Virus record (IMG/VR): IMGVR_UViG_3300043438_002264
Coordinates: 1 to 64,000 of that record
Length of the DNA stretch: 64,000 nt
Strand: one strand, 5' to 3'
Origin: a virus
Every line of letters begins with the position of its first letter. The stretch's first letter is position 1. The notes under the pieces were generated by a model, which saw nothing but the letters and a program-made list of their open reading frames with translations, was not told the origin of the DNA and ran no database searches. Shown here one piece after another: positions 1 through 64,000 of the stretch. Position numbers and translations under genes: made by a program.

Positions 1-2
1 CA

Positions 3-143
3 GAGGCAGACTTGCTTGTGTTTGATAGCGATGTCCTGACCTTGCAGCAATGGGAAACTCTTGGTGAGGTAAGCGACAACGATAGGTATGAGTATGTTCA
101 GGCTATCTTTGCTGGCAAAGACTTATCACTATGGGAGGGCTAA
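3..143 (+). CDS. C-terminal end of a hypothetical protein (cut by window edge)
   Basis: An open frame enters from the left edge and ends at TAA 141-143. The visible 46 residues are acidic and end in LSLWEG. The stop overlaps the next start as TAATG, so the two are probably translationally coupled in one plus-strand operon. No family is recognised. Confidence 0.6.
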   Translation, partial: EADLLVFDSDVLTLQQWETLGEVSDNDRYEYVQAIFAGKDLSLWEG

Positions 144-463
144 TGTTAGACCTGATAGAGATGGATTACAGGATTGATGAGTATACCAATGAGGCTAAAG
201 GTATTGCTTTCGATACCTGCCACAAAATCTACGTCCTAATGGATGAGGAGCAGGTTGCTCTTATGCGTGAGTATGGCTATGAAAAACTAATCACAAGTGA
301 TGAGATGAATGGTGATGAGCTAAGACGGCAAGTCATGGACTGGTATCACGAGTCTTGTGGACTTAGGTTTGTCAATGCCGTGTCAAGTGATAAAAGTTTT
401 GGGGATGATGGTTGGGTCACCATTATTGGTCAGGGCGAGGATTCTGAAGACGAAGATGAATAA
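143..463 (+). CDS. hypothetical acidic protein
   Basis: This 106-residue protein is rich in Asp and Glu and ends in an acidic tail (EDSEDEDE). An in-frame ATG lies at 131, but ATG 143 is preferred. It has GGGAGG at 133-138 directly upstream and overlaps the previous stop as TAATG. The next stop again forms TAATG at 461-465. No known domain is visible. It belongs to a run of small early-type phage genes. Confidence 0.75.
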   Translation: MLDLIEMDYRIDEYTNEAKGIAFDTCHKIYVLMDEEQVALMREYGYEKLITSDEMNGDELRRQVMDWYHESCGLRFVNAVSSDKSFGDDGWVTIIGQGEDSEDEDE

Positions 464-485
464 TGTCGGTGGGTGCTGATAAAGT
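464..485 (+). promoter_or_regulatory. TGTCGGTGGGT-type promoter, copy 1
   Basis: The core TGTCGGTGGGT (464-474) is followed after 5 nt by TAAAGT (480-485), a weak -10 box. Four other copies in the first 3 kb have the same geometry. It overlaps the stop of the preceding gene. No clear -35 hexamer is present here. Confidence 0.45.
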
Positions 486-504
486 GGAAGAAAGAAAGGA
501 AACT

Positions 505-675
505 ATGAAAACTTGGCAAGTAGAATACAATGCCGCTTATTGGGTAGAAGCAGAGACAGAAGATGAGGCTATTGAATTAGCTATGGAGAAACACGCTGAC
601 CTACCAGACGGAGATTGGGAAGCTATGATTGACCCCTATGATAGCAACAACTTCAATACCCTTGGAGAAAAGTAA
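505..675 (+). CDS. small DpnD/PcfM-like protein
   Basis: This 56-residue protein has the pattern YWVEAETEDEAIELA, an amphipathic beta-strand/helix motif like that of small DpnD/PcfM-type proteins. The frame opens at ATG 463, but ATG 505 has AAAGGAA just upstream and starts the conserved part. Related modules occur at 3042-3221 and in the C-terminal part of 24542-25078. Function is unknown. Confidence 0.65.
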   Translation: MKTWQVEYNAAYWVEAETEDEAIELAMEKHADLPDGDWEAMIDPYDSNNFNTLGEK

Positions 676-794
676 TGTCAGCGGGTAGCGTTATAATTAT
701 TGAGTGCCCAAGGCACGAAGGCAATTTCGATTGCACACCATTCTGCAACATATGTGAAGGAGAACAGGAGATAAAATGGGCACCAGGAATCTAA
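675..794 (+). CDS. tiny Cys-rich putative protein
   Basis: A 39-codon frame starts as TAATG on the previous stop and overlaps the next gene by 19 nt. It carries C11, H14, C20, C24 and C27, a zinc-knuckle-like spacing. The start coincides with promoter copy 2, so the ATG may be incidental. Coding status is uncertain. Confidence 0.35.
   Translation: MSAGSVIIIECPRHEGNFDCTPFCNICEGEQEIKWAPGI
676..697 (+). promoter_or_regulatory. TGTCRGYGGGT-type promoter, copy 2
   Basis: TGTCAGCGGGT (676-686) is followed after 5 nt by a perfect TATAAT (692-697). The -35 region is poor. It lies upstream of the gene at 776 and matches the other copies in core-to--10 spacing. Confidence 0.6.
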
Positions 795-1279
795 CAGTAG
801 TAAAGAATTCGCAGGGTACTACCAAAATTGCTCAATACGGACAATGGGACGGATACCCAAGCTATTCAGGTATTCAGGTCTTAGAGTTTTTGCGTGATGA
901 GTATAACCAACAGCTGTTGGAAGCTAAGCTTGATGTTGTAGAGTTTATTACAGACGAAGAGCTTGACACTATCTATGAGCCTTTCAAGACTATGGATTTT
1001 GAGAATAAGGAATTCCTAAACGCCTACCCTGGCCTACACAGAGATACAGGTGTTGACATTTTGAAAGTTGTTGCCAACGCCAAGGGTATTATCAAGACTG
1101 TAGACAATTCAGACTTTAGGAATGATGAACTATTTTGCGAGGGCGTCTATGAAGTAGACTTCCAATCTAAAAAGTTTATCTCTACTTATAACGAAATCAT
1201 CAAAGAGTTCTTTTTAGAAAACCTTCCGACTAATGAACACTACCTAACTGCAATGGGTGTGGAGCTGGAAACAGTATAA
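776..1279 (+). CDS. conserved phage protein, MGTRNLT type
   Basis: This 167-residue protein begins MGTRNLTVVK and contains YGQWDGYPSYSG. That N-terminal signature recurs in hypothetical proteins of many phages (recollection, not searched), and its function is unknown. AGGAG at 766-770 supports the start. It is transcribed from the TGTCAGCGGGT promoter at 676 and is followed by a strong hairpin. Confidence 0.8.
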   Translation: MGTRNLTVVKNSQGTTKIAQYGQWDGYPSYSGIQVLEFLRDEYNQQLLEAKLDVVEFITDEELDTIYEPFKTMDFENKEFLNAYPGLHRDTGVDILKVVANAKGIIKTVDNSDFRNDELFCEGVYEVDFQSKKFISTYNEIIKEFFLENLPTNEHYLTAMGVELETV

Positions 1280-1283
1280 GCAT

Positions 1284-1319
1284 GTTGGCCTAACCTTACT
1301 TCCTTTCTGTTAGGTCAAC
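1284..1319 (+). terminator. hairpin after the 776-1279 gene
   Basis: GTTGGCCTAAC (1284-1294) pairs with GTTAGGTCAAC (1309-1319), 10 Watson-Crick pairs plus one G-T, around a 14-nt loop. No U-tract follows, so it may be a terminator or an mRNA 3' stabiliser. Confidence 0.5.
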
Positions 1320-1338
1320 CGTCCTGGACACGACGTAC

Positions 1339-1369
1339 AAACTGTCCACTCTTTTGGGCTAGCCCACTT
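1339..1369 (+). repeat. CTCTTTTGGGGCTAGCC 3'-UTR element, copy 1
   Basis: This stretch matches 2534-2565 over most of its length and is centred on the palindrome GGGCTAGCCC. Both copies lie just after a stop codon and before the next TGTCGGTGGGT promoter. The rest of 1280-1497 holds two TTACGA words (1390, 1401) and TTTTCCCAAATT near 1420, also seen at 5.4 kb. Confidence 0.5.
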
Positions 1370-1434
1370 GTGTCTAAATGTCAAGCCCTTTACGATCTGT
1401 TTACGATAACCTCGAATCTTTTCCCAAATTAGTC

Positions 1435-1463
1435 TTGACTTTGTCGGTGGGTGGGTGTAAGAT
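1435..1463 (+). promoter_or_regulatory. TGTCGGTGGGT-type promoter, copy 3
   Basis: TTGACT (1435-1440), a 17-nt spacer and TAAGAT (1458-1463) make a sigma70/SigA-type promoter. The spacer contains TGTCGGTGGGT at 1442-1452. It drives the DUF932-like gene at 1498 with a 35-nt leader carrying AAAGAAAGG. Confidence 0.8.
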
Positions 1464-1497
1464 AGTCTTATCTAAACACTAAAGAAAGGCAATACAA

Positions 1498-2508
1498 ATG
1501 GCACATTTGTTAGAATCAGTAAACGGAGAAACAGCATTTGCTTCTTTTCGTGAGCCAGCTTGGCACGGATTGGGAACTGTATTCACTGAGGAAGTTTCAA
1601 CAGCTGAAATGCTAAAGAAAGCTAAACTAAACAACTGGGATGTTCGCTTGGAAGATGTAGAGATTCCTAACCAGTTTAGTTCCGACAAGAATTATTCTTT
1701 TGTCGTTAGAGATAACCCATTTACCTTGGGCAATAAGGATGTTCTTGGCATTGTCGGTGAGCGTTATGTTCCTCTTCAGAATGAGGAGCTATTTGATTTT
1801 GCTGACACACTATTAGACAATGGTGGCAGATGGGAAACTGCTGGTTCCATCAAGGGCGGTAGAGTTGTATTTGGCTCACTTGCTCTTGAGCGTGAAACTG
1901 TTATTGACCCTAACGGAGTTGGAGATAAAGTAAACACCTATCTTCTTGTAAACACATCTCACGACGGCTCTATTGCTATTCAGGCAAGCATTACACCTGT
2001 CCGAGTTGTATGTGCTAACACTCTAAACCTTGCTCTTGGTAATCGTGGGCGTAATGGTTCAGTAAAGCAGTCATTCAAGATTCGCCACACACAGACAGCA
2101 GAAGGTAAGATTCAGGTTGCTCGTGAGGCTCTTGGACTTGCTAACGCATACATTGATGAGTTTAGCCTAATGGCAAACAAGATGATTCAAGCTGAGGTTA
2201 GCAAAAAGAAGTTTGATGAAATTGTTTTGGCATTGTATCCACAGCCAAAAGAAGAAGCAAAGAACGCCAACAGTCGTTGGGCAAAAAAGATTGACCTTAT
2301 CAATGACATCTATGTTGGTGATTTCAACAACACAATTACTGGAACAGCTTGGGGTGTTGCTAATGCCCTAACTGAAAGATTAGACTGGTATAGAACAGGT
2401 CGCAAAGGCAAAACAGAATCACTTCTTGTTGGTGCCTCTGGTCTTGACCCAGTCATCAATGCTGAGAAGAATAGAATCTTCAAGGCAGTTCAGTTGGCAA
2501 CAGCCTAA
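1498..2508 (+). CDS. DUF932/TIGR03299-like phage protein
   Basis: This 336-residue protein has the family hallmark REPAWHGLGT near residue 22, then ERYVPLQNEELFDF and a C-terminal region rich in basic residues. These DUF932 (phage/plasmid-like, TIGR03299) proteins are common on phages and plasmids and lack an established function. Length is typical. It has its own strong promoter, RBS AAAGAAAGG and structured 3' region, so it is probably an abundantly expressed single-gene unit. Confidence 0.88.
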   Translation: MAHLLESVNGETAFASFREPAWHGLGTVFTEEVSTAEMLKKAKLNNWDVRLEDVEIPNQFSSDKNYSFVVRDNPFTLGNKDVLGIVGERYVPLQNEELFDFADTLLDNGGRWETAGSIKGGRVVFGSLALERETVIDPNGVGDKVNTYLLVNTSHDGSIAIQASITPVRVVCANTLNLALGNRGRNGSVKQSFKIRHTQTAEGKIQVAREALGLANAYIDEFSLMANKMIQAEVSKKKFDEIVLALYPQPKEEAKNANSRWAKKIDLINDIYVGDFNNTITGTAWGVANALTERLDWYRTGRKGKTESLLVGASGLDPVINAEKNRIFKAVQLATA

Positions 2509-2533
2509 CAGCAAAACACCTGAGCAAGTGTAA

Positions 2534-2565
2534 AAACTGCTCCCTCTTTTGGGGCTAGCCAACTT
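2534..2565 (+). repeat. CTCTTTTGGGGCTAGCC 3'-UTR element, copy 2
   Basis: Second copy of the element at 1339-1369, again between a stop codon and a TGTCGGTGGGT promoter. It contains GGGGCTAGCC at 2551-2560. A shorter GGCTAGCCC occurs at 5339-5346 after the last gene of the plus-strand block. Confidence 0.5.
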
Positions 2566-2627
2566 TACATAAAATAATTAACACCAAAAAATTCTTTACG
2601 AACAATCAAAAAAATCCCCCGAAATCG

Positions 2628-2656
2628 TTGACTTTGTCGGTGGGTATCAGTATAAT
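2628..2656 (+). promoter_or_regulatory. TGTCGGTGGGT-type promoter, copy 4
   Basis: TTGACT (2628-2633), a 17-nt spacer and TATAAT (2651-2656). The spacer includes TGTCGGTGGGT at 2635-2645. The start codon at 2663 lies six bases beyond the -10 box, so the transcript is predicted to be leaderless. Confidence 0.85.
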
Positions 2657-2662
2657 ATACCT

Positions 2663-3049
2663 ATGAACGTAAAAACCCTAAACCACATTGAAACTGCAAA
2701 AGTCCTTGGTCTCAAGAAGGGCGTTATTGTTTATCCTCATGCTGTTGTCAATACCCGCAAAGGTTTGGCAACTGTATCCTTTGAAGGTGTTGGATGGTTT
2801 GAAGACGAGTGCATGTATCCAGTCCTTGTTGGAGACGAATACAACAGCTGGATGGCAAAGCTTACTAAGGAGCAACTGCTAAGCTTAGTAAGAGAAGAAC
2901 CAGGAATGACCCTGCATAAACTAATAGACCCAATCAACGATAGAACACGATCTAATCTGTGGATTTGGGAAAATCAAATCAAAGACTTTGACCAAAATGT
3001 CGTAGGGTCAGAGTATAATGAACTGAAAAGAGAGGAAGCCCATGCCTGA
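2663..3049 (+). CDS. hypothetical protein, predicted leaderless mRNA
   Basis: This 128-residue protein of unknown family has short conserved-looking blocks such as VIVYPHAVVNTRKG. No RBS precedes ATG 2663. The -10 box TATAAT ends six bases upstream, which places the transcription start on or next to the ATG. The stop overlaps the start of the next gene (ATG 3042). Confidence 0.75.
   Translation: MNVKTLNHIETAKVLGLKKGVIVYPHAVVNTRKGLATVSFEGVGWFEDECMYPVLVGDEYNSWMAKLTKEQLLSLVREEPGMTLHKLIDPINDRTRSNLWIWENQIKDFDQNVVGSEYNELKREEAHA
2998..3019 (+). promoter_or_regulatory. TGTCGTAGGGT-type promoter, copy 5
   Basis: TGTCGTAGGGT (2998-3008) is followed after 5 nt by TATAAT (3014-3019), inside the end of the preceding gene. 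It would transcribe the gene at 3042. The -35 region is weak, though TTGACC lies about 3 nt outside the expected place. Confidence 0.55.
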
Positions 3050-3221
3050 ATTTAGAGTACAAAGAGAATACACCAACTGGGAAGAGATTACAGTTGAAGC
3101 AGATACACAAGAAGAGGCCTTAGACCTTGCTCAAGATGATGAGGACCTTTGGGAGTATGCAATTGATGCTACCACATACAACTACACAGGCGAGTATTGG
3201 GTAGGAGAAGACGATGAGTAA
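3042..3221 (+). CDS. small DpnD/PcfM-like protein, paralogue of 505-675
   Basis: This 59-residue protein contains ITVEADTQEEALDLAQ, matching VEAETEDEAIELA in the protein at 505-675, and shares a similar acidic C-terminus. AGAGGAAG precedes the ATG. The start overlaps the previous stop by 8 nt. Unknown function. The duplicated small module suggests local gene amplification. Confidence 0.65.
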   Translation: MPEFRVQREYTNWEEITVEADTQEEALDLAQDDEDLWEYAIDATTYNYTGEYWVGEDDE

Positions 3222-3318
3222 GCACATTCATTACTATGCATACGGAGCCTGCACTCATTGTGGCAAGGTAGTAAACAAAGGATTAGGTGTTGACTTATAC
3301 AAAGGCAAGAGAGTATAA
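3214..3318 (+). CDS. tiny CxxC protein
   Basis: A 34-codon frame overlaps the end of the previous gene by 8 nt. It encodes CTHCGK, half of a zinc ribbon, followed by a basic tail. Its stop lies within the TATAAT of the next promoter. Short and unrecognised. Confidence 0.4.
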   Translation: MSKHIHYYAYGACTHCGKVVNKGLGVDLYKGKRV

Positions 3319-3319
3319 T
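3290..3319 (+). promoter_or_regulatory. SigA-type promoter
   Basis: TTGACT (3290-3295), an 18-nt spacer and TATAAT (3314-3319). It lacks the TGTCGG core. It drives the gene at 3338, whose RBS AAAGGAG lies within the short leader. Confidence 0.7.
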
Positions 3320-3337
3320 GGAGAAAGGAGAAAATAA

Positions 3338-3481
3338 ATGACAATGGATGAACTAATGGAATACATTCTAAGAGAACTCCCTAATGCTGTATTTGGCGAG
3401 GAACACACTAACGGAGAAATCCTAATCGCAACTGGATTAGTAGAAGGCAAAAACGGAACCCTATCAGATTTGGATGACTAA
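3338..3481 (+). CDS. small hypothetical protein
   Basis: This 47-residue acidic protein has AAAGGAG upstream and a promoter at 3290. Its stop overlaps the next ATG as TAATG. No family is recognised. Confidence 0.6.
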   Translation: MTMDELMEYILRELPNAVFGEEHTNGEILIATGLVEGKNGTLSDLDD

Positions 3482-3876
3482 TGGAGCCAACAGAATACAA
3501 AGGCTGGGATGAGTGGGCTAAAAAGTTCAAGCCTATTCAGAATCACTTTTACCCAGACCAACCAGAAACCACAATGTTTGAAACTTATGGTGAAGAAGTA
3601 GAGTTTGTCAATAACTATGACCATAGGTATGTTTGGACTAATCTTACTGGAGACATGTCAGACCTTATTTGTGCTGGCTATCACTATGTAAATAGGATTG
3701 GTTATTACATTACTGAGGTACCGTGGGATAATGAGGATGACTATGCTTTACTATCAGTTGAGGTAGAGTGTGAATGCTACAACGAAGATGGCTATGAAAA
3801 TGGCGAGTATGGAAAAGCAGACTGTAAAGAATGCGAAGGTTATGGAATGATAACGAGGTATCTCGATGAGGACTAA
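3481..3876 (+). CDS. hypothetical protein with C-terminal zinc-ribbon-like motif
   Basis: This 131-residue protein is rich in aromatic and acidic residues. Near the C-terminus it carries CECY and CKECEGYG, resembling the CxxCxGxG repeats of DnaJ-type zinc domains. The start is coupled to the previous stop (TAATG). Metal binding is an inference from the cysteine spacing. Confidence 0.7.
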   Translation: MEPTEYKGWDEWAKKFKPIQNHFYPDQPETTMFETYGEEVEFVNNYDHRYVWTNLTGDMSDLICAGYHYVNRIGYYITEVPWDNEDDYALLSVEVECECYNEDGYENGEYGKADCKECEGYGMITRYLDED

Positions 3877-4201
3877 TAGTATTGATAAGACTAAGTTTAT
3901 CTATGACCTAAACATCTATCAGCTGGAGGAGCTGGACGCTGATGGTGAGTACAGGTATATGGGGCCATGGTATATCCATGTCTATGAATACACTGGTAAC
4001 ACGACGGAAGAGGTATCAGTTCCGATCGAGCTGACTCAAGATGAGTATAATAATATACTTAGAGATGACCCATACTATGATGAAAACGATGTCTGGTATG
4101 GCCTGGACGGATTCATGTTTGAAAAATGGAACAACCTGTCAGATAGACTCAAGTTTATCTTTGAGTCCCTACCTAAATACAAGGAAGAAGTTTTATTTTG
4201 A
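3866..4201 (+). CDS. hypothetical protein
   Basis: This 111-residue protein overlaps the previous gene by 11 nt. It is acidic and tyrosine-rich (YRYMGPWYIHVYEY). No domain is recognised. It ends just before a separate promoter at 4205. Confidence 0.7.
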   Translation: MRTNSIDKTKFIYDLNIYQLEELDADGEYRYMGPWYIHVYEYTGNTTEEVSVPIELTQDEYNNILRDDPYYDENDVWYGLDGFMFEKWNNLSDRLKFIFESLPKYKEEVLF

Positions 4202-4204
4202 TAC

Positions 4205-4233
4205 TTGACAAACTAATAGGATTCCTGTACAAT
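4205..4233 (+). promoter_or_regulatory. SigA-type promoter
   Basis: TTGACA (4205-4210), a 17-nt spacer and TACAAT (4228-4233), close to consensus. It precedes the short basic gene at 4282, leaving a leader of about 42 nt with AGGAG. Confidence 0.8.
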
Positions 4234-4281
4234 GGAATAGCAATACAAAACAATAACCAACAACCCAATAGGAGTAATAAA

Positions 4282-4440
4282 ATGGCAAAGAAGAACAAGG
4301 CAAAAACCTATCCTTATCTTGAGACTTGGGACACACGCTATGGTATGAGTCAGCGTGTGGTTCTACGCAAGGATGGTAAGTTCGTAGATAACATCTCACT
4401 TACCGCACTGAAGCAAGGGGTTAGGGTTTCCTCTCGCTAA
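4282..4440 (+). CDS. small basic protein
   Basis: A 52-residue Lys/Arg-rich protein begins MAKKNKAK. The frame also opens at 4198, but that start lies upstream of the promoter, while ATG 4282 has AGGAG at 4270-4274. The charge suggests nucleic-acid binding, though no domain is recognised. Confidence 0.65.
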   Translation: MAKKNKAKTYPYLETWDTRYGMSQRVVLRKDGKFVDNISLTALKQGVRVSSR

Positions 4441-4452
4441 TCAGTAAATGAG

Positions 4453-4488
4453 AAAAGGGGGGCACAGGTTCAGGCTTGTGTCCCCTTT
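4453..4488 (+). terminator. G-rich hairpin
   Basis: AAAAGGGG...CACA (4453-4466) pairs with TGTGTCCCCTTT (4477-4488) with a small mismatch. It lies after the stop at 4440 and before the -10 box TATAAT (4499-4504) of the next unit. There is no U-tract, so termination efficiency is doubtful. Confidence 0.45.
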
Positions 4489-4514
4489 CCCGTTCTGGTA
4501 TAATGAGAGGACCT

Positions 4515-4727
4515 ATGAGAAGAAGAATAAAAACAGAAGAAGAAAAAGCAGCATTGAAGTTAGCAACAATTGTTTCTGATGTGAGATTAGACTTAGATGA
4601 AGTTGGTATCTATCTTGGAAGATACGCACCAGCAGTTTCATACAACAGACTAATACTTGTAGCAGAATCAGCAGAGTTTGAGAAAGAGAGTATAGATGTC
4701 CGAAACACCCACGAACCACTTTTTTAG
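4515..4727 (+). CDS. small hypothetical protein
   Basis: About 70 residues starting MRRRIKTEEEKAALK, basic at the N-terminus and mostly helical. Upstream in-frame starts (4476, 4503) overlap the -10 box TATAAT at 4499-4504. ATG 4515 has AGAGGA just before it and is preferred. It overlaps the next gene by 32 nt. Confidence 0.6.
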   Translation: MRRRIKTEEEKAALKLATIVSDVRLDLDEVGIYLGRYAPAVSYNRLILVAESAEFEKESIDVRNTHEPLF

Positions 4728-4977
4728 AAAGTGTGAGATTCTTGGAGAGCTTTGGCTCAACTATCGTAATGACGAACAGTTCCAAGACTTTATAGAATAC
4801 AACGACTTGGGCTTGCCACTTGCTTATGCGTTTGCTAATGAAATTGCCAAAGAGACAGAGCTGGCAGAAAGATATGTAAATGAAAGCTATGACCTACTCG
4901 CAGAATCTTTGGGGGTATCAGGAACAGAACCATTTGATAGTCTTGAAGATATGTTAGAACAGTCAGTAGGAGAATAA
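4696..4977 (+). CDS. hypothetical protein, tandem paralogue A
   Basis: A 93-residue helical acidic protein. It aligns along its length with the next gene: IL..W..R, EY.DLG.PLA, AE.Y and a GV motif are shared. The stop overlaps the next ATG. A tandem duplication that has diverged. Function unknown. Confidence 0.7.
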   Translation: MSETPTNHFFRKCEILGELWLNYRNDEQFQDFIEYNDLGLPLAYAFANEIAKETELAERYVNESYDLLAESLGVSGTEPFDSLEDMLEQSVGE

Positions 4978-5303
4978 TGCCAGAGACACTACATTCAGAT
5001 AAGAGAGCTATCCTTGCTCAAATGTGGGAAGAGGACAGAGAGAATCTGGCTCTTCAGAAATTGTTTGAGTATGGAGATATTGGATTTCCACTCGCAAGCT
5101 CTATAGAGAATGATATTGTTGCCAGCACCTTAGTAGCAGAAAAATACATTGAGGATTTGTGGAATGTAATGCTTCAGTATTTTGGTGTTGAGGATACAGG
5201 AGAGTATGACCACTGGACGGACATCGCAGATGCGGCTGGTTGGGAGTGGGTAGAAAACTCAGAAGTTCCAGCGTATCTTGAAAAGTTAGAAAAAGAAAAC
5301 TAA
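4977..5303 (+). CDS. hypothetical protein, tandem paralogue B
   Basis: A 108-residue paralogue of 4696-4977 with a longer C-terminal tail (about 25 residues). It is coupled by TAATG. It is the last clear plus-strand gene before the repeat and origin region and is followed by a hairpin. Confidence 0.7.
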   Translation: MPETLHSDKRAILAQMWEEDRENLALQKLFEYGDIGFPLASSIENDIVASTLVAEKYIEDLWNVMLQYFGVEDTGEYDHWTDIADAAGWEWVENSEVPAYLEKLEKEN

Positions 5304-5311
5304 TAGACTTG

Positions 5312-5330
5312 CCCTCACTTAAGGTGGGGG
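5312..5330 (+). terminator. hairpin ending the first plus-strand block
   Basis: CCCTCAC (5312-5318) pairs with GTGGGGG (5324-5330) around TTAAG. GGCTAGCCC follows at 5339-5346, as after other plus-strand genes here. No U-run is present. Confidence 0.45.
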
Positions 5331-5380
5331 TAAAGTCGGCTAGCCCTATCAAATTGAGATATCCAAATAGCCAAATACCA

Positions 5381-5838
5381 TTACGAACGCTATCATATTT
5401 TTCCCAAATTGTCAAATACTATTTTCCCAAATAGGATTACGATCCTAATATGTTTTTCCCCAAAATGGGATTACGATCCATAGGATCTTTTTCCCAAATA
5501 GGGGTATAATTGGTATATGAGCCCAAGAAGATATTTCACACACTTCACAAATATGTATGTTCCCATAGATGATAATGTTAACTATGGTACTAACCTATGG
5601 TTTACCTTTACTGCTATTACAGGTATATCTAAGCTCTTCACATATACCCCCGATTTTTTGCAGGGGCAGGAGCAGCAGCCGCAGGCTGCAGATTCCCAGG
5701 GTATTGAAGACACCTTGGATAACAAATCCCTCTAGTATAATATACATTACGAACCCTTTGGATTTTTCCCCAAATATGGGATATGTTTCTTAAAATAACA
5801 TTACGATTATCAAATATTTTATCCCAAATTGGGGATAT
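5381..5838. repeat. interspersed TTTTTCCCAAAT and TTACGAWCC words
   Basis: TTTTTCCC(C)AAAT-type words start near 5398, 5422, 5453, 5488 and 5763, and a near-palindrome ATCCCAAATTGGGGAT lies at 5821-5836. TTACGA with a following A/T and often CC occurs at 5381, 5437, 5471, 5748, 5801, 5951, 6330 and 6563. At 5422-5479 the two words form a repeated block of about 33 nt. The region is AT-rich and apart from a doubtful small frame at 5517 appears non-coding. It could hold iterons or regulator sites for the adjacent origin. Confidence 0.6.
5517..5735 (+). CDS. possible small leaderless gene in the repeat region
   Basis: A 72-codon frame begins six bases after TATAAT (5505-5510), the same spacing as other leaderless genes here, and has no RBS. 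The product (MSPRRYFTHF...) has no recognised domain. It lies within AT-rich repeats, so it may be spurious. Confidence 0.35.
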   Translation: MSPRRYFTHFTNMYVPIDDNVNYGTNLWFTFTAITGISKLFTYTPDFLQGQEQQPQAADSQGIEDTLDNKSL

Positions 5839-5876
5839 TATTGTATGTTTTATATGCGGATATTTGGCATACAAGG

Positions 5877-5917
5877 ATACAGTATTTGGTATTTGATATA
5901 CAGTATTTGGTACTTGA
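5877..5917. repeat. two-copy tandem repeat of about 20 nt
   Basis: ATACAGTATTTGGTATTTGA (5877-5896) and ATACAGTATTTGGTACTTGA (5898-5917) differ at one base and sit 21 nt apart, two helical turns. They lie about 110 nt from the DnaA-box cluster and may be iteron-like sites. Confidence 0.6.
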
Positions 5918-6023
5918 CAAATGAGGGAAAGTGTGATAGGCAATTTGGGCCTTACGAACCCTCAATCAGAAATGCCCCATTACCCATATCTCTCCACAAC
6001 CATCCACAAATAGCCAAATAGAT

Positions 6024-6084
6024 TTATCCACAGTAAGATGTATATGTGGATAACTTGTGAATAACTTATCAAATATGTGTATAA
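6024..6084. other. DnaA-box cluster, candidate replication origin
   Basis: Four DnaA-box matches lie within 61 nt. TTATCCACA at 6024-6032 and its reverse complement TGTGGATAA at 6045-6053 are perfect. TGTGAATAA (6056-6064) and TGTGTATAA (6076-6084) each differ by one base. A weaker CCATCCACA is at 6000-6008. AT-rich sequence follows. The cluster sits where plus genes from the left and minus genes from the right converge, next to iteron-like repeats. It resembles a bacterial oriC and suggests recruitment of host DnaA. Confidence 0.6.
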
Positions 6085-6125
6085 GTTTTTAAAATTTGGG
6101 GGTATTTAGATCTTCGGATGGGCGG

Positions 6126-6209
6126 CTATCGTTTATTCAAATATGCCAATATGAGAGCACAAACGCCAAATAGGATTGTCAGGCATATGATGATTTGGTC
6201 ATTTGTCAT
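6126..6209 (-). CDS. tiny single-span membrane protein, predicted leaderless
   Basis: A 27-codon frame encodes one hydrophobic segment flanked by polar ends (MTNDQ start, LNKR end). TATACT lies exactly six bases before the ATG, the leaderless spacing seen elsewhere in this window. It is too short for family assignment. Confidence 0.4.
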   Translation of the reverse strand: MTNDQIIICLTILFGVCALILAYLNKR

Positions 6210-6235
6210 GTATCCAGTATAGCAAGATTTCTGGA

Positions 6236-6307
6236 TTATTTCTTCAATGTTATTAATGAGCATATGAGGGTTATTGCTATCATCCAAACCATCACGTTAT
6301 CCAACAT
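6236..6307 (-). CDS. possible tiny membrane peptide
   Basis: A 23-codon frame encodes a hydrophobic peptide ending in LKK. TATAAG lies nine bases upstream together with AAGGAA. It sits next to another small membrane frame (6126-6209). It may be non-coding. Confidence 0.25.
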   Translation of the reverse strand: MLDNVMVWMIAITLICSLITLKK

Positions 6308-6364
6308 AGGTTATTCCTTATACTAGGGATTACGAAGGCTCGTTTTAATACCCCCGAAATTATC

Positions 6365-6440
6365 TGGTGCCCTCAGTTGGACTCGAACCAACACTGAATA
6401 GATTTTAAGTCTACTTCCTCTGCCATTGGGATATGAGGGC
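6365..6440 (-). tRNA. tRNA-Leu(TAA), short variable arm, CCA encoded
   Basis: A complete cloverleaf of 76 nt: acceptor GCCCTCA/TGAGGGC with A73 and encoded CCA, anticodon loop CTTAAAA on a GTAGA/TCTAT stem, T-arm GTTGG-TTCGAGT-CCAAC. The anticodon TAA reads UUA. The variable region is only about 5 nt, whereas bacterial Leu tRNAs normally have a long variable arm, so charging identity is uncertain. Confidence 0.85.
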
Positions 6441-6446
6441 TAATGA

Positions 6447-6647
6447 CTATTTTCTACCCCAACTGACTTTAAGCCAAAACCTTTCATGGATGTAATACAA
6501 TACAAAGTTAATAAGATTTGATATCAAGGATAGGGATGCTGCAAACTCCCAGCTGTTGGTCATTACGAACCCAACTCCAAATGTCACGAATATTGCTATT
6601 AGTCTCCAGGTTATGGACTTAGCTAGTGAACGTCTTTTACTGACCAT
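6447..6647 (-). CDS. DUF2061-like membrane protein
   Basis: A 66-residue protein starts MVSKRRSLAKSITWRLIA and has two hydrophobic segments. The SLAKSITWR signature and a length of about 60-70 residues fit DUF2061, a small inner-membrane family of unknown role. It overlaps the upstream gene by 11 nt and ends just before the tRNA-Leu. Confidence 0.75.
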   Translation of the reverse strand: MVSKRRSLAKSITWRLIAIFVTFGVGFVMTNSWEFAASLSLISNLINFVLYYIHERFWLKVSWGRK

Positions 6648-6852
6648 CTATTTCCCAGTCTTTGGCATATCCATAACATACCCCACCTGTGGTCATATCC
6701 CAAATAGCGATCTCTCCTAGCTGGAGATATTTGACCTGAGTTGGGGATGTGATATGGAACATCCATTTGCCTTCTGGAATAGCAAATTCAGTATCTGAGT
6801 CACTCATTCGATTGATATGTGTGTCTCTCTTGGCTGTTGCAAATTGGCTCAT
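6637..6852 (-). CDS. small hypothetical protein, predicted leaderless
   Basis: A 71-residue protein of unknown family with several beta-rich stretches. It lacks an RBS. A consensus promoter (TTGACA, 17 nt, TATAAT) ends six bases before the ATG, so the mRNA is probably leaderless. The downstream membrane protein gene overlaps by 11 nt. Confidence 0.7.
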   Translation of the reverse strand: MSQFATAKRDTHINRMSDSDTEFAIPEGKWMFHITSPTQVKYLQLGEIAIWDMTTGGVCYGYAKDWEIDGQ

Positions 6853-6858
6853 ATATAA

Positions 6859-6887
6859 ATTATACAGGGGACACTAGAGAATGTCAA
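6859..6887 (-). promoter_or_regulatory. consensus SigA promoter for 6852
   Basis: On the minus strand, TTGACA (6887-6882), a 17-nt spacer and TATAAT (6864-6859). The -35 overlaps the inverted repeat AAGCAC-TT-GTGCTT at 6886-6899, a possible operator. Confidence 0.85.
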
Positions 6888-6913
6888 GCACTTGTGCTTG
6901 CATTAATCTCTAT
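6865..6913 (-). repeat. promoter/operator cassette, copy 1
   Basis: About 49 nt shared with 8127-8175: a CTAGAR spacer, the -35 box, the inverted repeat AAGYAC-TT-GTRCTT and ATTAATCTCTATTTA. The arms differ between copies by paired changes that keep the symmetry. Confidence 0.6.
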
Positions 6914-6927
6914 TTACCGCCGAACTT

Positions 6928-7686
6928 TTAGTTATTAGTTTCAATAATACGGGTGTATGTAATATCGCTATTGCCGTTGCCTTTAGCCCAGTTTTTTATC
7001 GAACGAACTTCAGTCCTGTCTCCTGGCTTACCCCCAGCGTGGATCATTTCGTCAGGGCCTATATAGATTCCGATGTGATAGGCACTACCATAACTTTGAT
7101 AGTTAAAAGACACAAGGTCCCCAATCTTAGGAACAGTGACAATGGCTCCAGATAGTCTTTGCTTTGTTGCACTGTGCTCTAGATCAACACCCAGGTGAGC
7201 ATATGTCCACATAACCATTCCTGAGCAGTCCCAAGCTGATGGCGTGGATCCGCTAAAGACCCAAGGTGTTTTTCCAATTTGCTTTTTAACCAAGACTAAA
7301 GTTTCATTCAACTTCTTGGTATCGCTGGCAACTTTTTCCAGTCTGGCAATCTCTGCCTCTAGCTCATCTTGTTTTTTCTCAGCGTCGGACTTGAGCTTAT
7401 CCTTTGCTGCCTTCTCCTGAGCCATCCAATCAACGGAACCAACAAGTGGTGCGTCTGAAGCCAGGACTGGCCCAACTGCCAACTCTAGAGCCTTCACTGG
7501 CCCTGAGAAGATAACTTCTGTTGTTACTGGAGAATCAATTACTGGTGTTGGCTTTGTTACTTGTGTTACTGGTTGTTCTATGTTTGATGACTCAGTTGAC
7601 TCTATCATAGCTCCAAAAGCTACTCCAGTGCCACTTGTCAGTAGCAGTGCAATCATACCAATTGCTATGAACCTTTTTTCTTTCAT
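6928..7686 (-). CDS. secreted NlpC/P60 peptidoglycan hydrolase
   Basis: This 252-residue protein has a signal peptide (MKEKRFIAIGMIALLLT...), a Pro/Thr-rich linker, a coiled coil at about 88-130 and a C-terminal NlpC/P60 domain. Catalytic Cys154 is in WDCSGMVMW and His204 in SAYHIGIYIG, with His216 in MIHAG as the likely third residue. Such enzymes cut gamma-D-Glu-to-diamino-acid bonds in peptidoglycan stems. The architecture resembles host RipA/Cwl-type enzymes, so it may be an exported endolysin or an envelope-remodelling enzyme acquired from a host. RBS AAGGAAAGG. Confidence 0.88.
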   Translation of the reverse strand: MKEKRFIAIGMIALLLTSGTGVAFGAMIESTESSNIEQPVTQVTKPTPVIDSPVTTEVIFSGPVKALELAVGPVLASDAPLVGSVDWMAQEKAAKDKLKSDAEKKQDELEAEIARLEKVASDTKKLNETLVLVKKQIGKTPWVFSGSTPSAWDCSGMVMWTYAHLGVDLEHSATKQRLSGAIVTVPKIGDLVSFNYQSYGSAYHIGIYIGPDEMIHAGGKPGDRTEVRSIKNWAKGNGNSDITYTRIIETNN

Positions 7687-7809
7687 TTAGCGACCTACCT
7701 TTCCTTGTTAGTTAGTACTCGGTCGTTGAGCGTTAGTGGGTGGTTTACCCTATTAAGTTATAAACCCTTGAGACAGACACATCCATCTCAAAGGGGTACT
7801 ACTATTTTA
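7687..7809 (-). promoter_or_regulatory. structured 5' leader of the NlpC/P60 gene
   Basis: The roughly 120-nt leader (minus strand) contains complementary arms TTTGAGA and TCTCAAGG flanking about 12 nt, then GGGT...ACCC and CGCTCAACGACCGAG segments. A -10-like TAAAAT is at 7809-7804. Long structured leaders often precede actinobacterial cell-wall hydrolase genes, but I could not match a known riboswitch consensus. Confidence 0.35.
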
Positions 7810-7833
7810 CCATAAATTAAGACAAAATACACA

Positions 7834-8088
7834 TTACTTAGTTTTATTTTTAGTTTTTAGCTTTAGGTTAGTGACCTTTTTTAGCCAAGGTTTCTCTGAA
7901 TATCTGGCCCATTCATAGATAAAGATGCAGGCTGCAATAAGCAGTCCAAGGGAGGCTGACTGCACAATGTAGTAAGGGGTTGGATCAATTAGATAAGTTT
8001 CCCAAGGGAAGCTATAAGCCACCACTGGGAATGCAATGATGTTTCCAAACACTACGGCAACTACAATACTCTTGTAAACGTTTTTCAT
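7834..8088 (-). CDS. small two-span membrane protein
   Basis: An 84-residue protein with hydrophobic segments at about 8-26 and 40-60 and a Lys-rich C-terminal tail (KLKTKNKTK). RBS AAGGAG is in the leader and the promoter is at 8121-8149. It could be a holin or an envelope protein. It lies between two secreted hydrolases, which would fit either. Confidence 0.65.
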   Translation of the reverse strand: MKNVYKSIVVAVVFGNIIAFPVVAYSFPWETYLIDPTPYYIVQSASLGLLIAACIFIYEWARYSEKPWLKKVTNLKLKTKNKTK

Positions 8089-8120
8089 TTGTTCTCCTTG
8101 TTAGTTAAATCTTATGTATC

Positions 8121-8149
8121 ATTATACAGGTGGTGCTAGAGGATGTCAA
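8121..8149 (-). promoter_or_regulatory. consensus SigA promoter for 8088
   Basis: Minus-strand TTGACA (8149-8144), a 17-nt spacer and TATAAT (8126-8121). The -35 overlaps the inverted repeat AAGTAC-TT-GTACTT at 8148-8161. Confidence 0.85.
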
Positions 8150-8175
8150 GTACTTGTACTTGTATTAATCTCTAT
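8127..8175 (-). repeat. promoter/operator cassette, copy 2
   Basis: Second copy of the cassette at 6865-6913. It precedes a gene with an ordinary leader rather than a leaderless one, so only the promoter and operator part was duplicated. Confidence 0.6.
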
Positions 8176-8178
8176 TTA

Positions 8179-9081
8179 TCAAAATCCCAGAAATGCGTAC
8201 CTTATCGCCCTATCCAGTAGCTTGCTGTGATAGTAAATAGGATCAACTCTGTTAAGCCCTCCATGGATATTCCACTTAGCTCTGTTAAAACAGTTTGGAC
8301 TATCTATCGGCCATGCGTTTAGCCCAACGTAAACGAAACGGTTTGCAGTTTCAGTAAAAATCCCAGCACCACTATCTCCATCACATCCTGCACCAGTTTT
8401 CTTACTGGTTTTTGTCCAACCCCATTTTTCATAGGGGTCAGTAAATGCAGGCCAATAATGTTTGTCAAGACGATTGTCCATTACAAGGTTGTAATGCTTC
8501 TCATCTACAAAGGGAAACGTGAGTGTTCTGGGCCACTTGTACCCCTCCATTTTCATGTTCCTTTCTTCTTCCGACGATAATCCGTAGCCCCCAATGGTCA
8601 CAAACGCCTTCTCTTTGACTAAGTTCTTGAATTCGGCTTCGGTAGCTGCTGTGGCCCAGGAAACTTTTGCAACTGGCTCTTTGGTCACTACAATCATAAA
8701 ATCCTTATTGTTATAAGCTGCAAGGTTTCTAACCGTGCTGTATTTTTTGTAGCTGAATACCTTTTTAGCTTGCACGAGGTCAGTTCGATCGGTGCTAAGA
8801 AGCTGTCCTGGATAGCCTATAAAGACTTGGGTGTCTGGCCACTTTTCATCACCTCTAAATGGCCTGAATTGACAATGCCCTGCAGAAATGACAATTCTGG
8901 GAGCGAAAAGAAATCCTGAGCATGCTGAGTAAAAGTCTTCTGAGGAGCCTTTATCGTCCAAAAGTACAATTGAAACAATCCTTGGATGATTTCTTGCCTC
9001 TTCTCCGCCCTCAATTGCAAAAGATTGAATTGGCTGAAGCACCAGGATTGAAGAGACAATAGCTATTAATAGTTTTTTCAA
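8179..9081 (-). CDS. secreted trypsin-like (S1) serine protease
   Basis: A 300-residue protein with a signal peptide followed by the activation-like IEGGEEA. The catalytic triad is His69 (ISAGHC), Asp127 (NKDFMIV) and Ser237 (GDSGAG), numbered from TTG 9081. That start gives MKKLLIAIV..., has GGTAGGTGG upstream and overlaps the preceding TGA. An ATG at 9096 would add five residues with no RBS. Paired cysteines flank the His motif. Phage-encoded secreted trypsins are rare. It could process surface proteins or act at the envelope. Confidence 0.88.
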   Translation of the reverse strand: MKKLLIAIVSSILVLQPIQSFAIEGGEEARNHPRIVSIVLLDDKGSSEDFYSACSGFLFAPRIVISAGHCQFRPFRGDEKWPDTQVFIGYPGQLLSTDRTDLVQAKKVFSYKKYSTVRNLAAYNNKDFMIVVTKEPVAKVSWATAATEAEFKNLVKEKAFVTIGGYGLSSEEERNMKMEGYKWPRTLTFPFVDEKHYNLVMDNRLDKHYWPAFTDPYEKWGWTKTSKKTGAGCDGDSGAGIFTETANRFVYVGLNAWPIDSPNCFNRAKWNIHGGLNRVDPIYYHSKLLDRAIRYAFLGF

Positions 9082-9629
9082 TTTCCACCTACCCATTTTG
9101 AGAACAATAGTTTTTGATATATTTCTTTTGCATCTTCTAAAAATGGGGCTGTTTTTGTATACTCTAGGGCTTCTGGATATGAGCTAACATCTTTAGAGCT
9201 TACTAGATACCCTTCTTTTGCATCATCTTTAGAAAGGTTAAGGTCATACTCAACACTTGATCGTTTTAAAGAAAAATGATCTAAGAATTTTTCTATTGTA
9301 TTTTTAGGATCATTAGTCAGGTCTTCGTAAGAAACAACATAAGTTGCATTTTCTAAAAGCCAGGCATAGGTTTCTTCATATTTTTTTAGCATTCGTGGGA
9401 TTATCCCATAACCGTTTTCTTTTTTATAAAAATCTACCATAGCCATAGCAGATGCGACAGACTCTACTGGATTTCTTATTATTGTTATAGTTTGCTTTTT
9501 ATCTAAAAAATGTGTTATTTCGTGAGAAGCTAAAATGGAATATCCTTGTTGGCGAAGAAGCATTCTAAAAAGATTTTGTCCAGACCTGGGATATGTTATT
9601 AACTTCATATCTTCAATTTCTTTTTTCAT
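9078..9629 (-). CDS. sulfotransferase-like protein
   Basis: This 183-residue protein has TYPRSGQNLF at about residues 12-21, the 5'-phosphosulfate loop of PAPS-dependent sulfotransferases, and IIRNPVESVAS at about 50-60, the 3'-phosphate motif. The enzyme would transfer sulfate to a glycan or other acceptor. It is shorter than typical family members. ATGA overlap with the upstream gene and GAAGGA support the start. Confidence 0.75.
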   Translation of the reverse strand: MKKEIEDMKLITYPRSGQNLFRMLLRQQGYSILASHEITHFLDKKQTITIIRNPVESVASAMAMVDFYKKENGYGIIPRMLKKYEETYAWLLENATYVVSYEDLTNDPKNTIEKFLDHFSLKRSSVEYDLNLSKDDAKEGYLVSSKDVSSYPEALEYTKTAPFLEDAKEIYQKLLFSKWVGGN

Positions 9630-9889
9630 TTAAATCCTTCAAAATTTGCTTCATCATCATAGTTTTCTTTATAAGAAGAAGTTATTTCTTCTTTTATGTG
9701 ATTAAGGAGTGGGGCAAGAGATCGATCTGTTTCTAAGGCACAATGTATTTGCATGTTTAGCAAACTTTTAATTCGCTCATGCTCTAGCCTAACCCCCATG
9801 CTTATCCCTTGTTCCAGAAACTCTTGTTTTGCTTCTTCATGGCCTATTCTATAGCCTGTTAAAAAATCTTTGGATGGTTCTTCAGTCAA
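9626..9889 (-). CDS. hypothetical helical protein
   Basis: An 87-residue protein with a likely TTG start at 9889 (AAGAGG upstream). It contains GYRIGHEEAKQEFLEQG, a pattern similar to GYQAGTLDERERILQG in the protein at 9973-10224. Function unknown. Overlaps on both sides show one operon. Confidence 0.65.
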   Translation of the reverse strand: MTEEPSKDFLTGYRIGHEEAKQEFLEQGISMGVRLEHERIKSLLNMQIHCALETDRSLAPLLNHIKEEITSSYKENYDDEANFEGFK

Positions 9890-9980
9890 TCAAGACCTCT
9901 TGTAAAATCTCTGCGAGCTCTGCATCAGCAATATCTGCGTCTGTTAACCCCTCTGCGTGTAAGCCTGCCATCTTAGCCAT
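9882..9980 (-). CDS. tiny acidic protein
   Basis: A 32-codon frame that fills the gap between two genes and overlaps both (8 nt each side). It is acidic and Ala-rich (LTDADIADAELAEIL). The tight packing supports translation, but no homologue is recognised. Confidence 0.5.
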   Translation of the reverse strand: MAKMAGLHAEGLTDADIADAELAEILQEVLID

Positions 9981-10224
9981 TTATAATTTTCCTTATCTTA
10001 ATAAACATAGTGTCTTGGTATAGGGGTGTTCTTGTTGCATGAGATTGATCTTCTAGCTTCTGGATACCCTGCAAAATTCTCTCACGCTCATCTAAAGTTC
10101 CAGCCTGGTATCCAAGATTGTAGTCATCATAGTCATCTAAGAAGCTGTCATCGTTAAACATATCATCTTCTACAACTTCTTCGATAAGCTTTTGGAGAGC
10201 TTGGTCCCTATCTATTTGTGCCAT
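9973..10224 (-). CDS. small acidic protein, predicted leaderless
   Basis: An 83-residue acidic protein with DDMFNDDSFLDDYDDY followed by a helical GYQAGTLDERERIL segment. A consensus promoter ends six bases before the ATG and no RBS is present, so this operon head is probably leaderless. Confidence 0.7.
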   Translation of the reverse strand: MAQIDRDQALQKLIEEVVEDDMFNDDSFLDDYDDYNLGYQAGTLDERERILQGIQKLEDQSHATRTPLYQDTMFIKIRKIING

Positions 10225-10230
10225 ACAACC

Positions 10231-10259
10231 ATTATAGCCTTTAATCTAGACATTGTCAA
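10231..10259 (-). promoter_or_regulatory. consensus SigA promoter for 10224
   Basis: Minus-strand TTGACA (10259-10254), a 17-nt spacer and TATAAT (10236-10231). The ATG follows after six bases. Confidence 0.85.
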
Positions 10260-10262
10260 GGA

Positions 10263-10421
10263 CTACTCTTCTGCTAGGTAGTTCATAAATACCCTTAGAA
10301 TCTGAGCGGTATATTTTTGATACTCAACATCCATAACAGTATTATCACTATCAATCTTATATAGCTTAATGTCTTTTATTAGTTCAAACAGTATAACGTC
10401 AATTTCTTTTTCTAGGTCCAT
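10263..10421 (-). CDS. small helical protein, predicted leaderless
   Basis: A 52-codon frame (MDLEKEIDVILFEL...) rich in amphipathic helix. TATACT at 10433-10428 lies exactly six bases before the ATG and TTACCA is 17 nt further. No RBS. Function unknown. Confidence 0.6.
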   Translation of the reverse strand: MDLEKEIDVILFELIKDIKLYKIDSDNTVMDVEYQKYTAQILRVFMNYLAEE

Positions 10422-10458
10422 GCCTAAAGTATAGCAGATTCATAAAGGATTGGTAAAA

Positions 10459-10605
10459 TTGAGCGTGGTTTATAAATGCAACTGTGGTGACATACACGAC
10501 ATAGGAATAGAACTATACTTTGAGATTATTAAATATAAAGAGTATTGTTATTGTCCTATAATTAGCTTGACATACCCCTCAGACTCTGATACCATAATAT
10601 CATGA
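10459..10605 (+). CDS. possible small Cys-rich protein
   Basis: A frame of about 48 codons with a TTG or GTG start near 10450-10465 after AAAGGA. It encodes two CxC motifs (KCNCGD and YCYCP), zinc-ribbon-like. Its stop overlaps the next ATG as ATGA. It also spans the promoter of that gene. Coding status is uncertain. Confidence 0.4.
   Translation: MSVVYKCNCGDIHDIGIELYFEIIKYKEYCYCPIISLTYPSDSDTIIS
10567..10595 (+). promoter_or_regulatory. SigA-type promoter for 10602
   Basis: TTGACA (10567-10572), a 17-nt spacer and TACCAT (10590-10595). The ATG at 10602 follows after six bases. Confidence 0.65.
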
Positions 10606-11015
10606 CTATTACTAATTTTCAAGCAGAGTCTAAGCACTCTGGAGATCTTTTTGAATCACAGGTTCTTGAAGACCTTGGTAGATTTGGACAACAAGACATT
10701 AGGAAAAATGTTGTTGTTAAAGATGTTGGCTGTGAAGTTGACTTTGCTTATGACTTTCGTGGCACTCAGGTTTATGTTGAGGCAAAGGGTGGCCTACAAG
10801 GCGAAGGCAAAAGGCCAGGGGCTAAAAGAACTGATAATGTTAAAAAAGCTATCGCCAACGCTGCACTAATAAAATCTAGGTATCCAGAAACTCAATATAT
10901 AGTTTACTTTTCGGATTTGCCTAAGTATGGATCATCTTCTCATAAGATGTTAAAGACTGCTGTAAGAGCTGGGTTTATTGATAGTGTCAGATATTTAATT
11001 GATATTGTGCGATAA
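10602..11015 (+). CDS. PD-(D/E)XK-like nuclease
   Basis: A 137-residue protein with CEVDFAYDF at about 48-56 and VYVEAKGG at about 61-68. The spacing of Asp to Glu-Ala-Lys matches the PD-(D/E)XK active site of restriction-like and repair nucleases. The C-terminal half (KAIANAALIKSRYPETQYIVYF) fits the remaining alpha/beta core. It is predicted leaderless. It is convergent with the glycosyltransferase at 10995 and overlaps it by 21 nt. Confidence 0.65.
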   Translation: MTITNFQAESKHSGDLFESQVLEDLGRFGQQDIRKNVVVKDVGCEVDFAYDFRGTQVYVEAKGGLQGEGKRPGAKRTDNVKKAIANAALIKSRYPETQYIVYFSDLPKYGSSSHKMLKTAVRAGFIDSVRYLIDIVR

Positions 11016-11951
11016 ATCTTCAACATTAAAAATATTATGATTTTTTAACTGTTGAGCAAATTTTTTAGACTTTTTTAATTTATTAAAAGAATTTTTTTGT
11101 CCGACTAATTCCCAAAAAGAATCTTCCGATCTTCTTTGATTTTTTGCAGAGTAAGCTTGTGATTTATTAAAAACCATTGCAGAAAACATGTCAATCCTAT
11201 CCTTGTTTGATGGAGCAGTTTCTTTTCTCATATAAGATTTAGACTCTATGTCATTATTCCAAACAATATTAAAATAGGAAAATGGACTTTGATAAAGATA
11301 CAAGGATTCTGGAACGTAAACATCCCACCCAGAAATGTGGGCTTTCCAGGAAAGGTAGGGCTCTTCAAGTAAAAAGTCTGAATGACTATCCAGGCCAACA
11401 TCGGTTAAAAAATTTGAATAAGTAAATAAGCTTGAGCAGTCTATGTGATAGTGTTGAAAGATCTCTTCTTCTTTTTTATAATATTTAGGAATTAAATTTA
11501 AAATAGGATAATCTTCAAAGCCATCTTCTATTTTATAGATATATGAATAAAATAATTTTCCGCTAGAATGAAGGTTGTTGCCAGAGATTATTACCTTATC
11601 GTGGTTTGATTTTTTTTCTGCTGCAGCTAAATTACGAATAGCAATTTCATCCCAATTTGGATAAAAAAGTGTATGAGAGTCAATCATTAAAAAATACTTT
11701 TCATCAGCAATAAGCTTAGAAATTTCATATCTTACTTTGACCACGCCTGGCCTAGTATCTGGATGATAAGATAAAGTTCTTATTTGATTTTCTATAAAAC
11801 TTAAATTTGGAATTTCATCATCGTAATATTGTAGTCCAATTCCAAAAACTAGATTTTCTGGATGAGCAGCATGAAGCAAGGCAGACTTAATTGTAATTAT
11901 TAAGCTTGGATCACGAAAAGAAGCTATGTTTATGAATATTTTTTCATTCAT
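10995..11951 (-). CDS. GlcNAc-type glycosyltransferase (PF11397-like), copy 1
   Basis: A 318-residue protein starting MNEKIFINIASFRDPSL, with VFGIGLQYYDDE and RYEISKLI. The nucleotide-sugar motif is D91-S-H93. This pattern fits the GT-A PF11397 family, named for GlcNAc transfer onto hydroxyproline or other acceptors. Two paralogues are at 27974-28927 and 34217-35104. Donor and acceptor are unknown. Such enzymes could decorate virion or host glycans. Confidence 0.82.
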   Translation of the reverse strand: MNEKIFINIASFRDPSLIITIKSALLHAAHPENLVFGIGLQYYDDEIPNLSFIENQIRTLSYHPDTRPGVVKVRYEISKLIADEKYFLMIDSHTLFYPNWDEIAIRNLAAAEKKSNHDKVIISGNNLHSSGKLFYSYIYKIEDGFEDYPILNLIPKYYKKEEEIFQHYHIDCSSLFTYSNFLTDVGLDSHSDFLLEEPYLSWKAHISGWDVYVPESLYLYQSPFSYFNIVWNNDIESKSYMRKETAPSNKDRIDMFSAMVFNKSQAYSAKNQRRSEDSFWELVGQKNSFNKLKKSKKFAQQLKNHNIFNVEDLSHNIN

Positions 11952-11955
11952 TTTG

Positions 11956-13104
11956 CTAAATTATTCTGGTGGCAGATGTGTAATCTTTTCCAAAATCAGC
12001 AAATAGGGCCTTGTCCGCTTCACGCTGAGCAATACGTCTTGACCAAGAGTATCCTGCATCTCCACCCCACGCTAGCCACATGATATATCCGTTAGATGGG
12101 TTAGCCTGGTTTCCCCAGTCTTTGCCCTTCTTGTCTACCTCATGACGGGAGAAGTAAGAGTACATACGCTTTACAGTGCTTAGCGAGAGTGTCTCTCCAT
12201 TAGCCAGTTGTCTAGCTCTAGTCCATCCAACTGCAGTTCCAGCTCCTGTTGCCTTACCGTCTTCTTTGAACTTGATAGCACGACGAGCAGCACTCCTAGC
12301 CCCAGCAGGAGGGCTGTAGCCTTCAGCTTTGTCCATGTATTCATCATAATCATCATCCTCATAATCTTCCATACTAATGTTTGGCATGTTAATTCTTTCA
12401 ACATCTGACATCAATGCACCGATTGAGTATGGTGTGTAGTAATAGACTCCATCGTCTTCTTCTAAAATTCTAATAGCTACCGCTGGATTTTCTGGAGTAG
12501 ACTCAACAGAGTAAGGATTTTCTGGCTCCCCATATCTGCCACCTTCACGCATAACGTGTTCTACTTGACCAACAATCACACCCTCTGTAGTCCTTGCACT
12601 TACAAAGTCTCCTTCAGTAATGCGAGCCTCTGCTTTAGAAACTGGAATACAGTTTGGAACCATGCGTCCATTTTCTCCTGGCTTCATTCCTCTTTGAGTA
12701 TATCCGTCCCAGCAAGGGGCAACTTTCTCGTCAGACTTTGTACCCATGGAGCTTCCACCATTAGTAGTTGAGATTGCTCCAGATGGGTCTCCGCCTACAC
12801 CGCCAGTGCTTGTCTTTAGCTTTTTCTTAGGATCTTTAAGGGCAGATGGTTTCTTAGAGGCTGGCTCTGGTTGTCCAATCGCAGACCCCATGCCATCTTT
12901 ATCTGTTGCTGCTTTCATAGCAGTTCCTGGCCATTCTTCTGGGTTTTTAATTCCTACGCCTTTTTCATCAGCTTCAATAGCAGCAATCTGTGCTGCAGCT
13001 TCTTGAGCGGTATCATGGCATCCCATGACTTCACCGTCTTCGTCTTTAACGGCAGGGTAGCCTGAGCAACCGTACGATCCTTTTTCTCCAACATGATATG
13101 GCAT
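11956..13104 (-). CDS. probable virion- or head-associated phage protein
   Basis: This 382-residue protein begins MPYHVGEKGSYGCSGYP, a Cys-containing module also found in head or prohead proteins of actinophages (recollection). A Gly/Pro/Lys-rich linker follows, then a middle beta-rich part, and the C-terminus has TAVGWTRARQLANGE and RMYSYFSRHEVDK, like domains found at the ends of phage structural proteins. Exact role not established. The gene upstream (13106) encodes a free copy of the N-terminal module. Confidence 0.6.
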   Translation of the reverse strand: MPYHVGEKGSYGCSGYPAVKDEDGEVMGCHDTAQEAAAQIAAIEADEKGVGIKNPEEWPGTAMKAATDKDGMGSAIGQPEPASKKPSALKDPKKKLKTSTGGVGGDPSGAISTTNGGSSMGTKSDEKVAPCWDGYTQRGMKPGENGRMVPNCIPVSKAEARITEGDFVSARTTEGVIVGQVEHVMREGGRYGEPENPYSVESTPENPAVAIRILEEDDGVYYYTPYSIGALMSDVERINMPNISMEDYEDDDYDEYMDKAEGYSPPAGARSAARRAIKFKEDGKATGAGTAVGWTRARQLANGETLSLSTVKRMYSYFSRHEVDKKGKDWGNQANPSNGYIMWLAWGGDAGYSWSRRIAQREADKALFADFGKDYTSATRII

Positions 13105-13105
13105 A

Positions 13106-13285
13106 CTAGCTGTCTTCTTCTAAATCTTCTAAGCTACCCTGCTCTTCAATAGCAACAAACCAGGCTTGATATGCCGTCGCTGCTGGCAGTGAGTCATAGC
13201 AGCCTACCACAGAGCTATCGGCATCGTTAATAACAGGGTAGCCTGAGCAACCGTATGACCCTTTTTCTCCAACACTGTATGGCAT
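13106..13285 (-). CDS. small protein duplicating the N-terminal module of the next gene
   Basis: A 59-residue protein begins MPYSVGEKGSYGCSGYP and continues VVGCYDSLPAATAYQA, aligned with the first 45 residues of the protein at 11956. TATAAT lies six bases upstream of the ATG, so it is predicted leaderless. Conserved Cys13 and Cys29 suggest a disulfide or metal site. Confidence 0.75.
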   Translation of the reverse strand: MPYSVGEKGSYGCSGYPVINDADSSVVGCYDSLPAATAYQAWFVAIEEQGSLEDLEEDS

Positions 13286-13337
13286 AAGTAAATTATATCA
13301 TATAGTTCATGCTATAATTATTTAGAAAGAAGGTTTT
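13286..13337. promoter_or_regulatory. divergent promoter region
   Basis: Minus-strand TATAAT (13297-13292) serves the leaderless 13285 gene. Plus-strand TATAAT (13313-13318) serves the oxygenase at 13338, whose leader carries AGAAAGAAGG. No clear -35 boxes. Confidence 0.6.
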
Positions 13338-14054
13338 ATGCATCATACAAAGCTAGAGGACCAAAAAAACGGTATTACAACAAGCCAAAAAGGAAATCAA
13401 TTTAAGTTTACATCCCCCATTCCTGGCGTCCACATTTATGATAATGTTTGGCCTGAGTCAATGGACTTTATCAATAAGATTGACTCTGATAATTTTTGGG
13501 AAACAGAGGCATCTCCTCAAGATGATGTAAAGTGGATAAGAGAAGACTACTTAGATCAAGAGCATGGCAAAAAAAGCAAAACATGTTGGATACAGCACCA
13601 CCCAGAAATATCTAATGCTTTTGAAGAGGTGGTAGATTCATACCTAGCACATTGGAACCTTGAACCTCATAGCATTGAGTCTATGAGAATTACAAAATTT
13701 GAAGGCCCTGGTGAATTTTTTGGAATGCACTCAGATGATTCTTTCGCTACCCCCAGAACAACCTCTATGGTATATTACCCAATAGACAGCTATGAAGGTG
13801 GGGAGCTAGACTTTATTCATTTTGGAGTTAAAATTAAACCCAAAGCAAATCAGCTTTTCTTATTTCCTTCTGCATATAATTTAGAGCATAAAGTTCATCC
13901 AGTTATAAGTGGAACTAGAATTACTTTTGTGTCATTTTTTAACCAAATGACTTTTCAAGAAAGAGGTGCTAGACAAAACCTTTTAAATCCAAATGAGTAT
14001 TACCAGCCTAGCGTTCCTTATGTATTTCAAAAAAGTTTTCTTGGGTATAATTAA
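13338..14054 (+). CDS. 2OG-Fe(II) oxygenase (prolyl-4-hydroxylase type)
   Basis: A 238-residue protein with the facial triad H131-x-D133 (GMHSDDS), H187 (EHKVHPV) and 2-oxoglutarate-binding R194 (SGTRITF), plus the YEGGELDF strand typical of P4H-like enzymes. It would hydroxylate a protein, sugar or base. The substrate is unknown. It is one of at least six such proteins in the window. Confidence 0.85.
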   Translation: MHHTKLEDQKNGITTSQKGNQFKFTSPIPGVHIYDNVWPESMDFINKIDSDNFWETEASPQDDVKWIREDYLDQEHGKKSKTCWIQHHPEISNAFEEVVDSYLAHWNLEPHSIESMRITKFEGPGEFFGMHSDDSFATPRTTSMVYYPIDSYEGGELDFIHFGVKIKPKANQLFLFPSAYNLEHKVHPVISGTRITFVSFFNQMTFQERGARQNLLNPNEYYQPSVPYVFQKSFLGYN

Positions 14055-14090
14055 GTAGGCCTTTTATCAACATGCCCAGGTTGTCTCCTA

Positions 14091-14123
14091 AGGTAGCGGC
14101 CTTTCGGAAACCTTAAGCTACCT
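14091..14123. terminator. hairpin between convergent genes
   Basis: AGGTAGC (14091-14097) pairs with GCTACCT (14117-14123). The loop holds a smaller TTTCGGAAA dyad. It lies between the plus oxygenase and the minus Hsp20 gene, so it may end transcription from both sides. Confidence 0.55.
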
Positions 14124-14140
14124 ACAGGATAACATCGTTT

Positions 14141-14530
14141 TTAACGAATGCGAATTGATTTTGGCTTTTTCTCTTCTGGAATATTTCTTACCAAATGAAT
14201 ATACAGAATACCGTCCTCAAATTCAGCTGAATCTACTTCATAGTATTCTGGTAGCGAGAATGAGCGAGTAAACCTGCGAGCAGCAATACCTTTATGTAGG
14301 TATTTCTTATCGTCAGCGTCTGGCTTTTCTGCTTTTATTGATAGGACATTTTTTTCAGCAGTAATGCTGATTTCATCCTTTTTGAATCCAGCTACCGCAA
14401 ACTCCATTACAATCTTGTCGTCGTTAATCCTGACAACGTTGTATGGTGGGTAGGTGTTTGTTGCTGGTGTTGTGCTAAAGAACTTGTCAATATCTAGACC
14501 AAGTCCTCCGAATGGTGTTGTAATAACCAT
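14141..14530 (-). CDS. Hsp20/alpha-crystallin small heat-shock protein
   Basis: A 129-residue protein with the alpha-crystallin domain: MEFAVAGFKKDEISITAE, RRFTRSFSLP and GILYIHLVR, ending in a conserved basic tail with a C-terminal IRI-type anchor. Family members prevent aggregation of unfolding proteins. Hsp20 genes are also carried by T4-like cyanophages, where a role in virion assembly or stress is assumed. It stands alone on the minus strand with an AGGAG-type RBS. Confidence 0.92.
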   Translation of the reverse strand: MVITTPFGGLGLDIDKFFSTTPATNTYPPYNVVRINDDKIVMEFAVAGFKKDEISITAEKNVLSIKAEKPDADDKKYLHKGIAARRFTRSFSLPEYYEVDSAEFEDGILYIHLVRNIPEEKKPKSIRIR

Positions 14531-14600
14531 TTATATCATCTCCTTATGTTAAGCGAGTTAATACCCCCCAATTGGGCAGGTAAATATATTATAGCATAAG

Positions 14601-14629
14601 TTGAACAAAACTCTTTTTAGTGGTATAAT
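14601..14629 (+). promoter_or_regulatory. SigA-type promoter for 14639
   Basis: TTGAAC (14601-14606), a 17-nt spacer and TATAAT (14624-14629). The ATG at 14639 lies nine bases further, giving at most a few bases of leader. It heads the sugar operon 14639-18621. Confidence 0.75.
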
Positions 14630-14638
14630 GGATGCATT

Positions 14639-15229
14639 ATGAGTAATCCAAGGTCATTTAGAGATAGACAGAAAATGCTTGCTGAAAGAGCAAATTATAC
14701 AAGTGGTATAGAAGCTACTGTTAGACGTGTAGAAGATACTAAGCGTCAGAGGTATGAGCTTCAAGAATCAAAACGTGCCCCAAAAATTCAGGTTGATCAA
14801 AAGCTTATACTTTGGTCCTGGCTTATTGGTATTGGAATCGCATTCCTTGCTTCTGCAATAGTTTCTTTTAATGGAATTACAGCAGTTGCTCAGTTCGTAG
14901 GACTGTCTCAGGCATGGATGGCTGGGCTATTCTTCTTCTTTATCGAGCTTATGTACCTACTGTTCTTAGTTGCTTATCTTGTTCTTGCATCTAGAATGAA
15001 TGAGTCTGGACAACCAGAAAAAACTTTTGGAGCTATTGTTGGAATGATTATGTTTGGTGGTATTGCTGTTCTTGCTAACGCTTTCCATACCTTTGATTTT
15101 TGGGAATGGAATTACCTTGAGCCACGCATGTGGGCAGGAACTGTTCTAAGCGTTGCTGCTCCAATTGCAATTATTGCTGCCTCTAAAATGGCATCTAGAG
15201 TTGTATTTGCTAAGGCAATTAAGCTATGA
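14639..15229 (+). CDS. four-span membrane protein heading a sugar operon
   Basis: A 196-residue protein: a charged cytoplasmic N-terminus of about 57 residues, then hydrophobic segments at about 58-80, 90-118, 129-150 and 165-185. Overall shape recalls DUF2637-like actinobacterial membrane proteins, but this is not certain. ATGA overlap couples it to the next glycosyltransferase, so it may anchor or export the product of the pathway. Confidence 0.7.
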   Translation: MSNPRSFRDRQKMLAERANYTSGIEATVRRVEDTKRQRYELQESKRAPKIQVDQKLILWSWLIGIGIAFLASAIVSFNGITAVAQFVGLSQAWMAGLFFFFIELMYLLFLVAYLVLASRMNESGQPEKTFGAIVGMIMFGGIAVLANAFHTFDFWEWNYLEPRMWAGTVLSVAAPIAIIAASKMASRVVFAKAIKL

Positions 15230-15897
15230 GTAATTTTAAATTAGCAATTACAGTTCCTACACGTGGAAGACCTCACAATCTTGAAAGATTAGCAAAAGCT
15301 GTAAAAGAAACTTGCAAGCTAGAGTATGAGCTTTTTGCAAGAATTGATGAGGATGACTTATCGGTATATCCAGAATTAGATAATGTAACTTATGTTGTTG
15401 GCCCAAGAATTTTCTTCACTGCCTCACTAAACGAATTGGCTAAGATAGCATCTGAACAAGACTTTACACACGTTGCAATTCTTGGAGATGACGTTCTTCC
15501 AGAAACAATTGGCTGGGATGAGATTATGGTAAAGTCTTTGCCTGAGCTTGGTGTGGCCTATGGTAGCGATGGTTTAGAACATTTGCATCCTCCAGATCTT
15601 CCCACTCATGTTGTTGTTCCAATGGAAATGTATCGTAGACTTGGTTGGCTAGGAATGCCGACAAGCCGTCATCTTTTTCTAGACAATGCTTGGAGAGAAC
15701 TTGGAAGACTTACAGAATTTATTTACCATCCAGACGTAAAGCTCAGTCACTTACATAGATGGAACAAGGCGGCTCCTGATGACAAAACATATCGAGAAGC
15801 AAACGATAAGCAAAAACGTGAAGATGACAGGATAGCCTTTGAAACTTGGCGTGACGGAGATGGTCTTCAAATTGCAAAACAGGCACTTCAAAAATGA
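15226..15897 (+). CDS. GT-A-like glycosyltransferase
   Basis: A 223-residue protein starting LAITVPTRGRPHNLERL, typical of family 2-like glycosyltransferases. ILGDDVLPETIGWD holds the metal-binding DD motif. It would act in the cytoplasm with a nucleotide sugar. ATGA overlaps on both sides place it in the 14639-18621 operon. Confidence 0.75.
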   Translation: MSNFKLAITVPTRGRPHNLERLAKAVKETCKLEYELFARIDEDDLSVYPELDNVTYVVGPRIFFTASLNELAKIASEQDFTHVAILGDDVLPETIGWDEIMVKSLPELGVAYGSDGLEHLHPPDLPTHVVVPMEMYRRLGWLGMPTSRHLFLDNAWRELGRLTEFIYHPDVKLSHLHRWNKAAPDDKTYREANDKQKREDDRIAFETWRDGDGLQIAKQALQK

Positions 15898-16478
15898 CTT
15901 TTGCAGTTATCCCAACTCGCACTGAAAGAAAAACTCTTTGGCCGTTGATCGATGTTCTTCTTGAGGCTGGTATCACACCAGTCATTGTCCGAACATGGGA
16001 GAATGCAAAGCCAGTGCCAGGAGCAATAGAGCTTGATGGCTGGGATAAAATGTCAATTACATATTGGTGGAATCTTGGTATTGATTATGTTACAAAGACA
16101 ATGCCAAATGCACCCGTTCTGGTGCTAAACGACGACCTTGGAATGTCGGTTGAAATGATCAACGAACTTCTAGATGAGCTAGAGGATAACGATCTTATTT
16201 GGTCTAAAAATTACGGCCCATATGTTCACAGTCCGTTTTCTGGGGCTTGCTTTGGTCTTCGTGCTGGAACTATACGTCTGGATGAGCAGTTTGTTTGGTG
16301 GCATGGTGATGATGACCTATATCACCGTGCAAAGCAAGCTGGACTACGACTCAGGGCCACGGAAGTTGAGCCTATTCACGTTCGTACAACTGACTACGAA
16401 AACTGGGGAACAACAATGTTTGCTGATGACATTCCACGTGATGGTGCCCTGTTTGCTAGTCGCTGGGGGGAACAGTGA
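15894..16478 (+). CDS. second GT-A-like protein
   Basis: A 194-residue protein beginning MTFAVIPTRTER, with VLVLNDDLGMS and WWHGDDDLYHRAKQAG. The layout matches a compact GT-A fold with two acidic motifs. It is coupled by ATGA to the upstream glycosyltransferase and overlaps the next gene by 4 nt. Donor and acceptor are unknown. Confidence 0.65.
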   Translation: MTFAVIPTRTERKTLWPLIDVLLEAGITPVIVRTWENAKPVPGAIELDGWDKMSITYWWNLGIDYVTKTMPNAPVLVLNDDLGMSVEMINELLDELEDNDLIWSKNYGPYVHSPFSGACFGLRAGTIRLDEQFVWWHGDDDLYHRAKQAGLRLRATEVEPIHVRTTDYENWGTTMFADDIPRDGALFASRWGEQ

Positions 16479-16912
16479 AGCTGCTTTACCCAGGCGGTTT
16501 TGACCTACTTCATGCTGGTCACATAAACGCTCTTACTTTGGCTCGCAAAATGGCTGGCCCAGATGGCCACCTTATAGTGGCGGTTAACACTGATAAGTTT
16601 ATGTCAGAGTACAAGCGTGTCCCTGCAAGAACACAGCAAGAGCGTGTAGATGATGTTATTGCCACTGGATTAGCAGATGAGGTTATCCTTTGGCATGGAC
16701 CAGAAAAACAAGATGAGCAAATACTTTATCATAGTCCAGATGTTTACGTCGCTAGCTTTGACTGGGTTGACCGTGATCTAGCTCGGCAGCTTAGAATTCC
16801 TAGTCTTTCATGGATGGATGACCAAGGAATTAGCTTGCTATATATCCACAGAACGCCAGGCATTAGCACAACACTCTTAATTAACAAACAGTCAGAGCAG
16901 GATAAAGCATAA
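16475..16912 (+). CDS. cytidylyltransferase-like nucleotidyltransferase
   Basis: A 145-residue protein with GTG start at 16475. GGFDLLHAGHINAL at about 7-20 is the HxGH nucleotide-binding motif of the TagD/HldE/CTP_transf_like family. RVPARTQQERVDDV matches the second conserved block. It likely activates a sugar- or polyol-phosphate with CTP or ATP for the neighbouring glycosyltransferases. The canonical C-terminal ISST-like motif is present as GISTT. Confidence 0.85.
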   Translation: MKLLYPGGFDLLHAGHINALTLARKMAGPDGHLIVAVNTDKFMSEYKRVPARTQQERVDDVIATGLADEVILWHGPEKQDEQILYHSPDVYVASFDWVDRDLARQLRIPSLSWMDDQGISLLYIHRTPGISTTLLINKQSEQDKA

Positions 16913-17569
16913 ATGGATAGTGACATTTGGCTCCAGCCCACTATTGAAGCACATCAAAAATATTTTGGTGGAGATGCTCTTAGAATCATTGATGCAGGGT
17001 CTCGTGATGGCGATGATGCCCAGTTCATTTTATCAAAGTTAGGGGATCAGCCTAACTGTACTGTTATTTGTATAGAGGCAAGAAAAGCTGCAGCTAATAA
17101 AATTAAAAAGAAATATCCAAACTTTATAGTTTTCCCAATAGCTGTTTCTAACTTTATTGGAAAGTCTAAATTTGTTAAAATGAAAGATCCAGATTTTTTG
17201 GGATCATCTTCTCTTGAGTTAGCAAGATCAAAAGCGTATCAAACAGAAAGCACAATTATTAATGTCGACGTTACTAGGTTAGATGCTATAATTGAACCAG
17301 GAATAACTGATGTTTTAAAAATAGATGTTGAGGGACACTCTGTTCCAGCTATTATGGGAATGGGTGAATTAATGAAAGACGTATTAGTTGCTCACATTGA
17401 AACTGAAACTCCAGAAAGGGCTGCTTGGGGAGAGCCGTCAAACAACTTAGAGGTTATGACTATAATGCAAGACCTTGGATTTTCTTTGGTAGATGTTAGT
17501 TATCAATGGGGTTGGAGTATTCAGGATCAGGTTTGGGTAAATACAAAACACGAAAGGTATAGAAATTAA
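16913..17569 (+). CDS. FkbM-family methyltransferase
   Basis: A 218-residue protein with a Rossmann SAM-binding start (RIIDAGSRDGDDA), CIEARKAAANKI and the FkbM hallmark TRLDAI...DVLKIDVEGHS at about 122-142. FkbM enzymes O-methylate sugars or polyketides. In this operon it probably methylates a sugar. It follows the cytidylyltransferase without a gap. Confidence 0.85.
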   Translation: MDSDIWLQPTIEAHQKYFGGDALRIIDAGSRDGDDAQFILSKLGDQPNCTVICIEARKAAANKIKKKYPNFIVFPIAVSNFIGKSKFVKMKDPDFLGSSSLELARSKAYQTESTIINVDVTRLDAIIEPGITDVLKIDVEGHSVPAIMGMGELMKDVLVAHIETETPERAAWGEPSNNLEVMTIMQDLGFSLVDVSYQWGWSIQDQVWVNTKHERYRN

Positions 17570-17571
17570 AA

Positions 17572-18621
17572 ATGACAACAGTTGCATTATCACATGGCTA
17601 TCCACCGCTTTGGAATATGGGCGGAGAAGTATCTCTTCATAGATCAATGACGGCTGTTAAAGGCGAAAGGGTCGTCTTAACAAATACTCAAGCTGAATAT
17701 TACATTGATGGAATACGTGTTACCCAAATAAATACGCCAGATGTTCTTAATATAAAAGCAGACCCTAGCCCAATTGCAAGGCAACTTAAAGATCTTAATG
17801 CAAGAGTAGTTATTGCTCAAAATGAATTATCACTACCATCTGTTTTAGCTGCACAAGAAGCTGGTGCAGTATCAATCGTAAACGTTCATACCCCACCTAA
17901 ATATGGAAAAGGAATCCGAGCTGGAGTTGTTTATGCCGACTATGCTGTCTATAATACAGAAACTTCTGCAAGGCAGTGGGGAGAGCCTGGAGCAGTTGTT
18001 TTGCATCCACCAATTAGTGATTTGCCATCCAATACTAGTACTGGCGGAGATGCCTACACCTGCCTATCATCCCTAAGAAATAAGGGGGTTCAGGTAATGC
18101 TTTCTTTAGCAGAAATGTACCCAGATAAAAGATTTATTATTGTTAGGTCTCCTGCCGAGCCAACTCATGGCATACCAGATTTAGAAGAACAAGCTGCTAG
18201 GCTGCCAAACGTTGAGCTACATCCAAGAGTAGATCCAAAAGATGTATACAAATATTTAGAGCAAACAAGAGTCCTGCTAGTGCCGTCTATGTATGAAACC
18301 TATGGGATGTCAGCTATTGAGGCTGCAGGATATGGAATTCCAAGCATACACGTAGATACTCCCCACGTAAGAGAAGGTATTGGAGATGCTGCAGTATTGA
18401 TTAGCCCACTTAGCATAACCGAAGCTGCAAATGGAATTAATCTTATAGAAAATAATTATGAATCTTACAGTGAAAAAGCAAGGGCTAGAGCAGAATGGAT
18501 ACAAGATCGACAGGTTGCAGAGCTAGATAAATTCTCTGAGTTTATTAAAAATATTCGCAAACCACAAAACCGAGCTGCAAGACAAACAGCTGTTGCAAGA
18601 GCTTCTAGAATAAACCGCTAA
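17572..18621 (+). CDS. GT4-family (GT-B) glycosyltransferase
   Basis: A 349-residue protein. The C-terminal domain has VLLVPSMYETYGMSAIEAAGYGIPSI, containing the E(x7)E donor-binding motif of GT4 enzymes. The N-terminal part has SHGYPPLWNMGGEVSLHR. It ends the operon and runs into the minus-strand cluster with a 4-nt convergent overlap at 18618. Confidence 0.88.
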   Translation: MTTVALSHGYPPLWNMGGEVSLHRSMTAVKGERVVLTNTQAEYYIDGIRVTQINTPDVLNIKADPSPIARQLKDLNARVVIAQNELSLPSVLAAQEAGAVSIVNVHTPPKYGKGIRAGVVYADYAVYNTETSARQWGEPGAVVLHPPISDLPSNTSTGGDAYTCLSSLRNKGVQVMLSLAEMYPDKRFIIVRSPAEPTHGIPDLEEQAARLPNVELHPRVDPKDVYKYLEQTRVLLVPSMYETYGMSAIEAAGYGIPSIHVDTPHVREGIGDAAVLISPLSITEAANGINLIENNYESYSEKARARAEWIQDRQVAELDKFSEFIKNIRKPQNRAARQTAVARASRINR

Positions 18622-19313
18622 GCTTCATAAACTACTTTATCTGGAAAACTAACCTTTAAGACTTTATCTCTTATCATTTCAAAAGAGTCGCTATTGCTAG
18701 ATAAGTAATCATATTTTAAATTATTTATGTTGTAAGATTTTTTAGCAAGTGCTCCAGAAGAGTATACTTTTACATCTTCCATCTCTATGCCACCAACGTC
18801 AAAAGTATTTCCATATCTAGATCTCCACAAATCTGGAAGCTCTATTGTGGTCAAGAGCTTTTGTTTTTCCATAACCATTGGGACGTGTAGCTCATAATCT
18901 AAAACATCTTTTTTAAATCTGCGAGACAAGCTTAATAAAGTTCTTTTTAGCATTAACACATATCTGGTGTTTCCAGTTAAGTCTTCGTATTTTTTTATTT
19001 TGTTAGATAACAGGCCACCGTGCATGTATGGTACATCGCTAACTCTATTTATAATATAAAAATCATCATTCATTAAAATAAATGATTCTGATATTTCTTG
19101 GGAGTTACAAATAGCTCTGAGGTTATTCCGAGCATTTGTATATTTAGATTTATTTTGAATAACCTCTAAATGATTTCCTACATACCAGCCTGGTTTTCCA
19201 CCAACTACCCAAAGATTATCAAATTTTAAATTTTTAACGGCAGACCTAATGGAATATCTAAGCTCTTCATTGTCTCCAGATCTACATATATAAACTAGGT
19301 CCACAGAAATCAC
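18618..19313 (-). CDS. Stealth-like sugar-phosphate transferase or glycosyltransferase
   Basis: A 231-residue protein with VDLVYICRSGDNEELRYSIR at the N-terminus and RNNLRAICN...ESFILMNDDFYI, matching the CR1/CR2 blocks of Stealth proteins (capsule hexose-1-phosphate transferases). It lacks an obvious CR3/CR4 part, so it is a short form. Last gene of the minus sugar operon that starts at 22508, coupled by ATGA. Confidence 0.7.
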   Translation of the reverse strand: MISVDLVYICRSGDNEELRYSIRSAVKNLKFDNLWVVGGKPGWYVGNHLEVIQNKSKYTNARNNLRAICNSQEISESFILMNDDFYIINRVSDVPYMHGGLLSNKIKKYEDLTGNTRYVLMLKRTLLSLSRRFKKDVLDYELHVPMVMEKQKLLTTIELPDLWRSRYGNTFDVGGIEMEDVKVYSSGALAKKSYNINNLKYDYLSSNSDSFEMIRDKVLKVSFPDKVVYEA

Positions 19314-19900
19314 TCATCAAAAAAGGATACAGATATTGCTGCACGAACATTCATAGACTCAACACTATGGTCAATTCCCTTAGGAATATACAAAAGATCT
19401 CCAGGATTAACTAAGTAAGACTCAGTTCTATCTTTATAAAAAGCCCTCCACGTTGTTTGTCCCTCACACTGAATGTAGAATCCATCAACTGGATCAGAGT
19501 GAATTGTTGGCTGAAATAGGCTATAGTCAAATCCTGGGGGTAGCTTGTTGGGGTTTGCCTCTATAAAATCCCTGTAGAAGGCTTGTGCAGCGTCTGGGAC
19601 GTCATTGTTATGAGAGTTCATAAAGTGTATAATTGACAAAACTGCTATCTTGTTGCCAGGATGCAGATTTTCTAGTGTTGAGACAATTGAGTCAAACTTG
19701 TCGGTATAGCCTTCTGAATTATCTATAGTCAGTGTGCTTGGGGCTGAAAGATCTGCTGCTTGTCGGCCTAAGGCTATTTTAAAAATATTATAAAATGTTT
19801 CCCAGTTAGGGGTGTCTTGAAAAACATTGCTTAAAAAAACAATCTTTCCTTCTTCTTTAGATTGCTTTACTATCTCTTTAAGGCTTTCTAGGTCGATCAT
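19310..19900 (-). CDS. JmjC/cupin-like putative oxygenase
   Basis: About 196 residues. TIHSDPVDGFYIQCEGQ supplies an HxD motif and YIPKGIDHSVES the distal His, with a PGDLLYIP turn, as in cupin-type 2OG oxygenases (JmjC/cupin-8). ATG 19900 overlaps the upstream stop as ATGA and is preferred to ATG 19930. The substrate is unknown. Confidence 0.72.
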   Translation of the reverse strand: MIDLESLKEIVKQSKEEGKIVFLSNVFQDTPNWETFYNIFKIALGRQAADLSAPSTLTIDNSEGYTDKFDSIVSTLENLHPGNKIAVLSIIHFMNSHNNDVPDAAQAFYRDFIEANPNKLPPGFDYSLFQPTIHSDPVDGFYIQCEGQTTWRAFYKDRTESYLVNPGDLLYIPKGIDHSVESMNVRAAISVSFFDE

Positions 19901-20343
19901 TGGGCAGCTTTCTCTGGATAGTCCGTGCAAATTCCAAACATGTTGTTATTTAGCTTTGGATGTTCTGTTAAATCTACTATAACAGAATATTCTGTTGTTT
20001 CTTTTCCTGGGTATGTCCAAATATAGCCAAGACTGGTCAGGGTGAAGTCATCATTTTGGTGCCAGAAAAAATTACTGTCAGGCAACATCCGCTTTAAAAG
20101 ATCCATAGCCTCTAAGTTTTTGCAATGTATCCAAAGATATTCATGGTTGTCTCTTAAAAAGCCAATGGGGATTTCATGCTCTGGATAGTCATGCCCTAAG
20201 AAAAGCCTATTGTCTTCTGCCCAAAAGTCTATCTCTACGTCAAATCCTTTTTGAATAGCTAGTAAAATTTGAGAAGGAGTATTTTCACTTTCCTTGTCTG
20301 GACCATAAAGATTTCCACGATGAGATATAACTTTTATATTCAT
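19897..20343 (-). CDS. GDPD-like phosphodiesterase
   Basis: A 148-residue protein with ISHRGN (residues 6-11), SENTPSQI, VEIDFWAEDN and LFLGHDYPE, the HRG, ENT, ExD and HD blocks of glycerophosphodiester phosphodiesterases. It is shorter than full GDPD enzymes (about 240) and lacks the last barrel part. It may act on a phosphodiester-linked sugar, in line with its cytidylyltransferase and Stealth-like neighbours. Confidence 0.75.
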   Translation of the reverse strand: MNIKVISHRGNLYGPDKESENTPSQILLAIQKGFDVEIDFWAEDNRLFLGHDYPEHEIPIGFLRDNHEYLWIHCKNLEAMDLLKRMLPDSNFFWHQNDDFTLTSLGYIWTYPGKETTEYSVIVDLTEHPKLNNNMFGICTDYPEKAAQ

Positions 20344-20666
20344 CGCTTTACATCAATCTTGTCATTAGTTATGTTGGGTGCCTTTATACAGATTATCTCA
20401 CAGTCCTCAAGAAATTCTGGATCAGCGATGTCATATGGTTCAAGAATAAAGATATCTCCAGGACCAAACTCTTGCCCCTGTATCTTCATTCTCCCAGAAA
20501 CAACAAGATTAATTTCATCTAGGTGTTGGTGGTAATGCCAACCATACTTTTCTCCCTTTGTATGAATTTTATAGGAAGCTTCAAAAGAGCTTGTTCTGTA
20601 GGCAGCCTTTTCAAAATTACCGATGTACCATCCGCCAATAGAGTCTTGAACTTTTTTAGTTATCAT
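20340..20666 (-). CDS. cupin protein
   Basis: A 108-residue single-domain cupin. GWHYHQHLDEINLVVSG carries the HxH...E motif 1 and FGPGDIFILEPYD motif 2. Such proteins act as sugar epimerases or isomerases, or as metal dioxygenases. ATGA overlaps on both sides place it in the minus sugar operon. Confidence 0.82.
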   Translation of the reverse strand: MITKKVQDSIGGWYIGNFEKAAYRTSSFEASYKIHTKGEKYGWHYHQHLDEINLVVSGRMKIQGQEFGPGDIFILEPYDIADPEFLEDCEIICIKAPNITNDKIDVKR

Positions 20667-21388
20667 TTTTTAGTCTTCTTTCTGTAATTCTCTAGGTCTG
20701 CTGGGGTGCCCAGGCAGATATATTGATCATTTTTAATCTTATATATAGAAATTTTTTTATTATTTTTAATTAAGTAGTTATAGGTTAAAGACACGTAAGA
20801 CTCTTTTCCACTATGCTTACATTCAGATACTAACTTTTCTGCAGATTCTACAAAATCTTTTCCATGTTTCCAGTAATGTAGACCCACCAATGCATTCTTG
20901 CTAATAGGATTTTTTTCAGCAAGATGAGTAACAAAATTGTTTTTAATAACAGCATAGCTATGTTTATGGCTAGAGGAATTGTGGACCAGTATGCTACCGT
21001 CTATTCCGTCTGCCCTCGATTTTTCTAAGAAGCTTTTAGGATCCCAGGCAAGGTGCTGATCACAATTGGTTAGTATAAGCTCTTCGTCATTATTTATGTA
21101 GTCTTTTGCCAGTAGTGCTGAATAGGAGGTTCCATATTGAGGCCTGTCTGTGCAAATCTCTATATGATTTGGAGCTAGTTTAGAAAGTATTTCACTAAGT
21201 TTTTTATTAGATAGTGGGTCAGAGTACTTTTTTGTTATAAAAATAAACCTTCCATCAATTCCCAGGGTACTGATTGCATGCTCGATTAAAGTTTTTCCAT
21301 CAATCTCAATTAAAGGCTTTGGAGTATTTATCCCAACATCTTTAAATCTAGAGCCCTCTCCTGCCATAGGAATTACAATATTTATCAT
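20663..21388 (-). CDS. sugar nucleotidyltransferase
   Basis: A 241-residue protein. VIPMAGEGSRFKDVGINTPK holds the G-x-G-x-R pyrophosphorylase loop and the PKPLIEIDGKTLIEHAI block follows, then LILTNCDQHLAWD, the metal site. It would make an NDP-sugar for the GT61 or Stealth-like partners. TATAAT ends six bases before the ATG, so a leaderless internal promoter is likely. Confidence 0.87.
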   Translation of the reverse strand: MINIVIPMAGEGSRFKDVGINTPKPLIEIDGKTLIEHAISTLGIDGRFIFITKKYSDPLSNKKLSEILSKLAPNHIEICTDRPQYGTSYSALLAKDYINNDEELILTNCDQHLAWDPKSFLEKSRADGIDGSILVHNSSSHKHSYAVIKNNFVTHLAEKNPISKNALVGLHYWKHGKDFVESAEKLVSECKHSGKESYVSLTYNYLIKNNKKISIYKIKNDQYICLGTPADLENYRKKTKK

Positions 21389-21395
21389 TAGTTAA

Positions 21396-22508
21396 TTATA
21401 CCAGAAACTCTGGATAGTCTTTTTTTACTGAATAAAATATTTCTTTTGGTCTATAAATCTTGTTACTTTTTGGCATTCTTTTAGGGGATTCAACACAATA
21501 AATTCCAAAGGACCTAGATATTTCTAGGTGAGGAAAGTGGTAAGAATCTGTATTGTTTAAGATTAAAACTTTTACGTTTGGATTTGCAAAACATAAATTT
21601 GCCAGCCCTGCACCAGGAAGGGCGACTATATGACTTGCGGAATTGTACAGTTCCGCTTGCTCATAAGTCGTGCCTAAAGACACTCCTGGATCAATTATTT
21701 CATATCCAGCGTCTTCAAACATTTTTTCAAGTTTTGTTTCATCTGATACGCTCATCGTTCTGTCTGCATGCTCGGCATATTTTTTAGGATGGATATGTCC
21801 AAACAAGATTTTTTCTTGTTCGCTTAACGGATAACCATTAAAAACTTTATGAACAATTTCTGATAAGGCTCTAAGTCTTTTATCGTCTAAAGCCCTGCTT
21901 ATAAAAAGTTTTCGATTTCCTTTTATATTTTGATTTGTTAAAAATCTTTTTTTCAATAAGCTTGCATACCCAATAGACCATTCAGCATGGTCTGCATTTG
22001 CTTCAAAAGGATAATGAGAGTTAATTATTGGGCCAGCTATGTAATTAAAGTCATTATAAATAAACAAAAGATTTTCTATTAAAATTTCCCCGTGAGATGT
22101 TAAATCTATTATATCTTCATCATTAATTTCATAAGCCTCAAGCACTCCCCTGTCCTTAAGCACTAAAAGGAAAAAATCAAAATCTTCCTTGTTGCATAAT
22201 TGAAAAATTTTAATTTTTGCTTTTGGCAAATATTTTTTTATTATTTCTGTCTGACCTAAAATATCACGGATAAAATGATAGTATCCCCACAAGCCATCTT
22301 TAATTGTAAGGGCAATCGTTGGACCAGAAATCTTTATTTTGTCATCATGTAATGAATTTGTCAAAGTTATGTTTTTTATACTAAAAAGACTTATTCCTGG
22401 GGCTAGGATCTTTTTTGTTCCATCTTCCAAAGTGCCAGTTAGGGTGTTGTTTCCCATTTCAACATAAAAGGGATTTGTATAAGGGCTTTCTTCATAGTTT
22501 TTTTTCAT
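21396..22508 (-). CDS. GT61-family (DUF563) glycosyltransferase
   Basis: A 370-residue protein. The C-terminal SASHIVALPGAGLANLCFANP is the signature of GT61/DUF563 enzymes, and DDKRLRALSEIV and YEIIDPG fit the preceding blocks. GT61 enzymes transfer xylose or GlcNAc in eukaryotes and unknown sugars in bacteria. First gene of the minus sugar operon. Confidence 0.82.
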   Translation of the reverse strand: MKKNYEESPYTNPFYVEMGNNTLTGTLEDGTKKILAPGISLFSIKNITLTNSLHDDKIKISGPTIALTIKDGLWGYYHFIRDILGQTEIIKKYLPKAKIKIFQLCNKEDFDFFLLVLKDRGVLEAYEINDEDIIDLTSHGEILIENLLFIYNDFNYIAGPIINSHYPFEANADHAEWSIGYASLLKKRFLTNQNIKGNRKLFISRALDDKRLRALSEIVHKVFNGYPLSEQEKILFGHIHPKKYAEHADRTMSVSDETKLEKMFEDAGYEIIDPGVSLGTTYEQAELYNSASHIVALPGAGLANLCFANPNVKVLILNNTDSYHFPHLEISRSFGIYCVESPKRMPKSNKIYRPKEIFYSVKKDYPEFLV

Positions 22509-22532
22509 TTTTTATCAATCCTGATTAAACAA

Positions 22533-22564
22533 GGCAGGCTAAGACGTAATAATCCTAGCCTGCC
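22533..22564 (-). terminator. strong intrinsic terminator
   Basis: GGCAGGCTA (22533-22541) pairs perfectly with TAGCCTGCC (22556-22564). Read on the minus strand the stem is followed by TTGTTT. It ends transcription from the holin-like gene at 22578 before the GT61 operon. Confidence 0.8.
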
Positions 22565-22577
22565 CGTTTAAGTCAAA

Positions 22578-22868
22578 CTACTTCTTTTTGTTTGGAGGCC
22601 TTTTGGTTGCCACTGCTTTCTTTGCAGCTGGTGCCTTAATAGGCTTAGCGGCCTTTGCTGCCTTCTCTACGGCTTCTGCAGAGGGCATTACGCCGAAAGC
22701 TGCATCGTTTGGATTAACGGCTCTTAGGGCTACTGGAATCAATGCAGCCAGCAAAGAGTAGGCCAGATCTGCTGGATCAGTTACCCCAGCAAGATAAAGT
22801 GCTGTTGCTGCACCAAGAACGCTTCTTCCATAGGAAGCTAGCATGTTTTGTAGTTGTTTCTTATTCAT
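22578..22868 (-). CDS. putative holin with Lys/Ala-rich tail
   Basis: A 96-residue protein with two short hydrophobic stretches (about 12-28 and 35-50), then ALRAVNPNDAAFG and a long Lys/Ala/Pro tail. The size, topology and NPNDAAFG segment resemble actinophage holin-like proteins (recollection). A strong terminator follows. A membrane pore for endolysin release is a reasonable guess. Confidence 0.55.
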   Translation of the reverse strand: MNKKQLQNMLASYGRSVLGAATALYLAGVTDPADLAYSLLAALIPVALRAVNPNDAAFGVMPSAEAVEKAAKAAKPIKAPAAKKAVATKRPPNKKK

Positions 22869-22962
22869 TTTTCTCCTTAGTATAAATAATCATTTATTTT
22901 TTTTATTTCTTTATATTTCTTATAATTTCTAAGAATATAAAAGAAAGCTTTAATTTTTTTTA

Positions 22963-23868
22963 TCATTTTAGATCCTCATTCTTAAAATCAAAAAACATTT
23001 TTGCGATATCTTGATGCCAAGCAGCTCCAGGATGATCCCCGTCTGCACCTATTTCCCAATGCGGAATGCCATCTTTATTTTCTGGTATTAAGTGTAAGAA
23101 AGTTTTGTTGTTAGCATACAATTCAGATTCTGGTGCAACGTACTGCTTGTAAAATTTAAAACCAGATGCGGAGTAAACGTCATCGTTTGCAATAGTCCCA
23201 TAACTTGTCCAGATAAGGTCTATGTTTTTAGCTTCACAAAAATTTTCAAAAATTCCCATTAGTGTAGTTGCAAAAAGCAAAGAGTCTTCTTCGCAATATG
23301 AATCATAAAACCTTTTTATTGAAGCATTCTTTTTATGAACTAGTTCTTTATACTGATGCTTGTTCATAACTACACTTTTAAAGTTATCATAGGCTTCATC
23401 ATAAATTAGCTTTCTAGAGTATGGAGGTAGTAAAAGATAGATTTGATCTGGTGCCCCATATTTTCTTATAAAAGCCATTAAATTTTTAATTATTAAATAT
23501 ATAGAAGCCCCCATTATTCCAAGGTTATACATTTTTACTGGCTTGGAAGAAGTAAGACCAATACTTTTAGAAAAAAGCTCTACCCAAGAATTTTCCTGAA
23601 AGACTCCCTGACCATATGTATAAGAGCATCCAGAAATTAAGACGTTTAGGTTACTCTCTTTTAATGTCTCAAAGTTTTCCGACCTAAACCCGTCTTTGTT
23701 GAGTTTATAGGTTACCTGTGGACCTTTATTTACCTCAACAGGGCAAACATAAGTCTCATACCCATTCTCATCTGAATACAATAACTCATTGTCTATTTTA
23801 AATTCTGTACTGCGATTAGAAATCTCTAAGTTTTCTAAATGAAACAGGTTAGCTTTCTTTTTGTCCAT
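22963..23868 (-). CDS. SGNH-like hydrolase
   Basis: A 301-residue protein. The Ser82 nucleophile lies in SGCSYTYGQG (block I), YNLGIMGAS supplies the Asn/Gly block and DGDHPG near residue 276 gives the Asp-His pair. SGNH enzymes deacylate lipids or polysaccharides. In a glycan-modifying phage it could be a sugar O-acetyl esterase. It lacks a signal peptide, so it is cytosolic or virion-borne. Confidence 0.78.
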   Translation of the reverse strand: MDKKKANLFHLENLEISNRSTEFKIDNELLYSDENGYETYVCPVEVNKGPQVTYKLNKDGFRSENFETLKESNLNVLISGCSYTYGQGVFQENSWVELFSKSIGLTSSKPVKMYNLGIMGASIYLIIKNLMAFIRKYGAPDQIYLLLPPYSRKLIYDEAYDNFKSVVMNKHQYKELVHKKNASIKRFYDSYCEEDSLLFATTLMGIFENFCEAKNIDLIWTSYGTIANDDVYSASGFKFYKQYVAPESELYANNKTFLHLIPENKDGIPHWEIGADGDHPGAAWHQDIAKMFFDFKNEDLK

Positions 23869-23871
23869 AAT

Positions 23872-24306
23872 CTATTTTAGCATATCCTCAGAAGAATCTT
23901 CTGGCATTACCTTTACAAGATCATCGTAGGCATCAGATATCTTATCAATAATAATAGTGTGTGGAGATTGGCCAGCAACGGTGCCATAAGTTTTTGCATA
24001 AAGTATTTGTGGCTCTATCTTGTTTTTAAATTCAAGAAGGGCTGCCTGAACCTGCTCTATGTAGTCAAAAGCCCAATCTCTTGATTGAGATATAAACTTT
24101 AAGAATCCATCACTTTTTTCTATTGAATCAGAATCTTTTTTGTCTAATTCTTCTTTTAGCTTTTTAGAAATTATCGATTTGTCCAATGCTATTTGAATAA
24201 TGTCAGCAGAAAGCCTTCTGTTCTTAGATCGAATAGCTAAATTATTAATCAACAAAACAACAATTATTAATAGCAACACCCCATAGGCAACAGCCTCTAG
24301 TATCAT
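23872..24306 (-). CDS. membrane-anchored coiled-coil protein
   Basis: A 144-residue protein with an N-terminal hydrophobic segment (AVAYGVLLLIIVVLLI) followed by a charged helix. The layout resembles Rz-like or other membrane-anchored phage proteins, but no family is recognised. Start coupled by ATGA. Confidence 0.65.
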   Translation of the reverse strand: MILEAVAYGVLLLIIVVLLINNLAIRSKNRRLSADIIQIALDKSIISKKLKEELDKKDSDSIEKSDGFLKFISQSRDWAFDYIEQVQAALLEFKNKIEPQILYAKTYGTVAGQSPHTIIIDKISDAYDDLVKVMPEDSSEDMLK

Positions 24307-24542
24307 TCTGAACCACCTTCTCTAACCAACAAAACTATTGCTCCATTATCTTCTAGGGCTTTTTTTACTCGTATCATATATTCTACTGCTTGACGCTTTC
24401 CATCATGTGCTAAAGACATAAAGGCTTTTTCACTTGCCTTTACAGTAATAAAATTATTATGATCAATTATCTGTACCGCAAAACCTTTTGGAGCAAAGTG
24501 TGCCAAAGATCTGAAGGCATTTTTCATAGAGTCTGTATACAT
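24303..24542 (-). CDS. small hypothetical protein
   Basis: About 79 residues beginning MYTDSMKNAFRSLAHFA. The start at 24542 overlaps the preceding stop as TAATG and has AAGGATAAAGAA upstream, so it is preferred to 24575. No domain recognised. Confidence 0.65.
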   Translation of the reverse strand: MYTDSMKNAFRSLAHFAPKGFAVQIIDHNNFITVKASEKAFMSLAHDGKRQAVEYMIRVKKALEDNGAIVLLVREGGSE

Positions 24543-25078
24543 TATTTCTTTATCCTTGCTGACATGTTTCCCCATCTGCTTATTCTAATCATAGCAGTTT
24601 CTTCTAAGTGGGTATCAATTATTGAATGTTCCCATTTTGATGCAGGGACTAGCTTAGCTAATTCTATAGCCTCTTCTTCGGTTTCTGCAAATACAGAAAT
24701 CTTGTACAGATCTCTGACTAAGCATTCAACTTCAAAACTTTTTGAGCCATTCCCAATTTTTGCCTTCTCTTTTGAGTAATAAAAATTTATTGTTTTTAGA
24801 TGCTCTAGCTTATCAACTTTGTTTAGACTAATTAAACAATCTCCAACAGCAACATCAAACTGCTCTTCACCAAATACAAATCTTTGATTTCGATCAAATG
24901 GGTAAACATATAGGATTTCTAAACCTAAAGAGTTTTCTTTAAAAACATCAATATGACTAAAGCTGCTTTCCACCACGCCAAAGACTGCGTGAGAGTATGC
25001 TTGAAAATTAAAGTCTATTGCTTGCTGAAAAGGCAAATTCCTTAACAAAAAAACATTTTTATCTTTATCTATCCACAT
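24542..25078 (-). CDS. hypothetical protein with C-terminal DpnD/PcfM-like module
   Basis: A 178-residue protein. The C-terminal YKISVFAETEEEAIELAK matches the small proteins at 505-675 and 3042-3221, here fused to an N-terminal region of about 120 residues of unknown fold. Function unknown. Confidence 0.65.
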   Translation of the reverse strand: MWIDKDKNVFLLRNLPFQQAIDFNFQAYSHAVFGVVESSFSHIDVFKENSLGLEILYVYPFDRNQRFVFGEEQFDVAVGDCLISLNKVDKLEHLKTINFYYSKEKAKIGNGSKSFEVECLVRDLYKISVFAETEEEAIELAKLVPASKWEHSIIDTHLEETAMIRISRWGNMSARIKK

Positions 25079-25079
25079 G

Positions 25080-25364
25080 TTATTGATCCATCGTTAAGTT
25101 TTTCCAAGTTTCTCCCCATTGTTCTTTGGTTCGATGCCTCGAAAATTCTCTAGAAATTTTTCCGTTTTCTAAAAATATTCCTCCCCAGACTCCCCATTCT
25201 TTCTGAGAAACTCCAACAGCAAAGCAGTCTTTTGAAACTGGGCAAGCTGAGCAAAGCTTGTCAATCGCTGGCCTTAAAGATAAGTTTTCTTCATATTTAT
25301 CAAAAAATAAATTTGTGTCATAGCCGTTGCAAGAGCCAGAGTCTTTCCACTGGTGCTTAGGCAT
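25080..25364 (-). CDS. whiB: WhiB-family [4Fe-4S] transcription regulator
   Basis: A 94-residue protein from ATG 25364. It has Cys12, Cys38, Cys41 and Cys47 (CxxCxxxxxC in LCSACPVSKDC), then GVWGG at 58-62, the signature of Wbl proteins. Wbl proteins are confined to Actinobacteria and their phages and bind SigA to change promoter choice. The start overlaps the upstream stop by 8 nt. An in-frame ATG at 25412 lies within the previous gene and is less likely. Confidence 0.93.
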   Translation of the reverse strand: MPKHQWKDSGSCNGYDTNLFFDKYEENLSLRPAIDKLCSACPVSKDCFAVGVSQKEWGVWGGIFLENGKISREFSRHRTKEQWGETWKNLTMDQ

Positions 25365-25572
25365 TGCCACCAGACTTACCAGGAATTTCCCAGCCTTGGG
25401 AAGTAGGCTCAAACCTTTGCTCTATATACCAAACACCTTTTATGCGAACCCCCTGCTTTGAAGTTTTTGCTTTATCTGAAGGGTATCGTTTTACAACGGT
25501 CCAGCCATCCCAAGAAAGTTCTTTATTGGAAGAAACAAACTTTTCCATTTCTTCAATTGTTTTTATGATCAT
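25357..25572 (-). CDS. small hypothetical protein
   Basis: A 71-residue protein directly upstream of and overlapping whiB. It contains WDGWTVVKRYPS and RIKGVWYIEQRF, which suggest a small beta-sheet fold. No family recognised. The coupling hints at co-expression with the regulator. Confidence 0.65.
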   Translation of the reverse strand: MIIKTIEEMEKFVSSNKELSWDGWTVVKRYPSDKAKTSKQGVRIKGVWYIEQRFEPTSQGWEIPGKSGGNA

Positions 25573-25596
25573 TTTAGATTGCTCTCTATTTTTACT

Positions 25597-25947
25597 TTAA
25601 AACCTATAAACGCCTACATGAGCATCTTTGCTTTCTGCATACGATACTAATGACGATACTGGTTCTTTTGGTTTACTGAAAAAAGCAAAATATCCTAGAC
25701 TATGAACATTTTGTTTAATCCAGCTTGGAGGGATTTTAATCATTTTAATGCGAATTCCTCTTGCCTTTAAGCTTCTTTCTGAAACGTTTGAAAATTCCAA
25801 GGCCATAGAGTTTATCTGTGCTGGCCCCGCAGAATAAATATAAAATTCTTTATCATCATCTTTCATTTCAGAAAGGGCAGTCCCCATAGCTCTTAAAAAA
25901 ACGGGGTAGTCGTTAAAAGTTTTAGTGCCCTGAATAGCCACTATCAT
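25597..25947 (-). CDS. possible SLOG-like protein
   Basis: A 116-residue protein starting MIVAIQGTKTFNDYPVF, with IYSAGPAQINSMAL in the middle. The spacing of a Gly-rich first strand and a later SAGPA loop resembles YspA/SLOG nucleotide-binding proteins. This is tentative. It overlaps the upstream gene by 26 nt. Confidence 0.45.
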   Translation of the reverse strand: MIVAIQGTKTFNDYPVFLRAMGTALSEMKDDDKEFYIYSAGPAQINSMALEFSNVSERSLKARGIRIKMIKIPPSWIKQNVHSLGYFAFFSKPKEPVSSLVSYAESKDAHVGVYRF

Positions 25948-26341
25948 CTTTACGCCCTTCCGTTAAAGCTTCAACTATATGAATTACCTTTTCTAATTGT
26001 ACCCTATCCATACCTATTGTGTCAACTACCCTGGCCGTATCTTCTGCGACCACGCCCTCTTCCATGTCTGCAACAAAAAGAGCATTATTTTTAATCCAGT
26101 AGGCTTCGTTCTCTAAAAAAACTACACGAGTATACATGCTTTTTTCATAGTTTTTAGATTGTGTGTTGGGTTGTTTTTCTAAAAATAATCTATCTGGAAT
26201 GAAGTCTTTTGTTATTTCATAAATATGGCTTTGGCTATACCTTATAAACATTTTAGAATTTTTAGATAAATCTTTAATTATGGCATTACGTAGTACTAGA
26301 ATAGCTAAAATAGCTGCAAAAGATCCTAATAAAAACTCCAT
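25922..26341 (-). CDS. single-span membrane protein
   Basis: A 139-residue protein with one N-terminal hydrophobic helix (FLLGSFAAILAILVL) and a soluble C-terminal part of about 115 residues. The gene downstream starts within it. Unknown family. Confidence 0.65.
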   Translation of the reverse strand: MEFLLGSFAAILAILVLRNAIIKDLSKNSKMFIRYSQSHIYEITKDFIPDRLFLEKQPNTQSKNYEKSMYTRVVFLENEAYWIKNNALFVADMEEGVVAEDTARVVDTIGMDRVQLEKVIHIVEALTEGRKDDSGYSGH

Positions 26342-26381
26342 AATTACTCCTAATTAATATCTTATTATATCTTATAAAATA

Positions 26382-26615
26382 TTAAACAGCCTCTTTTACT
26401 CTATTTTCAATAAGCTTTTCTCGCTCATCAACGATTTGATATGCAAATTTCATCATTTTGTCATATCCAACTGCATTGTCCATAATCTTATTATAGTGAT
26501 GAGCACAAAACATTAAGCTTCCTATAACCCCTATTGCATGAACATATGCTTGGGCATTACAGTCTTGAGAATCGCACCTAGCGTTTGCGTCTAAAGTATA
26601 TTCTGTTTCTTTCAT
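26382..26615 (-). CDS. DUF7455-like zinc-binding protein
   Basis: A 77-residue protein with CDSQDCNAQAYV and SLMFCAHHYNK, then IVDEREKLIE. The Cys/Cys...Cys/His-His pattern resembles actinobacterial DUF7455 proteins. The same module occurs twice in the next gene (26612-27136). Overlap by 4 nt. Confidence 0.68.
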   Translation of the reverse strand: MKETEYTLDANARCDSQDCNAQAYVHAIGVIGSLMFCAHHYNKIMDNAVGYDKMMKFAYQIVDEREKLIENRVKEAV

Positions 26616-27136
26616 ACCTGTTTTACCCCTTCTGCTTGCTGAATTACTGTTTCTTCCATTAAAAATCTTTCATCCAATACCGTGGCCTCATCTGAAACCT
26701 TTAATCCATTTGAAAGATGCCTATAAAACATTTTCCTATAATGAAAATTACAAAGATATCTTAATGGTACAGATTGATCAGGGTAAGTTAGCTGTACAAA
26801 AGCTCTAGACTCACACCAGCAAAATGCGTCAAAAGTCATCTTACTATAATTTATTTTTTCAAAAGTTTCTTTAATTCTGTCTCTTTCATCTATCACAACT
26901 TCGCAGGTTTCTCTCCACTGCTGAGGACTTCTCCCCTCTGTAATAGTTTTTTCATAATAATAATGAAAGTCACACAAAAATCTTTTTCCTCTTGGGCCTT
27001 CCAGATAAACATACGCTGGGGCTACACAAGAGCTGTTTGCCCTTCCTTCAAAAGACATGCCATACTTTTTTTCTGGCAGAACCATCATTGGATCAAAAGC
27101 TTCACAGAGCTGATCCTTAGGAATGCCTAGGGTCAT
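26612..27136 (-). CDS. protein with two DUF7455-like zinc modules
   Basis: A 174-residue protein built from two repeats: SSCVAPAYVYLEG...FLCDFHYYYEK...VIDERDRIKE and CWCESRAFVQLTY...YLCNFHYRKMF...VLDERFLMEE. Each matches the neighbouring 77-residue protein. It probably arose by duplication and fusion. Metal binding inferred. Function unknown. Confidence 0.68.
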   Translation of the reverse strand: MTLGIPKDQLCEAFDPMMVLPEKKYGMSFEGRANSSCVAPAYVYLEGPRGKRFLCDFHYYYEKTITEGRSPQQWRETCEVVIDERDRIKETFEKINYSKMTFDAFCWCESRAFVQLTYPDQSVPLRYLCNFHYRKMFYRHLSNGLKVSDEATVLDERFLMEETVIQQAEGVKQV

Positions 27137-27139
27137 TTT

Positions 27140-27322
27140 CTATCCCTTATTATCGGTTGAATAAAAGCCACCACCATTAAAGGCAACTCCTACAGGATAG
27201 TATACACGAGAGAGTGGCAGATTGCAAGTCTGACATTCATACCCTGGGTCTTTATCCAAAATGCTTCTTACAAAAGTTTCTTTTGTTTTGCATTCTGCAC
27301 ACTCATACTCGTATACAGGCAT
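27140..27322 (-). CDS. FmdB-type zinc ribbon protein
   Basis: A 60-residue protein starting MPVYEYECAECKTKETF with CxxC and a second pair in YECQTCNLPLSRV, the FmdB/CxxC_CxxC_SSSS pattern. It ends in a Gly-rich tail. These small ribbons are widespread with unclear roles. Confidence 0.85.
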   Translation of the reverse strand: MPVYEYECAECKTKETFVRSILDKDPGYECQTCNLPLSRVYYPVGVAFNGGGFYSTDNKG

Positions 27323-27323
27323 A

Positions 27324-27959
27324 TTACTTTTTAAAACCAGGAACTGGGTTAACCAGTTTCCCTGTTGGCTTCTTTTTTGCTTTTAGACCAGTTACGTCAA
27401 AGCTTGGTGGAGTTGTGTCAATTATGCCATCATCTGGGGTTGCATCTGGAGCAGAGTCCTTTAGTTTTTCATAAGTCATTACAGCTTCAACAAACTCAAT
27501 TGGGCTAACAAATCCCTTACCATTTAGATCCCAGCGGTGCACCTTACCCTCCACAATTTCAAAATGTAGGTGACGACCAGCTGATGCTCCAGTATTTCCC
27601 ATAATTCCGAGAATAGTTCCAGCCTCAACCTTTTGACCAGTCTTGACCTTCAGAGAACCCTCTTCCATGTGACCATAGCGAGCAACGTACCAAACACCAT
27701 TAACCTTACAGCGTAGGTCTACGTAGTATCCTACGCCCCCTAGAGAGCCATCAGCGTTCTTTAGCTTTGATGGGCCAGCGTAAACGACTGTGCCGTCATG
27801 CCAGGCCTCACAATAGATCTTTGGGTTACTGCCCCAAAGGTCCGTGCCATTATGATGCTTCTTAATTTTTTCAATAGGATGCACCCTCCATCCAAAAGGA
27901 CTTGTAATTTTCCAAGCCTTACCTTTTTTCCCGTCAATCGGGTATTGTGTCTTTGCCAT
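27324..27959 (-). CDS. M23 (LytM-type) endopeptidase, likely endolysin
   Basis: A 211-residue protein. Zinc ligands are H36 and D40 (HHNGTD) and H132 in HLHFE, with H97 (RYGHM) and H130 as catalytic histidines. SPFGWRVHP at the N-terminus is typical. The C-terminal Pro/Lys tail may bind the wall. It lacks a signal peptide, as for a holin-dependent endolysin. RBS GGAGGTC. It differs in class from the secreted NlpC/P60 enzyme at 6928. Confidence 0.9.
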   Translation of the reverse strand: MAKTQYPIDGKKGKAWKITSPFGWRVHPIEKIKKHHNGTDLWGSNPKIYCEAWHDGTVVYAGPSKLKNADGSLGGVGYYVDLRCKVNGVWYVARYGHMEEGSLKVKTGQKVEAGTILGIMGNTGASAGRHLHFEIVEGKVHRWDLNGKGFVSPIEFVEAVMTYEKLKDSAPDATPDDGIIDTTPPSFDVTGLKAKKKPTGKLVNPVPGFKK

Positions 27960-27973
27960 ATATAAAGACCTCC

Positions 27974-28927
27974 TTACTTACTATTATACCAGAGCTTTGT
28001 ATGCTCAAACTCTTCTGCAGCCTCAGTCTTTTCGTAAAACTCATTAACAGGTTTATCTAAATTACTGATATCCATGTATTTATTTTTTCCGTTTATCATT
28101 AGATTGACAACCTCTAAGAAAACTTCTTTACTATCATAAACCCATTTTCTTACTGGACTACCACCAATCTGCTTCCACCAACGAGAGTCTTCTTGATTAT
28201 GGTATTTTTCATCGTTATCGGCAAATATTCTAGTATTTTTGAGGGTGGGAGCAACTACGTCATATCCGTTGCAAAAAGTTACCAGTGATAGCTCTGCCTC
28301 TTCAAAAGGAAACTTGTGATAGTCTGGGAACTCCATATCTTTTAAGTAAGACCTATGACAAAAATAAAAATTCCCAGACATGTAATAATTTAAAAAATAT
28401 GATTCGTTAACCATTCTTGAATAAATAATTGATAAGTCTGGGTCTTCTCTCAGCTCTCCATAAATCTCTAGCCCCTGTGAATCAAACTGATAGTGATGCG
28501 TTTTGTGAAGTCTAATCTTTGTATAACGATCTACGTCGGCTTCATGCCAGAGTTGAGAAGAAATTACCGTTTTTTGTTTTATCTTCATAAGATCTTTTAA
28601 GTCTGAGATAAGCTTTGTGTCCCAGCCAGACTCAAACCTTGTGTGCGAGTCTATTTGCAAAAAATAATTTTCGTCATCAATTAATTTTCTTAACTCAGAT
28701 CTAATTTCAATAATTCCTGGAGCACTTGGTAAATCTATGTCTGGGCTGTAAGAAATAGTCTTAACTTTATTTTTAATAAAAGATAAATCTGGTGCTTGGT
28801 CATACTGCAAAGATATCCCAAAGGAAATGTTTTCTGGAAGAGTCGCAGCATTTAAAGCATTTCTTATTGTTTTCTGTAAGTTAGGCTCTTCTAAAGCTGC
28901 AATAGAAATAAATATGTTGTCATTCAT
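27974..28927 (-). CDS. GlcNAc-type glycosyltransferase (PF11397-like), copy 2
   Basis: A 317-residue paralogue of 10995-11951: MNDNIFISIAALEEPNL, ISFGISLQYDQAPD, RSELRKLID and LQIDSHTRF with the DSH motif. TAATG overlap couples it to the upstream oxygenase gene, suggesting a linked glycosylation and hydroxylation step. Confidence 0.82.
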   Translation of the reverse strand: MNDNIFISIAALEEPNLQKTIRNALNAATLPENISFGISLQYDQAPDLSFIKNKVKTISYSPDIDLPSAPGIIEIRSELRKLIDDENYFLQIDSHTRFESGWDTKLISDLKDLMKIKQKTVISSQLWHEADVDRYTKIRLHKTHHYQFDSQGLEIYGELREDPDLSIIYSRMVNESYFLNYYMSGNFYFCHRSYLKDMEFPDYHKFPFEEAELSLVTFCNGYDVVAPTLKNTRIFADNDEKYHNQEDSRWWKQIGGSPVRKWVYDSKEVFLEVVNLMINGKNKYMDISNLDKPVNEFYEKTEAAEEFEHTKLWYNSK

Positions 28928-29577
28928 TACTCTTCTCCATTAGAATGAATCATGTGTTTCATATTGTGATACCAGTGCGGCATGGAGTATCTGAATCCTG
29001 AAGTAATTGGATGAACCTCATGAATGTATAAAAAGTTTGATGGGAAAAATATAATGCTGCCAGCCTCTGGCTTTATCTTTACCCCAGAATTAACAAACTC
29101 AATTTCTCCACCTTCATAGTTATCATTAAGGTACATAACAGTAGACAAAGCTCTACTGCTTAGCCCCTGATCTTGGTGTGCTGGCAAATGTCCAGTCTTT
29201 CCATATCTTAAAAGATTTATGCTTTCTTCACGATTTTTAATATTTTTTTCAGCAAATGGATAGATTTTTGTTGTATAGTGTTTAAATCCTTCGTCTAAAG
29301 CCCTATACATTGTTGTTGTAATTTCAAACATTTCTTTATAGTAATAATCCTTAGGGCTAATTTGCTCTGGAGGAGGAAAAAACTTTTGATCGTTAAAGTG
29401 TAAATTTCCATAGGTCCATGGGCTCCAGGGCTGCACGTCTGTTTGGTGGCCAGCATGCCTGCCCGCTGTGTATCTTTCATCTATATCATTTACAACATCT
29501 ATAATTCTTTGTGGATTTGGAATTATATTTTTATAATAAACTAATCCCAAACCAAGAACATCATAGGTAAAAGACAT
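28927..29577 (-). CDS. 2OG-Fe(II) oxygenase (P4H type)
   Basis: A 216-residue protein with H134-x-D136 (PAHQDQG), H189 (HEVHPI) and R196, with YEGGEIEF between. It is similar to 13338-14054 and 39140-39748. The PF11397 glycosyltransferase is coupled downstream. Substrate unknown. Confidence 0.85.
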   Translation of the reverse strand: MSFTYDVLGLGLVYYKNIIPNPQRIIDVVNDIDERYTAGRHAGHQTDVQPWSPWTYGNLHFNDQKFFPPPEQISPKDYYYKEMFEITTTMYRALDEGFKHYTTKIYPFAEKNIKNREESINLLRYGKTGHLPAHQDQGLSSRALSTVMYLNDNYEGGEIEFVNSGVKIKPEAGSIIFFPSNFLYIHEVHPITSGFRYSMPHWYHNMKHMIHSNGEE

Positions 29578-30188
29578 TAGATTTCCCTATCTAATAAAGC
29601 ATACGGATGATTAATAGCAGCCCAGTGTTCGGTTTCTAAGGCTGTGTGAAAGTCTGGGTCTGCATGCTCTGGAAGGCTTGTGTGCATGTAAAGAGCGGTA
29701 TGTCTAAATCCATTTTCTACTTTAGTTATTCCGTGTATATATTCTGATCCAGCACTTGGGAAAAATACTGCAGAATACTTTTTTGGCTTGTATTCAAAAT
29801 TTTGATTTGGAAAGTATATCAAACCACCTTCATATTCCGATGGGTCATTTAAATAAATTATTGTGCTCCACTCAATAAATGGTTCTGGGTCTTGAGCATC
29901 TATATGAAGCCCCCCCACAGATCCTGGAACCCAGTGTGAGCCGAAGGCCTTAAAAACATAAATTGGATTTACAAAGCCATTCTGGTTTTTGTGTGTTTGA
30001 TTAGACTTGTGACCATACTTTATTAATAAATCCATTACCCTTTTGTTATATGGAAAAGCTGTACCACCAAATCTTTTTTTGTAATACTCTGGATAAGGGT
30101 TTGTTTCTGATGGGTTTTTTTGCTCTTGAATTAGAGTTTCCGCATCTTCTGGGGTAATAAAATTATCAATAATGTGTATTCTGTGCAT
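29577..30188 (-). CDS. 2OG-Fe(II) oxygenase (P4H type)
   Basis: A 203-residue protein with H95-x-D97 (GGLHIDAQD), H152 (EYIHGI) and R162 (GFRHTAL), plus YEGGLIYF. It heads an operon with the next oxygenase and the PF11397 glycosyltransferase. RBS AAGGAG. Confidence 0.85.
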   Translation of the reverse strand: MHRIHIIDNFITPEDAETLIQEQKNPSETNPYPEYYKKRFGGTAFPYNKRVMDLLIKYGHKSNQTHKNQNGFVNPIYVFKAFGSHWVPGSVGGLHIDAQDPEPFIEWSTIIYLNDPSEYEGGLIYFPNQNFEYKPKKYSAVFFPSAGSEYIHGITKVENGFRHTALYMHTSLPEHADPDFHTALETEHWAAINHPYALLDREI

Positions 30189-30212
30189 GTTCTTCTCCTT
30201 GTTAATATTATA

Positions 30213-31031
30213 TCAGGAAATCTGTTTGATTTCCATTAAGAACTTTCTTGCATCCAAATTCTGGTAGCTTAGCAAGCCTGGGTTATATAAAACGTCATCT
30301 GGGTTATATGGAAGCTTATTGAGAGAGCTACTTTCTATACCGTGAAATTTTAAAAACTCAGAAGAGTTTTTTGTTAGACACTCTATTACTTCATTATACC
30401 CATGCTCTATGGAAAATGTAGTATACTCTGTTTCAATAGTTCTAAGCAACAAGTCTTCGTATAAGTTGGACGGTCCTGAAAAAATATCAATTTCTTTATT
30501 AAACAAATTTAAAGAAAGCATCTCTTCTTCTCCGTGATATTTAACATTTTTAGGATACATATTTTTTAAATTTTCAGTTTTTCCAAAAATAAAATTTCTA
30601 TCTATAAAATTTGACAAAGTAAAGTCTAAAGATTTTAATCTTTCTTGTTTTAAAAAAAACAAATCTTTTAGTTTTAAGCTTAATCTTCCTTTGCCAGAAA
30701 TGACAGCATTTTTATCATTTAAGAAATTAATTAAAGTTTCATCCCAATTTTCTGAAACAAGGGTATCGTCAGAACAAAATAAAAAATACTCAGAAGTATT
30801 TTTATTAACCATTTTGCTTTTTCGCTCTGCAGGTCCAATAATTTCGTCCCAAGCATCGTGATGATATTCAAGATTGTTTTTATATTCGGGACCTCTAAAA
30901 ATCTGAGATCTGTCAATTGTATTTTGATCAAACACTACGACAAAAATTTCATTTTTAGTATTTTTAATTAATTGATCAACAACCTTTTTTAAGTTTTTAT
31001 TTTGATATGAAACAATTAAAGATTGAATCAT
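30213..31031 (-). CDS. GT-A-like glycosyltransferase
   Basis: A 272-residue protein beginning MIQSLIVSYQNKNLKKVVDQ. It has FLFCSDDTLVSENWDETL, an SDD metal motif with the trailing NWDE pattern also seen in PF11397 copies. It is divergent and lacks a recognisable acceptor domain. It overlaps the DUF6065-like gene upstream by 4 nt. Confidence 0.62.
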   Translation of the reverse strand: MIQSLIVSYQNKNLKKVVDQLIKNTKNEIFVVVFDQNTIDRSQIFRGPEYKNNLEYHHDAWDEIIGPAERKSKMVNKNTSEYFLFCSDDTLVSENWDETLINFLNDKNAVISGKGRLSLKLKDLFFLKQERLKSLDFTLSNFIDRNFIFGKTENLKNMYPKNVKYHGEEEMLSLNLFNKEIDIFSGPSNLYEDLLLRTIETEYTTFSIEHGYNEVIECLTKNSSEFLKFHGIESSSLNKLPYNPDDVLYNPGLLSYQNLDARKFLMEIKQIS

Positions 31032-31777
31032 TTTTTTGTGCCTTTCCTAAAAATACCAAAAACTTTTTTACGCCAAGCACTTTTTTTATAGTATCCATAA
31101 AGCATTGATCTTCTGTTTTCTGCCATTAATTCGTGTCGATCTAAATTCTCTGGCGAGTCTACAACTTCTAGCTCCCAATCATCACGCTTAAATGGAATAA
31201 TCTGCATAATTGGAGTTCCTTTTGGAATTGTTCCGTGAAAATTTCTTTTTAAAAAGAATGCAATAAAAACTGGTAGCCCCCAAATGTCTGACTCTACAAT
31301 TCCAGACTGAACATAAAAGGGTAGGTCATATCTATTCATGGGGTGCGTAATTAAAACAGAGTATCCTGGTGGCGTTTCGTAATACCAGTTCATTCTCCAT
31401 CCGTAATGAATGGGATGGCAGTTATCTGGAACAACTATATCTATTATTGGTCTTTTATCAACAATCATGACATCCCCTCCCCAAGAAAGGGACGGTCTTC
31501 CGTCTTTGTCCAAACTAACGTGTAGATCATCTTCAAGAAGATAAAAATATCCAGCAGTCGTTGCATCAAAAAATGGCATACACATTTTTGTTGATACCTG
31601 AGCTCCGTCAGACCCCAAATTGTTTTGTGGGTCTAAAGTTATGTCGTTGTTTGACCTATCAAATTTTGCAAGATTTCTATACCATTTTGGAATATGTTTG
31701 ACTGCTGGTTCTGGACTTAAAAGAAAATCGCCATACTCATGAAAGGAGGGGGTAAATTTTATTTTTAAAGGGTTCAC
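31028..31777 (-). CDS. DUF6065-like protein, tandem copy 1
   Basis: A 249-residue protein. PKWYRNL, KMCMPFFDATTAGY, TPPGYSVLITHPMNR and KGTPIMQIIPFKR recur in the next gene. This pattern fits DUF6065, a bacterial and phage family without known function, often near sugar genes (recollection). Beta-rich. ATGA couplings. Confidence 0.68.
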   Translation of the reverse strand: MNPLKIKFTPSFHEYGDFLLSPEPAVKHIPKWYRNLAKFDRSNNDITLDPQNNLGSDGAQVSTKMCMPFFDATTAGYFYLLEDDLHVSLDKDGRPSLSWGGDVMIVDKRPIIDIVVPDNCHPIHYGWRMNWYYETPPGYSVLITHPMNRYDLPFYVQSGIVESDIWGLPVFIAFFLKRNFHGTIPKGTPIMQIIPFKRDDWELEVVDSPENLDRHELMAENRRSMLYGYYKKSAWRKKVFGIFRKGTKK

Positions 31778-32493
31778 CGATATTCCTTTTTTGATCTAAA
31801 GAAATTTTTATATCCATTAGAAAATACTGATCTTAATTTTAAACCTTGCGTACTAAAAATATTTTCAGCTTTCTCAACTGACTCTAAAGTTTTTCCCCAA
31901 GACTCTCTTTTAAAAGGAATAACCTGAATTAAAGGAGTTCCTTTTTTAATAATTCCTTTAAAATCTTTTTCTACTAAAAATGATAAATGTCCATTTGATA
32001 CAAAAGAATCTGTATCTACAATTGCTTGTAAAGCTGTTAGTGGACTTGAGTCTGAATAGGCTGGCTGAAGAAAAATTGAGCTGTAGCCCTTAGGGGTTCC
32101 TACTGACCAAAACGGAAAAATTCTAAACAAATCTTTATGGTACATGTCTTTGTTTATTGGAAGATGCTCATACTGCTCTCTAGCATGAACAGCAAACATG
32201 TCAGCCTGTAGTTTTAAGATGCCTGCAGGAATAGACCACTCTAGCTTTTCTGGATTTGTTGCGTCTACATAAATGTCACAAGGGGCTGGAATCATATATC
32301 CAGCAGTGATCAAGTCAAATATTGGCATACATTTTTTTATTGTTGTCCCAATCATTCCAAATGATATGCCACCGTTATTAATAAGAGATGGGGCTTTTTT
32401 ATACCACTCTGGCAAAAATTTTGAGGAAGCTTCTGGGCTTATATCAAGTGCAACGGTTTCTTCGCTGTATGGGTAAAACTTAATTTTTTTCAT
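31774..32493 (-). CDS. DUF6065-like protein, tandem copy 2
   Basis: A 239-residue paralogue of 31028-31777: PEWYKKAPS, KKCMPIFDLITAGY, TPKGYSSIFLQPAYS and KGTPLIQVIPFKRESW align. It overlaps both neighbours. Function unknown. Confidence 0.68.
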   Translation of the reverse strand: MKKIKFYPYSEETVALDISPEASSKFLPEWYKKAPSLINNGGISFGMIGTTIKKCMPIFDLITAGYMIPAPCDIYVDATNPEKLEWSIPAGILKLQADMFAVHAREQYEHLPINKDMYHKDLFRIFPFWSVGTPKGYSSIFLQPAYSDSSPLTALQAIVDTDSFVSNGHLSFLVEKDFKGIIKKGTPLIQVIPFKRESWGKTLESVEKAENIFSTQGLKLRSVFSNGYKNFFRSKKEYR

Positions 32494-33121
32494 AAAAATC
32501 CTTTATTCTTTCTATCATTATAGCACTTGAATCAAACACCATGTCAAACATTGGGGAGCCTTTCTTTATTTTGCCAAAACCATAATCGATCATGTGCTTT
32601 CCTTTTCTTTTAAACTTAAAAGGAACAAGGTGAGGCCTGACGTACTGAGTATCTACTGAAATAGGTCTATAGTTAAAGAAAGACTCATATGTCAGAAATG
32701 GTGAGTCTTTGATTGTTTCAAATTTTACACTAACATTATCGTCAATAAACCAAGGAACATAGAAAACAAAAGCTGGATCAAAAAGATTATCTTCTTTTGG
32801 ATACTCCTTTTTTGTTTGATAATACTGCCTCATATGAGGTCGATCAACATTTCTAAAATTTCCGTTTTTTTCTAACAAAAAGATATCTGCATGAGTTTTT
32901 TGTCTTAGTCTTACCTGAGTCCCCTCTATAGAAATTAGCTCAGGCCTAGGATATAAGAATTCTACATAACGGTTAATCGGTTTTATTATAGAATGGTCAT
33001 ACTTGTCTCTACTAATTGACTGATACCTTATCCACTTATCTGGTATCCTAGATTCGTGGCTTATTTTTATAAAGTCTGGGTCATACGTATCATACCAAAG
33101 ATTAAAATTAAATGATTCCAC
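32480..33121 (-). CDS. diverged DUF6065-like relative, tandem copy 3
   Basis: A 213-residue protein. It keeps IPDKWIRYQ near the start and IKKGSPMFDMVF near the end, but the central blocks have diverged. It begins just before tRNA-Thr and heads the 33121-30213 operon. Confidence 0.55.
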   Translation of the reverse strand: MESFNFNLWYDTYDPDFIKISHESRIPDKWIRYQSISRDKYDHSIIKPINRYVEFLYPRPELISIEGTQVRLRQKTHADIFLLEKNGNFRNVDRPHMRQYYQTKKEYPKEDNLFDPAFVFYVPWFIDDNVSVKFETIKDSPFLTYESFFNYRPISVDTQYVRPHLVPFKFKRKGKHMIDYGFGKIKKGSPMFDMVFDSSAIMIERIKDFYEKN

Positions 33122-33145
33122 AATACCTTTTCTTGTTTAGTTCCG

Positions 33146-33217
33146 AGCCTTTTGTCAGGATTGAACTGACGACCTACGCATTACAAGTGCGTTGCTCTAC
33201 CACTGAGCTAAAAAGGC
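33146..33217 (-). tRNA. tRNA-Thr(TGT)
   Basis: A 72-nt cloverleaf with acceptor GCCTTTT/AAAAGGC, D-arm GCTC...GAGC, anticodon loop CTTGTAA (TGT) on ACGCA/TGCGT and T-arm with TTCAATC. CCA is not encoded. Confidence 0.92.
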
Positions 33218-33220
33218 AGC

Positions 33221-33250
33221 TAGACAAGTATAACATTCTTGTGATATAAT
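33221..33250 (+). promoter_or_regulatory. SigA-type promoter for 33258
   Basis: TAGACA (33221-33226), an 18-nt spacer and TATAAT (33245-33250). The ATG lies seven bases beyond the -10 box, which fits a leaderless mRNA. Confidence 0.65.
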
Positions 33251-33257
33251 TGCAAGT

Positions 33258-33983
33258 ATGCGGCCTGGGACTCTTATTGTTTGTGCTAACCATATTGGTA
33301 ATATTTTAGATGTCCCCCCAAGAACTATAGAAAAAATAAGACAAACTAAACATATTTTTTGTGATCATTTAGAGACTTTTAATCAAGACATTGCCATCCC
33401 TTATAAAATAGATATGGATGACAAAATTGTCTTTGAGGTTGGGATAGATGAAAATGGAGAAGAAAACAACACCGTAAGAGCAGCATTGTCTGTCCTACAA
33501 AAAGGAAAAGATATTGTATTCATTTCTGATAACGGTCTCCCAGGATTTGCTGATAGAGGAACAAGAATAATTGATATAGTCTATGAAAATAACATCCCTG
33601 TAGAAATTATTCCTGGTCCAAGCATAGTGTCAGCATCTGTTGCTGTGGCGGGAATACCGTCTTCGTCTTCTGATGTTTTGTTTATTTCATTTTTTGAATC
33701 TACTGAAAAAGAAAAACTTAACAAGCTAGAATTAATAAAAGATTTTGATGCTAGCATTGTCTTTTTAGATTTTCCAGAAAACATGCAATGGCTAATTTAT
33801 AATATAGAAAAAATTATTGGGGAAAAGCGATTGGCAGCCTTGTGTATAAACGTTGGCATTGAGCCCCAAAGAATAATTAGAAAAGAAATCTTTCTCTTTA
33901 AAGAAGATTTTCCAGACTTAACAGACAGCTATGTAACTTTAGTCTTAGAAGGCTCAGTTTCCAGAAGAATTGAAGACTTGTAG
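33258..33983 (+). CDS. RsmI-like tetrapyrrole-methylase-fold methyltransferase
   Basis: A 241-residue protein starting GTLIVCANHIGNILD, with FISDNGLPGFADRGTRI and VEIIPGPSIVSASVAVAGIP. These match the SAM-binding and core blocks of RsmI, which 2'-O-methylates 16S rRNA C1402. It is shorter than RsmI (about 280), lacking the C-terminal RNA-binding domain. The first HIGN motif replaces PIGN. It is predicted leaderless. It ends inside tRNA-Met and lies in a tRNA cluster, which supports a translation role. Confidence 0.8.
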   Translation: MRPGTLIVCANHIGNILDVPPRTIEKIRQTKHIFCDHLETFNQDIAIPYKIDMDDKIVFEVGIDENGEENNTVRAALSVLQKGKDIVFISDNGLPGFADRGTRIIDIVYENNIPVEIIPGPSIVSASVAVAGIPSSSSDVLFISFFESTEKEKLNKLELIKDFDASIVFLDFPENMQWLIYNIEKIIGEKRLAALCINVGIEPQRIIRKEIFLFKEDFPDLTDSYVTLVLEGSVSRRIEDL

Positions 33984-34054
33984 GGAGTACGGGACTTGAA
34001 CCCGTGACCGACGGATTATGAGTCCGCTGCTCTAACCAGCTGAGCTAACTCCCT
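33981..34054 (-). tRNA. tRNA-Met(CAT)
   Basis: A 74-nt cloverleaf with acceptor AGGGAGT/ACTCCCT, A73, anticodon loop CTCATAA (CAT) on GCGGA/TCCGT and T-arm ACGGG-TTCAAGT-CCCGT. It may be elongator Met, or Ile2 if lysidine-modified. The initiator-type mismatch at 1-72 is absent. It overlaps the stop of the RsmI-like gene by 3 nt. Confidence 0.88.
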
Positions 34055-34060
34055 TTAATG

Positions 34061-34134
34061 CGACTCTGACCAGACTTGAACTGGCGACCCCTACCGTGAC
34101 AGGGTAGTGCTCTAACCAACTGAGCTACAGAGCC
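34061..34134 (-). tRNA. tRNA-Asp(GTC)
   Basis: A 74-nt cloverleaf with acceptor GGCTCTG/CAGAGTC, G73 as expected for Asp, anticodon loop CTGTCAC (GTC) on CTACC/GGTAG and T-arm GCCAG-TTCAAGT-CTGGT. CCA not encoded. Confidence 0.92.
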
Positions 34135-34204
34135 AAGAATAAAAGTATAGCAGGAAAGTATTTTTTTTGCAAATTATGGATCTATGCTCCTAGCTGCCTT
34201 ATGG

Positions 34205-34210
34205 TACAAT
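34205..34210 (+). promoter_or_regulatory. -10 box of a leaderless GTG gene
   Basis: TACAAT at 34205-34210 lies six bases before GTG 34217. No convincing -35 box at the standard distance. Confidence 0.5.
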
Positions 34211-34216
34211 TTCTAT

Positions 34217-35104
34217 GTGAATAAAATTTTTATAAGCATTCCGTCTCTTAGAGATCCAACCCTAGAAGCAACAATGAAAATTGCACTAAAGAATGCGGAC
34301 AATCCTAAAAATGTTATTTTTGGCGTTGGAGCACAATATTATGATGATGAAATGCCAGAGTTTAATTTTATAAATAAAGATCAGCTAAAGCTTTTAAAAA
34401 TTAATCCAGATCATAGGCCTGGGGTTGTAAAACTAAGATATGAAATATCAAAGTTAATTACAGACGAATCATATTTTATGAGCATTGATTCTCATATGTT
34501 ATTTTCTCCGCACTGGGACACTAAATGTTTAGCTTGGATAAAAGAATTACAAGAAAAAATTGGAAACCAGAAAGTATGCGTTACTAATGGAAGAATTATT
34601 GCTGACAATACGCAAAGTGATCATCAGGTAATTTGTAGAATTTCTAGCAAAAATACCATTGATGACGGGGGGCTTCTTAAAGCAAAAAGCTTTAAGGATG
34701 GTTGGCTAGAAGCGGTAAACATTTGCTGCAATTTCTTTTTTGCCCCAATAGAAATTATAAAAGATGTAGGCTGGGATCCATACTCTCAATTTACTTGGGA
34801 AGAACAGTATATGTTTTTTAGAGTTTTTATGTCTGGATTTGAGTGTTTTATTCCAACAGAGGATGCTGTAGTAAAGCAGTCTCCAGATTTTTACTACCAT
34901 TATGTTTGGCCAGATATGTCAAAACACTATTTTACAAGATTAGAAAATCAAGACCCAACAAACCAGAAACTTGAGCTACAACGTGCTATGACAACAAACG
35001 AAAAAAGCAACAAGTTTTCAATTGAAAATTCTACAAAACATGTTAGAGAATTTTGGGATAGACTGGGTCAAGGAGAGCTGTTTGATAAGTATCAGACAGG
35101 CTAA
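34217..35104 (+). CDS. GlcNAc-type glycosyltransferase (PF11397-like), copy 3
   Basis: About 295 residues from GTG 34217, which aligns with the start of the other two copies (NKIFISIPSLRDPTL). An in-frame ATG at 34184 lies upstream of the -10 box and is rejected. VIFGVGAQYYDDE, RYEISKLI and SIDSHMLF (DSH) are conserved. Closest to copy 1 at 10995. Its end is convergent with 35101. Confidence 0.82.
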   Translation: MNKIFISIPSLRDPTLEATMKIALKNADNPKNVIFGVGAQYYDDEMPEFNFINKDQLKLLKINPDHRPGVVKLRYEISKLITDESYFMSIDSHMLFSPHWDTKCLAWIKELQEKIGNQKVCVTNGRIIADNTQSDHQVICRISSKNTIDDGGLLKAKSFKDGWLEAVNICCNFFFAPIEIIKDVGWDPYSQFTWEEQYMFFRVFMSGFECFIPTEDAVVKQSPDFYYHYVWPDMSKHYFTRLENQDPTNQKLELQRAMTTNEKSNKFSIENSTKHVREFWDRLGQGELFDKYQTG

Positions 35105-35301
35105 TCTGCAAGTCTTTCATATGCCCAGCCTAAAAGGTCAGCAGCATCCTGGTCTTTTTCATATTCTCTTTCATAAATAAGATTACGAAGTTTAGAAAAT
35201 ATTTTAATTCGCTCAGAGAGTTTAATCATCTCAACAAGCATAGGATCTATTTCGGCGGTAGCCTTCGAGATATCAAAATCAATCTCATTGGGATTGTCCA
35301 T
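35101..35301 (-). CDS. small helical protein, predicted leaderless
   Basis: A 66-residue acidic helical protein. TATAAT (35312-35307) lies five bases before the ATG and no RBS is seen. Unknown family. It sits between a glycosyltransferase and a fibre-like gene. Confidence 0.62.
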   Translation of the reverse strand: MDNPNEIDFDISKATAEIDPMLVEMIKLSERIKIFSKLRNLIYEREYEKDQDAADLLGWAYERLAD

Positions 35302-35316
35302 GATTAATTATAACAG

Positions 35317-36450
35317 CTATTCGCAAATATAACTAAATGACATATAAAATTTATCAGCAGTGACTAAATTAATGGGAGAATTATGATCAAATATTTGATC
35401 TTGAGATGAGCCAGAAATATACCAAAGTGTCATCGTAGAGCTGGTGGGCAACAGGTGACCCTTTAAACTATAGTGATCTGTAGTAGAACCAGTGTTGTGT
35501 ATAGACCCGCCATATACGTCTGCGTGGTATTTAGATGGATGCGGCAGCGTTAATGAGTATTGACCAGATCCAAAGTTTGTCACATTTGTAAAATTAACAT
35601 CAAGATATACTTGAACAAGGTTGCCTATTTTTATATAGGTTCCAGTGGCTGGTGTTCCAGTAAATGCTAACCCAGTTCCGCTCCAAACTGGAGAATAGCT
35701 GGTGATAGCAGAAACTGTATTATTAATATCTCCAATAGTTGCAATCTGATTTTCAGGGTCAGTTTCATCATTAAGAAATTCTCCAGTAGCACCATTCAAA
35801 ATTACCTGGTCTGATGAAGATGAAAGTTTTAGTGAGCTTTCTGGAGCAGTTATCCAATATGTATAGAGGGTGCTCATTCCTGGACCAGAAAGAATTCCAT
35901 CCGACCCAAAACGCCAGATGTTTGTAGCTGTCTCTGAAGTGGTTCTAATATCTACATAATCCCCAGTATCCGAGACAAGAAGATTGGTGTCTTCTCCACC
36001 AATAATCAAGTCTGCGTTAGAAGCATCCTGTGTTCCGCCTGCACGAATGTGGATATGGTTAGGTGCAGTAGGATCAATAATTATGTACTGGTCTGAGGTA
36101 AGATCTCCGTCTGGAACTAGCTCAATAGTTCCTAGGTTAGCACCATCCCCTGATGCTGTGCCAGCACCAATAATTTTTACGCCATCAAAGGTAATGTCTC
36201 CAGTGTTTGCAGCATCGCCTTCGGCTGCAATTAGAGTCCAGAAAGTTCCTTCTGCTGGAGTATCTCCAACATTTCCACCATTAGAATTTAAACGATACCA
36301 AGTTTGTCCATTGTAAGTTGCAACATCTCCTACTGCATATGCTGCACCGCCACTATAGGCACCTCTAAAGTTCCAAAGAGCATCTGCCCCTGCTGGACCC
36401 TCTGGGCCTGGTGTACCTTCTCCACCTGCACCGCCACTAAACCTAGCCAC
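35317..36450 (-). CDS. tail-fibre-like protein with collagen and CBM-like parts
   Basis: A 377-residue protein. Residues 5-25 hold Gly-X-X collagen-like triplets (GTPGPEGPAGAD). Residues about 27-75 contain YAVGDVATYNGQTWYRL, as in CBM5/12-type chitin/carbohydrate-binding modules. The rest is Gly/Thr/Ser-rich beta repeats with a C-terminal receptor-binding-like part. It probably binds host glycans. Coupled to 36450-36731. Confidence 0.75.
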   Translation of the reverse strand: MARFSGGAGGEGTPGPEGPAGADALWNFRGAYSGGAAYAVGDVATYNGQTWYRLNSNGGNVGDTPAEGTFWTLIAAEGDAANTGDITFDGVKIIGAGTASGDGANLGTIELVPDGDLTSDQYIIIDPTAPNHIHIRAGGTQDASNADLIIGGEDTNLLVSDTGDYVDIRTTSETATNIWRFGSDGILSGPGMSTLYTYWITAPESSLKLSSSSDQVILNGATGEFLNDETDPENQIATIGDINNTVSAITSYSPVWSGTGLAFTGTPATGTYIKIGNLVQVYLDVNFTNVTNFGSGQYSLTLPHPSKYHADVYGGSIHNTGSTTDHYSLKGHLLPTSSTMTLWYISGSSQDQIFDHNSPINLVTADKFYMSFSYICE

Positions 36451-36731
36451 TAGTGGCCTGACTCTAAGTTAGTCTTAATAACTGCAACCTGAGATCCATT
36501 TGTACCAGTGATTGCGTAGAGAGCATCCTTTCCTGGAAGCTCAAAAGAAATAGCTGATCCAGGATTTAGGCGGTATCCATAAGAGGAAGCTGTTACACCT
36601 TCTCCACCAATATAAACATAGGCAGAAGCGTGAATATTCTGAATGGTAACGTCCATTCCAGAGTGAACTCCATTAGGAGTTAAAAGGGTAGCAGCAGAAC
36701 TGCTAAGGGTAGTTAGAGCATGAGATGTCAT
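36450..36731 (-). CDS. small virion-type beta protein, predicted leaderless
   Basis: A 93-residue protein (VTIQNIHASAYVYIGGEGVT, RLNPGSAISFELPGKDALY) with the look of small phage decoration or fibre-attachment proteins. TATAAT (36743-36738) lies six bases before the ATG. It heads a two-gene unit with the fibre-like gene. Confidence 0.6.
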   Translation of the reverse strand: MTSHALTTLSSSAATLLTPNGVHSGMDVTIQNIHASAYVYIGGEGVTASSYGYRLNPGSAISFELPGKDALYAITGTNGSQVAVIKTNLESGH

Positions 36732-36751
36732 GCACTAATTATATCATTCTT

Positions 36752-37342
36752 TTATGAACAGCTAGAACCAACTTTAACCTTTTTTAACCACATTTGGGTT
36801 CCTTCATAAATTTTTGTAAGATCAAACCAGTGAATATTAATAAACGAATCTATCGCATATTTAGGACAACACATGATTGATTGGTGACCCGAAGCAAAAA
36901 TGTAATCATCAAAAATTAGCAATCCATTATCAGCCAAACAGTCAAAAGCATTAACTGCATCACGCAAAACAGACCCACCAGAATGATCTCCATCTATGTA
37001 GATAATGTCATACATGTTTTTATTTTGTTTAAAAAACTGATCGCTAGTCATTTTAATAGAAGAAACTTTGTTGGAGTAACTGGATAGTTTATCCTTATAT
37101 TCATCATAAGCAGTTTCCCAAGTAAACCCCTCTAATCCCGAATAGCCAGTCCAGCTATCTACGTCTGTTAAAGTTGATTTTGAATTAGTTAAAATATTTT
37201 CCAATAACCAAACTGAGGCATCTCCAGTAAAAGCACCAATCTGCAAAAAATTTATTTTTTTACCTGCATAGTCAGATAAGTTTTCTTCAAATATTTTTTT
37301 AGCACCAGTTTCTACAAACCAGTTAGGGTGGATGCTTTTCAT
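36752..37342 (-). CDS. class I SAM-dependent methyltransferase (Methyltransf_24 type)
   Basis: A 196-residue protein. INFLQIGAFTGDASVWLL is the SAM-binding motif I, and YDIIYIDGDHSGGSVLRDA with GLLIFDDY are the later motifs of CmcI/Methyltransf_24-like enzymes. These often methylate sugars or small molecules. It sits next to the carbamoyltransferase, which fits glycan modification. Confidence 0.82.
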   Translation of the reverse strand: MKSIHPNWFVETGAKKIFEENLSDYAGKKINFLQIGAFTGDASVWLLENILTNSKSTLTDVDSWTGYSGLEGFTWETAYDEYKDKLSSYSNKVSSIKMTSDQFFKQNKNMYDIIYIDGDHSGGSVLRDAVNAFDCLADNGLLIFDDYIFASGHQSIMCCPKYAIDSFINIHWFDLTKIYEGTQMWLKKVKVGSSCS

Positions 37343-37386
37343 TTTATTTCTTTCTGTGTAAAATAATTAAGAAAATAATTATATCA

Positions 37387-38820
37387 TTAATAGATTATCT
37401 TAGTGTTATATTGTTCTTCCCAAAGTTTAATATCTTGGTAATCATTTAGTAGTGGTTGACCTTTTATATTAAGACTGGTGTTTAGCAATACTGGTACCCC
37501 AGTTTTTTCATAAAACTTTTTTAGCACAGCGTAGAGGCCAGGATGCTGCTTAGCATTTACTGTCTGTACTCGTGAGGTACCATCTACGTGGACCACAGAG
37601 GGGATAAGGTCTGGCTTTAAGCATCTAGGCGTATATTGCATATAAGGGCTTGTATAGTCCATATCGAACCATTCAGAGGCATGTTCTTCCATGACCACTG
37701 GGGCGAATGGACGGAACAATTCTCTTTGCTTAATTAGATTAACTTTATCCTTAATGTCTGGATCTCTAGGGTCTGCAAGGATGCTTCTATTGCCAAGTGC
37801 TCTTGGACCGTACTCTGCCCTGCCAGCAGCCACTGCACAAATTTTATTTTTAGTTAACTCTTTAAAAATTCTATCTACTGGATACTCATTTCCTAAATCA
37901 TAGCCAAGGTATGCACCTTGCCAATTCAAATGCTTCCCATACAAAGCAGCAGCAGCACCAAGAGATGAGCCTGCGTCTCCTGGATTTGGCATAATCCAAA
38001 TATTATCAAAAAGATTCCAGAGTAAAGTATTTGCTTTGCTATTTAAAGCACAGCCGCCCATAAAGACTAAGTTGTATTTTTTAGTTTTGTTAATTGCCAT
38101 CTTCATAAATTCAATTAGACGATCTTCATATACTTTCTGAACGGCTGCAGCAATATCAAATCTCTCTTCTTCGTAAACTTTACATGGCCAATCAAAGATG
38201 CCTTTATGAAAGTTATACCTTTGATCTTTAATGCTAGAAAAATATTTATTTACAAGGTCATAGTATTTATCTGGATTTCCATAGCCTGCCATGCCCATAA
38301 GGATGTACTCTTCTTGGTTTGGCTTCAGTCCTATGAGCTGAGTAAAGGCAGAGTAGAATAGTCCAAAGCTAAACGGATAGTTGTCTTTGTGTATTGGAAT
38401 AATGTCATCGTCTTCTCCTATCCAGATACTAGAAGTATTAAACTCTCCAATGGCATCTATTACTACAATTACTGCATCTTTAAATGGACTTGTGTAATAC
38501 CCCGCAGCTGCGTGAGAATAGTGATGAGAAAAGTTTTTACGTTTTAGATCTGCAAGCTGAGTGTTTTCAAAAAAAGGCTGCCCCCCACCAAAGCCACCAA
38601 ACATCTTTAGTCTAAGGTCTTTAAGCCAAGGCTTTTCATAATAGGCAAGGACATCTGGAGATCCATACCTAAGAGCATCTTCTAAAATATCTGGATTATT
38701 AAACCAATCATTTTTAATTTTGCTGTATCTTTCAGCATGTCCAGCAAAAAGAATGTTGCCGTCTTCTACTAATGACACTGATGCGTCATGAGTTGTTTCG
38801 TTAATCCCAATTATTTTCAT
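37387..38820 (-). CDS. NodU/CmcH-family carbamoyltransferase
   Basis: A 477-residue protein. The N-terminal domain has ETTHDASVSL, FSHHYSHAAAGYYTSPF and VVIDAIGEF, the metal/ATP core. GGCALNSKAN and the C-terminal AGRAEYGPRALGNRSILADP complete the family. It transfers carbamoyl from carbamoyl phosphate via carbamoyl-AMP to a hydroxyl. It is shorter than typical NodU proteins (about 550-600). The acceptor is probably a phage- or host-made sugar. Confidence 0.92.
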   Translation of the reverse strand: MKIIGINETTHDASVSLVEDGNILFAGHAERYSKIKNDWFNNPDILEDALRYGSPDVLAYYEKPWLKDLRLKMFGGFGGGQPFFENTQLADLKRKNFSHHYSHAAAGYYTSPFKDAVIVVIDAIGEFNTSSIWIGEDDDIIPIHKDNYPFSFGLFYSAFTQLIGLKPNQEEYILMGMAGYGNPDKYYDLVNKYFSSIKDQRYNFHKGIFDWPCKVYEEERFDIAAAVQKVYEDRLIEFMKMAINKTKKYNLVFMGGCALNSKANTLLWNLFDNIWIMPNPGDAGSSLGAAAALYGKHLNWQGAYLGYDLGNEYPVDRIFKELTKNKICAVAAGRAEYGPRALGNRSILADPRDPDIKDKVNLIKQRELFRPFAPVVMEEHASEWFDMDYTSPYMQYTPRCLKPDLIPSVVHVDGTSRVQTVNAKQHPGLYAVLKKFYEKTGVPVLLNTSLNIKGQPLLNDYQDIKLWEEQYNTKIIY

Positions 38821-38824
38821 TTTG

Positions 38825-38896
38825 CTCCCCCTCCTGGGTTCGAACCAGGGACCTTAGAGTTAACAGCTCTCTGCTCTGCCGCTGAGCTAAGGAGGA
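38825..38896 (-). tRNA. tRNA-Asn(GTT)
   Basis: A 72-nt cloverleaf with acceptor TCCTCCT/AGGGGGA (one G-U), G73, anticodon loop CTGTTAA (GTT) and T-arm CCTGG-TTCGAAC-CCAGG. One mismatch closes the anticodon stem (27-43). CCA not encoded. Confidence 0.9.
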
Positions 38897-38901
38897 TAAT
38901 C

Positions 38902-39150
38902 TTACAACTTAAAGTTAGAGTTGGTTGCTCTCCATACAGATGGGGAGTGGTTTTCTTCTACTGCAAGCTTTGTTTCCTCGTCTTCGTAGAGTCTTAAGAT
39001 ATGAATGCATGGATCACCACCATCATCAAATTCTTGTTCCTCTTGAATCGTTAATGGCAGCCCATCGTGAGGATAGCAAATTGCTGGGCCACAAAAATTA
39101 AGGTCTAAACCTTCTTGCAACCATTCATCAAAACTTTTTTTATTTGTCAT
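38902..39150 (-). CDS. small hypothetical protein
   Basis: An 82-residue protein with FCGPAICYPHDGLPLT and DGGDPCIHILRLY. The regular Cys/His content suggests metal binding. ATGA coupling to the upstream oxygenase gene. Family unknown to me. Confidence 0.65.
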   Translation of the reverse strand: MTNKKSFDEWLQEGLDLNFCGPAICYPHDGLPLTIQEEQEFDDGGDPCIHILRLYEDEETKLAVEENHSPSVWRATNSNFKL

Positions 39151-39748
39151 TTATACTCCCCATGGCTTTGTTTGGTAGTTGATCCCTAGTGTCTTTTAAA
39201 TCTGGAGTGTAGGTTTCTAGATCATAATCAGGTCTCCATTCTGATGGATGGACATCTGAATAAAATCCAACAACGGTAGAACGATTTCCAGAAGTTACTG
39301 GATAAACTTCATGGACCAGGTTCTTGCATGGAAAAATAATTAGATCTCTTGCTTTTGGCTTATACTGAATCTCTTGTTCTGGAAACTCAATTTCTCCGCC
39401 CTCATAGTCTCCAGTTAAGTAAAGTATAGAGCTATAGTTAACATAGCCAGCATTCTGAGTATCAGTGTGTGGCCCAGAGCCTTGTCCCAAATCCCAAATA
39501 CCAATTTGACTATCCTGACAAAAAAATTCTTTTGTTAGTCCAAATTCTTTAGAAATTTTTTCTGTTATATTTTTAACCTGTTTAGAAACAAAGGCAAGGG
39601 CGTCTACGTGAAAAAGGGGAACTACCTTTACTGTCTTATTATCTTCCCAGGGCACAGTCTCAAATGTTGAAAGTATTCGAAGGCCTTCTTCTTGATCTTC
39701 TTCACTAATAAAATTATGTATGATTTTTATGTCTTCTTTTTTTATCAT
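39140..39748 (-). CDS. 2OG-Fe(II) oxygenase (P4H type)
   Basis: A 202-residue protein with H94-x-D96 (GPHTDTQ), H146 (LVHEVYP) and R156 (GNRSTV), plus DYEGGEIEF. TATAAT lies six bases before the ATG, and an AGGAG sits further upstream. Coupled to a small Cys/His protein. Confidence 0.85.
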   Translation of the reverse strand: MIKKEDIKIIHNFISEEDQEEGLRILSTFETVPWEDNKTVKVVPLFHVDALAFVSKQVKNITEKISKEFGLTKEFFCQDSQIGIWDLGQGSGPHTDTQNAGYVNYSSILYLTGDYEGGEIEFPEQEIQYKPKARDLIIFPCKNLVHEVYPVTSGNRSTVVGFYSDVHPSEWRPDYDLETYTPDLKDTRDQLPNKAMGSINDK

Positions 39749-39763
39749 ATTTTAATTATACTC

Positions 39764-40291
39764 CTACGTAGAAAGAATGTCAATTGTTCCAGAGCAGGTT
39801 GGAGAGAATTTTATAGCTGCCTTAACTGCTCCCTCTACAATTTTTTCAGGGTTGTCAAAAGACGCAACCCCATACAAATAACCTAAAGCAAAATGAAAGC
39901 CAGAGCCTATAGAAAGGTATCCCAAAGAATAATCATTTAAAGACATGTCGGAAGAGCTGTGCTCATAAAGCCTGTCTTTAATTCCAATAACCATCTCTAG
40001 CTCTGAATCTTTTGCTGTATCTATCCACCACTCTTCATAAAATTCTCTTAAGTATTTTAAGAATGTGGTGTGCATAAAAATATCTAGATCTTCATCATCA
40101 TGTGGTTTTGGTGGATTAAAGGTGTAGGCTAATCTCTGCCCCTCCATAGTTCCAGCAAAGCCAATTACATACGGACCAAAGCGATGGACTTTTGGTTTTG
40201 TCAAATGCATTATGCTATCTTCAGTAGAAGCTCCACGCTCCCCAGCAATATAAACCTTGTTATTAGCCTTCAGGCCAACTATGCATGTCAT
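39764..40291 (-). CDS. proteasome/HslV-like Ntn hydrolase
   Basis: A 175-residue protein starting M-TCIVGLKANNKVYIAG. If Met is removed, Thr1 is the nucleophile and Lys33 (LTKPKVHRF) aligns with the catalytic Lys33 of HslV and beta subunits. Residue 17 is Glu instead of Asp, and RFGPYVIGFAGTMEGQRLA matches the G47 region. No HslU-like ATPase is visible in the window. It may be an independent N-terminal-nucleophile peptidase. Strong promoter, RBS GAGGGG. Confidence 0.72.
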   Translation of the reverse strand: MTCIVGLKANNKVYIAGERGASTEDSIMHLTKPKVHRFGPYVIGFAGTMEGQRLAYTFNPPKPHDDEDLDIFMHTTFLKYLREFYEEWWIDTAKDSELEMVIGIKDRLYEHSSSDMSLNDYSLGYLSIGSGFHFALGYLYGVASFDNPEKIVEGAVKAAIKFSPTCSGTIDILST

Positions 40292-40323
40292 GACAAAACC
40301 CCTCGTAGATGATTTACTGTATC

Positions 40324-40353
40324 AGTATACACCATCCAGAGGGGGTCTGTCAA
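40324..40353 (-). promoter_or_regulatory. SigA promoter for the Ntn hydrolase gene
   Basis: Minus-strand TTGACA (40353-40348), an 18-nt spacer and TATACT (40329-40324). The leader of about 30 nt carries GAGGGG. Confidence 0.82.
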
Positions 40354-40367
40354 CTAGGGTTTAAAGC

Positions 40368-40643
40368 CTATTTTTTGCCTGATTTCTTATCAACTGTAGC
40401 AAAAGCATCGTTGATTTCAGCCATGGTTAGCTTACCATCATCTAGGTAGGCACGTGCTAGCTTCTCAACTACTGCTGCCACTCCTAAGATTCCAGCCATC
40501 ATTACAGCAGAGATTAGGTCTACGCCTACAACTGCTCCTGCACCCAGGACGGTAAGTCCAGATGCTGCAAATACTGCTACAATCCTAAAGATGATGTTCT
40601 TAACTGTGGCCCAGCCACCAGTTACTCCATATTCTTCTTCCAT
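40368..40643 (-). CDS. holin-like membrane protein with C-terminal DGKLT motif
   Basis: A 91-residue protein with two hydrophobic stretches (about 15-35 and 38-60), then YLDDGKLTMAEINDAF, an EF-hand-like tail found in holin-like proteins of many actinophages (recollection). Next to another small membrane protein, a common holin pair arrangement. Confidence 0.68.
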   Translation of the reverse strand: MEEEYGVTGGWATVKNIIFRIVAVFAASGLTVLGAGAVVGVDLISAVMMAGILGVAAVVEKLARAYLDDGKLTMAEINDAFATVDKKSGKK

Positions 40644-40661
40644 TTTTGGGTTTCCTATCTA

Positions 40662-40847
40662 CTAATTATCTTCTTTTTCATAACGAAAAATCGGAAATGT
40701 TACAATCCATACTAATAGGGTAATTAGTATGAGGTTTCCTGTTAGCTCTTTGGCAGAACCTTCCAGGACAAGCCAAGCCACGACCATGCCAAGCAATGTC
40801 CATGCCTGATCTATGACGTCCTTAACTAATGCTGTTAAAAATTTCAT
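40662..40847 (-). CDS. second small holin-like membrane protein
   Basis: A 61-residue protein with two hydrophobic segments (about 15-29 and 36-53) and charged ends. It lies directly between the Pro/Glu-rich secreted protein and the other holin-like gene. A holin or antiholin role is inferred from context only. Confidence 0.6.
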   Translation of the reverse strand: MKFLTALVKDVIDQAWTLLGMVVAWLVLEGSAKELTGNLILITLLVWIVTFPIFRYEKEDN

Positions 40848-40848
40848 C

Positions 40849-42312
40849 TTATGCTCCGTTCCTTATGTTTACTGTTGTTGCTATACCACTTATAGAAATT
40901 GCTGATAGTGCAGCTTGCACTGCAACAATTGCTGTAACTACTACCTTTTCTGAATCTTCTCTAACTTGTGGGCTCATGTCTGCCCCCGCATTTCCAAGAA
41001 AGTTAACGAGTTCTGTTGCTCCACCAAGTACGTCACCAAGTAGCGGGATGGCTGCTAGGGATTCGTCTAGAACAATATCATCCTGCTGGGCTGCTACAAG
41101 TAGGGCTTCAAGAGCCTGATCATACTCCTCAGAGCCTGGCTCTGCTGTTTCAAATATTTCTAGGGCAGCCTCAACAAGAGCTTCTGCCTGAGCTTCTGTA
41201 AGATCTGTAGCTACAATTTCTTCTAAGTCTATTTGCATTAGCAGTTCTTCAGAAATTTCTTCTGGAAGTTCCTCAGCAGTAACAATTGGATCTATTGGTC
41301 CAGGCTCTTCTGTTTGCTCTGGCTCTGGTAGCGGTTCAGGCTCATTCTCTGTTGGCTCTTCAGTAGGTTCCTCGCTAGGCGTAGGTTCAGGTGCTGACTC
41401 TTCCTCAGGTGAAATGGGGGTGGGTTCTGGGCTAGGCTCAACTTGCGGTTCCCTTTCTGGTTCTGGTATAATTGGGTCTATAGGTATTACAGGAGGATTA
41501 GGTGAAGGTTCTGGAGAAGGTTTTACAGGTTCTGGGGTTGGCTCTACTGGTGGCTCTGGTTCCTCTGGCTGTGGTGGTGTCGTTGGTTCTGGCGATGGCT
41601 CCTCTGACGGTTCTGGTTCTGGGGTTGCTGGTGTGGAGGGCTGTGGCTCTGGTTCAACGGGCGGCTCAGGGGATGGCTCAGGGGTAGGCTCAGGGGTAGG
41701 CTCAGGGGTAGGCTCTATTACTGGGTTCTCAACTGGAGGCTCAGTAATTGTTTGAATTTCTAGAGGCTGTACTGGACCGCCCTGTGTGTAACGAACTCCA
41801 TACCTAGCACCTGCAGGGGCAGCATTACTTACTTGGTAAGTAGGAGTCCAGGTGTAATTAACTGGGTTTACTTCTGCAATCATTCTTATATAGACAGGAG
41901 CTCCAGAAGACTGACCCCAAGGTAGGACTTTCCAGTCAACACAAATGGACGTTGATGTTGATCCATATCTTACGTATAAATCATTTTGAGCTGCCCAGGG
42001 ATGAGTCCCAGTTGCAAAAGCATGGTAGTCCCAGGAAGCTATAGAGATTGATGGAGTTTGAGGGTAATCCCAAAAGGTGTAGTCCCCCTGACCAAAAGTC
42101 ATTGTTCCTTTTGGACTTACATAAATGTTACCATCATAAACAATGCCACCAAACTCAAGAGGCGTGTTTAAGTTCATCAAGAATGCCTGATCGCCACCGT
42201 TGACTTGGTGGGTATCACAAACTGCGTTATTAGCCTGAGCAGCGTCGGCGGCGAGAAAAAGGGGGCCAAACGATATAGCAAAAGCTAAGAAAATTCTAAA
42301 TTGGGTTTTAAT
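40849..42312 (-). CDS. secreted Pro/Glu-rich repeat protein with ATT start
   Basis: About 487 residues. The in-frame region upstream of 42180 encodes a clear signal peptide (KTQFRIFLAFAISF...AAQA) after AAGGAG and a 6-nt spacer, but the start codon there is ATT (42312-42310). No ATG, GTG or TTG lies between it and the upstream in-frame stop. A canonical-start form would begin at 42180 without a signal. The mature protein has a nidogen-like beta domain (about 45-185), about 140 residues of PEP/PTPE repeats and a helical acidic C-terminus with hydrophobic segments. A surface or virion protein is likely. Confidence 0.7.
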   Translation of the reverse strand: MKTQFRIFLAFAISFGPLFLAADAAQANNAVCDTHQVNGGDQAFLMNLNTPLEFGGIVYDGNIYVSPKGTMTFGQGDYTFWDYPQTPSISIASWDYHAFATGTHPWAAQNDLYVRYGSTSTSICVDWKVLPWGQSSGAPVYIRMIAEVNPVNYTWTPTYQVSNAAPAGARYGVRYTQGGPVQPLEIQTITEPPVENPVIEPTPEPTPEPTPEPSPEPPVEPEPQPSTPATPEPEPSEEPSPEPTTPPQPEEPEPPVEPTPEPVKPSPEPSPNPPVIPIDPIIPEPEREPQVEPSPEPTPISPEEESAPEPTPSEEPTEEPTENEPEPLPEPEQTEEPGPIDPIVTAEELPEEISEELLMQIDLEEIVATDLTEAQAEALVEAALEIFETAEPGSEEYDQALEALLVAAQQDDIVLDESLAAIPLLGDVLGGATELVNFLGNAGADMSPQVREDSEKVVVTAIVAVQAALSAISISGIATTVNIRNGA

Positions 42313-42372
42313 TTTCTTCTCCTTGTTAGCGTTATACTAACAAGATAATTATAACATTTTATTTAATTGAAA

Positions 42373-45423
<3,051 letters not shown>

Positions 45424-45431
<8 letters not shown>

Positions 45432-45825
45432 ATAGCAGACCTAGCCTTTCTTTTACTTTATTAACATCATCGTCTGTGCCGAATATTTCTACTCTAGCAA
45501 TAACTGGTACCCCAGTTTTTTGTGCGATTAGCTCTGCGGCTTTGCAGTAGTTATCGCCAAAATTTGTGTTGCCAAATCCTACTACCCCACGTAATAGATT
45601 TCTGTTTTCTTCTATGTTAAGAAAACTTTTTACCTGCTTAGGTATTGCGGATCTTTCAGAACCTCCGCCATAAGTTGGAACCATCAGAACGTATTCTTCT
45701 TTTACAAAAACTGGTGAAGCAGGGTCCCAGCTTATTGGAATACGGATGGATACATTGTCCATTTTTTCTACAAATCGTTTTGTATTTCCAGAATAGTTAG
45801 AAAAGTAGACGATTTGTATAGACAT
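45424..45825 (-). CDS. nrdI: NrdI flavodoxin-like activase
   Basis: A 133-residue protein starting [18 protein letters not shown] (FMN phosphate loop), with [11 protein letters not shown] and [12 protein letters not shown], the NrdI pattern. NrdI supplies oxidant for the dimanganese cofactor of NrdF. First gene of the operon. Confidence 0.95.
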
Positions 45826-45859
45826 CTATTCTAACTCCTTTTTAAAATTTTAGGATAAT

Positions 45860-45890
45860 AAAAGGGAGGGATTTTCGCCCCTCCCCTTTA
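45860..45890 (-). terminator. intrinsic terminator
   Basis: On the minus strand AAAGGGGAGGG pairs with CCCTCCCTTTT around GCGAAAAT, followed by an AT-rich tract. It ends the secreted-protein gene at 45906 ahead of nrdI. Confidence 0.82.
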
Positions 45891-45905
45891 CTATTTTATA
45901 AAATA

Positions 45906-46787
45906 TTACTTTAGAGCAACTCGCTTGCTCTTCTTTACCAGCTTGTTGTACTTCTTAGCTAGCTTATTGTAGTCAGCCTTTAGAGCTGCGTTGTTTGCGT
46001 TCAAGATAGCTACCTGAGCAGCTAGGTCTGCAGCTGCAATAGAGAAAGAAACTTCCTTTACTGCCTTTGGCAAACCAGTCACATCTGTAGCGGAAATGTT
46101 TGCAAGACCTGCAACAGTGCCAGCAGTAGCAGGAGTGGTAATTACACCCTTGTACAGCTTGTCAGTTGAGTTCCAGGTTAGTGCTGTCTTAACAGTTCCA
46201 CGAAGAAGTGTTGTTGTAATTGATGCATTCTCAACTGCGTTACCAAATACGTCAGTAGCGGTTGCAGTAAAGTCTACATCTGAACCAAGACCAGCAACAG
46301 TTGGGACTGAAGCTGACAGGTTGTATGCAGGACCTGCAAGGCCCTTTAGGTAGTAAGTGGAAGATGATCCACCAGCTGTAACAACTACTGAACCAGCAGT
46401 AGTCTTAGTTGTAAATGCATAGAATGTAGCAGTAGTTCCTGAGCCAGTATTGATCTCAACGCTAGCAGTTCCTGCAGAAGCTGAAACCTCAGCACCAACT
46501 GCATCCAAAGCTGTTACTAGCTTTGCATCCGCTGCAGTTGCACGAACAGTTGTACCAGTTGGTACTGTAACAACAAACTTAACAGTGTCAGCAAGGTCAA
46601 CCTTGTTGTCTGATGGAACTGTTGGTGTTGCTGGAGTTGTTGATACCTTAGATGTAGTTGCTACGTCAGTCGATCCAACTGTAACAGCAGCTACGACAGA
46701 AGCGTTAGCTGGTCCTGCAATAATCGCTGATGCTACCAGAGCAAAAGCAGAAATAGCAGCTAGGCTAACTTTCTTAAATGAATTCAT
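45906..46787 (-). CDS. secreted surface-type protein, actinobacterial S-layer-like
   Basis: A 293-residue protein: signal peptide (MNSFKKVSLAAISAFALVAS, cleavage near AGPANA), Thr/Val/Ala-rich beta domains of the Ig-like type (DFTATATDVFGNAVENAS) and a C-terminal Lys-rich coiled coil (KADYNKLAKKYNKLVKKSK). Similar proteins occur in freshwater Actinobacteria (recollection), so it may be host-derived. It sits between nrd and packaging genes with its own RBS and terminator. Its codon use looks more GC-rich than its neighbours. Confidence 0.75.
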   Translation of the reverse strand: MNSFKKVSLAAISAFALVASAIIAGPANASVVAAVTVGSTDVATTSKVSTTPATPTVPSDNKVDLADTVKFVVTVPTGTTVRATAADAKLVTALDAVGAEVSASAGTASVEINTGSGTTATFYAFTTKTTAGSVVVTAGGSSSTYYLKGLAGPAYNLSASVPTVAGLGSDVDFTATATDVFGNAVENASITTTLLRGTVKTALTWNSTDKLYKGVITTPATAGTVAGLANISATDVTGLPKAVKEVSFSIAAADLAAQVAILNANNAALKADYNKLAKKYNKLVKKSKRVALK

Positions 46788-46817
46788 TTATTTCTCCTTA
46801 TATTTTTTATTTTTGAT

Positions 46818-48599
46818 TTATATTAAATCAAATCTTTCTAGATATTCCTGCACATCGCTGGGCATAGGCTTATATTGTATCACATTATCGGGCAGGTTGT
46901 CAACTTGCTTTGGCCTATCTTTAAAAGTGTGAATTTCAACTTCAAGGTTTTGATCTTTTGGCGTGTGGCTAATGGCCCCAAAAATTGCACCACATACGGC
47001 ATCCGCTAAGTCTTTTGAAAGTTTTCTTGGGTGGTCAACCCTATTATTTTTCATAATCTTTAATTCAGTTAACTCTTCAAACAATAATTCAATTGCTGGC
47101 ATAGCTAATCGTTCTTCATACATTAGCATAGCCATATCCTCATAGTGTTTCTTAGCAACAGAGACTGTCTCAGTTCTCATTCCTACAGATTTTAATTCAT
47201 TCTGAATGTCAAAGGATTGCCAACGGTCAAATGATACCATTCCGATATCAAATCCAATTCTTCTTAGGTTTTGAATCCATTGTTTTACCTCAGAAAGGTT
47301 TACTGGACCCTCTATCTTTGGCTCCCAATAAACAACAGCATCTACTATTACCATTGGAACTACTTGCTCATAGTCTTTCATGACTTGAACTGATACCCAT
47401 TTTTCTACGTGAGCAATTGCAACGGCACACTTGTCGTGTTTCTGTGCAAGGTCAGCATGTACAAAATATTTCTTGTTGGGATCTGGTTTAAACGTATCAT
47501 CAAATCTTTTGGAAGAGTCTATCGGGTTTCTAATTGTCATGCATGCTCGAACTTTTTCTCTTTGTTTAAAGAATGCATCAGTAGCAAAAGTTGGAACACA
47601 TGCAAATCTTTGCATAGCATCCCCCATGTCAGTATAAAAAGCTAATTTAAAATCATCAATCTGTCTTGTTGGGTTTACTACCCAGGTAGGACGTTTTAAC
47701 GCAAAGACGCCTGGATACTTGTATGAAGTGATGGTATCTTCTTCCCATTCAATTTCTAAAGAGTTGCCCTCAGCATCATCTGGTAAATCTGGATTCATAA
47801 TGAACTTGTGTGTTTTACGAACACTGTCTTTCTCAGCAATAACGGCATCATATTTTTGAGAGATAAAGTCTCCTGGAAAGCGTGGGAAGGATAGCAAAGC
47901 CACCTTGCCAAGATCTGGAAAACGGGAGTCTACTGAAGCACGAAACGCTTTATAAATGTTATCCGCAGTTTTGCCTTGATCATTCCCAGTTCCAATTTCA
48001 GTAGCAAATCCAGAGATCTCATCAAGTACTGCCAGAATAAGGTTAAGACCTTCGTGTGATTCTCTTTCCGAGTGTCCTGAGTATACTGTGATAGATTTAT
48101 CAAATTCAATAGACTCAGCTTTGGCGTTAAACTTTCCAGAGAACCAAGGCGACCTTTCAATCTTTGACTTAAAGCCTTTAAAGAATACATTTTTCGCTTG
48201 TTGTGCGTTAATCGCAACGTTGATGATATCAATGGCATCACCACCAGGTTTTCCAAAATACCGTGCAGGATCTTTAAGGCATAAAAGTTTATATACAATA
48301 TAAGAACACGCAACCGTAGAAGTAAAGTCTTTTCCTGAGCCCTTACCCAGCTGTAGAATGACTTCGTTTTTTGTATATTTTTTATAATATCTTCTTCCAC
48401 TTTCTTCTCCCATCAAATTAATTAAATCTTCTAGCCTATATATCTGACTCATAGCCTCAACAATGTCATACTGAACATCTGAGAGCGGTGGCTGGCCAAG
48501 AAAATCTTCACCCTCTACAAACGTTTTTGCATCTACAGGAAGTTCTTCAAAATTGCTGTCTTGCAAAACCTCTAAGAATTCATCAAACATCATTGACAA
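46818..48599 (-). CDS. terL: terminase large subunit
   Basis: A 593-residue packaging motor. Walker A GKGSGKD is at 85-91, Walker B ILAVLDEI at about 188-195. The RNase-H-like nuclease domain has VHADLAQKHD (Asp383) and GMVSFDRWQS. It cuts concatemers and drives DNA into the prohead. Overlaps the small-subunit-like gene by 17 nt. Confidence 0.95.
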   Translation of the reverse strand: MSMMFDEFLEVLQDSNFEELPVDAKTFVEGEDFLGQPPLSDVQYDIVEAMSQIYRLEDLINLMGEESGRRYYKKYTKNEVILQLGKGSGKDFTSTVACSYIVYKLLCLKDPARYFGKPGGDAIDIINVAINAQQAKNVFFKGFKSKIERSPWFSGKFNAKAESIEFDKSITVYSGHSERESHEGLNLILAVLDEISGFATEIGTGNDQGKTADNIYKAFRASVDSRFPDLGKVALLSFPRFPGDFISQKYDAVIAEKDSVRKTHKFIMNPDLPDDAEGNSLEIEWEEDTITSYKYPGVFALKRPTWVVNPTRQIDDFKLAFYTDMGDAMQRFACVPTFATDAFFKQREKVRACMTIRNPIDSSKRFDDTFKPDPNKKYFVHADLAQKHDKCAVAIAHVEKWVSVQVMKDYEQVVPMVIVDAVVYWEPKIEGPVNLSEVKQWIQNLRRIGFDIGMVSFDRWQSFDIQNELKSVGMRTETVSVAKKHYEDMAMLMYEERLAMPAIELLFEELTELKIMKNNRVDHPRKLSKDLADAVCGAIFGAISHTPKDQNLEVEIHTFKDRPKQVDNLPDNVIQYKPMPSDVQEYLERFDLI

Positions 48600-49116
48600 T
48601 TGTTAGAACCTCTCGCTCTTTAGACACTGCTGAAAGACGCTTCATAATTTCATTACGAATTTCTGGATATTCTGAAGCTATATCTTTTAAAATTCCAACT
48701 AAAATTTCTTGCTTACGCTCAATCTCCAGCATTTCTTCTGCAAGCTCTTTATTCTCTAGCAAGCCTGCCTTTTGTAGCATATCAATTCTTCTTGCTTCTA
48801 TATCCAGGACAAGCTTAATTGCTGAAGTTTTAGCACTAAGGTTTGCCGTTGTAGTTGCATCGTCAATAACCTCATAGGCTTTGCTGATTAACTTGTTATA
48901 GTGGGTGTCTGCTCCAACTAGAGCTTCTTTAGCTCTTGCTCTAATTGCGGCATTGTCTGAAGCCATCTGTCGCCACTCACTAATGTAAGCAACAACCTTC
49001 TGCCTAGGGATATCTAGATCTTTTGATATCTGAGTAGGCTCAGCACCTTTTAGATATTCCTCAACTACCCTGTTTACCTTATCTAAGTGCTCAATTAAGT
49101 TTTCTTCAGTTGACAT
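48583..49116 (-). CDS. terminase-small-subunit-like protein
   Basis: A 177-residue protein. The N-terminal part has a helix-turn-helix (PTQISKDLDIPRQKVVAYIS) followed by long coiled helices. This layout and its place just before terL fit a TerS DNA-recognition subunit. Assignment rests on context more than sequence. Confidence 0.7.
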   Translation of the reverse strand: MSTEENLIEHLDKVNRVVEEYLKGAEPTQISKDLDIPRQKVVAYISEWRQMASDNAAIRARAKEALVGADTHYNKLISKAYEVIDDATTTANLSAKTSAIKLVLDIEARRIDMLQKAGLLENKELAEEMLEIERKQEILVGILKDIASEYPEIRNEIMKRLSAVSKEREVLTIVNDV

Positions 49117-49387
49117 TATTTTTACCCCTTTTTATTGGCATTAGTTTAATTCTATCAGCTTTAAAGGATCTCCATGCAGAAACAATATTTTTATCTAACT
49201 CAAAACAGTCTATCCAAGTAGAGCCAGTTTCTTTGTTTGTAACTACGCTAAGAAACTTAAACTTGGCTCCGTGCTCTCCATTAATTTTAATGACTTCTCC
49301 AGGGACAAGGGTTCTGCTTCCAACCTGCAGCTCATAGGATCTTTCAAACTTAGTTTCTCTTATTGCAGAGGATTTCCTGTTAATCAT
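49106..49387 (-). CDS. small beta-rich hypothetical protein
   Basis: A 93-residue protein with PGEVIKINGEHGAKFKFLSVV, suggesting a small SH3- or OB-like barrel. ATGA coupling to the upstream HTH gene and overlap with the TerS-like gene place it in the packaging operon. Function unknown. Confidence 0.65.
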   Translation of the reverse strand: MINRKSSAIRETKFERSYELQVGSRTLVPGEVIKINGEHGAKFKFLSVVTNKETGSTWIDCFELDKNIVSAWRSFKADRIKLMPIKRGKNNVN

Positions 49388-49539
49388 CTTTTAGATTTCC
49401 TTAGCTTAAACTTTGCCAAGTAAACATAGATAGTCTCGACTGTTGCTCCACACTCTTTAGCAATTTCTTCTGGAGTTTTTTTATCAACCCAATATCTTTT
49501 TTTAAGCCAGGCTTCACTTGTATATAACTTATTTGGCAT
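49384..49539 (-). CDS. small HTH DNA-binding protein
   Basis: A 51-residue frame with KKTPEEIAKECGATVETIYV, a compact helix-turn-helix, and a basic tail. It follows the RuvC-like stop directly and overlaps the next gene by 4 nt. Confidence 0.68.
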   Translation of the reverse strand: MPNKLYTSEAWLKKRYWVDKKTPEEIAKECGATVETIYVYLAKFKLRKSKR

Positions 49540-50115
49540 TTAAAAGCCTACCTTAATTAAATTATTAATTGCGTAGTGGCCTATAGCAACTGCATCAGCA
49601 ACATCATTATCAGAAATATCTCTGTCATAGTAGGAATTTACAAAGCGAATTGTTTTTTGCTTTCTTACTTCTCTTTCAATACTTTTTAGTGTTGATGCAG
49701 CCTTGTTTGGATTTTGCTTAGCTATTTCAAGTTTTTCTACATTGTCTAATTTTTTATTTCCAATATAATTTTGCCAAGTAATTGGGCTAACAGATCCAAA
49801 CCTTTTTACCCCAGCAATCCTTGCTGCCCCAAGAAGGCCTCCCTGCACTAAGGCTAAGTCTGCAGCTGTCTTTGGGCTATTCATAAAAACTGTGTGTTCT
49901 ATTACAATAGCATCAATGTTAAATTTTTCAAGAAAGGCCAATGATTTTCTAGCAGCGTCTCCAACCTTTACGTACGTGTCTGTGCCAGCAAATTTAATTT
50001 TTCCAAAAGCTTTTAATTCTTTGTCAGAAAAAATAGCAAATGCAAGACTGTTTGTACTTGCATCTATTGCACAAATATTTGTAGGGTGATTGCTAAGTAA
50101 ACTAATCTTTACCAT
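49540..50115 (-). CDS. RuvC-like Holliday junction resolvase
   Basis: A 191-residue protein with an RNase-H fold and acidic residues D18 (ICAIDAST), E73 (IVIEHT), and D171 and D174 (SDNDVADAVAIGH), as in RuvC. It resolves recombination or replication junctions before packaging. It lies among terminase and recombination genes. Confidence 0.85.
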   Translation of the reverse strand: MVKISLLSNHPTNICAIDASTNSLAFAIFSDKELKAFGKIKFAGTDTYVKVGDAARKSLAFLEKFNIDAIVIEHTVFMNSPKTAADLALVQGGLLGAARIAGVKRFGSVSPITWQNYIGNKKLDNVEKLEIAKQNPNKAASTLKSIEREVRKQKTIRFVNSYYDRDISDNDVADAVAIGHYAINNLIKVGF

Positions 50116-50386
50116 TAGACAACCTTTTTATATCTTTTAAAGCAATTGATATATCAACTGGATTAATTAAACATTTACTACAGATTTGATCATCATTATA
50201 TATTGATAATTGCTGTTCGCAGGTTTTGCATTTTCTAACTTTTCCAGTCCTACGACTAATTCTTGAAAGCTGATACCTTTCTGCAATCTTTTCTTTGGTT
50301 GCAGCATCCCTACACCCTGGCGAGCAATATATTTGATAAGAAACAGATGTTTCAAAAGCTTCATCACACCATTGACAGTGTTTCAT
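50102..50386 (-). CDS. double zinc-ribbon protein
   Basis: About 94 residues from ATG 50386 (GGAG upstream, preferred to 50437). Two Cys pairs occur in each half: HCQWCDEAF...YCSPGCRD and KCKTCEQQL...CSKCL. DNA or RNA binding is inferred. The start lies inside the end of the Cas4-like gene. Confidence 0.68.
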   Translation of the reverse strand: MKHCQWCDEAFETSVSYQIYCSPGCRDAATKEKIAERYQLSRISRRTGKVRKCKTCEQQLSIYNDDQICSKCLINPVDISIALKDIKRLSNGKD

Positions 50387-51170
50387 CCAACGACTCCAAA
50401 GATTTAATTTTAATCTCTCCAGAGCCTGCAAGATCACAAGTTGCCCGAATAGGACAAGTCTTACAAATTTTTGAGTTAGACCTATAGTTTTTCTCTGGCA
50501 GGGTTTTGTTTTCCCAAGCCTTTCTAACTGTTCTCATCCACTCAAAAGCGTTCTCTACCCACTTAAAAGAATACTCATTTAATTCTACAGGAAAAATCAG
50601 AAGTTCGTGATTGTTCTTGTTTTCATAAATAAGGATTGCCTTGCTTTTGTTTAGTACCTTCATGTAAATTAATAGCTGGATTAAGTGACCAGCTTTTGGC
50701 TTACCCGCAAGTTTACGATACTCAAAGCCTTCATTTGGCATTGTTTTAATTTCACCAAGAAGGTCTTCGTTTTCCCACTCTAGGATTACATCTCCATATC
50801 CAAAAATTGGAGGATCTGGATATGTAATTTTGAATTCAGAATTCTTTAGAATCCCTGCATCTTCCATGGCTTGCTGGATTCTTTCGTGAGACTTGGTTCC
50901 AGCTGTCATGTTTGCTCCGCCATAAGCGTCTGCATTATCCTCAAACATTGCACCCTCAAAGGCCAGGTACCAATATCTGGGACACTCTCCATGAGAATAG
51001 GCAATAGTGCTTGGGGCAAATGTCTTTTTAGTCTGGAATTTGTCTACACGTTTAACAGTATACCCAGACTTAATCTTTTCAATTAATGCTTCTTTGTCCA
51101 CAAATGATGGACGAGACATAATTTTTTCTTCTGTTTTTAACATTACTTGTTGCAATAAACTTTTTGTCAT
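50364..51170 (-). CDS. Cas4/RecB-like PD-(D/E)XK exonuclease
   Basis: A 268-residue protein. YGDVILEW and LLGEIKT supply the Asp and Glu-x-Lys catalytic residues. A Cys in GECPRYW together with CKTCPIRATC near the C-terminus matches the four-Cys Fe-S cluster of Cas4-type nucleases. A 5'-3' exonuclease for recombination is likely. No cas1, cas2 or repeat array is nearby. Confidence 0.85.
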   Translation of the reverse strand: MTKSLLQQVMLKTEEKIMSRPSFVDKEALIEKIKSGYTVKRVDKFQTKKTFAPSTIAYSHGECPRYWYLAFEGAMFEDNADAYGGANMTAGTKSHERIQQAMEDAGILKNSEFKITYPDPPIFGYGDVILEWENEDLLGEIKTMPNEGFEYRKLAGKPKAGHLIQLLIYMKVLNKSKAILIYENKNNHELLIFPVELNEYSFKWVENAFEWMRTVRKAWENKTLPEKNYRSNSKICKTCPIRATCDLAGSGEIKIKSLESLDETLSMV

Positions 51171-51205
51171 TTTGAAAACTCTTTTCTATATCCTTATAGT
51201 ATACA

Positions 51206-51511
51206 CTATCTGGCAATATATTTCAAGGCGGACACTAGGTTGTTGATAGATTCTGCTGCAGTGTAATAAAGATTTTTCTTGCCCCTGTCGCTTTTATCAA
51301 CATTTGCCATCCAGGTGGCTCTGAAAGCCATTTTAGCTGCAATTGCTTGCAGTCTGACAATTTCTACAGTAACCACATTAAGTGGTATATCTGGCTTTAA
51401 TATTACTTTTGCTATAAAAGTTAAAGCGGTGTTTAATTCCTCATCATTCATATAATCAGCAATTTCTGCTAGACCATTGATTGAGTCAATCGTTGTTTGC
51501 TGCTGCTCCAT
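51206..51511 (-). CDS. hypothetical helical protein
   Basis: A 101-residue helical protein (MNDEELNTALTFIAKV, LQAIAAKMAFRATWMAN). It is similar in feel to small conserved actinophage proteins near replication genes, but unnamed. Overlaps the upstream oxygenase-like gene by 26 nt. Confidence 0.68.
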   Translation of the reverse strand: MEQQQTTIDSINGLAEIADYMNDEELNTALTFIAKVILKPDIPLNVVTVEIVRLQAIAAKMAFRATWMANVDKSDRGKKNLYYTAAESINNLVSALKYIAR

Positions 51512-52289
51512 TTTTGATCTTTCCGTGAGTGTTTGCGTCTATTCCTATTTGTAAGCCTAAATCATTGTACAAGTCCCATGCTGAGGTAAACTCTGTCCTT
51601 GTTGTTAAGTCTTTCATATGTTCCTGAATTCTGTCTGAATGGAATCTTGGGTCTAGGGGGTCTTCTCCGTTTGTGAATCTCCAGTCATCAAGTGGAGAAT
51701 AATCAAACGTAAGTATTTCACAAAAATCTCCTTCTTGCCACTCTCTTTTTGGTCTCCAGTGAACTTGATTAACTGCACTAAAAACTAAAGCGTCTCCCGC
51801 TTTTAAGGCATAGGGAACATTGTCAACATAAACGTCCCACTCAATATTTGTATCCAGGCAATAGTTAAAAGTAACAAGAGTATTTGCAGCGTCTATGTGT
51901 GGTGGTAGCGATGGAAAATACTTACCTTCTCCATACTTCATGTTGTAGTCTAGGTAACTGTAGTGACCAAGCTTAATTGGTTCTTTATAGACTGGCAAAA
52001 CATAGGAGTCCATAATGTCTTCTGCTTCTTGGGTACACTGAAACTCAATGACCATTCTTGACATGTGAGTCATAATTCTTGGATCAAACCGATCCATGCT
52101 CATATACTCTTCTTTGTCAACCTCTGCTGGTATAGAGGCTAGTGGACGATTTTCTTTTGCTTCTTCAATTATCTGCCTTAGGCCTTCTACTTGTTTTTTA
52201 TTAAAAGGCTGCTCTACATAAAATGGAACTGATAAATTAAATTTATCAAACCCAGATAAATAATCGTGCATTCCTTCTACTTTTGACAT
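51486..52289 (-). CDS. 2OG oxygenase-like protein A
   Basis: About 267 residues from ATG 52289 (GAGGAAG upstream). SLPPHIDAANTLVTFNYCL supplies HxD, then ALKAGDALVFSAVNQVHWR supplies the distal His with a PGD-like turn. The Arg is less clear (FCEILTFDY). It differs in sequence from the P4H-type copies and resembles the neighbouring gene. Confidence 0.7.
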   Translation of the reverse strand: MSKVEGMHDYLSGFDKFNLSVPFYVEQPFNKKQVEGLRQIIEEAKENRPLASIPAEVDKEEYMSMDRFDPRIMTHMSRMVIEFQCTQEAEDIMDSYVLPVYKEPIKLGHYSYLDYNMKYGEGKYFPSLPPHIDAANTLVTFNYCLDTNIEWDVYVDNVPYALKAGDALVFSAVNQVHWRPKREWQEGDFCEILTFDYSPLDDWRFTNGEDPLDPRFHSDRIQEHMKDLTTRTEFTSAWDLYNDLGLQIGIDANTHGKIKNGAAANND

Positions 52290-52290
52290 T

Positions 52291-52878
52291 TTAATCTTCC
52301 TCATATTTCTGGGAATAGTGTTTTGCTTTTTCTTGCATCTCTTTGGCTAAGTCTGTATCATAAGGCTGAGAATTCTTTTTTCTTAAATGAAAGAATATCA
52401 TATCAATGTAATCACTGTCAGCAAAAACCTTTTTCTCTCTCCAGTGAATCTGATGGGTTCCACTAAATGTTAAGGCAGAATTATTTGTTAGTGTAAATTT
52501 TTTATCCTCCACAACAAGTGGCCAGGTGGCGTTTCCACCAATCTGATAGTCAAAAGTAAACCTTGGTTCTGCAAATGCTGCGTCCCAATGAGGTGTTAAA
52601 TTTGGGAAAAGACTTTGTCCAGATTCTGGATCAGTAACGTTTCTATATCTAGCAAACTGATATTCTGCTATTTCTAAATCAGATTCACCAGAAATCTTTT
52701 CTGAATAATCAATTATTTTTTTTGCTACGCCATCTGGCAATTCAAAATCAGAAACGGTTTGAGCAAATAACTTCATGATATATTTTGATCTAGGATTGTT
52801 TATTGTAGAGTAAAGGATAGACATCTCGTCTTCAGTTAAAACATCTTCTACAATTACGTTTTCTTCGTTATGCTTCAT
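52291..52878 (-). CDS. 2OG oxygenase-like protein B, predicted leaderless
   Basis: About 195 residues from ATG 52878. NLTPHWDAAFAEPRFTFDY supplies HxD, and ALTFSGTHQIHWREK the distal His, as in the adjacent paralogue. TATAAT (52890-52885) lies six bases before this ATG. An upstream frame extension to 52896 would overlap the -10 box. Confidence 0.7.
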   Translation of the reverse strand: MKHNEENVIVEDVLTEDEMSILYSTINNPRSKYIMKLFAQTVSDFELPDGVAKKIIDYSEKISGESDLEIAEYQFARYRNVTDPESGQSLFPNLTPHWDAAFAEPRFTFDYQIGGNATWPLVVEDKKFTLTNNSALTFSGTHQIHWREKKVFADSDYIDMIFFHLRKKNSQPYDTDLAKEMQEKAKHYSQKYEED

Positions 52879-52885
52879 ATATCTA

Positions 52886-53170
52886 TTATACACCATCTAT
52901 CAATTGCTCAAGAATTGACATTTCAATAACAGCCAGCCTTGTTTTGATTCCAGATTCCCCTAAGACTACGACGATGGCTGGGTCATTACCATTTCTTATG
53001 GCATCTGTAGTTGCTTTGGCCCATACGTCTTTATTCAAAGTAAAAGATTTACTTACCTCTTTAAAGTCTATGGTAAAATTTTCCCAAGAGGCGTCCCCCT
53101 TGTGGTTCCCTCTTCCAGAATTTTTATGCTGCTTGGCCCCTAGGCGTTTGCTTTCACTTTTTTCTGTCAT
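52886..53170 (-). CDS. putative PD-(D/E)XK resolvase or nuclease
   Basis: A 94-residue protein. KNSGRGNHKGDASWENFTID followed by FKEVSKSF gives a G-D and D-x-K spacing like small Hjc-type resolvases and nucleases, with KATTDAIRNGNDPAIVVVLG after. It lies between RecA and the oxygenase pair. Confidence 0.6.
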   Translation of the reverse strand: MTEKSESKRLGAKQHKNSGRGNHKGDASWENFTIDFKEVSKSFTLNKDVWAKATTDAIRNGNDPAIVVVLGESGIKTRLAVIEMSILEQLIDGV

Positions 53171-53333
53171 AGTCTTTTTTACTTTTCTTTACATGTAGTT
53201 TTGCTGAGCTTAAATGTTTTTCTATACACATCCAAGTTACTTCTTTTTCTTCTGCATACCATCTTAAAGACGTAACTTCTGCTTTACAAGTATGACAAAC
53301 AAACTTGCCATTAATGACAGAGTATTTAGCCAC
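53154..53333 (-). CDS. small zinc-finger-like protein
   Basis: A 59-codon frame with GTG start overlapping the recA stop (GTGGCTAA). CHTC and CIEKH give a CxxC...CxxxH pattern with a basic C-terminus. It overlaps the next gene by 17 nt. Not previously recognised. Confidence 0.6.
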   Translation of the reverse strand: MAKYSVINGKFVCHTCKAEVTSLRWYAEEKEVTWMCIEKHLSSAKLHVKKSKKDYDRKK

Positions 53334-54333
53334 GTAGCTTTTCCTTAATAGCTTCCTGAAGCTCTAGGTCTTCTCTAACACGATTTACGAAGCCATCTCT
53401 ACCCTGGACCTTTGACCCATCTGGTAGCACGTACCAGGCTCCTGTGCGTTCTACAATGCCCGCTAGCTCTGCTGTGTCAACCAAATCACCAATAGAGTCA
53501 ATGCCCAAGCGATCACCACGGAAATAGAAATCATACTCCCCAGATGCAAAAGCAGGGCTAGTCTTAGAGAACTGAATTTCCCAACGAATTTTTCTTCCAA
53601 TTTTTTCTTCAATTAATTTATCTCCTACCTTGATCTTGCCTTTGATTGCCTGATTGTCTGACTCAGATGAAAAAAGTTTAATAACAGTCGAGGAATAAAA
53701 CTTAGTAGATTGACCACCAGATGGCTGCTGACTAGTATACATAGCACTAATATTATTTCTAGACTGCGAAATAAGTAAGAGCATTGTTGGCTTAACTTTG
53801 TTATTAGCATAATTTAACATCTTCCATGCATTGCTAAAGTCTCTTGACTCAGCACCAATTTGTTTTGTATTTTCAAGTTCTTTAAGCTCATCTGTTCCCT
53901 TTTCAAAATAAATTGCTGGAAGCAATGAAGTTATAGAGTCTATAACAATTATATCAACTCCTACATTCATTAAGCTTGTTCCAACATCTACCATCTCATT
54001 AATAGTTCTTGCCTGAGAAACAATTAGGTTATCTGTATCTACTCCCATGGCTTTAGCCCATTCCTCAGAATAAGACATTTCTGCATCAATCCAAGCACAC
54101 AGCTTTCCTTCTGCCTGTGCCTGGCCAATCATCTGAAGGCACAGGGAAGACTTAGCACTAGACTTGCTTCCCCAAATAAGAACCTGCCTTCCCATAGGAA
54201 GCCCACCCAGCAGAGCACGGTTCATTCCAAAACTTGGGGTTTCTTGACGCTCAATTTTAAACCCTACGCCAGTTGATAGTCGCTTTCTAATTCTAGGATC
54301 TAAAGACGCTAGAGCTTCTTCCATTGTAGTCAT
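53326..54333 (-). CDS. recA: RecA-family recombinase
   Basis: A 335-residue protein. The Walker A region at 55-62 reads GSKSSAKS rather than the usual GPESSGKT, with Gly to Ala before the catalytic Lys61. Walker B is IIVIDSITSLLP. LISQSRNNISAM is the QxR-like loop and FSSESD follows. It would promote strand exchange and recombination-dependent replication. Between a NrdH-like gene and nucleases. Confidence 0.92.
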   Translation of the reverse strand: MTTMEEALASLDPRIRKRLSTGVGFKIERQETPSFGMNRALLGGLPMGRQVLIWGSKSSAKSSLCLQMIGQAQAEGKLCAWIDAEMSYSEEWAKAMGVDTDNLIVSQARTINEMVDVGTSLMNVGVDIIVIDSITSLLPAIYFEKGTDELKELENTKQIGAESRDFSNAWKMLNYANNKVKPTMLLLISQSRNNISAMYTSQQPSGGQSTKFYSSTVIKLFSSESDNQAIKGKIKVGDKLIEEKIGRKIRWEIQFSKTSPAFASGEYDFYFRGDRLGIDSIGDLVDTAELAGIVERTGAWYVLPDGSKVQGRDGFVNRVREDLELQEAIKEKLRG

Positions 54334-54554
54334 TAAGCTGCCAATCCAGAAATCTTATCTGGATTAAAACCAGACCAGGCATCGTTGTCTGCAATTACTA
54401 CTGGAGCAGATTTAAATCCTTTAGAAATTATCATGTCAAACGCTTCTGTGTCAACTGTAATATCGACAGTAGAGTATTCAATTTTTAACTTATCCATCAT
54501 TCTTTTTGTTGCTTCGCACTGTACGCACGAAGGCTTTGTATATACTGTAACCAT
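54333..54554 (-). CDS. nrdH: NrdH-like glutaredoxin
   Basis: A 73-residue protein with thioredoxin fold: VTVYTKPSCVQCEATKRMMD (CxxC), SAPVVIADN (cis-Pro) and WSGFNPDKI, the NrdH signature. It reduces NrdE. It is separated from nrdIEF and coupled to dnaE upstream and recA downstream. Confidence 0.92.
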   Translation of the reverse strand: MVTVYTKPSCVQCEATKRMMDKLKIEYSTVDITVDTEAFDMIISKGFKSAPVVIADNDAWSGFNPDKISGLAA

Positions 54555-57500
54555 TACTCTACATCCTCCATAATAACTGTTCCATCCTTTGTTTTTCCAA
54601 AGCTAAATTTGTATGCCGTTCCTTCTTGAATCTTCATATAAGCCTTAGGAAAGGCTGTGGGAAATACCGTCACAGAATGCAAGTCTCGTGAAGTATCTGC
54701 TAAAGTTAGTGATGCCATTTTCTTTCCAGCTTTAGTAATTCTAGGCTTAAATGATACCACAAACATCTCTTCATCCTTATAAGGCAGTTGCTTGTATCCT
54801 AAAAATTTAACCAGTCCACTGTCAGATTGTTTAATTTCATCCACAGGGATAGCAGTAACAATCCGATTGTTATCGCATAAAAGGAGGTAACTCCTACCAG
54901 GCTCAATAGTTGTTTGCTCTTCATCAAATATTCCTACGCTTCCAGTTTTGTCTAGCATTTCTACACGAGACCAGCCCTTGCCACGCTTGATTGATTTTAT
55001 CATTCCCATCAAAACAAACGCACCCTTTTCTTCAAAGTCTTCTACAGGATTAATAAATGCGTAGTAGTGGGATGGAACTGTGATATTAAACTCTGGAAGA
55101 TTTAGGAACTCATAAAGATTTTCTTTAATGTCTTGTTCGTTCCTTGGCTGATCTTCAAACGTTGCTGCACCAATTACTCTCAAGGCTTGCAATGATCTAC
55201 TGTTAACTCCACTACCCTTGGTAAAAGTAAACTCTTCTAAGTGCTTATAATTTTTAAATGGTCTTGCAGCAATATACTTTGACGCAATGTTATCAGAGAT
55301 ATATTTAATAGCTGTAAGTCCAAATCTGATTCCCTTACCCTCAATTTTAAAATCTGCATCAGAATCATTTACGTGAGGAAGCTTAACAGCAATCCCCATA
55401 CGCTTAGCCTCAATCAAATACTCTGTTCTGGCATCCTTGTCTTTTTCATTCTTAAGCAAAGAGTACATAAACTCTAGAGGGTGGTAATACTTTAGCCATG
55501 CAGTCCAGTACGACAAGGTAGAGTATGCCACAGCATGTGACTTATTAAATGAGTAGCCTGCGTGAGCCTCAAAGTCAGACCACAGTTCTCTGGCAGCGTT
55601 TGGGACCAAGAACCTAGAGGCTCCTTCTACGAACTTATCTCTAAACTGGTCAAACTCTTTGGCGTCTTTTTTCTTACCGATAATCTTACGAACCTTGTCA
55701 GCTTCTGCCATTGTCATACCACCAAGCTCTGTACAAGCCTGCATAACCTGCTCTTGATACAAAATACATCCGTAAGTATCTACAGTAAACGCCTTCATTA
55801 CTTGGTGGTGATAAGAAATATTTTGCTTTCCATGCTTACGGGCAATATAGTCTTTACCAATAGTATTCATGGCACCTGGACGAACTAAAGCATTAGAAGC
55901 GGCTAGCTCGTTAAAGTTTTTAACACCCATCTTAATAAGAAGGTTTGTATATGGGGTTGCTTCACACTGGAACACTCCCTTTGTATACCCTGAAGAAAGC
56001 ATGTCGTAGACTTTACTATCTTCCATATTTATTGATAGTGGATCAATCTTTTTACCAGATCTCTCTTCAATAATTTTCAAGGTATCCTGAAGAACACTAA
56101 GAGTCTTTAGACCAAGCATATCAATCTTGATTAGTCCAATCCGTTCAGCTTCTGCCATGTCTACAGCAACTACGGGAATTCTTTCTTTTGTTCCAGGGGC
56201 AGTCCGTGTTTCCATTGGGGCATATCTAAAGATTGGCTCTTTTGCTGTTACAACTCCTGCAGCATGAATTCCAGTGCCACGAATACGGCCTCTAAGCTGC
56301 TCTCCATATTTTTCAATCTCTGGATACTTCTGTCGGAACTCTGCAGTAGATTTTGATGTACAATACTCATCCCAAGTATCGACAAGCTTCATAACCTTAT
56401 TTACATCTGGTAGAGGAATATTTAGTACACGTGCAATATCACGAACTACACCCTTGTCTTTAAACGAAAGGAATGTGGCAATAGAGGCTACGTGACGATA
56501 CTGTCTAACAAGATAGTCTCTGACTTCTTCACGACGGTTGTCCTGAATATCTGTATCAATATCTGGAAAGTCATTACGTTCTGGATTAATAAAACGGAAG
56601 AAAAGAAGTCCGTGTTTAATTGGGTCAATGTCTGTAATACCCAGGGTGTAGCATAGCAGCGAACCAGCAGAAGACCCACGTCCTGGGCCAACCATGATGT
56701 CCTCTTTTTTGGCCCAAGCAATCATGCTTCTAACAACCAAAAAGTAAGGTCCAAAGTTTTTATCTTTAATAACCTTTAGTTCTTCATCAAGTCTGTCTAA
56801 GTATACTGGGTCATTATCCAATCCTCTAGATTTTAAACCTTCTAGTGCAAGACTCTTTAGCTCTCCATCTGGATCTTGGTACTGTACTGGCAAAAGATTT
56901 AGGTTGTCTTTAATTCCGTAGTCTTTAATTTTCTCAGCAACCTCTAAAGTATTTGAGTACATATCTGGTCTATTAATACCCTGGGCTTCCATAGCAGCCT
57001 TAATTTCTTCATAAGACAAAAGGTGAATATCAAACTTATTAAAGCTCATCTGCCTGTCTGCTCCATACAAATAGTCAAGCCTGTCCATTAAGTTTTCATG
57101 CTTCTTAGACTTTTCATAAGTAGCATCTTTTTGTACTTTATTGGAGTAGGTATTAAGAATTAACTTTAGCTCTTGAATTTCTTTTTGACCAGTGTGTGAG
57201 TGATGACAGTCTGGAGTTGCAACCATCTTTACACCAAACTCGTCAGCTAATTCAACCAGTACGTGGTTAATTTCTGCAGCAGTATGTGGCATCATCTCGA
57301 TATAATAATCATCGCCAAAAACATCTTTGAACCATTTGATGTGCTTCTTGGCGACAGCTAGCTCTCCAGCCTCAATAGCTTTTGCTAGAACTCCAGATGG
57401 GCATGCAGAAGAAACAATAATTCCTTCTTTGTATTTTTTTAGAACTTCGTAATCAATTCTAGGCTTCTTAAAGAATCCTTCTGTCCAAGCAATTTCATTT

Positions 57501-57826
57501 AGCTTGTTAAGATTTTCTAATCCTTTTTTGTTCTTGGCAAGAAGGATAATATGATTGTAAACTAAATCCAGTGGACCAGTTCTTTCGTCTTTGTCACGGT
57601 GGTCAAAACGATCCTCAGTGATATATCCTTCTATGCCAAGTATTGGCTTAATGCCCTTCTCTTTTGCAGCACGATACATTTCTCTGTGACCAGATAACGA
57701 ACCGTGATCCGTGATTGCCAAGGCAGGCATCCCTAACTCTAGGGCACGATCTACATACTCTTGTGGTGTGGCTATGCCATCAAAAAGAGAGTAGTGTGTG
57801 TGAACGTGTAAGCCAACGTAACCCAT
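54554..57826 (-). CDS. dnaE: DnaE-type DNA polymerase III alpha subunit
   Basis: A 1090-residue polymerase. The N-terminal PHP domain has HVHTHYS (8-13) and TDHGSLSGH. The catalytic aspartates are D422 and D424 in PDIDTDI, preceded by VGPGRGSSAGS. The C-terminal OB-type region has VRPGAMNTIGKDYI and FNKSHAVAYS before it. Shorter than cellular DnaE (about 1160). Main replicative polymerase, followed by nrdH. Confidence 0.95.
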   Translation of the reverse strand: MGYVGLHVHTHYSLFDGIATPQEYVDRALELGMPALAITDHGSLSGHREMYRAAKEKGIKPILGIEGYITEDRFDHRDKDERTGPLDLVYNHIILLAKNKKGLENLNKLNEIAWTEGFFKKPRIDYEVLKKYKEGIIVSSACPSGVLAKAIEAGELAVAKKHIKWFKDVFGDDYYIEMMPHTAAEINHVLVELADEFGVKMVATPDCHHSHTGQKEIQELKLILNTYSNKVQKDATYEKSKKHENLMDRLDYLYGADRQMSFNKFDIHLLSYEEIKAAMEAQGINRPDMYSNTLEVAEKIKDYGIKDNLNLLPVQYQDPDGELKSLALEGLKSRGLDNDPVYLDRLDEELKVIKDKNFGPYFLVVRSMIAWAKKEDIMVGPGRGSSAGSLLCYTLGITDIDPIKHGLLFFRFINPERNDFPDIDTDIQDNRREEVRDYLVRQYRHVASIATFLSFKDKGVVRDIARVLNIPLPDVNKVMKLVDTWDEYCTSKSTAEFRQKYPEIEKYGEQLRGRIRGTGIHAAGVVTAKEPIFRYAPMETRTAPGTKERIPVVAVDMAEAERIGLIKIDMLGLKTLSVLQDTLKIIEERSGKKIDPLSINMEDSKVYDMLSSGYTKGVFQCEATPYTNLLIKMGVKNFNELAASNALVRPGAMNTIGKDYIARKHGKQNISYHHQVMKAFTVDTYGCILYQEQVMQACTELGGMTMAEADKVRKIIGKKKDAKEFDQFRDKFVEGASRFLVPNAARELWSDFEAHAGYSFNKSHAVAYSTLSYWTAWLKYYHPLEFMYSLLKNEKDKDARTEYLIEAKRMGIAVKLPHVNDSDADFKIEGKGIRFGLTAIKYISDNIASKYIAARPFKNYKHLEEFTFTKGSGVNSRSLQALRVIGAATFEDQPRNEQDIKENLYEFLNLPEFNITVPSHYYAFINPVEDFEEKGAFVLMGMIKSIKRGKGWSRVEMLDKTGSVGIFDEEQTTIEPGRSYLLLCDNNRIVTAIPVDEIKQSDSGLVKFLGYKQLPYKDEEMFVVSFKPRITKAGKKMASLTLADTSRDLHSVTVFPTAFPKAYMKIQEGTAYKFSFGKTKDGTVIMEDVE

Positions 57827-57839
57827 ATATTATTACCTA

Positions 57840-58496
57840 CTACCAATCAATGTTGGTAGATGAGGTAAGAGATGGTGTGTCAAAGCCCAGATAAAAGGCT
57901 TCCTGCTCTGCGTAAGGAATGTTACGCAATGCTAGCTCTAGTGGATATGGTTCTACTCCACTCCAGTTGTATGGCTCTGTGTCTGGACCAGATGGAATTA
58001 GAGTATAGGTGGTTTCAGTTCCCTGACCACTACGTTTTAGCTTCCAGCTTAGGTTTGAGATGCTTCCAGTCTCTAAAGCAAATTCACGAATTGTGTTAAA
58101 TGCAGACTGCTTGCTAATTCCCATTGACCAGATTGCGACATACGGATCTTCAATTCCATCGTCAATCAGAACGTTGCAGTAAAATCTTAGACGAGCCTTC
58201 CAGCCTGCCTTAGGATCCTTACGGTGCATTTCTTCTGCCCAGTCACGTCCTTCTGAGTCCATGGTGTCTACAGCCTTACGCTTGTAGTCCTTTGGATTTG
58301 TGTGCTCTTTTACGACAATCGCTAGGCCACGCTTTGCGTCGTAGTTCGATGAATCCTCATCCAACTCTTCAACAAAACGAATCTTTACAGACTGTCCGTC
58401 TGCCAGCTTTAGCCAGCGGACCTTGCTTCCTGTTCCTTCGTACTTTGGTTTGTCAAGCAGGGCGTTGATATCTTTTAGTCCCTTTGTTACGCTCAT
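57840..58496 (-). CDS. putative single-stranded DNA-binding protein
   Basis: A 218-residue protein between polymerase and primase. It has a basic and aromatic beta-rich core (KVRWLKLADGQSVKIRFVEEL, GWKARLRFYCNVLID) and an acidic and Ser/Thr-rich C-terminus ending in NIDW, as in phage SSBs. Identification relies on context. RBS AGGAG. Confidence 0.7.
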   Translation of the reverse strand: MSVTKGLKDINALLDKPKYEGTGSKVRWLKLADGQSVKIRFVEELDEDSSNYDAKRGLAIVVKEHTNPKDYKRKAVDTMDSEGRDWAEEMHRKDPKAGWKARLRFYCNVLIDDGIEDPYVAIWSMGISKQSAFNTIREFALETGSISNLSWKLKRSGQGTETTYTLIPSGPDTEPYNWSGVEPYPLELALRNIPYAEQEAFYLGFDTPSLTSSTNIDW

Positions 58497-58522
58497 TATT
58501 TCTCCTATGTTTGTTTGTTATG

Positions 58523-59467
58523 TTATTTTAGCATATTGGCAATAGCATTGTCAAATGTGAAATCTAAAGATTTAATATCCTCATCTGACATATCACCAAT
58601 ATCCTTATATTTATTATTTAGTTGTATAACGGATACACGAGATCCAAGCTTTTCTAAAAGCCTTTTTTTCATGTTTCCGCCTGCTTCATCATTATCTGCA
58701 ATAACAATTACGTTATTGAAATATTTTTGAAGAAGTTCTATTTGCATTGCCGAAACATTTGCACCTAAGGTAGCAACTGCTGGAAATCCTATTTGGTCTA
58801 ATCTAATTGCGTCAAAAGATGATTCTACTACATAAACTTTGTCTGCAGTCTTAACACGATTTAGATTAAAAAGAGTTTTGCTTTTTGGTAATCCTGGGGT
58901 ATTTTTAAAGTCTTTACCCTCAACAGATCTTCCAACAAAGCCAAGCAGCATGCCGTCTGGAGAGTGTACTGGTATAGTGACCATATCTTGATTTTCAGAA
59001 AATCCTAGGCCAAATTTTAAAATAGACTCTTGGGTAATCCTTCTGCCATAGAAGTAGCTAGTTGCTCTTGGAGAGTCTACAGCTTGCTGGTGAAGTCTTT
59101 TAACTTGCAGCTCGTCATAAAGAACATAGTCTTGCTTTGTGTGAAGCTGCCTAACCATCTCCTGCTCAAGGTTGCTTTCTTGTTCTTTGCTTTTAATAAA
59201 ACGTACTGACTCAAAGTATGTTCTATTGGAAGTAAACATTACAAACTCAACAAGGTCAGATGTTTTTTGACAAGAAAAGCAATAAAAAATTCCTGTGCTT
59301 TTATTTATTTCTCCAGCTGGGCTGCGGTAGTTATTGTGAAAAGGACAGAAGATTATGAAGTCAGCGTCTAGTTCAGAATAAACATCTACACCTGATCCTG
59401 CAAGAACTCTTTGGACTTGCTCTTTTGTGTATAGATTACCTTTGTTCCGTCTAGTCCTATTATCCAC
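58523..59467 (-). CDS. DnaG-type primase
   Basis: A 314-residue protein with zinc ligands C41, H44, C63 and C66 (FCPFHNN...FYCFSCQK) and a TOPRIM domain with VYVVESSFDA and VIVIADNDEAGG. It lacks the cellular C-terminal helicase-binding domain. GTG start at 59467 overlaps the upstream gene by 82 nt. Confidence 0.9.
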   Translation of the reverse strand: MDNRTRRNKGNLYTKEQVQRVLAGSGVDVYSELDADFIIFCPFHNNYRSPAGEINKSTGIFYCFSCQKTSDLVEFVMFTSNRTYFESVRFIKSKEQESNLEQEMVRQLHTKQDYVLYDELQVKRLHQQAVDSPRATSYFYGRRITQESILKFGLGFSENQDMVTIPVHSPDGMLLGFVGRSVEGKDFKNTPGLPKSKTLFNLNRVKTADKVYVVESSFDAIRLDQIGFPAVATLGANVSAMQIELLQKYFNNVIVIADNDEAGGNMKKRLLEKLGSRVSVIQLNNKYKDIGDMSDEDIKSLDFTFDNAIANMLK

Positions 59468-59712
59468 TCTGTCTTTTTCTTTCCTATGTATATTCCGTAT
59501 ATTGATAACTTAAATTCAAATATTTCTGCTTTTTCATTATACACTATTGTGAAGTCTGGGTCAATGTCAAATCTTGGAACATACCCCGAAATTCTCATTT
59601 CAGAAACTAATAGCCTTATGTATTCAGTTTTTAGTCTTAAAATTGCTGAATCATCATAGATGTTTCCATCAAGGATAAATCTTTTAATGGGTTTATGGTG
59701 AAATGTTTCCAT
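59386..59712 (-). CDS. hypothetical protein overlapping the primase
   Basis: A 108-residue protein (FILDGNIYDDSAILRLKTEY, FDIDPDFTIVYNEKAEIFEF). TATAAT (59723-59718) lies five bases before the ATG, and no RBS is seen. The long overlap with the primase start is unusual. Confidence 0.65.
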   Translation of the reverse strand: METFHHKPIKRFILDGNIYDDSAILRLKTEYIRLLVSEMRISGYVPRFDIDPDFTIVYNEKAEIFEFKLSIYGIYIGKKKTEWIIGLDGTKVIYTQKSKSKEFLQDQV

Positions 59713-59724
59713 ACACCATTATAA

Positions 59725-60945
59725 CTACTTATCTTCATAATCCTTGTACTTGTACCAGCCTTTATCAAAGTCTGCCTGAACTAAGAAATCCCCCATAAAT
59801 CCGTTACGGTTCTTTCTAAATACGCATTCTAGGATATCACTGTTAGCAGCCCTACCCATTGCAAGCACCCAGTCAGCATCATAAGCTATCTGACGTGACC
59901 AAGCTGTTTGCCCCAAAGTAGGAACGGTATCTAGTTTTGTTACATCGTCTGGTGTAGCTGAAGAGATTGCCATAATAGGAACCTCTTCTCCAATTGCCAT
60001 AAGCTTTAGCTCACGAGATAAATTTTTCATTCTAACAGTTTCGTTGTCAGACTTTTGGTTTGGGCTCATGAGCTGTAGGTAGTCTACAATAACAAAGTCT
60101 GGCTTATACTGATCAATTTTTCCACGAAGAACGGATGGGGTAATTTCTCCGCCAGTATCATTAGAAATAATGTGAAACTCTGGCTTGCCCTCTACGTTAG
60201 CCTTGTGCCAACGCTTTAGGTCATCAATATCAATTTCGCCATTACTAATCTTTCTGTGGGACCAAAGACCTTCACCCATGATTGTAAAGACACGATTACG
60301 AACTTCTGTTTCAGACATCTCAAGGCTAATAACCATTGGAGACTTACCCTGTTTCCAAGCTTGAACTGCAAAGTATAAAGACAGCCAAGACTTACCAATA
60401 CCAGGATAGGCAAGAAATACTCCAAGCTGTCCTGGCATAATTCCAGATGGAAGATAGTTGTCAAAACCTGGCAATCCAGTTTTAATACCCAACATTCCTA
60501 AATCTTTTTGACGCTGAACATTCTCAAAATACGCAACTGCTGAATCAATATCTGTAACATCAATGTCTCTAATTACTGCAGTGTTCTTTTTAAGCTCTGA
60601 AGTTTTTGTAATTATGTTTTCTAATGCTTCTGAACCTTTGCCACCCTGGACATCAGAGGCCGTCGTCATTAAGATTTCTTTTAAGCTGTCGTTTAGATAC
60701 TGCCCCTGTAATTCTTCTAAGTGATGTTTTGTTGCACCTACATTATCTACAACAGAAAAATCTCTAAACTTTTCTACGACTAGGCTTGTAGGAGGAACTG
60801 TTCCATTAGCCTCAGCATATTTACGAATAAACTGCCAGACGTCGTTGTGTGTTCGCAAGATATTTTCTACGTTTGCTTGCAACAATACGTGAACCTGTTT
60901 GTCTTGCAACACTGCAGATATTAGTCTGGCCTCTGTGTTATTCAC
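59725..60945 (-). CDS. DnaB-type replicative helicase
   Basis: A 406-residue protein. The N-terminal DnaB helical domain is followed by Walker A at 180-187 (YPGIGKSW), ISLEMSETEVRNR and Walker B FVIVDYLQLMSP. ELKLMAIGEEVPIMAIS fits the H4 region. Hexameric 5'-3' helicase acting with the primase. Confidence 0.92.
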   Translation of the reverse strand: MNNTEARLISAVLQDKQVHVLLQANVENILRTHNDVWQFIRKYAEANGTVPPTSLVVEKFRDFSVVDNVGATKHHLEELQGQYLNDSLKEILMTTASDVQGGKGSEALENIITKTSELKKNTAVIRDIDVTDIDSAVAYFENVQRQKDLGMLGIKTGLPGFDNYLPSGIMPGQLGVFLAYPGIGKSWLSLYFAVQAWKQGKSPMVISLEMSETEVRNRVFTIMGEGLWSHRKISNGEIDIDDLKRWHKANVEGKPEFHIISNDTGGEITPSVLRGKIDQYKPDFVIVDYLQLMSPNQKSDNETVRMKNLSRELKLMAIGEEVPIMAISSATPDDVTKLDTVPTLGQTAWSRQIAYDADWVLAMGRAANSDILECVFRKNRNGFMGDFLVQADFDKGWYKYKDYEDK

Positions 60946-61246
60946 TTAACCACTCTTTTGCTTTCTTTCGTCTTTCAGTTCGTTCTCTTAAATCTTGAAT
61001 AAGCTGTTCCCTAGAATTAATAATGTTGTCTGCGTAATTTGCAAAATACTTCCAGCTTGGATTTGGGCTAACATCAAAATAGTATTGTAGCATATCATAG
61101 CAAATGTCTAGGCCAAACGATTCAATGAGGGCATCAGCCGCCCACTGCTCTACATTTAAATTAACTATTGGCTTTTCTTGATACTTTATCTTATGAAGTT
61201 TACTGTATCTGCTTAGCAAAGCCATTCGGTCTTTGCGGTCTGCCAT
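60938..61246 (-). CDS. putative helicase-associated protein
   Basis: A 102-residue helical protein directly upstream of and overlapping the helicase gene. It has WKYFANYADNIINSREQLI and a basic C-terminus. A loader-like role is inferred from position and size only. Confidence 0.6.
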   Translation of the reverse strand: MADRKDRMALLSRYSKLHKIKYQEKPIVNLNVEQWAADALIESFGLDICYDMLQYYFDVSPNPSWKYFANYADNIINSREQLIQDLRERTERRKKAKEWLSE

Positions 61247-61455
61247 TATCTACTTTCGATTTCGGCAGAAGCCTCTTTAACCTTTTCTGCTAGCTTGTTT
61301 TCAACAAACTCATAAACTCGCTCGAAAGCCTCGTTTGTAGTTTCGGCTTCACGCTTATTGTCAGAAACCTCTAGATCGATTCTTAGTGACTGAAAGTTGC
61401 CAAGATTCAATGTGTATCCTAGTGCTACCTTGACTTTAGTGTTTTCGTTTTCCAT
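61246..61455 (-). CDS. small hypothetical protein
   Basis: A 69-residue protein beginning MENENTKVKVALGYTLNLG, then a charged helix. Coupled to the next gene at 61246. Family not named. A similar VALGYTLN start occurs in small actinophage replication-region proteins (recollection). Confidence 0.65.
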   Translation of the reverse strand: MENENTKVKVALGYTLNLGNFQSLRIDLEVSDNKREAETTNEAFERVYEFVENKLAEKVKEASAEIESR

Positions 61456-61470
61456 ACCCGTATCTTTCTA

Positions 61471-62013
61471 TTAAATAGATTCAGACCAAACTGGAATGAA
61501 TCGCCCATCTTCTGTTTTAGTATAAGTAAGTATACCATCTCCCATACGCCTTGTCAACTCTTGACGTGTTGGCGTAATATCGTTGGTTATCAGCTTATCC
61601 AATCTTGGTCTACCCATGTGGTAGGTAGCAAGTATATCACGAATTTCTCTTACCTGTGATTCTGAATAATATGATCTAACTTGCCATGCAGTTTCTCCAC
61701 CTTTTTGAGATCCTGTAGGAAGGGGAATTACCCCTCTTTTCATTAGACTAGGCATATACTTTTTATGACGATTAACCAAAGAGGCTGTTTCACCAACTGT
61801 ATAAGCTCTCTCTCTGTTCTTTTTAAAGTCTGAGATTAGGCAGCTTTCTATTTGATCTTTAATAATATTATAAACAGACATGATTCCGTTTGACTTATTC
61901 AAGTGATGAACTCTTACAAGGTGCCCGTTTAAAAACCAAACTTTTTTGTTTCCTGGAATTGCTGGGGCAGAATTATATTCTGACATATCCATTGGACCAT
62001 GTTTTTTGCCCAT
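61471..62013 (-). CDS. MerR/excisionase-like DNA-binding protein
   Basis: A 180-residue protein with YTVGETASLVNRHKKYMPSL followed by YYSESQVREIRDIL, a winged-helix MerR-like arrangement. The C-terminal part has PRLDKLITNDITPTRQELTR. It lies between tail genes and replication genes and may regulate one of them. Confidence 0.65.
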   Translation of the reverse strand: MGKKHGPMDMSEYNSAPAIPGNKKVWFLNGHLVRVHHLNKSNGIMSVYNIIKDQIESCLISDFKKNRERAYTVGETASLVNRHKKYMPSLMKRGVIPLPTGSQKGGETAWQVRSYYSESQVREIRDILATYHMGRPRLDKLITNDITPTRQELTRRMGDGILTYTKTEDGRFIPVWSESI

Positions 62014-62017
62014 TATA

Positions 62018-62461
62018 TTAGTCTGGAATACCTATTGCAATGATGTGAACTTTAAGGGCCAAAGACCCTCCTGTATTAAAGCGAACAATGCCGTTAACAG
62101 ATGAGTTGGTAACGCTTTGAATAATAACTGACACGTTTTGGCCAGAAGAAGTTCCTTCAATTAAAACTGGAGTAATCGTTACAATTGGCGGGTACCTGTA
62201 TTCTCCCTTAAAAGAGTAAGAAAAAGACTGTGTGGTTTCGGCTGTCACATTTGTAAGGGTGGGATAGATTACTTTTTCTCCAGCGACTACCTTGGTGTCT
62301 GTAAGCAAGGTGCTTTCATTTCCACTTGTAGTATCAATAGATGCGTACTTATATCTTGCTGAAGATATTTGTGACGAAAGGTCATTAATTGCTTCTACAA
62401 TTTGATAAACATATGATACGTCTAGAGGCTGTCCTCTATCTGGAGTTGGTATTTTGGCCAT
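62018..62461 (-). CDS. putative tail or virion protein, predicted leaderless
   Basis: A 147-residue beta-rich protein (GEYRYPPIVTITPVL, VSVIIQSVTNSSVNGIV). The start MAKIPTPDRGQPLDVSYVYQ resembles fibre-attachment proteins. TATAAT (62472-62467) lies five bases before the ATG. Confidence 0.6.
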   Translation of the reverse strand: MAKIPTPDRGQPLDVSYVYQIVEAINDLSSQISSARYKYASIDTTSGNESTLLTDTKVVAGEKVIYPTLTNVTAETTQSFSYSFKGEYRYPPIVTITPVLIEGTSSGQNVSVIIQSVTNSSVNGIVRFNTGGSLALKVHIIAIGIPD

Positions 62462-62503
62462 AGCTAATTATAACACAAACCTGGCAAAATAGCTATCTAC
62501 TTG

Positions 62504-62953
62504 CTATCTTGATGTTGCCTCTAGGCTGCAGATTGTCAAGACGTTGTTTACAACCTTTTCAATCCCAGCAAGTTGAATTTTTACACGGATATCCGTGTGA
62601 ACCTCTTGCTTTAAAAATGAGTATGTGTGTATTGGAGAAGACCCGTGATAGAAATATTCTTGCCAAGCAATTGTACTAGTTCCTGGATTATAGATACCAA
62701 AACTTACAAAAATATCATATAATGATTTAAGGTTTGTGTCTCCCCAGATCGCCGTCACACCAGAGGCACTATTTATTTGTAAGTCTCCAGAAACTTGCTC
62801 TATAAACGGTGTGGCATCTAATTTATAAACTGGGGACCAGTGAGAGGTTCTGTTTTTGTCTTCTGAAATAATTCTATATCTTAGCAAGTATTCACCATCA
62901 GGAGATAATGGTGGAAAATCTTTTTTTTCAATAGTTACTTTTTTAACTGACAA
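62504..62953 (-). CDS. putative tail or baseplate protein
   Basis: A 149-residue protein with LSPDGEYLLRYRIISEDKNR, similar to Fn3- or fibre-like domains in phage tails, and a beta-rich remainder. Overlaps the next gene by 11 nt. Confidence 0.6.
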   Translation of the reverse strand: MSVKKVTIEKKDFPPLSPDGEYLLRYRIISEDKNRTSHWSPVYKLDATPFIEQVSGDLQINSASGVTAIWGDTNLKSLYDIFVSFGIYNPGTSTIAWQEYFYHGSSPIHTYSFLKQEVHTDIRVKIQLAGIEKVVNNVLTICSLEATSR

Positions 62954-64000
62954 CGTCTATCCCCAAGTCAACATCTAAAGCAAAACGAAATTCTACTAGG
63001 TTTGCAGTATTAGGAATTTTAACAATTGGCAAAGCATCTTGAGATTTTACTACAGAATATCCCGTTAATCCGTAAAGAGGATTGACAGATGTAGTGTTTT
63101 CTAGCCTCAAAGCATCTAAGGCAACGTAGTAATCGTCTGTTGGATTTCCTACAGAGTCTAATACTGATGCCCAAATTTTAACAACAGTCACAGAGTTCCA
63201 AGTAAAGGTTGAACTTTTAACTAAATCTTTTAGTGGTTTTGTGACTACGACATATCTATTATTCTCAAAGTCTTGTTGACCAGACCCAGTTCCGTTTTGA
63301 ATATCTACCTGAAGCTGAGCATAGTTTGTTGCAGAGTCGCTATCTGATGAAGCAAACTCCACCAAAACCTTTACTCTGCTTGGCTCTACACTATCATATG
63401 CATTTTTGTTAACTACAGAAAAAGCAAACCTTAACTCATCAGAAGCAGAATTTCTATTAAAATCAATACTTGCTCCAGTTAAATGTATATGATTTGAACC
63501 CACTGCTGGAACCATTCTTGAACCACTTAGAGACAAAGTTGATTCTCCGCCAGCCATTAAAATAATATTGTTTAAATACCTACAAGATTCATACCTTGTT
63601 ATCCTAGACTCATTAAGCAGTGTTCTGTTGTCTGCATTAGTTTGAAAAACTGGTGATGTCTGAATAATATCGTCTGGGTCTGCTTCTGTTCCTAGCGGCT
63701 GAGTAATTGTTGGAATTGTGACGGCAGCTGTATCAGTATGATATTCCCAATTTTCGGTTCTAGTAAAAGAGTAAATTGGTTTGCTGTCATAGGCTCCTGC
63801 AGTTGGATTTGATCCTGAAGAGTAAACTCCAATCTCAGTAATTTCATATCTTTCAATAGTTGGAAGCTCTGCAGTTAAAACAATTTTTGATATTCCATTT
63901 TCATTGACATACCCTCTTGAAGTAATGGGCACACGAAACATTTCAAAGTCTAGCTGCTTTTTATCTAATATATCTTGAATATCATTACCCGTAAAGGCAT
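62943..64000 (-). CDS. tail or baseplate protein (cut by right edge)
   Basis: An open frame continues past ATG 63941 to the right edge, so the true start is outside. Visible text: DKKQLDFEMFRVPITSRGYV, YEITEIGVYSSGSNPTAG and later beta-rich blocks (VNKNAYDSVEPSRVKVLVEF). The EIGVY pattern fits baseplate- or fibre-type proteins. Confidence 0.65.
   Translation of the reverse strand, partial: AFTGNDIQDILDKKQLDFEMFRVPITSRGYVNENGISKIVLTAELPTIERYEITEIGVYSSGSNPTAGAYDSKPIYSFTRTENWEYHTDTAAVTIPTITQPLGTEADPDDIIQTSPVFQTNADNRTLLNESRITRYESCRYLNNIILMAGGESTLSLSGSRMVPAVGSNHIHLTGASIDFNRNSASDELRFAFSVVNKNAYDSVEPSRVKVLVEFASSDSDSATNYAQLQVDIQNGTGSGQQDFENNRYVVVTKPLKDLVKSSTFTWNSVTVVKIWASVLDSVGNPTDDYYVALDALRLENTTSVNPLYGLTGYSVVKSQDALPIVKIPNTANLVEFRFALDVDLGIDVVS

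What the first reader, a model, noticed from the sequence alone, without database searches (positions are those of the whole stretch)
5381..6084. oriC-like DnaA-box cluster in a phage, beside iteron-like repeats
Two perfect DnaA boxes (6024-6032, 6045-6053 in opposite orientation) and two one-mismatch boxes lie within 61 nt at the convergence of the left plus block and the right minus block. Upstream are repeated TTTTTCCCAAAT, TTACGAWCC and a 21-nt-period pair. The phage also carries DnaE, DnaG- and DnaB-like proteins but shows no own initiator in this window. This suggests it starts replication by borrowing host DnaA with a host-like origin.
Basis: partly seen in the sequence, partly recalled or inferred. 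Interest (0 to 1): 0.8.

Follow-up and report, generated by a model that had tools for sequence, protein, structure and literature searches.

The report
Phage origin built for host DnaA
This large actinobacterial phage, like well over a hundred relatives, carries a compact, strongly conserved DNA site that looks built to let the host's own replication-starter protein DnaA open the phage DNA, although no experiment has shown this yet.

Summary
Four DnaA boxes lie in 61 nt at 6024-6084; the most in any 61 nt of 300 simulated genomes was two. The window is part of a 124,540-bp WhiB-encoding actinophage record related to Stanwilliamsviridae (DnaE 53-55% identical), with an exact 8,517-bp terminal repeat that duplicates the cluster. 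No DnaA gene was found in it or in 12 relatives.

The cluster is conserved by position and layout. An element CAGTAAnAT-N5-TGTGGATAAC occurs in 142 phage loci: in the scan that allowed 2-12 nt, 76 of 80 had a spacer of exactly 5. It sits next to the same small gene in 96 of 97 testable loci. It joins the least stable DNA of the region to tandem DnaA boxes. Beside the boxes an adenine recurs every third base for about seven triplets, resembling the DnaA-trio unwinding system under its relaxed definition, not the strict one. Upstream are oriented ATTACGA-N13-TTTYCCC repeats and a promoter-like site. Cultured Streptomyces relatives keep a TTATCCACA cluster in the corresponding gap, with another layout.

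Best reading: a replication origin opened by host DnaA (inferred). Caveats: a second box cluster at 112.2 kb, a GC-skew maximum here, convergent genes, no wet-lab data.

The parts
5373..5829 (+). Array of five ~37-nt repeats, ATTACGA-N(12-14)-TTTTYCCC (starts 5373, 5429, 5463, 5739, 5793)
   Evidence: in 63 distinct relative loci 4.2 ATTACGA per locus within 1 kb left, commonest spacings 34-39 nt, 326 in this orientation against 2 in the other over 77 loci
5877..5917 (+). Two 20-nt copies at 21-nt period (ATACAGTATTTGGTAYTTGA)
   Evidence: conservation in relatives not tested
5914..5940 (+). Promoter-like TTGACA with a weak -10, reading towards the boxes
   Evidence: sequence; a TTGACA-type site in this orientation in 52 of 53 relative loci against 1 of 53 on the other strand
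5952..5960 (+). TTACGAACC between promoter-like site and core
   Evidence: an ATTACGA lies at -100 to -50 from the core, 50 copies in 63 distinct loci
5993..6008 (+). Two TCCACA repeats left of the core (TCCACT repeats in relatives)
   Evidence: relatives
6024..6032 (+). Perfect DnaA box TTATCCACA
6031..6039 (+). Core CAGTAAGAT: three triplets with central adenine (TAG AAT GAC read 3'->5' away from the boxes)
6040..6044 (+). 5-nt spacer
   Evidence: exactly 5 in 76 of 80 loci where 2-12 was allowed
6045..6054 (-). Perfect DnaA box next to the core (TGTGGATAAC on +)
6056..6064 (-). DnaA box TTATTCACA (one mismatch), pitch 11 from the previous box
   Evidence: pitch 11 or 12 in 42 of 53 loci
6076..6084 (-). 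DnaA box TTATACACA (one mismatch)
1..8517 (.). Left copy of an exact 8,517-bp direct terminal repeat holding the cluster (right copy 116,024-124,540 of the record)
   Evidence: could be a true terminal repeat or an assembly wrap-around

Best explanation
The 5373-6084 region is a replication origin of a large actinobacterial phage, opened by the host's DnaA. Host DnaA would bind the tandem TGTGGATAAC boxes and be directed leftward over a fixed 5-nt spacer onto trinucleotide repeats with a central adenine (CAGTAAGAT and the A+T-rich DNA next to it), opening that weak DNA so that the phage's DnaB-like helicase and DnaG-like primase can load and its DnaE polymerase can copy. The ATTACGA repeats and the promoter-like site to the left would control firing, probably through a phage protein not yet identified. 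Shown: the elements, their spacing, their conservation, the lack of a recognisable phage DnaA. Inferred: DnaA binding, unwinding, helicase loading, origin activity.
For: Clustering beyond chance. Same location beside the same genes in relatives, and next to the same small acidic gene family in 96 of 97 testable loci. Spacer fixed at 5 nt in 76 of 80 loci. Tandem boxes at pitch 11 or 12 in 42 of 53 loci, and mean DNA stability lowest at the core in 53 loci. In-phase central adenines extend beyond the selected core: 93 triplets against 24.9 +/- 6.2 in shuffles, maximum 49 of 2000, over 40 loci of less than 80% identity. TTATCCACA cluster in the corresponding gap of 12 of 13 cultured Stanwilliamsviridae, near absent from 5 other DnaE-bearing actinophages. 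Phage replisome genes but no DnaA. Element not found as part of bacterial genomes' own origins.
Against: Genes converge on the site, so forks leaving it in both directions would meet transcription head-on. Cumulative GC skew has a maximum, not a minimum, here. A second DnaA-box cluster lies at 112.2 kb. The strict trio consensus and GC cluster are absent, and this genome has only three triplets in register. Streptomyces relatives have the boxes but mostly no triplet run. No read-depth or experimental data.
Confidence: 0.75

Rival explanations
1. The true origin is the second cluster (B, 112,206-112,337). Cluster A is an accessory, termination or initiator-loading site.
For: B has three perfect boxes plus TTATACACA, A+T-rich DNA next to one box with eight central-adenine triplets at spacer 13, and lies near the skew minimum and the switch to rightward genes.
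Against: The left half of B is not kept in the close complete relative G012. Box pairs of this type occur in several copies per relative, next to small-gene promoters, without a fixed layout. Cluster A has the fixed layout.
Confidence: 0.1
2. DnaA sink: the boxes titrate host DnaA (datA-like) to stop host replication rather than to start phage replication.
For: Several box pairs per genome, concentrated in the early small-gene region and at A; many phage copies would bind much DnaA (inference).
Against: A sink needs no exact 5-nt spacing, no triplet phase and no weak DNA next to the boxes.
Confidence: 0.06
3. Transcriptional control: DnaA bound downstream of the conserved promoter-like site represses or attenuates a transcript; no replication role.
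For: Promoter-like TTGACA reading into the boxes in 52 of 53 loci.
Against: No conserved ORF is seen directly downstream and the facing genes are on the other strand; does not explain the triplet phase or the weak DNA.
Confidence: 0.06
4. Packaging or terminal-repeat processing site.
For: In Samisti12 the boxes end about 50 nt from the start of the 10,666-bp terminal repeat; in this record the cluster is inside the repeat.
Against: The distance to the repeat is not conserved: over 5 kb in BillNye (repeat from 124,823, boxes at 119,428) and Annadreamy (repeat from 124,938, boxes at 118,873), with repeats of only 2,262 and 789 bp.
Confidence: 0.03

Closest known systems
Bacterial basal unwinding system (BUS: DnaA boxes #6/#7, spacer and DnaA-trios of Bacillus subtilis oriC; PMC6669920, PMC8287927)
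   Same: Tandem DnaA boxes, short spacer, then triplets with central adenine on the strand running 3'->5' away from the boxes
   Different: On a phage; spacer A+T-rich and fixed at 5 nt; triplets depart from the strict 3'-[G/A]A[T/A]-5' consensus; no GC cluster; no neighbouring dnaA gene
Escherichia coli oriC, unwinding element plus box R1 (general knowledge)
   Same: Weak A+T-rich DNA directly left of TGTGGATAAC, more boxes to the right
   Different: No E. coli 13-mer repeats tested or seen; phage-specific ATTACGA and TCCACT repeats; orientation compared from memory only
DnaA-assisted iteron origins (P1 oriR, mini-F, RK2; general knowledge, review PMC4980987)
   Same: Oriented direct-repeat array plus DnaA boxes plus weak DNA in one intergenic region
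   Different: No Rep-type initiator recognised among the proteins scanned; what binds the repeats is unknown
Origin predicted by Ori-Finder in Pseudomonas phage vB_PseuGesM_254 (PMC11512268)
   Same: A prediction of DnaA boxes beside A+T-rich DNA in a phage genome
   Different: Single-genome software prediction; no comparative evidence in the passages read; unrelated phage

Membership tests
Basal unwinding system (BUS) | DnaA box or tandem boxes (gap of at most 3 bp) next to the triplets | tested here: met
   Perfect box 6045-6053, second box with one mismatch 2 nt further; pitch 11 or 12 in 42 of 53 loci
Basal unwinding system (BUS) | Spacer of 0-16 nt and at least three triplets with central adenine (relaxed rule of PMC8287927) | tested here: met
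   Spacer 5, three triplets in this genome, mean 5.9 over 135 loci. The first three are fixed by how the loci were found; the in-phase extension exceeds shuffles (93 against 24.9 +/- 6.2 in 40 diverse loci)
Basal unwinding system (BUS) | Strict trio consensus 3'-[G/A]A[T/A]-5', more than three, preceded by a GC cluster (PMC7561715) | tested here: not met
   Triplets read TAG AAT GAC; the spacer is A+T-rich
Basal unwinding system (BUS) | DnaA-dependent strand opening | not testable with these tools
   Needs protein
Bacterial chromosomal oriC | Next to dnaA/dnaN, at the skew minimum | tested here: not met
   No dnaA in the record; skew maximum here
Iteron-type replicon assisted by DnaA | Array of oriented direct repeats next to DnaA boxes and weak DNA | tested here: met
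Iteron-type replicon assisted by DnaA | Rep initiator that binds the repeats | tested here: inconclusive
   No Rep family among the window proteins scanned; many small ORFs have no known family and were not scanned
Stanwilliamsviridae (the phage itself) | Close DnaE polymerase and shared replication genes; long terminal repeat; WhiB gene | tested here: inconclusive
   DnaE 53-55% identical over 100%, WhiB present, 8.5-kb repeat; related at about family level, but no whole-genome taxonomy was run

The most novel reading that the evidence does not exclude
A large, widespread clade of actinophages carries its own version of the bacterial DnaA-box/DnaA-trio opening module, combined with a phage-specific ~35-nt repeat array and an origin-linked acidic protein. 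Extra DnaA-box pairs sit at early small-gene promoters, so host DnaA would serve as both initiator and early regulator of the phage.
Probability: 0.3. Interest if true: 0.85.

Novelty: new variant of a known kind. Interest (0 to 1): 0.72.

Why it matters
Large phages with their own polymerase, helicase and primase are usually thought to start replication with phage-encoded factors. A conserved site of this precision suggests that a whole clade, common in environmental viromes, depends on the host initiator and so on the host cell cycle. It also gives a natural test of the DnaA-trio model: well over a hundred variants of a DnaA unwinding module, on small genomes, in which central adenines of the triplets recur in phase. 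Cultured Streptomyces relatives with a corresponding box cluster make host DnaA dependence directly testable.

Tried and rejected
GC skew as evidence for or against the origin: rejected, because it follows coding strand. Packaging or terminus element: rejected, distance to the terminal repeat is not conserved. Phage-encoded DnaA: none in the record or 12 relatives. Copy of a bacterial oriC: the core had only two hits in bacterial and archaeal genomes, neither with homologues of this phage's genes. Structured RNA at the site: only the tRNA-Leu reaches a family threshold. ATTACGA array as ECF-type promoters on the other strand: considered from the sequence, not tested. Fold of the neighbouring acidic protein: confident model but no significant match; weak helix-turn-helix resemblances at E about 1 are not evidence. 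DNA search of the core region in cultured phages gave one 47-nt match over the boxes in a 4.4-kb virus, not pursued. Literature: no paper on DnaA boxes in these phages found in the library, which lacks most subscription journals. The 8-sequence DNA alignment was not used, because one row was taken from the wrong stretch.

Full report
What was checked. The window belongs to a 124,540-bp virus record with an exact 8,517-bp direct repeat at its ends, so the cluster also lies at 122,047-122,107. In the 116,023-bp unit genome perfect TTATCCACA occurs five times: two in cluster A (6024, 6045) and three in a second cluster B (112,206; 112,227; 112,317), with none elsewhere. In 300 second-order Markov genomes no 61-nt stretch held more than two TTATNCACA sites; cluster A holds four. 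The loose nine-base pattern counted over the whole window is not enriched.

What the phage is. Its DnaE-type polymerase is 53-55% identical over the full length to Streptomyces phages of the Stanwilliamsviridae, and hundreds of IMG/VR contigs encode relatives, the listed ones 78-100% identical. It encodes a WhiB protein, a marker used for actinophages (PMC6802176, PMC10202952), a DnaB-like helicase, a DnaG-like primase, a UvsX-like recombinase and ribonucleotide reductase. No DnaA domain was found in it or in 12 relatives.

Conservation of position. Cluster A sits between homologues of own genes 4977-5303 (+) and 6637-6852 (-) in the relative G012. In G005 and G009 it lies beside the 6637-6852 homologue, and in G037, G036, G027, G033 and G040 beyond the 4977-5303 homologue. 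Twelve of 13 cultured Stanwilliamsviridae-type phages examined have two or three perfect TTATCCACA boxes near the right end of the long gene block (in DekoNeimoidia the record is opened elsewhere); the thirteenth, StarPlatinum, has a single box there. In the nine of the Loccivirinae type the outer box lies at a near-constant 252-256 nt. Five other DnaE-bearing actinophages have 0, 0, 1, 0 and 0 perfect boxes in their genomes. These Streptomyces phages use TTATCCACA although the listed high-affinity box of Streptomyces is TTGTCCACA (PMC4285127).

Conservation of layout. Of the 80 listed, 76 have a spacer of exactly 5. Released-position scans brought the total to 142 loci. A homologue of the gene family at 4476-5303 lies to the left on the same strand in 96 of 97 loci with at least 1.5 kb of left flank, median 792 nt away. 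To the left of the core come A+T-rich DNA and TCCACT repeats; to the right usually more minus-strand boxes, the second at pitch 11 or 12 from the first in 42 of 53 loci. Mean stacking energy over 53 loci is weakest at the core. In this genome itself the weakest 30-nt stretch near the cluster lies slightly to the right, at about 6066-6095. The fixed element had two hits in 257 Gb of bacterial and archaeal genomes; neither locus carries a homologue of this phage's genes.

Unwinding signature. PMC8287927 describes a basal unwinding system: DnaA box or boxes, a spacer of 0-16 nt, and at least three trinucleotides with central adenine on the strand that runs 3'->5' away from the box. Here the triplets after the 5-nt spacer read TAG AAT GAC and then, in most relatives, continue in phase. 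Adenine frequencies at the middles are 1.0, 1.0, 1.0 (fixed by selection), then 0.86, 0.95, 0.75, 0.76 over 135 loci. In 40 loci of less than 80% identity the extension is 93 triplets against 24.9 +/- 6.2 shuffled, maximum 49 of 2000. In 61 distinct loci the in-phase extension is 168 against 28 and 38 in the other phases. Releasing position 5 of the core, a triplet flank, brought new loci among the 80 listed; over all loci 25 have C and 7 have T there. The strict trio consensus and GC cluster (PMC7561715) are absent, and this genome has only three triplets in register. I therefore call it BUS-like, not a BUS. Most cultured Streptomyces relatives show no such run next to their boxes.

Other elements. 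The left flank carries ATTACGA-N12-14-TYCCC repeats, 4.2 ATTACGA copies per locus in 63 distinct loci, commonest spacings 34-39 nt, in one orientation 326 against 2 over 77 loci. A TTGACA-type promoter-like site reads towards the boxes in 52 of 53 loci and 1 of 53 on the other strand; in this genome its -10 is weak. (A/T)TTACGA motifs also lie near the boxes of BillNye, Annadreamy and Samisti12. What binds them is unknown; a phage initiator or regulator is the obvious candidate, untested.

Difficulties. Genes converge on cluster A in this phage, and cumulative GC skew is maximal here; both are the reverse of a bacterial origin, though skew follows coding strand. Cluster B lies near a gene switch and the skew minimum and is a real rival, but its left half is not kept in G012, and B-type box pairs in relatives are multiple and promoter-linked. 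Loci of related phages are not independent samples; the 80%-identity filter only softens this. All functional steps are inferred.

Conclusion. The most likely explanation is a host-DnaA-dependent phage replication origin with a conserved BUS-like opening module and a phage-specific repeat array (0.75). Use of DnaA at phage and plasmid origins is known in principle (P1, mini-F, RK2; general knowledge, review PMC4980987). I found no description of this clade-wide, spacing-locked form in the library searched.

Noticed in passing
Record positions 112,206-112,337 (locus L005, 8206-8337), outside the window: Second DnaA-box cluster (three perfect boxes plus TTATACACA). Similar box pairs at pitch 12 or 21-22 recur in relatives between small early genes, followed by GTAAC/GTTATGA repeats and promoter-like DNA; possible DnaA-controlled early promoters.
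   Followed up: partly
4696-4977 and 4977-5303: Two related small, very acidic proteins (net charge -16 and -18). The family (116 members found) accompanies the origin in nearly all loci; no Pfam, PHROG or cultured-phage match. Confident all-helical AlphaFold model (pLDDT 93.5), no significant structural match. Candidate DnaA- or DNA-mimicking factor.
   Followed up: partly
1-8517 and 116,024-124,540 of the record: Exact 8,517-bp terminal repeat; known relatives have 789 to 10,666 bp. Whether it is real or an assembly wrap-around is open.
   Followed up: partly
1498-2508 (+): DUF932 protein of unknown function conserved in the same block in most relatives, including Samisti12 and Annadreamy.
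   Followed up: no
8179-9096 (-), 9078-9629 (-), 14141-14530 (-): Trypsin-like, sulfotransferase-like and HSP20 chaperone genes in a phage.
   Followed up: no
GenBank PQ006958.1, 3865-3911: A 47-nt, 85% identical match over the DnaA boxes in a 4.4-kb virus from rodent faeces (bajarodmic virus 735); perhaps an independent DnaA-box pair in a small phage.
   Followed up: no
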